From positions 1 through 13,003 of the forward strand of contig CAMNHS010000031.1 of NCBI GenBank assembly GCA_946539635.1: a stretch of DNA of 13,003 nt, read 5' to 3'. This document shows, piece after piece, positions 1-13,003 of the stretch. A program made the translations under genes and the position numbers. Within the stretch, counting starts at the first letter, position 1; each line of letters starts with the position of its first letter. Source of the DNA: an uncultured Prevotellaceae bacterium. Lineage in GTDB: Bacteria; Bacteroidota; Bacteroidia; Bacteroidales; Bacteroidaceae. The notes under the pieces are model-generated. The model saw only the letters and a program-made list of their open reading frames with translations, had not been told where the DNA came from and made no database searches.

Positions 1-57
1 AACTTTTTTGCTTTCATAGTTATTATACCTTTTATATTATATGTTATTGACTTTTGA
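1..57. other. 3' flank of prfB; possible start of a further minus-strand gene
   Basis: This is AT-rich sequence downstream of the prfB stop. Read on the minus strand, an ATG at 17-15 opens a frame that runs off the window edge with codons for M-K-A-K-K. An AAAAGG stretch lies about 10 nt before that ATG. It could be the first codons of the next gene in the acyl-CoA synthetase/prfB operon, but five codons cannot establish a gene. I see no convincing hairpin terminator for prfB here and no clear promoter. Confidence 0.25.
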
Positions 58-1176
58 CTACTTATTGTTCAGCGCCATGAGGTAGGCTTTGATGAATCCG
101 TCGAGCTTTCCGTCCATGACAGCATCGACGTCTGTTGTCTGATATCCCGTGCGATGGTCTTTCACACGGCGGTCATCAAAGACATAGGAACGTATCTGAC
201 TCCCCCACTCTATCTTCAGCTTGCTGGCCTCTATCTCTGCCTGCGCCTCCATACGCTTCTTCATGGCGCGGTCATAGAGCTGTGACTTCAACAGACGCAT
301 GGCATTCTCACGGTTCTGCTGCTGCTTTCGCGATTCGGTATTTGCGATAAGTATCTCCTCTTCCTCGCCCGTGTCAGGGTCTTGGTACATATAACGCAGA
401 CGCACACCGGTCTCCACCTTATTGACATTCTGTCCACCAGCACCGCTGGAGCGGAAGGTGTCCCACGATACGCGGGCAGGATCTACATACACCTCAATGG
501 TATCATCTACCAATGGCGTTACAAAGACAGAGGCGAACGATGTCATACGCTTGCCCTGAGCATTATATGGCGATACTCGCACAAGGCGATGCACACCACT
601 CTCGGACTTCAAATATCCGTATGCATTATCGCCTGTGGCATTCTCTATCTGCATAGTGACAGATTTGATGCCGGCATCGTCTGCCTCCAACAAATCAACG
701 ATGGTAACCTTATAGCCACCCTTCTCGGCCCACCGCATATACATACGCATAAGCATCTGGGCCCAATCCTGTGCCTCAGTGCCACCGGCACCACTGTTAA
801 TCTTCAACACTGCATCCATAGAGTCCTCCTCCTGACGCAGCATATTCTTCAACTCGAGAGCCTCAACAGCATGCAAGGCACGATCGTAGGCAGCATCTAC
901 CTCTTCTTCGGTGACCATTTCATCACGATAGAACTCCATAGACAACTGCAGCTCATCAGCTGATGAACGCACCTCATTATAACCTTCTATCCATTTGCGC
1001 AATTCACCGACCACCTTCATCTGGGCACGAGCCCTTTCAGGGTCATCCCAAAAATCAGGAGCCTGTGTGCGAAGGTCCTCTTCCTCAAATTCTATTTTCT
1101 TGCGCTCTATATCAAGATAGGTATAGAGTGCTTCAGCGCGATCTATTATATCCTTAACCTGTTCCTGTGTTACCAT
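58..1176 (-). CDS. prfB: Peptide chain release factor 2 (RF2)
   Basis: RF2 recognises UGA and UAA stop codons in the ribosomal A site and triggers hydrolysis of peptidyl-tRNA. The 372-residue length is normal for the family. Visible features are an N-terminal helical domain (about 1-110), the central stop-recognition domain with tripeptide S-P-Y at 202-204 (SPF in E. coli RF2), the catalytic GGQ loop at 247-249 preceded by Ala246, and the conserved segment W-G-S-Q-I-R-S-Y around 324-331. Many bacterial prfB genes carry a +1 programmed frameshift (CTT TGA C) near codon 25. Here the matching site reads TAT CTT GAT in frame (codons 20-22, 1119-1111). The extra T is absent, and so is the upstream AGGGGG stimulator, so the gene is read straight through. 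Its own stop is UAG, a codon read by RF1 and not RF2. The start ATG directly follows the TAA of the acyl-CoA synthetase gene, implying co-transcription and translational coupling. Confidence 0.98.
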   Translation of the reverse strand: MVTQEQVKDIIDRAEALYTYLDIERKKIEFEEEDLRTQAPDFWDDPERARAQMKVVGELRKWIEGYNEVRSSADELQLSMEFYRDEMVTEEEVDAAYDRALHAVEALELKNMLRQEEDSMDAVLKINSGAGGTEAQDWAQMLMRMYMRWAEKGGYKVTIVDLLEADDAGIKSVTMQIENATGDNAYGYLKSESGVHRLVRVSPYNAQGKRMTSFASVFVTPLVDDTIEVYVDPARVSWDTFRSSGAGGQNVNKVETGVRLRYMYQDPDTGEEEEILIANTESRKQQQNRENAMRLLKSQLYDRAMKKRMEAQAEIEASKLKIEWGSQIRSYVFDDRRVKDHRTGYQTTDVDAVMDGKLDGFIKAYLMALNNK

Positions 1177-3006
1177 TTACGAGATAAAATTTGTGTCTTC
1201 GTCATACATGCGGTCAATGATATCATTGTAGTGCTGGCATATCACTGAACGCCTCGTCTTGAGTGTGTTTGTTATCTCTCCCTTCTCCATTGAGAATGGT
1301 TCGGTGAGCAAAGTGAACCGCTTCACCTGCTCATATCCTGCCAATCCTTGCTGCAAGGTATTGATGCGGTTAAAAAGCATTCGTATCACCAGCGGATTCT
1401 GGCACAGGTCTTCACGTCCCTTGAAAGGAATGTTGAATTCGCGTGCAAACTCTTCCAGCAACGGATATGACGGTACTATCAGGGCACTGACAAACTTACG
1501 CTCGTCGGCAATGACAGCAATCTGCTCTATATACTTATCCACCAGCAGTTTTGACTCCACTGCCTGTGGTGCGATATATTTTCCGTTAGATGTCTTGTAG
1601 AGATCTTTTATACGCTCTGTTAGGAACAACTCACCATCACGCATATATCCTGCATCTCCTGTGCGGAAATAGCCATCTTCGGTGAACGACTGCTTATTGA
1701 GTTCGTCACGACGATAGTAACCCTTGGTTATGGTAGGACCCTTCAGAAGTATCTCACCATTTTCATCGATACGGATATCTATTGTGCTTATAGGGCGACC
1801 AACAGAACCAACAGTATATGGCTCATCACGATGATCACACGATACTGTTGCAAGACTCTCAGTAAGACCGTAGCCCACTATCATGTTCAGACCCAAGGAG
1901 TGAACAAACTCCTCTACTTGCTGTGATACGACAGCTCCTGCTGTAGGGAAGATATTTGGATTCTCAAGGCCCAAACGCTTTCGTACCAATGAAAGTATCG
2001 TATTGTTATACAACCTATATTTCAGCGTCAGCGCCATTGGTGGCTTCTTGCCCTTGGCACGATATTCTATGTTATACTTACGTCCTATCTTCAAGGCATT
2101 CTTAAAGATAGCAGCATGAACTGGCGAAGCCTTATCGATAGTATCCATAACACCAGCATATACCTTTTCCCAGAAACGTGGCACTGCTGACATACTCGTA
2201 GGATGTCTCTCACGCATAGATTGCTGTATCTCATGAGGGTCAGTATTTATTATCAAAGTGCTTCCCATCGTCATTGCAAGGAAGTCCCAACCTCTTTCAA
2301 AGATATGTGTGATAGGCAGGAAGGTTATTATCCTATCCTTCTCGTTAATCGGTACGCACTTGTTGTTATCCTTGAATGCAGCAGCATACTGTCCACAGGT
2401 AAGCATAACACCCTTTGGCTCACCAGTAGTACCAGAGGTATAAAGAATGTTTGCAAGGTCACTGTTATTCAGTTCTCCACGAATGTCTGCCAATTGTGCC
2501 TCCAACTCAGGCGTAACCTTCACATTATCCAGGAAGTCGTCAAAATAAATCGATGTCACATCATGTTCTGCCAATGCTACAGCTTTGTCGTAGATTACGA
2601 TACGTTCCAATGAAGGACACAATGCCTGCACCCTACGGGCCTTGTCATATTGTTCCTGCTCACCCACAAAGATGATTCGTATCTGCGCATCATCAATAAT
2701 AAACTGCAACTGTTGCTCAGAACTCGTAGCATAGAAAGGAATTGATACTGCCCTGACACCAAAAGCACCAAAGTCAGTATATATGTACTGAACAGCATTT
2801 TGGGAGAATACACCAATATTCTCTTGCGGCTGAACGCCATAACTAAGAAGTGCCAAAGAAACTCTATCCACATTCTGTGAGAACTCTATCCATGACACAT
2901 TTTTCCACTCTGCGCTACCGAAATCCTTATATTCCAACGCAATGCGTGAACCATATTTTTTGGCTTGTTCGTGAGGAATCAAAGCCAGATGACAAACCGT
3001 TTGCAT
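1177..3006 (-). CDS. Long-chain acyl-CoA synthetase (AMP-forming)
   Basis: This is an adenylate-forming enzyme of the ANL superfamily, predicted to activate long-chain fatty acids with ATP and CoA to acyl-CoA in the cytoplasm or at the inner membrane face. From the ATG at 3006 it is 609 residues, usual for bacterial long-chain ligases. Visible motifs are the P-loop Y-T-S-G-T-T-G-E-P-K-G (189-199), the A5 motif G-Y-G-L-T-E-S (378-384), the A7 motif Y-F-R-T-G-D (446-451), the hinge region around L-T-E-R-I-K-D (462-468), and the C-terminal catalytic lysine, probably K583 in G-E-I-T-N-T-L-K. The open frame continues upstream to 3309, but that part has no family similarity, crosses the promoter region and overlaps the divergent regulator. 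The ATG at 3006 starts a typical N-terminus (Q-T-V-C-H-L-A-L) and lies about 19-25 nt after a perfect promoter. The stop codon abuts prfB. The exact chain-length preference cannot be read from sequence. Confidence 0.93.
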   Translation of the reverse strand: MQTVCHLALIPHEQAKKYGSRIALEYKDFGSAEWKNVSWIEFSQNVDRVSLALLSYGVQPQENIGVFSQNAVQYIYTDFGAFGVRAVSIPFYATSSEQQLQFIIDDAQIRIIFVGEQEQYDKARRVQALCPSLERIVIYDKAVALAEHDVTSIYFDDFLDNVKVTPELEAQLADIRGELNNSDLANILYTSGTTGEPKGVMLTCGQYAAAFKDNNKCVPINEKDRIITFLPITHIFERGWDFLAMTMGSTLIINTDPHEIQQSMRERHPTSMSAVPRFWEKVYAGVMDTIDKASPVHAAIFKNALKIGRKYNIEYRAKGKKPPMALTLKYRLYNNTILSLVRKRLGLENPNIFPTAGAVVSQQVEEFVHSLGLNMIVGYGLTESLATVSCDHRDEPYTVGSVGRPISTIDIRIDENGEILLKGPTITKGYYRRDELNKQSFTEDGYFRTGDAGYMRDGELFLTERIKDLYKTSNGKYIAPQAVESKLLVDKYIEQIAVIADERKFVSALIVPSYPLLEEFAREFNIPFKGREDLCQNPLVIRMLFNRINTLQQGLAGYEQVKRFTLLTEPFSMEKGEITNTLKTRRSVICQHYNDIIDRMYDEDTNFIS

Positions 3007-3030
3007 GATATAGGTTACTAAATTTTGTTG

Positions 3031-3062
3031 CAAATTTAAGGAAAAAATTTGTACATTCCAAA
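3031..3062 (-). promoter_or_regulatory. Promoter of the acyl-CoA synthetase-prfB operon
   Basis: Read on the minus strand, a -33 box TTTG (3062-3059) is followed after exactly 20 bp by TAAATTTG (3038-3031), a full match to the Bacteroidota primary-sigma -7 consensus TAnnTTTG. Transcription would start near 3025, leaving a leader of about 20 nt before the ATG at 3006. No Shine-Dalgarno sequence is present, as is usual in this phylum. The promoter overlaps the divergent plus-strand promoter. Confidence 0.8.
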
Positions 3063-3073
3063 TTTTTTCCTTA
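3037..3073. repeat. Perfect 15-bp inverted repeat at the core of the divergent promoters
   Basis: The arms TAAGGAAAAAATTTG (3037-3051) and CAAATTTTTTCCTTA (3059-3073) are exact reverse complements around a 7-bp centre (3052-3058). After a 2-bp mismatch on each side, symmetry resumes with CAAA at 3031-3034 and TTTG at 3076-3079, giving a 49-bp near-palindrome. The arms contain both -33 boxes, and the full palindrome contains both -7 boxes. It could be a symmetric operator for a dimeric regulator, or simply the outcome of two promoters with matching spacers. A cruciform is possible. Confidence 0.9.
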
Positions 3074-3079
3074 CTTTTG
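3048..3079 (+). promoter_or_regulatory. Promoter of the signalling operon
   Basis: A -33 box TTTG (3048-3051), a 20-bp spacer and TACTTTTG (3072-3079) match the Bacteroidota consensus TTTG/TAnnTTTG exactly. Transcription is expected to begin near 3085, about 25 nt before the ATG at 3110. No other strong promoter was found across the six downstream plus-strand genes, so this one probably drives them all. Confidence 0.82.
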
Positions 3080-3109
3080 TCCCGAAAAAAACAAAACGCC
3101 CTATTAATT

Positions 3110-4267
3110 ATGGTAAAAATACTTAGTGTTGACGATGAATTAGACCTCGAATTGCTATTAACGCAGTATTTCCGTCGCAAGATTCGCAAGGGAGAGTATG
3201 AGTTCTTCTTTGCACACAATGGCATAGAAGCTTTACAGACAATGTTAGAGCATCCTGATATTGACATCGTACTCAGCGATATCAATATGCCTGAGATGGA
3301 TGGTCTCACACTGTTGAAGAAGATTAATGACCGTCATAACCCTGCTCTGAAAGTCATTATGGTGAGTGCCTACGGCGAGATGAATAATATCCGTACTGCC
3401 ATGAACAATGGTGCCTTTGACTTTGCTACAAAGCCAATAGACCTTGATGATCTGCAGATAACTATTGATAAGGCTGTTGCCGAGATAGAATTTGTCAAGC
3501 AGACACAGAAGGAGCATGGGCAGTTGGTGGACATAAAGAGCGACCTGGCTCTTGCAGCAGAAATACAGATGGCAATCCTGCCAAAGATTGATGCCGCAAA
3601 AAATCTGGATTCCAACATTGATCTATATGCCTTCATGAAGCCAGCAAAAGATGTGGGAGGTGACTTTTATGACTATTTCCGCATAGATGACACTCACATT
3701 GGCTTCTGCATCGCTGACGTCAGCGGCAAGGGTGTGCCAGCTGCTATATTCATGGCAGTAAGTCATACCCTACTCCGTATGGCAGGAAAGAAAAATCCAA
3801 ATGCAGTAGAGGTCATCACCGAGAGTAACTCTGTGCTCGCTGGAGAGAGTTTCAACTCTATGTTCGTCACATTGTTCTATGGAGTACTTGACACCAAGAC
3901 TGGTGAGATAAAATATGTGAATGCCGGTCACAATCCTCCATACATACTGAAAGCAAATGGCAGTGTCGAAGTTCTTCCTAACTCTACTAATATCTGCTTG
4001 GGCGTGATCGAAGATTATCAGTACAAGGGAGAAACATTAAAATTGGAAAAAGGCGATTGTATAGTAACCTTCACAGATGGTGTCACCGAAGCATGTTCAC
4101 CTAGCGAAGAATTATATGGTGAAACACGGCTTGAGGAACTTCTAAAGACTCATGGCGGTGATGATTGCGAAACAATTGTTAATGCCATCAGCGATGCGGT
4201 ACACCAGCATGCAGCAGGCGCCGAGCAAAGCGATGACATAACCATATTGATTGTTAAAAAAGCGTGA
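3110..4267 (+). CDS. Response regulator with SpoIIE/RsbU-type PP2C phosphatase output
   Basis: This is a two-domain cytoplasmic protein of 385 residues. Residues 1-125 are a CheY-like receiver with acidic pair D8-D9, phospho-acceptor D57 in S-D-I-N-M-P-E-M-D-G, switch residue S86 and K108-P109. A short helical linker (about 126-148) leads to a PPM/SpoIIE-type phosphatase domain (about 149-384). That domain carries E-I-Q-M-A-I-L-P, the metal-binding G-G-D (183-185), A-D-V-S-G-K-G (202-208), N-A-G-H-N-P (271-276), F-T-D-G-V-T-E (321-327) and S-D-D-I-T (374-378), so metal and catalytic acids appear intact. In this family, phosphorylation of the receiver typically controls dephosphorylation of a STAS anti-anti-sigma protein. 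No STAS or anti-sigma gene is in the window, so the substrate must be encoded elsewhere. The start at ATG 3110 is preferred over the upstream TTG at 3077, because that TTG lies in the -7 box and M-V-K-I-L-S-V-D-D is a standard receiver start. The gene overlaps the next one by 4 nt (GTGA). Confidence 0.95.
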   Translation: MVKILSVDDELDLELLLTQYFRRKIRKGEYEFFFAHNGIEALQTMLEHPDIDIVLSDINMPEMDGLTLLKKINDRHNPALKVIMVSAYGEMNNIRTAMNNGAFDFATKPIDLDDLQITIDKAVAEIEFVKQTQKEHGQLVDIKSDLALAAEIQMAILPKIDAAKNLDSNIDLYAFMKPAKDVGGDFYDYFRIDDTHIGFCIADVSGKGVPAAIFMAVSHTLLRMAGKKNPNAVEVITESNSVLAGESFNSMFVTLFYGVLDTKTGEIKYVNAGHNPPYILKANGSVEVLPNSTNICLGVIEDYQYKGETLKLEKGDCIVTFTDGVTEACSPSEELYGETRLEELLKTHGGDDCETIVNAISDAVHQHAAGAEQSDDITILIVKKA

Positions 4268-6003
4268 ACCTAAAGAAAAAAACCAAAAAGAAATTGGCTG
4301 ACAACATCAGCGGGGTGGCATCAGAAGTTGGCACCCATATTGCTATTGCTGTTATTGCAGGTCTCATCGTTTATGTCTTTGCTTCTTCCGGTTACGAATC
4401 CGAGATTGCAGAATTAAATAACCGCATAGAAGAGATGAAGTCAGCAGAACGCAATGCCCTCATCACAAAACGCATCAGCGAACAGATGGAGGATATTGCC
4501 TATGAGCAAAAGGCTCTGTCTGACAAACAGAGGGAGCGTGCTGAAGAACAGTCACGCCTTGCTGACATAGAAAGAGGCAAAGCCGAATTGGAAAGAGAAG
4601 CAGCAAGAGAGGCAGAGCGAAAGGCACGCGCATCAGCAAAAGAGGCAGAGAGTATGAGGGCCATAGCAGAACAACAGAGTGCTTTGGCAACACAAAATAT
4701 GGAAGAAGCTATTAATGCTCGCTCACATGCTGATACTCTGTTCTACCAATCATTAGCACGTTCGCTGGCACAAACTTCCATCACACAGTATAAATCTGGC
4801 GACAAAAGTTTAGCAGCATTGTTGGCCTATTCTGCTTGGTATTATACAGACAAATTCAAAGGCAACGTTTATCATCAGGATATATACACCGCACTGTTGG
4901 ATAACGCACCCAGAGCAAGAATGCGTATCGGAAGGGTTTCTGGAAATCCACGCGTAATGGCTAAGATACCCGATTCCTACATAAAGGATTCCAAAATGGG
5001 ATATGTCATTGCTACCGATTACGGAGAAATATGTAATCTCATACCAAAACTTAATTCAAAAGGAATTGTTGATAGGTATGATGAGCAAATAATTTTCAAC
5101 GACCCAAACTATCTATTTAGAGATGTCTGTATAGTAAATGGTTATATCCTGGCACTCGACGTAAGTGGCACACTTGTAAAGACTACTCTTACCAGCACAA
5201 ATAACAAACGCACCAGTAACGACTTTGTGGGAAAAGGCCCACGTCCTGCACAACGTATCAAAGAAGATGCTGTTATAAGTCGCAAATACCTTCCTATGAG
5301 CAATATGCCACAGGAACGCTGGCATCACCTGTTACAAAACGATGAAAACAAAATCATTGCTGTTGGAGAACACCAAGTGGTTTGGCTTGACGCTAATGGA
5401 AACAACATTCTTCACACTCATAGTATAACTGATGAAATTAGTGAGGCAGGTGTCATTGAAAATACATTGATTATTTTTACAAAGACAGGTAATCTGCTTA
5501 CCTTCAACGACGGAAGACCTTCAGTTACCACACGCATCTCTCTGCCGCGAAACAATCCTGTCAGCTATTACTATTACATGAAAGACAAGGGTATGCACAT
5601 ACTGGGTACCGAGGATGGAGATGTGTTGTTGTATGACAAAGACCACAAACACATCAAATCTCTCGTAGGACATTCTGGTGCCATAACACATATGGAACAA
5701 TTGGGATGGTGTCTTGCAACATCGAGCTATGACCACAAAATATGCCTATGGAATCTTGATGACTTAAACACCCAGATAGCTCCTATTGAGGTGTACTATG
5801 ATAAGTGGCCACTTAGCTTTACGACAAACAGGGATAACTGGACACTGATAGTCGGTCTTGCTGATGGTGACATAGAGTCATTGCATATTTCTGTCGAAGA
5901 TAATAAGGACAATGTGCATGAACACATAGAACGTAATTTCACCCCACAGGAATGGGAATATTACATAGGTGAAGGAGTAAAGTATAGGAGGTTTAAAGAA
6001 TGA
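4264..6003 (+). CDS. Membrane-anchored coiled-coil protein with WD40-like propeller
   Basis: This 579-residue protein starts at GTG in a GTGA overlap with the phosphatase gene. The N-terminus is Lys-rich (K4-K10), followed by one hydrophobic segment (about 24-42), which by the positive-inside rule places the rest in the periplasm. Residues about 45-155 form a long charged coiled coil rich in Glu, Ala, Lys and Arg. Residues 157-212 form a helical segment with L-A-R-S-L-A and L-A-A-L-L-A-Y-S-A-W, resembling the piece that precedes WD40 repeats in many STAND-type proteins. The rest (about 215-550) looks like a degenerate beta-propeller; the clearest blades are G-D-V-L-L-Y-D (452-458) and the WD-like stretch S-S-Y-D-H-K-I-C-L-W-N (487-497). 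The end contains R-N-F-T-P-Q-E-W (557-564) followed by Y-I-G, similar to the R-N-L-T-x-E-E-W tail of WD40 STAND proteins. No NTPase, kinase or other catalytic domain is visible. A scaffold or sensor role in the module is inference. Confidence 0.85.
   Translation: MNLKKKTKKKLADNISGVASEVGTHIAIAVIAGLIVYVFASSGYESEIAELNNRIEEMKSAERNALITKRISEQMEDIAYEQKALSDKQRERAEEQSRLADIERGKAELEREAAREAERKARASAKEAESMRAIAEQQSALATQNMEEAINARSHADTLFYQSLARSLAQTSITQYKSGDKSLAALLAYSAWYYTDKFKGNVYHQDIYTALLDNAPRARMRIGRVSGNPRVMAKIPDSYIKDSKMGYVIATDYGEICNLIPKLNSKGIVDRYDEQIIFNDPNYLFRDVCIVNGYILALDVSGTLVKTTLTSTNNKRTSNDFVGKGPRPAQRIKEDAVISRKYLPMSNMPQERWHHLLQNDENKIIAVGEHQVVWLDANGNNILHTHSITDEISEAGVIENTLIIFTKTGNLLTFNDGRPSVTTRISLPRNNPVSYYYYMKDKGMHILGTEDGDVLLYDKDHKHIKSLVGHSGAITHMEQLGWCLATSSYDHKICLWNLDDLNTQIAPIEVYYDKWPLSFTTNRDNWTLIVGLADGDIESLHISVEDNKDNVHEHIERNFTPQEWEYYIGEGVKYRRFKE
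5986..5991 (+). promoter_or_regulatory. Perfect Shine-Dalgarno AGGAGG before the pseudo-kinase gene
   Basis: An exact AGGAGG lies 8 nt before the ATG at 6000, inside the last codons (Arg-Arg, AGG AGG) of the WD40-like gene. The spacing is ideal for 16S pairing. Strong Shine-Dalgarno sequences are uncommon in Bacteroidota, whose ribosomes hide the anti-Shine-Dalgarno tail, and the other genes in this window lack one. It may promote re-initiation at the ATGA overlap, or it may be chance codon use. Confidence 0.55.
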
Positions 6004-8336
6004 AAAGAACTTTGATACTATCCCTTCTAACATCTTTACTGTTTCTGAATACAGGAATAGTAAAGGCAACTCCTTTCATTCGTAATTTCACCACAAAGGA
6101 ATATAATGCACACAACAGATGTTTCGATGTTCTCTGTGATAGATACGGTACTGTATTTGTTGCCAACTTCGAAGGTCTGCTGTATTATGACGGAGCCACG
6201 TGGCGAAAGATTCACACTCCTGGCATTAACAGGGTAACACGTCTCATTAAAGGAAAGGATGGAAAGATTTATGTCAGCGGACATGATTTCTATGGTTACA
6301 TCGCTGCCAACAAAACAGGAAGTCTTTACTTGGTACGTGCTACCGACAAGGATGCAAAACGTCTTGAGGGACAGGAAGTGGAGCATCCTAACACATTGCA
6401 ATTAAACTCTGTGAGATTAGCTGTCATTCCTAACAATGGTTTGACAATAAAGAACGAAGATATGGAGTTCCACGTCACAGAAGATGATGGTTTGGCAAGT
6501 AATAATGTTGCCAACATTGCTTATGATGGTGGACAAACAGTATGGGTAGCAACCAATCGCGGTATCACAGCTATCAATACCCCATCACCTTATTGGAGAT
6601 ATGCTGAAGGACAAGGACTGAAAGGCGAGGTATATGCCATTGGAAGAATTAAGAATGCTATATTTGTTGGTACCATGCAGGGACTCTACCGCATAGATAA
6701 CAACGAAGCCATCCCTGTGGGAAATATAGATTGTGCATGTTGGACACTGACACCTGACGGCAACAACGCTCTCATAGCTCTGACATCAGAGGGAAGATAC
6801 CGTGTTACCCTGGATGGTATTCAAGCATTACCTGATGACGGCAGTCTAAAGAAATATCTTGATGCTGCCAATATGAGGAAGATGGCTGATACTCGTATAC
6901 GCTATTCGGTAGAATTTAACAGGAGTTCTCTCACACGTCCGTTTATAGCATATTCTTCTGCAAATATCGTGTATCGAGACAAGGAAAACACTATGTGGGT
7001 AGGTGGCGACTTTGGCGTTGTAGCTTGTGATATGAGTTATCCTCTACAGAAAGAGAAGCCACATGTATATCTTCGCGAAATATCCATCATGAACGACTCC
7101 ATATTGTGGGGCGGATATATGCAGAAAGACCTGCGTCCGATTTCTAAAATGGATAATATCGAAATACCAGCCGACTGCCGCTCTATGACAGTAAGGTATT
7201 CTGTAGGCAAGAACTCCGTCTTCTCGCCTGCAAAATATCGCTATCGCATCAATGGCGGAAACTGGAGCGCATGGTCTTCGGAAACTGTGGCACGATTCAA
7301 CAATATGCCTTACGGTCCTACCCTTCTTGAGATAGAAGCCCAGGACCTTTATGGTAATATCAGCGATGCAGCAAAAGTATCATGGTTCCATCAATTGCCA
7401 CTCTACCTGAGATGGTGGGCTATACTATGTTACATTTTCATCATCATCATGATAATCAGAGGACTTATCAAATGGAGAATGAAGAATATAGAGAAGGCGA
7501 AGATAGCCCTTGAGAGAATTGTCAAAGAACGCACCAAAGACCTCAAGAATGCCCTTGACGAGAAGGAGCGCATGCAGGCTGATATGGTACGTATGGAACG
7601 TAATGCTACAGCAGGTAAACTGACACAGGGACTCATAGATCGCATTCTGAATCCTATTAACTATATCAACAACTTTTCAAAACTCACCAACGGCTTGGCA
7701 AAAGATTTGTCAGATGATATTGAGGATGAGAAGGAGAAAATGTCTAAAGATGGTTATGAGGATTGTATGGATATTCTGGATATGATGCACCAGAACCTCG
7801 GAAAGATTGAGGAACATGGTGTGAATACTACTCACACCTTGCGTGCTATGGAGGCCATGCTCAACAATAATATCGGAACGCCTCGCGACACCAACATCTC
7901 TACTTTATGTCAACAGGCAGCTGATGTCACAAAGGAATATCACAAGACGGATATAACCACCGACATTACTCCTGATATACATGCCGACGTTGACCCAGAG
8001 TCTGTCAACAAAGCTCTGTTATCATTACTCAGTAATGCTGTGTATGCTGTCAACAAGAAGGCTAAGAAAGCACAGTATAAACCAGAGGTAAAGCTATCGC
8101 TGAAGCCTGTTGGCTCTAATGTTGAAATACGCATCTATGATAATGGTATCGGCATTGAAGACACCATTATCGACAAAGTCTTTGACCCATTCTTCACCAC
8201 CAAGACAACCGGTGAGGGAACAGGTGTAGGACTATTCCTCACACGTGAGATAGTACAGGCTCACGGAGGTACTATCACACTCAACTCCGTAAAGGACGAA
8301 CATACAGAATTCTTGATTACCTTTAAAAAACTATAA
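6000..8336 (+). CDS. Propeller-domain sensor histidine-kinase homologue lacking the phospho-acceptor His
   Basis: This 778-residue membrane protein overlaps the preceding gene by 4 nt (ATGA). A signal peptide (1-23) is followed by a periplasmic Reg_prop-type propeller (about 36-348) with roughly seven blades, such as V-F-V-A-N-F-E-G-L (52-60) and M-W-V-G-G-D-F-G-V (332-340). A Y_Y_Y-like domain follows (about 388-462), then one transmembrane helix (about 469-490), a coiled coil (495-535), a dimerisation helix pair (about 536-622) and a HATPase_c domain (about 655-778). The ATPase boxes look intact: N679, D714-N715-G716-I717-G718, F-D-P-F-F (728-732) and G738-E-G-T-G-V-G744. In the H-box the segment reads G-K-L-T-Q-G-L-I-D-R-I-L-N-P, where related kinases have A-H-E at the I-D-R position, so Asp547 replaces the phospho-acceptor His. 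Autophosphorylation at the usual site is therefore impossible; the protein may be a pseudo-kinase or may phosphorylate a partner in trans. The propeller is much shorter than the double propellers of hybrid two-component systems, and no receiver or AraC domain is attached. Confidence 0.9.
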   Translation: MKRTLILSLLTSLLFLNTGIVKATPFIRNFTTKEYNAHNRCFDVLCDRYGTVFVANFEGLLYYDGATWRKIHTPGINRVTRLIKGKDGKIYVSGHDFYGYIAANKTGSLYLVRATDKDAKRLEGQEVEHPNTLQLNSVRLAVIPNNGLTIKNEDMEFHVTEDDGLASNNVANIAYDGGQTVWVATNRGITAINTPSPYWRYAEGQGLKGEVYAIGRIKNAIFVGTMQGLYRIDNNEAIPVGNIDCACWTLTPDGNNALIALTSEGRYRVTLDGIQALPDDGSLKKYLDAANMRKMADTRIRYSVEFNRSSLTRPFIAYSSANIVYRDKENTMWVGGDFGVVACDMSYPLQKEKPHVYLREISIMNDSILWGGYMQKDLRPISKMDNIEIPADCRSMTVRYSVGKNSVFSPAKYRYRINGGNWSAWSSETVARFNNMPYGPTLLEIEAQDLYGNISDAAKVSWFHQLPLYLRWWAILCYIFIIIMIIRGLIKWRMKNIEKAKIALERIVKERTKDLKNALDEKERMQADMVRMERNATAGKLTQGLIDRILNPINYINNFSKLTNGLAKDLSDDIEDEKEKMSKDGYEDCMDILDMMHQNLGKIEEHGVNTTHTLRAMEAMLNNNIGTPRDTNISTLCQQAADVTKEYHKTDITTDITPDIHADVDPESVNKALLSLLSNAVYAVNKKAKKAQYKPEVKLSLKPVGSNVEIRIYDNGIGIEDTIIDKVFDPFFTTKTTGEGTGVGLFLTREIVQAHGGTITLNSVKDEHTEFLITFKKL

Positions 8337-8341
8337 CCGCC

Positions 8342-9160
8342 ATGACAGAATCAGAAAAGCAACAGCAGAAACTCGCTGCATTGGGAATGCTTTCGGCAGG
8401 TATTGCACACGAAATACAAAACCCACTGAATTTCGTCATCAATTTCTCTAAGATGTCTGACAAACTGCTGAAAGACCTCAAAGAGATTATCAACGATGTA
8501 GCTGACACATTGGATCCGGACGATGCTGCAGATATCCAGGATATTGCAGACGACCTATCCACCAATATGCAGAAAATCCAGGAACATGGTGAACGTGCCA
8601 TAAGTATCATACAGGGTATTCTGCTCATCTCCCGTGGCAATGAGGGAGAACATCTTCCTACCGATATCCCACACCTGATACACGAATATGTGTGGCTGTC
8701 GTATCATGCCAAGAGGGCCAATGACAAGTCTTTCAACGTCAGCATCATAGAAGACTATCAGGCAGACATGCCGAAACTGATGGTGATACCACAAGACCTC
8801 TCACGAGCAGTACTCAATGTGATGAATAATGCGGCATATTCTGTAAAGGAACGTACAGTCCAAGAGGAGGAAAAGAAGAATCCGGATTACAAACCCGAGA
8901 TAAAGGTATCAGCCATATATGAAGGCGGGAAGCTGACCATAAAGATTACTGATAACGGTACCGGTATTCCTGAGGAGGTACAGAAGAAGCTGTTCCACGA
9001 AAACATTACCACAAAGCCAGTAGGACAAGGTACAGGACTCGGTATGCAGATAACACACGACATCATTGTCAATGCCCACAAAGGTGAGATAAAGATTGAC
9101 ACCAAAGTCGGAGAAGGTACCACCGTTACTTTTGTCATACCAGTAGAGAGTGTGAAGTAA
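8342..9160 (+). CDS. Small soluble sensorless histidine kinase
   Basis: This 272-residue cytoplasmic protein begins 5 nt after the pseudo-kinase gene. It consists of a dimerisation/phospho-acceptor domain and an ATPase domain, with no signal peptide, membrane helix or sensor domain; only 22 residues precede the acceptor H23 in G-I-A-H-E-I-Q-N-P-L-N-F. The H-box and following helices (18-98) align well with residues 542-622 of the upstream protein. Shared points include I-N-F-S-K / N-N-F-S-K and K-I-Q-E-H-G / K-I-E-E-H-G, showing that the two are paralogues. ATPase motifs are N162-N163, D204-N205-G206-T207-G208 and G228-Q-G-T-G-L-G234. The F-box is altered: the usual F-F pair is N221-I222. The likely role is donating phosphate to D57 of the operon's response regulator. 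Without its own sensor it probably depends on the neighbouring propeller protein for input; that pairing is inferred from gene order and homology. Confidence 0.92.
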   Translation: MTESEKQQQKLAALGMLSAGIAHEIQNPLNFVINFSKMSDKLLKDLKEIINDVADTLDPDDAADIQDIADDLSTNMQKIQEHGERAISIIQGILLISRGNEGEHLPTDIPHLIHEYVWLSYHAKRANDKSFNVSIIEDYQADMPKLMVIPQDLSRAVLNVMNNAAYSVKERTVQEEEKKNPDYKPEIKVSAIYEGGKLTIKITDNGTGIPEEVQKKLFHENITTKPVGQGTGLGMQITHDIIVNAHKGEIKIDTKVGEGTTVTFVIPVESVK

Positions 9161-11902
9161 ATGGTTGATATAAGGATGAAAAAAATGACCAATATATTAC
9201 GACATACCAGAATCATAATAACGACGCTTCTTGTAACACTGTCAACACTTACTGTCAGTGCTCAAGCTTCCCCTGCTGATGTTGCCCAACTATACTCAAA
9301 GGCACAGGCAGAATATAGCAACGGACAGTTTGACAAATGTAAGGAATCGTTATATGCTATGCTGCCATCTGCCAAAGGTATGCTCAAGACAAGTGCCTAC
9401 AGGCTGCTGGCTCTCTGCTCTCTGGAACAGGGTGATATCGAAGGAGCAAAGAATAATGTGGCCTTACTGTTGAAGTCTGACCCCTATTTCACACCATCTC
9501 TTGGTGACCCGATGCGTTTTCTTGATATGGTCAGCGAAGCAAAAGACCAGTCTGCAGGTATCACGACAGCATCACGACAAGCTGAGACGATAGAAGAAGC
9601 TCCTGTTCCTGTAACACTGATTACAGACGAGATGATTCGCCACTCCGGAGCACAAACATTGCAAGAGGTGTTGTGTCTCTTCGTACCGGGTATGACAGTA
9701 GCAGAGGGTATGGAATCCAACATCGCCATGCATGGAGTATATTCTCTGGCACAGGATAAGATTCTCATAATGGTTGATGGACATAGATTAAACAGTTCTT
9801 CCACAAATGCTGAAGCGCCTGACTTCCGTACAAGCCTCGACAAAGTGAAACAGATAGAGGTGCTACGTGGACCTGCTTCATCACTTTATGGTAATGTGGC
9901 CCTCACTGCCGTTGTTAATATCATTACCTATAAGGGTGCGGAACTCAATGGTGCACGCATCAGCGGAACAGCCGGCTCACAAAATTCCTTCGGCGGCTCT
10001 ATGGTTGTCGGCGGTGGTAATAATGTTGTCGATATTATGGGATGGGGTTCTATCTATAACACTCAGGGATTTAAACATGATGTTGACAACGGATTTGGTG
10101 GCAACACCCGACTATATTCCCATGCCACAAGCGGTCGCCCTTCCTATGACATTGGTATAAAAGGACGTTGGCAGGATTTCACCATCGGCATTAACTTGCA
10201 GCGCTCTAAACGTGTACCATATTTTAATGTTCTACAGGTTGGCAGCAAGACAACCCTGAAAGAGGTCATAACAGGATTATTAACTAATTTTGGCGAAGAT
10301 GAAGAAGATCTTATGGCTTTAAAGGCCTATGGCATAGAGCCTAACATCGATCCCGACGTTAATGCCTTCCGCAACTTCAATTATGACCGCTATGGAAAGC
10401 TGAATGGCGAGACTCCTGGCATCGTGCGTTCCAATAATCGCATAAATGTGGACTATGCACATACCTTCGGAAAAATAGATGTACAGGCGTCTGCATACAT
10501 CAATTTTGAGAACACATCTTTATATAATGTATTAGGCGACTCTGTTAATAGCGAAGTCATCCCAGATGCCACTGTTGACTTTATGGAGTACCTTATTGCA
10601 CAACAGTTCCCTGCCGGCTCCCCTCAGGTTGTGTTATATAATACTATCTTTGAAACACTCATCCGAGGTAAGACAATAGGAGATGTTCTGAAATATACCA
10701 TAACACCATTAAGTGATGACCCACAGAGTGTCAAGCTTCGAAATGTTATGAATATGATTCCTTCCTCCTATCAGGGTGTCTTCCAGAAACTTGACTGGCA
10801 GAATACCACATACGGATTCCAGGCACAGGGTCTCACCAACTATAATCTTCTTGGTCACGGATCCTTTATCCTTGGAGCTCAGATGGAACATTTCACCTTG
10901 ACAGGCGTGAACTTCAGCATGGGTGGTGGTTTTACGACTCCTGCCACTATGTCATCATCATATGTTTTCAAAGAAGGAAAAGAGACATCTCTGTCTGGCT
11001 ACATGCAGATAAAGCATTTCTTCTCTCCTCGATGGATTCTCAATGCTGGTTTGCGCTATGACAACAAACGTCGCTTCAACGGCTCACGTCTGAGAAGACT
11101 CTCACCACGTTTCTCTATCATACATAAGCTGGACAATCACTGGACCCTGCGTGGAAATTACAACTATTCCTTCGTAGATGCTCCATACCTCTATCGTGTG
11201 TGTGTGCTTCCTATCTTCAGCGGTGGTGAGGATATGCAGCCAGAAACCATGCATGGCATAAATCTTGGTACTGAATACCATAAGGGTAGCTTACGTGCTG
11301 AGTTAGGTACTTTCTATAATCTTCTCAACGACCTCGTAGTCCTCAACACTGGTATTGCACAGAGCTTTACATCCTCTGATGGTGAAGCATATATCTTCAA
11401 TAACGCCGGTAAGGTACATATCTTTGGCGTAGAGGGTGCAGCACAGCTCTATCGTCGCAACTTCTTTGCCAATGTCAATGCTACATGGCAGCGTGTGGTA
11501 AAGCATGAGAATTATATAGTTCATAACTCACAGACATTCTCTACTCCAGCCTTCCATACCAACCTCATCGTAGCAGGTGCGCCATATCGTGGTAGAGGTA
11601 CCGGATTCCTCAAGGGTGGCACACTATGGGTGCGTGGTACCGGGCAGTTCCAGACAGCTACATACTATCGTACTGTTGACCTTCTGCGTACCGTCATCAT
11701 GGGTGACTATGCTTCTATCTTCAATCGTGTAGCACCACAGTTCGTTATGGGGTTAGGAGTTGACTATGAATGGAAGTATCTCGACCTGAACCTTTCTCTG
11801 AAAAATGTCTTCAATAATAAATATAGTATTGGCTCTATGCTTGCTGATGGTACTCCGCGGCCCGGACGCTCTTTTGTTGCCAAACTTACAGTAAAATTCT
11901 GA
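9161..11902 (+). CDS. TonB-dependent outer-membrane receptor with N-terminal TPR-like domain
   Basis: This 913-residue protein has a signal peptide (hydrophobic core about 18-32, cleavage near A34-Q35). An alpha-helical TPR-like segment follows (about 38-126), with A-E-Y-S-N-G-Q-F-D-K-C and L-E-Q-G-D-I-E-G-A-K. The plug domain spans about 140-258, with V-P-V-T-L-I-T (149-155), V-D-G-H-R-L (205-210) and I-E-V-L-R-G-P-A-S-S-L-Y-G (232-244). The remainder is a 22-strand-type barrel ending in an aromatic residue (V-K-F), with the typical L-S-L-K-N-V-F-N-N-K-Y near the end. The carboxypeptidase-like N-terminal domain common in SusC-type receptors is absent, as is a SusD partner, so this is not a standard polysaccharide-utilisation pair. 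The ligand is unknown. ATG 9161 abuts the kinase stop (TAAATG). ATG 9176 or 9185 would give a shorter leader, and AAGGA sits 8 nt before 9185, so the start is uncertain by up to 24 nt. The 3' end overlaps argE by 1 nt (TGATG). Confidence 0.93.
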   Translation: MVDIRMKKMTNILRHTRIIITTLLVTLSTLTVSAQASPADVAQLYSKAQAEYSNGQFDKCKESLYAMLPSAKGMLKTSAYRLLALCSLEQGDIEGAKNNVALLLKSDPYFTPSLGDPMRFLDMVSEAKDQSAGITTASRQAETIEEAPVPVTLITDEMIRHSGAQTLQEVLCLFVPGMTVAEGMESNIAMHGVYSLAQDKILIMVDGHRLNSSSTNAEAPDFRTSLDKVKQIEVLRGPASSLYGNVALTAVVNIITYKGAELNGARISGTAGSQNSFGGSMVVGGGNNVVDIMGWGSIYNTQGFKHDVDNGFGGNTRLYSHATSGRPSYDIGIKGRWQDFTIGINLQRSKRVPYFNVLQVGSKTTLKEVITGLLTNFGEDEEDLMALKAYGIEPNIDPDVNAFRNFNYDRYGKLNGETPGIVRSNNRINVDYAHTFGKIDVQASAYINFENTSLYNVLGDSVNSEVIPDATVDFMEYLIAQQFPAGSPQVVLYNTIFETLIRGKTIGDVLKYTITPLSDDPQSVKLRNVMNMIPSSYQGVFQKLDWQNTTYGFQAQGLTNYNLLGHGSFILGAQMEHFTLTGVNFSMGGGFTTPATMSSSYVFKEGKETSLSGYMQIKHFFSPRWILNAGLRYDNKRRFNGSRLRRLSPRFSIIHKLDNHWTLRGNYNYSFVDAPYLYRVCVLPIFSGGEDMQPETMHGINLGTEYHKGSLRAELGTFYNLLNDLVVLNTGIAQSFTSSDGEAYIFNNAGKVHIFGVEGAAQLYRRNFFANVNATWQRVVKHENYIVHNSQTFSTPAFHTNLIVAGAPYRGRGTGFLKGGTLWVRGTGQFQTATYYRTVDLLRTVIMGDYASIFNRVAPQFVMGLGVDYEWKYLDLNLSLKNVFNNKYSIGSMLADGTPRPGRSFVAKLTVKF

Positions 11903-12978
11903 TGACAAACCAGGAAATACTTTCTGAAGCACTTTCCCTGCTTCAGCAATTGATAGCCATCCCTTCTGTCTCACGTGACGAAGCTGCTGCTGCTGACCTT
12001 CTTGAAAAGGTTATCAGCGGCTATGGTCTTCACCCCCAGCGAAAGGGTAATAATATATGGGTTATCTCTGACAAATGGGATGACAATAAAGAGATAATCC
12101 TGCTGAATGCACATATCGATACGGTAAAACCTGTCAGCACATGGACTCGTGACCCTTTTTCTCCCGTTATCGAGGATGGGCGTCTCTATGGTCTTGGCAG
12201 CAATGACTGTGGGGGCGGATTGGTAACTCTTTTGCAGGTTTTCCGCGAACTCACCAGCCGTCCTGAGCAACATTATAACTTTGTTTATCTCGCCAGCTGC
12301 GAAGAAGAGGTTAGCGGCATTGGTGGCATACGTTCTGTCATCAGCGATAGTCCCCTCTCCTGTTTCTTCTCAAAATCTTCTGGCATAACAGCGGTTGTTG
12401 GTGAGCCGACAGGCATGCAACCTGCTATAGCGGAACGGGGACTTATGGTGCTCGATGGTATCGCTCATGGAAAATCGGGACATGCTGCTCGCGGAGAAGG
12501 TATCAATGCCATCCATGAGGTTTTAGACGACTTGCTCTTTATACGTGATTATCACTTCGAAAAGACATCTCCGCTCCTTGGTGATACCAAGATGCAATGT
12601 ACAGTCATCAATAGTGGTACACAACATAATGTGGTGCCCGACGAATGTCGTTTCATCGTCGATGTGCGCACTAATGAATACTATACTAATGAAGAGGTGT
12701 TAGAATTCTTGCAGAGCAAACTAAAGAGTTCCATTTCAGCTCGCTCTACCCATCTGCGCTCATCACATATACCAGAGAGTCATCCTCTCATCCGGAAGTG
12801 TATCGCTATGGGAATGACACCATTTGGTTCTCCCACATTAAGTGACCAAGCCCTGATGCCTATACCGTCGTTCAAACTCGGCCCAGGACAATCTTCTCGC
12901 TCTCACTCCGCAGATGAATATATCTGTATCAGCGAGATAAGCGACGCAATAGAAAAATACCTGTACCTATTTTCGTAA
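11902..12978 (+). CDS. argE: M20 metallo-deacylase, ArgE type (N-acyl-ornithine/citrulline deacylase)
   Basis: This cytoplasmic zinc amidohydrolase of 358 residues belongs to the ArgE/DapE (M20) family and would remove an N-acyl group in arginine synthesis. Bacteroides use succinylated intermediates, with deacylation at the citrulline stage, so N-succinyl-citrulline is a plausible substrate; this is inferred from phylum knowledge. Visible residues are metal ligand H71 and D73 in N-A-H-I-D-T-V, bridging D102 in G-S-N-D-C-G-G, catalytic and metal-binding Glu in C-E-E-E-V-S-G (133-139, probably E135 and E136), E168 in V-G-E-P-T-G and H335 in R-S-H-S-A-D-E. The dimerisation (lid) domain spans about 175-285, including G-K-S-G-H-A-A-R and G-T-Q-H-N-V-V-P. 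The whole protein reads like Bacteroidales proteins annotated ArgE. It overlaps the receptor gene by 1 nt, so it is probably co-transcribed with the signalling genes although its metabolic role appears unrelated. No other arg gene is present in the window. Confidence 0.85.
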   Translation: MTNQEILSEALSLLQQLIAIPSVSRDEAAAADLLEKVISGYGLHPQRKGNNIWVISDKWDDNKEIILLNAHIDTVKPVSTWTRDPFSPVIEDGRLYGLGSNDCGGGLVTLLQVFRELTSRPEQHYNFVYLASCEEEVSGIGGIRSVISDSPLSCFFSKSSGITAVVGEPTGMQPAIAERGLMVLDGIAHGKSGHAARGEGINAIHEVLDDLLFIRDYHFEKTSPLLGDTKMQCTVINSGTQHNVVPDECRFIVDVRTNEYYTNEEVLEFLQSKLKSSISARSTHLRSSHIPESHPLIRKCIAMGMTPFGSPTLSDQALMPIPSFKLGPGQSSRSHSADEYICISEISDAIEKYLYLFS

Positions 12979-12992
12979 GTACAGGTGTTTTT
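12953..12992. terminator. Bidirectional hairpin terminator overlapping the argE stop
   Basis: ACCTGTAC (12959-12966) pairs perfectly with GTACAGGT (12979-12986) around a 12-nt loop. The stem is extended by a T-G pair and by AAAAA (12953-12957) opposite TTTTT (12988-12992). The T-run after the stem suits rho-independent termination of the plus-strand operon, and the A-run lets it serve a minus-strand gene entering from the right. The left arm is made of argE codons (Tyr-Leu-Tyr), and the TAA stop (12976-12978) lies in the loop. Confidence 0.8.
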
Positions 12993-13003
12993 AGTTTCAG
13001 GTT

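What the first reader, a model, noticed from the sequence alone, without database searches (positions are those of the whole stretch)
3110..11902. Five-gene envelope-signalling module: receiver-PP2C, WD40-like membrane protein, pseudo-kinase, bare kinase, TPR-TonB receptor
The five genes are joined by overlaps or gaps of at most 5 nt behind a single promoter, with parts that could span outer membrane, periplasm, inner membrane and cytoplasm. Propeller sensors in this phylum are usually hybrid two-component proteins with an AraC output next to polysaccharide loci. Here the output is a Ser/Thr phosphatase and the only transport gene is a receptor with no SusD. The gene set suggests a phospho-relay that ends in partner switching. 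I know of no described system with this composition; the idea that the parts act together is inference from operon structure.
Basis: partly seen in the sequence, partly recalled or inferred. Interest (0 to 1): 0.75.

Follow-up and report, generated by a model that had tools for sequence, protein, structure and literature searches.

The report
Five-gene envelope-to-phosphatase signalling module
A block of five bacterial genes that looks able to carry a signal from an outer-membrane receptor, through a sensor kinase that has lost its phosphate-accepting histidine, to a protein phosphatase is kept together across dozens of related species, which makes it a real and apparently undescribed signalling unit.

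Summary
Window 3110-11902 carries RR-PP2C, WD40 membrane protein, propeller sensor, bare kinase and TPR-TonB receptor, with gaps or overlaps of at most 5 nt, behind one Bacteroidota-type promoter. In this clade the operon continues into an M20/ArgE-like gene. It is a conserved unit: of 199 same-genus genomes, 69 carry the RR-PP2C, and 55 of these have all five genes contiguous and in order. The bare kinase occurs in 65 of the 69 and 0 of the other 130. The sensor's phosphoacceptor His-Glu is Asp-Arg in 94 of 94 readable copies; the bare kinase keeps His-Glu in 76 of 76. Asp-Arg sensors also occur in ten other families, 9 of 11 loci followed by an intact kinase. Fourteen genomes hold copies without the kinase; 13 have it elsewhere. 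RsbW and/or STAS genes adjoin the module in 12 of 101 loci, supporting partner switching; condensation-domain genes adjoin it in 12. The parts are known; the combination, fixed pseudokinase and shared-kinase layout appeared in none of nine paper searches. Ligand, pseudokinase mechanism and final target are inferred.

The parts
3048..3079 (+). Promoter-like site of Bacteroidota type, TTTG-N20-TACTTTTG
   Evidence: Only plus-strand match in the window (two on the minus strand); mean 0.125 per strand in 200 mononucleotide shuffles; same match at the same place in L005, L006, L007, L011, absent from L010. Consensus recalled.
3110..4267 (+). Response regulator with receiver (D57) and SpoIIE/PP2C phosphatase (385 aa)
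   Evidence: PF00072 8e-23 and PF07228 5.8e-51; DINMP, YD, DV(S/C)GKG, TDG/SDG and DDI motifs kept in the aligned relatives
4264..6003 (+). Membrane-anchored coiled-coil plus WD40-like propeller protein (579 aa), N-in, propeller predicted periplasmic
   Evidence: TM 22-40; a TM found in 96 of 120 homologues, mean 3.1 K/R in the 15 residues before against 1.4 after; profile matches designed and natural WD40 chains
6000..8336 (+). Propeller-sensor pseudo-histidine kinase: periplasmic propeller, TM, DHp-like helix with Asp-Arg in place of His-Glu, intact-looking ATPase domain (778 aa)
   Evidence: DR in 120 of the 120 listed homologues and in 94 of 94 readable copies of the mapped loci
8342..9160 (+). 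Sensorless soluble histidine kinase (272 aa), HisKA plus HATPase_c, His-Glu intact
   Evidence: HE in 76 of 76 mapped copies; 65 of 69 RR-PP2C genomes against 0 of 130 others
9161..11902 (+). TonB-dependent outer-membrane receptor with N-terminal TPR-like domain (913 aa)
   Evidence: Plug and barrel matches; 2567 proteins at E<=1e-10 for residues 30-330, 120 seen
11902..12978 (+). M20/ArgE-like deacylase; sixth gene of the operon in the window clade
   Evidence: 1-nt overlap with the TonB stop; after TonB in all seven of L005-L011

Best explanation
A trans-envelope two-component system with a partner-switching output. A TPR-TonB receptor in the outer membrane meets a ligand (inferred). The signal passes in the periplasm through the TPR, the membrane-anchored WD40 propeller and the sensor's propeller (inferred). 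The sensor is a pseudo-histidine kinase: it lacks the phosphoacceptor His and the adjacent acid (shown) but keeps the N- and G1-box residues of the ATPase domain (shown). It therefore acts through the sensorless partner kinase, most likely by pairing with it through the related DHp helices (inferred; about 0.6, against about 0.2 for a phosphatase role). The kinase phosphorylates D57 of RR-PP2C (inferred, strong by co-occurrence), which switches on the PP2C domain to dephosphorylate a STAS antagonist, so that an RsbW-like serine kinase changes partner (gene linkage in relatives shown, reaction inferred). Satellite copies without the kinase plug further receptors into the same kinase (inferred).
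For: Order conserved in 55 of 69 RR-PP2C genomes. Bare HK in 65 of 69 RR-PP2C genomes and 0 of 130 others. DR in 94 of 94 readable pseudo-kinases, HE in 76 of 76 kinases; D-R invariant in the 15 rows of A1 and the 58 rows of A3, with N679, D714, G716 and G718. DR + HK tandems outside the genus: 7 of 9 DR loci of other Bacteroidales families and both DR loci of the phylum sample, those two followed by a receiver. HK-less copies in 14 genomes, 13 with the HK elsewhere. RsbW and/or STAS genes within 1.5 kb, same strand, in 12 of 101 loci; L103/L180 has pseudo-kinase > HK > RR-PP2C > RsbW > STAS. G132, 99% complete and with RR-PP2C 99.7% identical to the window's (L005, the same contig), has an RsbW-STAS pair on another contig.
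Against: No wet evidence. RsbW/STAS genes are not in the window; the 57%-complete own genome gave no PF13581 match and one STAS match. 89 of 101 loci have no RsbW/STAS gene within 1.5 kb. The two search profiles were built from four of the 12 positive loci. In three loci (G074, G168, G230) another gene stands where the TonB gene would be and in G110 no WD40 gene was found, so those parts are replaceable. TPR-TonB receptors form a family of thousands, so that part is not specific to the module. The one genome with an HK-less copy and no kinase found, G154, is 85% complete. Counts across genomes ignore shared ancestry.
Confidence: 0.62

Rival explanations
1. Push-pull: the pseudo-kinase is a ligand-controlled phosphatase of the RR, and the bare kinase is an unregulated kinase. 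Signal changes how fast RR~P is removed.
For: The Asn four residues after the lost His (D-R-I-L-N) is invariant; that position serves the phosphatase reaction in HisKA kinases, and His mutants of such kinases can keep phosphatase activity (recalled).
Against: The NP pair is also conserved for general reasons in HisKA kinases (recalled). The satellites L057, L171 and L172 have neither RR nor kinase beside them, so they would have to act on an RR encoded elsewhere.
Confidence: 0.2
2. The operon is a nutrient-uptake locus: the TonB receptor imports a substrate and the regulators only adjust its own expression; no signal starts at the outer membrane.
For: TonB receptors are usually transporters (recalled); TPR-TonB proteins are a large family; the window operon ends with an M20 deacylase.
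Against: No inner-membrane transporter is among the six operon genes; the RR output is a phosphatase, not a DNA-binding domain; the order R-W-P-K-T stays where the downstream genes change.
Confidence: 0.2
3. A chance run of five neighbouring genes kept by shared ancestry of close relatives.
For: All full five-gene copies found lie in one genus sample or in the loci, titled Prevotella or Prevotellaceae.
Against: RR-PP2C identity to the window falls to 51-65% and WD40 to about 25-40% with the order intact; paralogous copies keep W-P-T within one genome.
Confidence: 0.03

Closest known systems
RssB/HsbR-type receiver-PP2C response regulators with a STAS partner switch (P. aeruginosa HsbR-HsbA, S. 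oneidensis CrsR-CrsA)
   Same: Receiver fused to a SpoIIE-type phosphatase; closest solved relative by sequence is 3eq2, a probable two-component response regulator (its identity as P. aeruginosa RssB is recalled); STAS genes beside the module in some relatives. Abstract and section list of PMC6482189 seen.
   Different: No RsbW-type domain matched in this chain; the front end is a pseudo-kinase plus separate kinase with WD40 and TonB proteins. NCBIfam RssB equivalog scores 118.1 against a cut-off of 700.
Bacteroidota hybrid two-component propeller sensors (HTCS; architecture recalled)
   Same: Reg_prop propeller, Y_Y_Y in two longer homologues scanned, TM, HATPase_c.
   Different: No phosphoacceptor His, no fused receiver or DNA-binding domain; output is a separate phosphatase; no SusD match among the proteins scanned.
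Pseudo-histidine kinases acting through partner kinases (C. glutamicum ChrS variant with HrrS; DivL and RetS recalled)
   Same: A kinase-dead sensor working through an intact kinase; HrrS-ChrS heterodimers are reported in the abstract of PMC9491836.
   Different: ChrS was inactivated in its ATPase domain in a laboratory evolution; here the ATPase domain looks intact, His-Glu is replaced, and the change is fixed across families.
TonB-dependent cell-surface signalling (FecA-FecR-FecI type)
   Same: Outer-membrane receptor with an extra N-terminal periplasmic domain next to signalling genes (abstract of PMC9249621).
   Different: No STN match in the receptor and no FecR or ECF sigma match among the scanned operon proteins; the extra domain is TPR-like.

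Membership tests
Partner-switching system (RsbU/RsbV/RsbW type) | SpoIIE/PP2C phosphatase with its metal-binding Asp motifs | tested here: met
   PF07228 5.8e-51; YD, DV(S/C)GKG, TDG/SDG and DDI motifs kept in relatives; which Asp bind metal is recalled
Partner-switching system (RsbU/RsbV/RsbW type) | STAS antagonist and RsbW-like serine kinase linked to the phosphatase | tested here: inconclusive
   Not in the window; beside the module in 12 of 101 loci (RsbW in 8, STAS in 10) and in L103/L180; elsewhere in G132; 68 of 69 RR-PP2C genomes carry a PF13581 match better than 1e-15 against 51 of 130 others, from hand-copied lists
Partner-switching system (RsbU/RsbV/RsbW type) | A sigma factor or other target released by the switch | not tested
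   No target was sought; needs interaction tests
Hybrid two-component system (HTCS) | HisKA phosphoacceptor His, fused receiver and AraC output | tested here: not met
   No HisKA, Response_reg or HTH match in 6000-8336 at E<=0.1; Asp-Arg at the His site
SusCD-type uptake system | SusC-family receptor with adjacent SusD | tested here: not met
   TIGR04056 26.4 bits against a cut-off of 368.25; no SusD match in the seven proteins scanned
FecA-type TonB-dependent transducer | STN signalling domain plus FecR anti-sigma and ECF sigma genes | tested here: not met
   No STN match in the receptor, no FecR or sigma match in the scanned proteins; the only STN match is chance-level, under its cut-off (E 0.036, 14.3 of 28.4 bits), in the M20 protein
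Pseudo-histidine kinase | Loss of the phosphoacceptor His with a recognisable kinase core | tested here: met
   94 of 94 readable copies DR; N- and G1-box residues invariant in A3; HATPase_c 1.3e-20
RssB equivalog (NF045505) | Score over the curated cut-off | tested here: not met
   118.1 bits against 700

The most novel reading that the evidence does not exclude
A hub-and-spoke receptor network: several outer-membrane TPR-TonB receptors, each with its own WD40 protein and histidine-less sensor, share one sensorless kinase and RR-PP2C, and through an RsbW/STAS switch control non-ribosomal peptide synthesis, so that the cell senses its own or a neighbour's peptide product at the surface.
Probability: 0.18. 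Interest if true: 0.88.

Novelty: new variant of a known kind. Interest (0 to 1): 0.72.

Why it matters
If right, it shows a natural family in which the sensor half and the catalytic half of a histidine kinase have become two proteins, with the His-less state fixed in many families of a phylum, and it gives Bacteroidota a surface-receptor-to-phosphatase route distinct from HTCS and FecA/FecR signalling. The shared-kinase satellites make a direct test of signal convergence possible, and the RsbW/STAS and NRPS linkage points to an output.

Tried and rejected
Defence system: no PADLOC match at 1e-5 for any of the five proteins. Structured RNA and tRNA: no Rfam family at gathering score, no tRNA. 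Decayed kinase: rejected because Asp-Arg is invariant. Idea that copies without the kinase regained the His: rejected, every readable one has DR. NRPS co-occurrence as evidence for the module itself: condensation domains occur in 46 of 69 RR-PP2C genomes against 32 of 130 others, but among genomes with a strong RsbW-like match the module makes no difference (45 of 68 against 31 of 51, Fisher p 0.57), so I use only physical adjacency. Known description: nine paper searches listed nothing that describes this composition; judged from titles and the starts of abstracts, in one open-licence library, and one search showed 12 of 545 papers. Mirror-tree and coevolution tests of the sensor-kinase pair were not run: the genes are inherited together and the pairs are too few.
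Full report
Setting. The window is one whole contig (C31, 13,003 bases) of a 57%-complete genome of 1.2 Mb. Its nearest relatives are titled uncultured Prevotella or Prevotellaceae, some from sheep or rumen. Genes: prfB (recalled name) and an acyl-CoA ligase on the minus strand; on the plus strand RR-PP2C, WD40-like membrane protein, propeller sensor, bare histidine kinase, TPR-TonB receptor, M20/ArgE-like gene.

Observation. All five genes are at the stated places. Junctions read GTGA (4-nt overlap), ATGA (4-nt overlap), TAA-5 nt-ATG, TAA-ATG (0 nt) and TGATG into the sixth gene. The plus strand has one match to TTTG-N17-23-TAnnTTTG, at 3048-3079, the minus strand two; 200 mononucleotide shuffles gave 0.125 per strand. 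The plus match recurs in L005, L006, L007 and L011, not in L010. The consensus is recalled.

Conservation as a unit. Of ten loci, seven (L005-L011) belong to the system. L005, L006, L007, L010 and L011 show all five genes and the M20 gene in the same order; L008 and L009 begin inside the module and show the rest. L012-L014 are distant kinases outside it. Two small surveys found the WD40 protein in 16 of 60 relatives and the RR-PP2C at E<=1e-60 in 24 of 100. The main sample is 199 same-genus genomes, the own one included, the others 80% complete or more: 69 have the RR-PP2C, 68 match the kinase query at E<=1e-22, of which 65 have the bare kinase and three only the sensor; all 65 are among the 69. 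I fetched or already held loci of all 69 and mapped the five families with profiles built from the first loci. In 55 of 69 R-W-P-K-T is contiguous, in order, on one strand, every gap under 500 nt by profile envelope. The other 14: six cut by contig ends or split over two contigs (G170, G172, G208, G227, G242, G243); G074, G168 and G230 have R-W-P-K followed at once by an NRPS gene; G226 and G106 have an NRPS gene between K and T; G110 has P-K-T, the RR on the other strand and no WD40 found; G182 has the sensor in two frames; G154 has R-W-P-T. RR-PP2C identity to the window in this sample runs from about 100% to 51%. The window's neighbours prfB, acyl-CoA ligase and M20 gene are close matches only in window-type loci. 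Outside the genus, the RR-PP2C lies beside a kinase in L102, L103 and L105 and without one in L104.

The pseudo-kinase. The sensor's DHp motif reads LTQGLIDRILNP where the bare kinase reads LSAGIAHEIQNP. The 101 module loci leave out L059-L063 (distant WD40 matches or none; L064 was not mapped) and L102-L105 (other families); they are not deduplicated, and L005 and L106 are one contig. They hold 98 sensor matches: 94 show the motif, all DR, and four do not reach it. All 76 kinase matches read HE. All 120 listed homologues of sensor residues 500-778 read DR; the search counted 1955, of which 120 were shown. N679, D714, G716 and G718 are invariant in the 58 rows of A3. In the order, 247 genomes were searched with A1: 40 matched and 30 loci were returned, one per genome. 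Ten are DR (one is the window) and 20 HE; eight of the ten, seven of nine without the window, have an HE kinase directly after; L190 ends near its contig edge and L189 shows none in its 1.5 kb. In the phylum, 296 searched, 44 matched and 15 loci were returned, 14 of them new: two (L211, L212) are DR, both followed by an HE kinase and a receiver; for the other 12 the kinase reads HE. The DR lineage is thus seen in ten families besides the window's own; unreturned matches were not read.

Satellites. HK-less copies occur in 14 genomes of the sample (G018, G025, G033, G034, G119, G124, G129, G132, G154, G157, G168, G205, G214, G226); some are cut by contig ends, and G025's is a sensor alone. 13 of 14 hold a bare kinase elsewhere; the exception, G154, is 85% complete. 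Three (L057, L171, L172) have no RR beside them either. All readable ones keep DR.

Output. Genes of RsbW type (eight loci) and STAS type (ten loci) lie within 1.5 kb of the module, all on its strand, in 12 of 101 loci; at the same thresholds (70 bits, under 220 aa) none was found in the 377 kb of farther flank fetched, against 253 kb of near flank. Just outside the fetched stretches, searches list three more, some 4-6 kb from the RR-PP2C: G210:C2 (PF13581), G168:C101 and G157:C301 (STAS). The profiles were built from four of the 12 loci, which match by construction. Pfam confirms the pairs of L161 and L103, and one search lists PF13581 at the places in L139, L143 and L161. Examples: STAS > RsbW > RR-PP2C in L055, L056, L129 and L169; TonB > RsbW > STAS in L161. 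L103/L180, of another Bacteroidales family, runs pseudo-kinase > HK > RR-PP2C > RsbW > STAS. G132, whose RR-PP2C is 99.7% identical to the window's (as L005), has an RsbW-STAS pair on another contig. So the phosphatase probably acts on a STAS protein; the final target is unknown.

NRPS link. A gene with adenylation and/or condensation domains lies next to a module gene in 17 of 101 loci: 12 with a condensation domain, five with adenylation only, which may not be NRPS; L129 has one at 1.35 kb. Seven of the 17 were checked with Pfam; the others rest on profiles built from five of those seven. I dropped seven minus- or plus-strand acyl-CoA ligase rows under 60 bits. 78 of 101 loci have 1 kb or more beyond the last module gene. 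G132's W-P-T copy runs into an 1848-aa NRPS. A second operon, PP2C-RsbW fusion > STAS > NRPS, is contiguous in seven of 12 loci fetched; eight of the 12 were picked because RsbW and condensation matches shared a contig, so this is no rate. The window itself has no NRPS gene.

Topology and parts. A simple hydropathy scan finds one N-terminal TM in the WD40 protein, and a TM in 96 of 120 homologues, with more K/R before than after it, so the propeller is predicted periplasmic; 24 of 120 showed none. The receptor's solved relatives are colicin I, haem, B12 and siderophore receptors, matched mainly in the plug, so the ligand stays open.

Mechanism and rivals are in their sections. Shown: gene order, motif loss, co-occurrence, linkage. 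Inferred: pairing of sensor and kinase, phosphotransfer, dephosphorylation of STAS, start of the signal at the receptor. Papers: abstract and section list of PMC9491836, PMC6482189 and PMC9249621; passages of PMC8256260 and PMC8241843; all others as search listings. Verdict: a real, conserved, apparently undescribed composite of known parts.

Noticed in passing
L225-L230, L234 (G230, G159, G019, G060, G193, G125, G144): A second operon type: PP2C-RsbW fusion (725-760 aa; a PDC/cache sensor domain in the one scanned, L225), STAS (about 105 aa), in L226, L227, L228 and L234 a 438-456 aa gene (serine dehydratase alpha in the one scanned, L226), then an NRPS of 2,150 aa or more.
   Followed up: partly
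L096, L099, L114, L117, L120, L121, L136-L139, L142, L147, L151, L158, L162, L164, L172: Adenylation and/or condensation domain genes directly beside a module gene; in L099, L120 and L162 where the TonB gene would be.
   Followed up: partly
window 6000-8336: The window's sensor lacks 128 alignment columns of the propeller part (after residues 122, 289, 296 and 312) that more than half of the A3 rows have.
   Followed up: no
window 3031-3079: Two overlapping back-to-back promoter matches, one toward the acyl-CoA ligase gene and one toward RR-PP2C.
   Followed up: no
L183, L184 (G310, G405): DR pseudo-kinases in frames of only 379 and 385 aa, still followed by the intact kinase.
   Followed up: no
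L113, L133, L137, L139, L163: Two or three TPR-TonB receptor genes after one module, in L137 and L139 with another gene between them.
   Followed up: no
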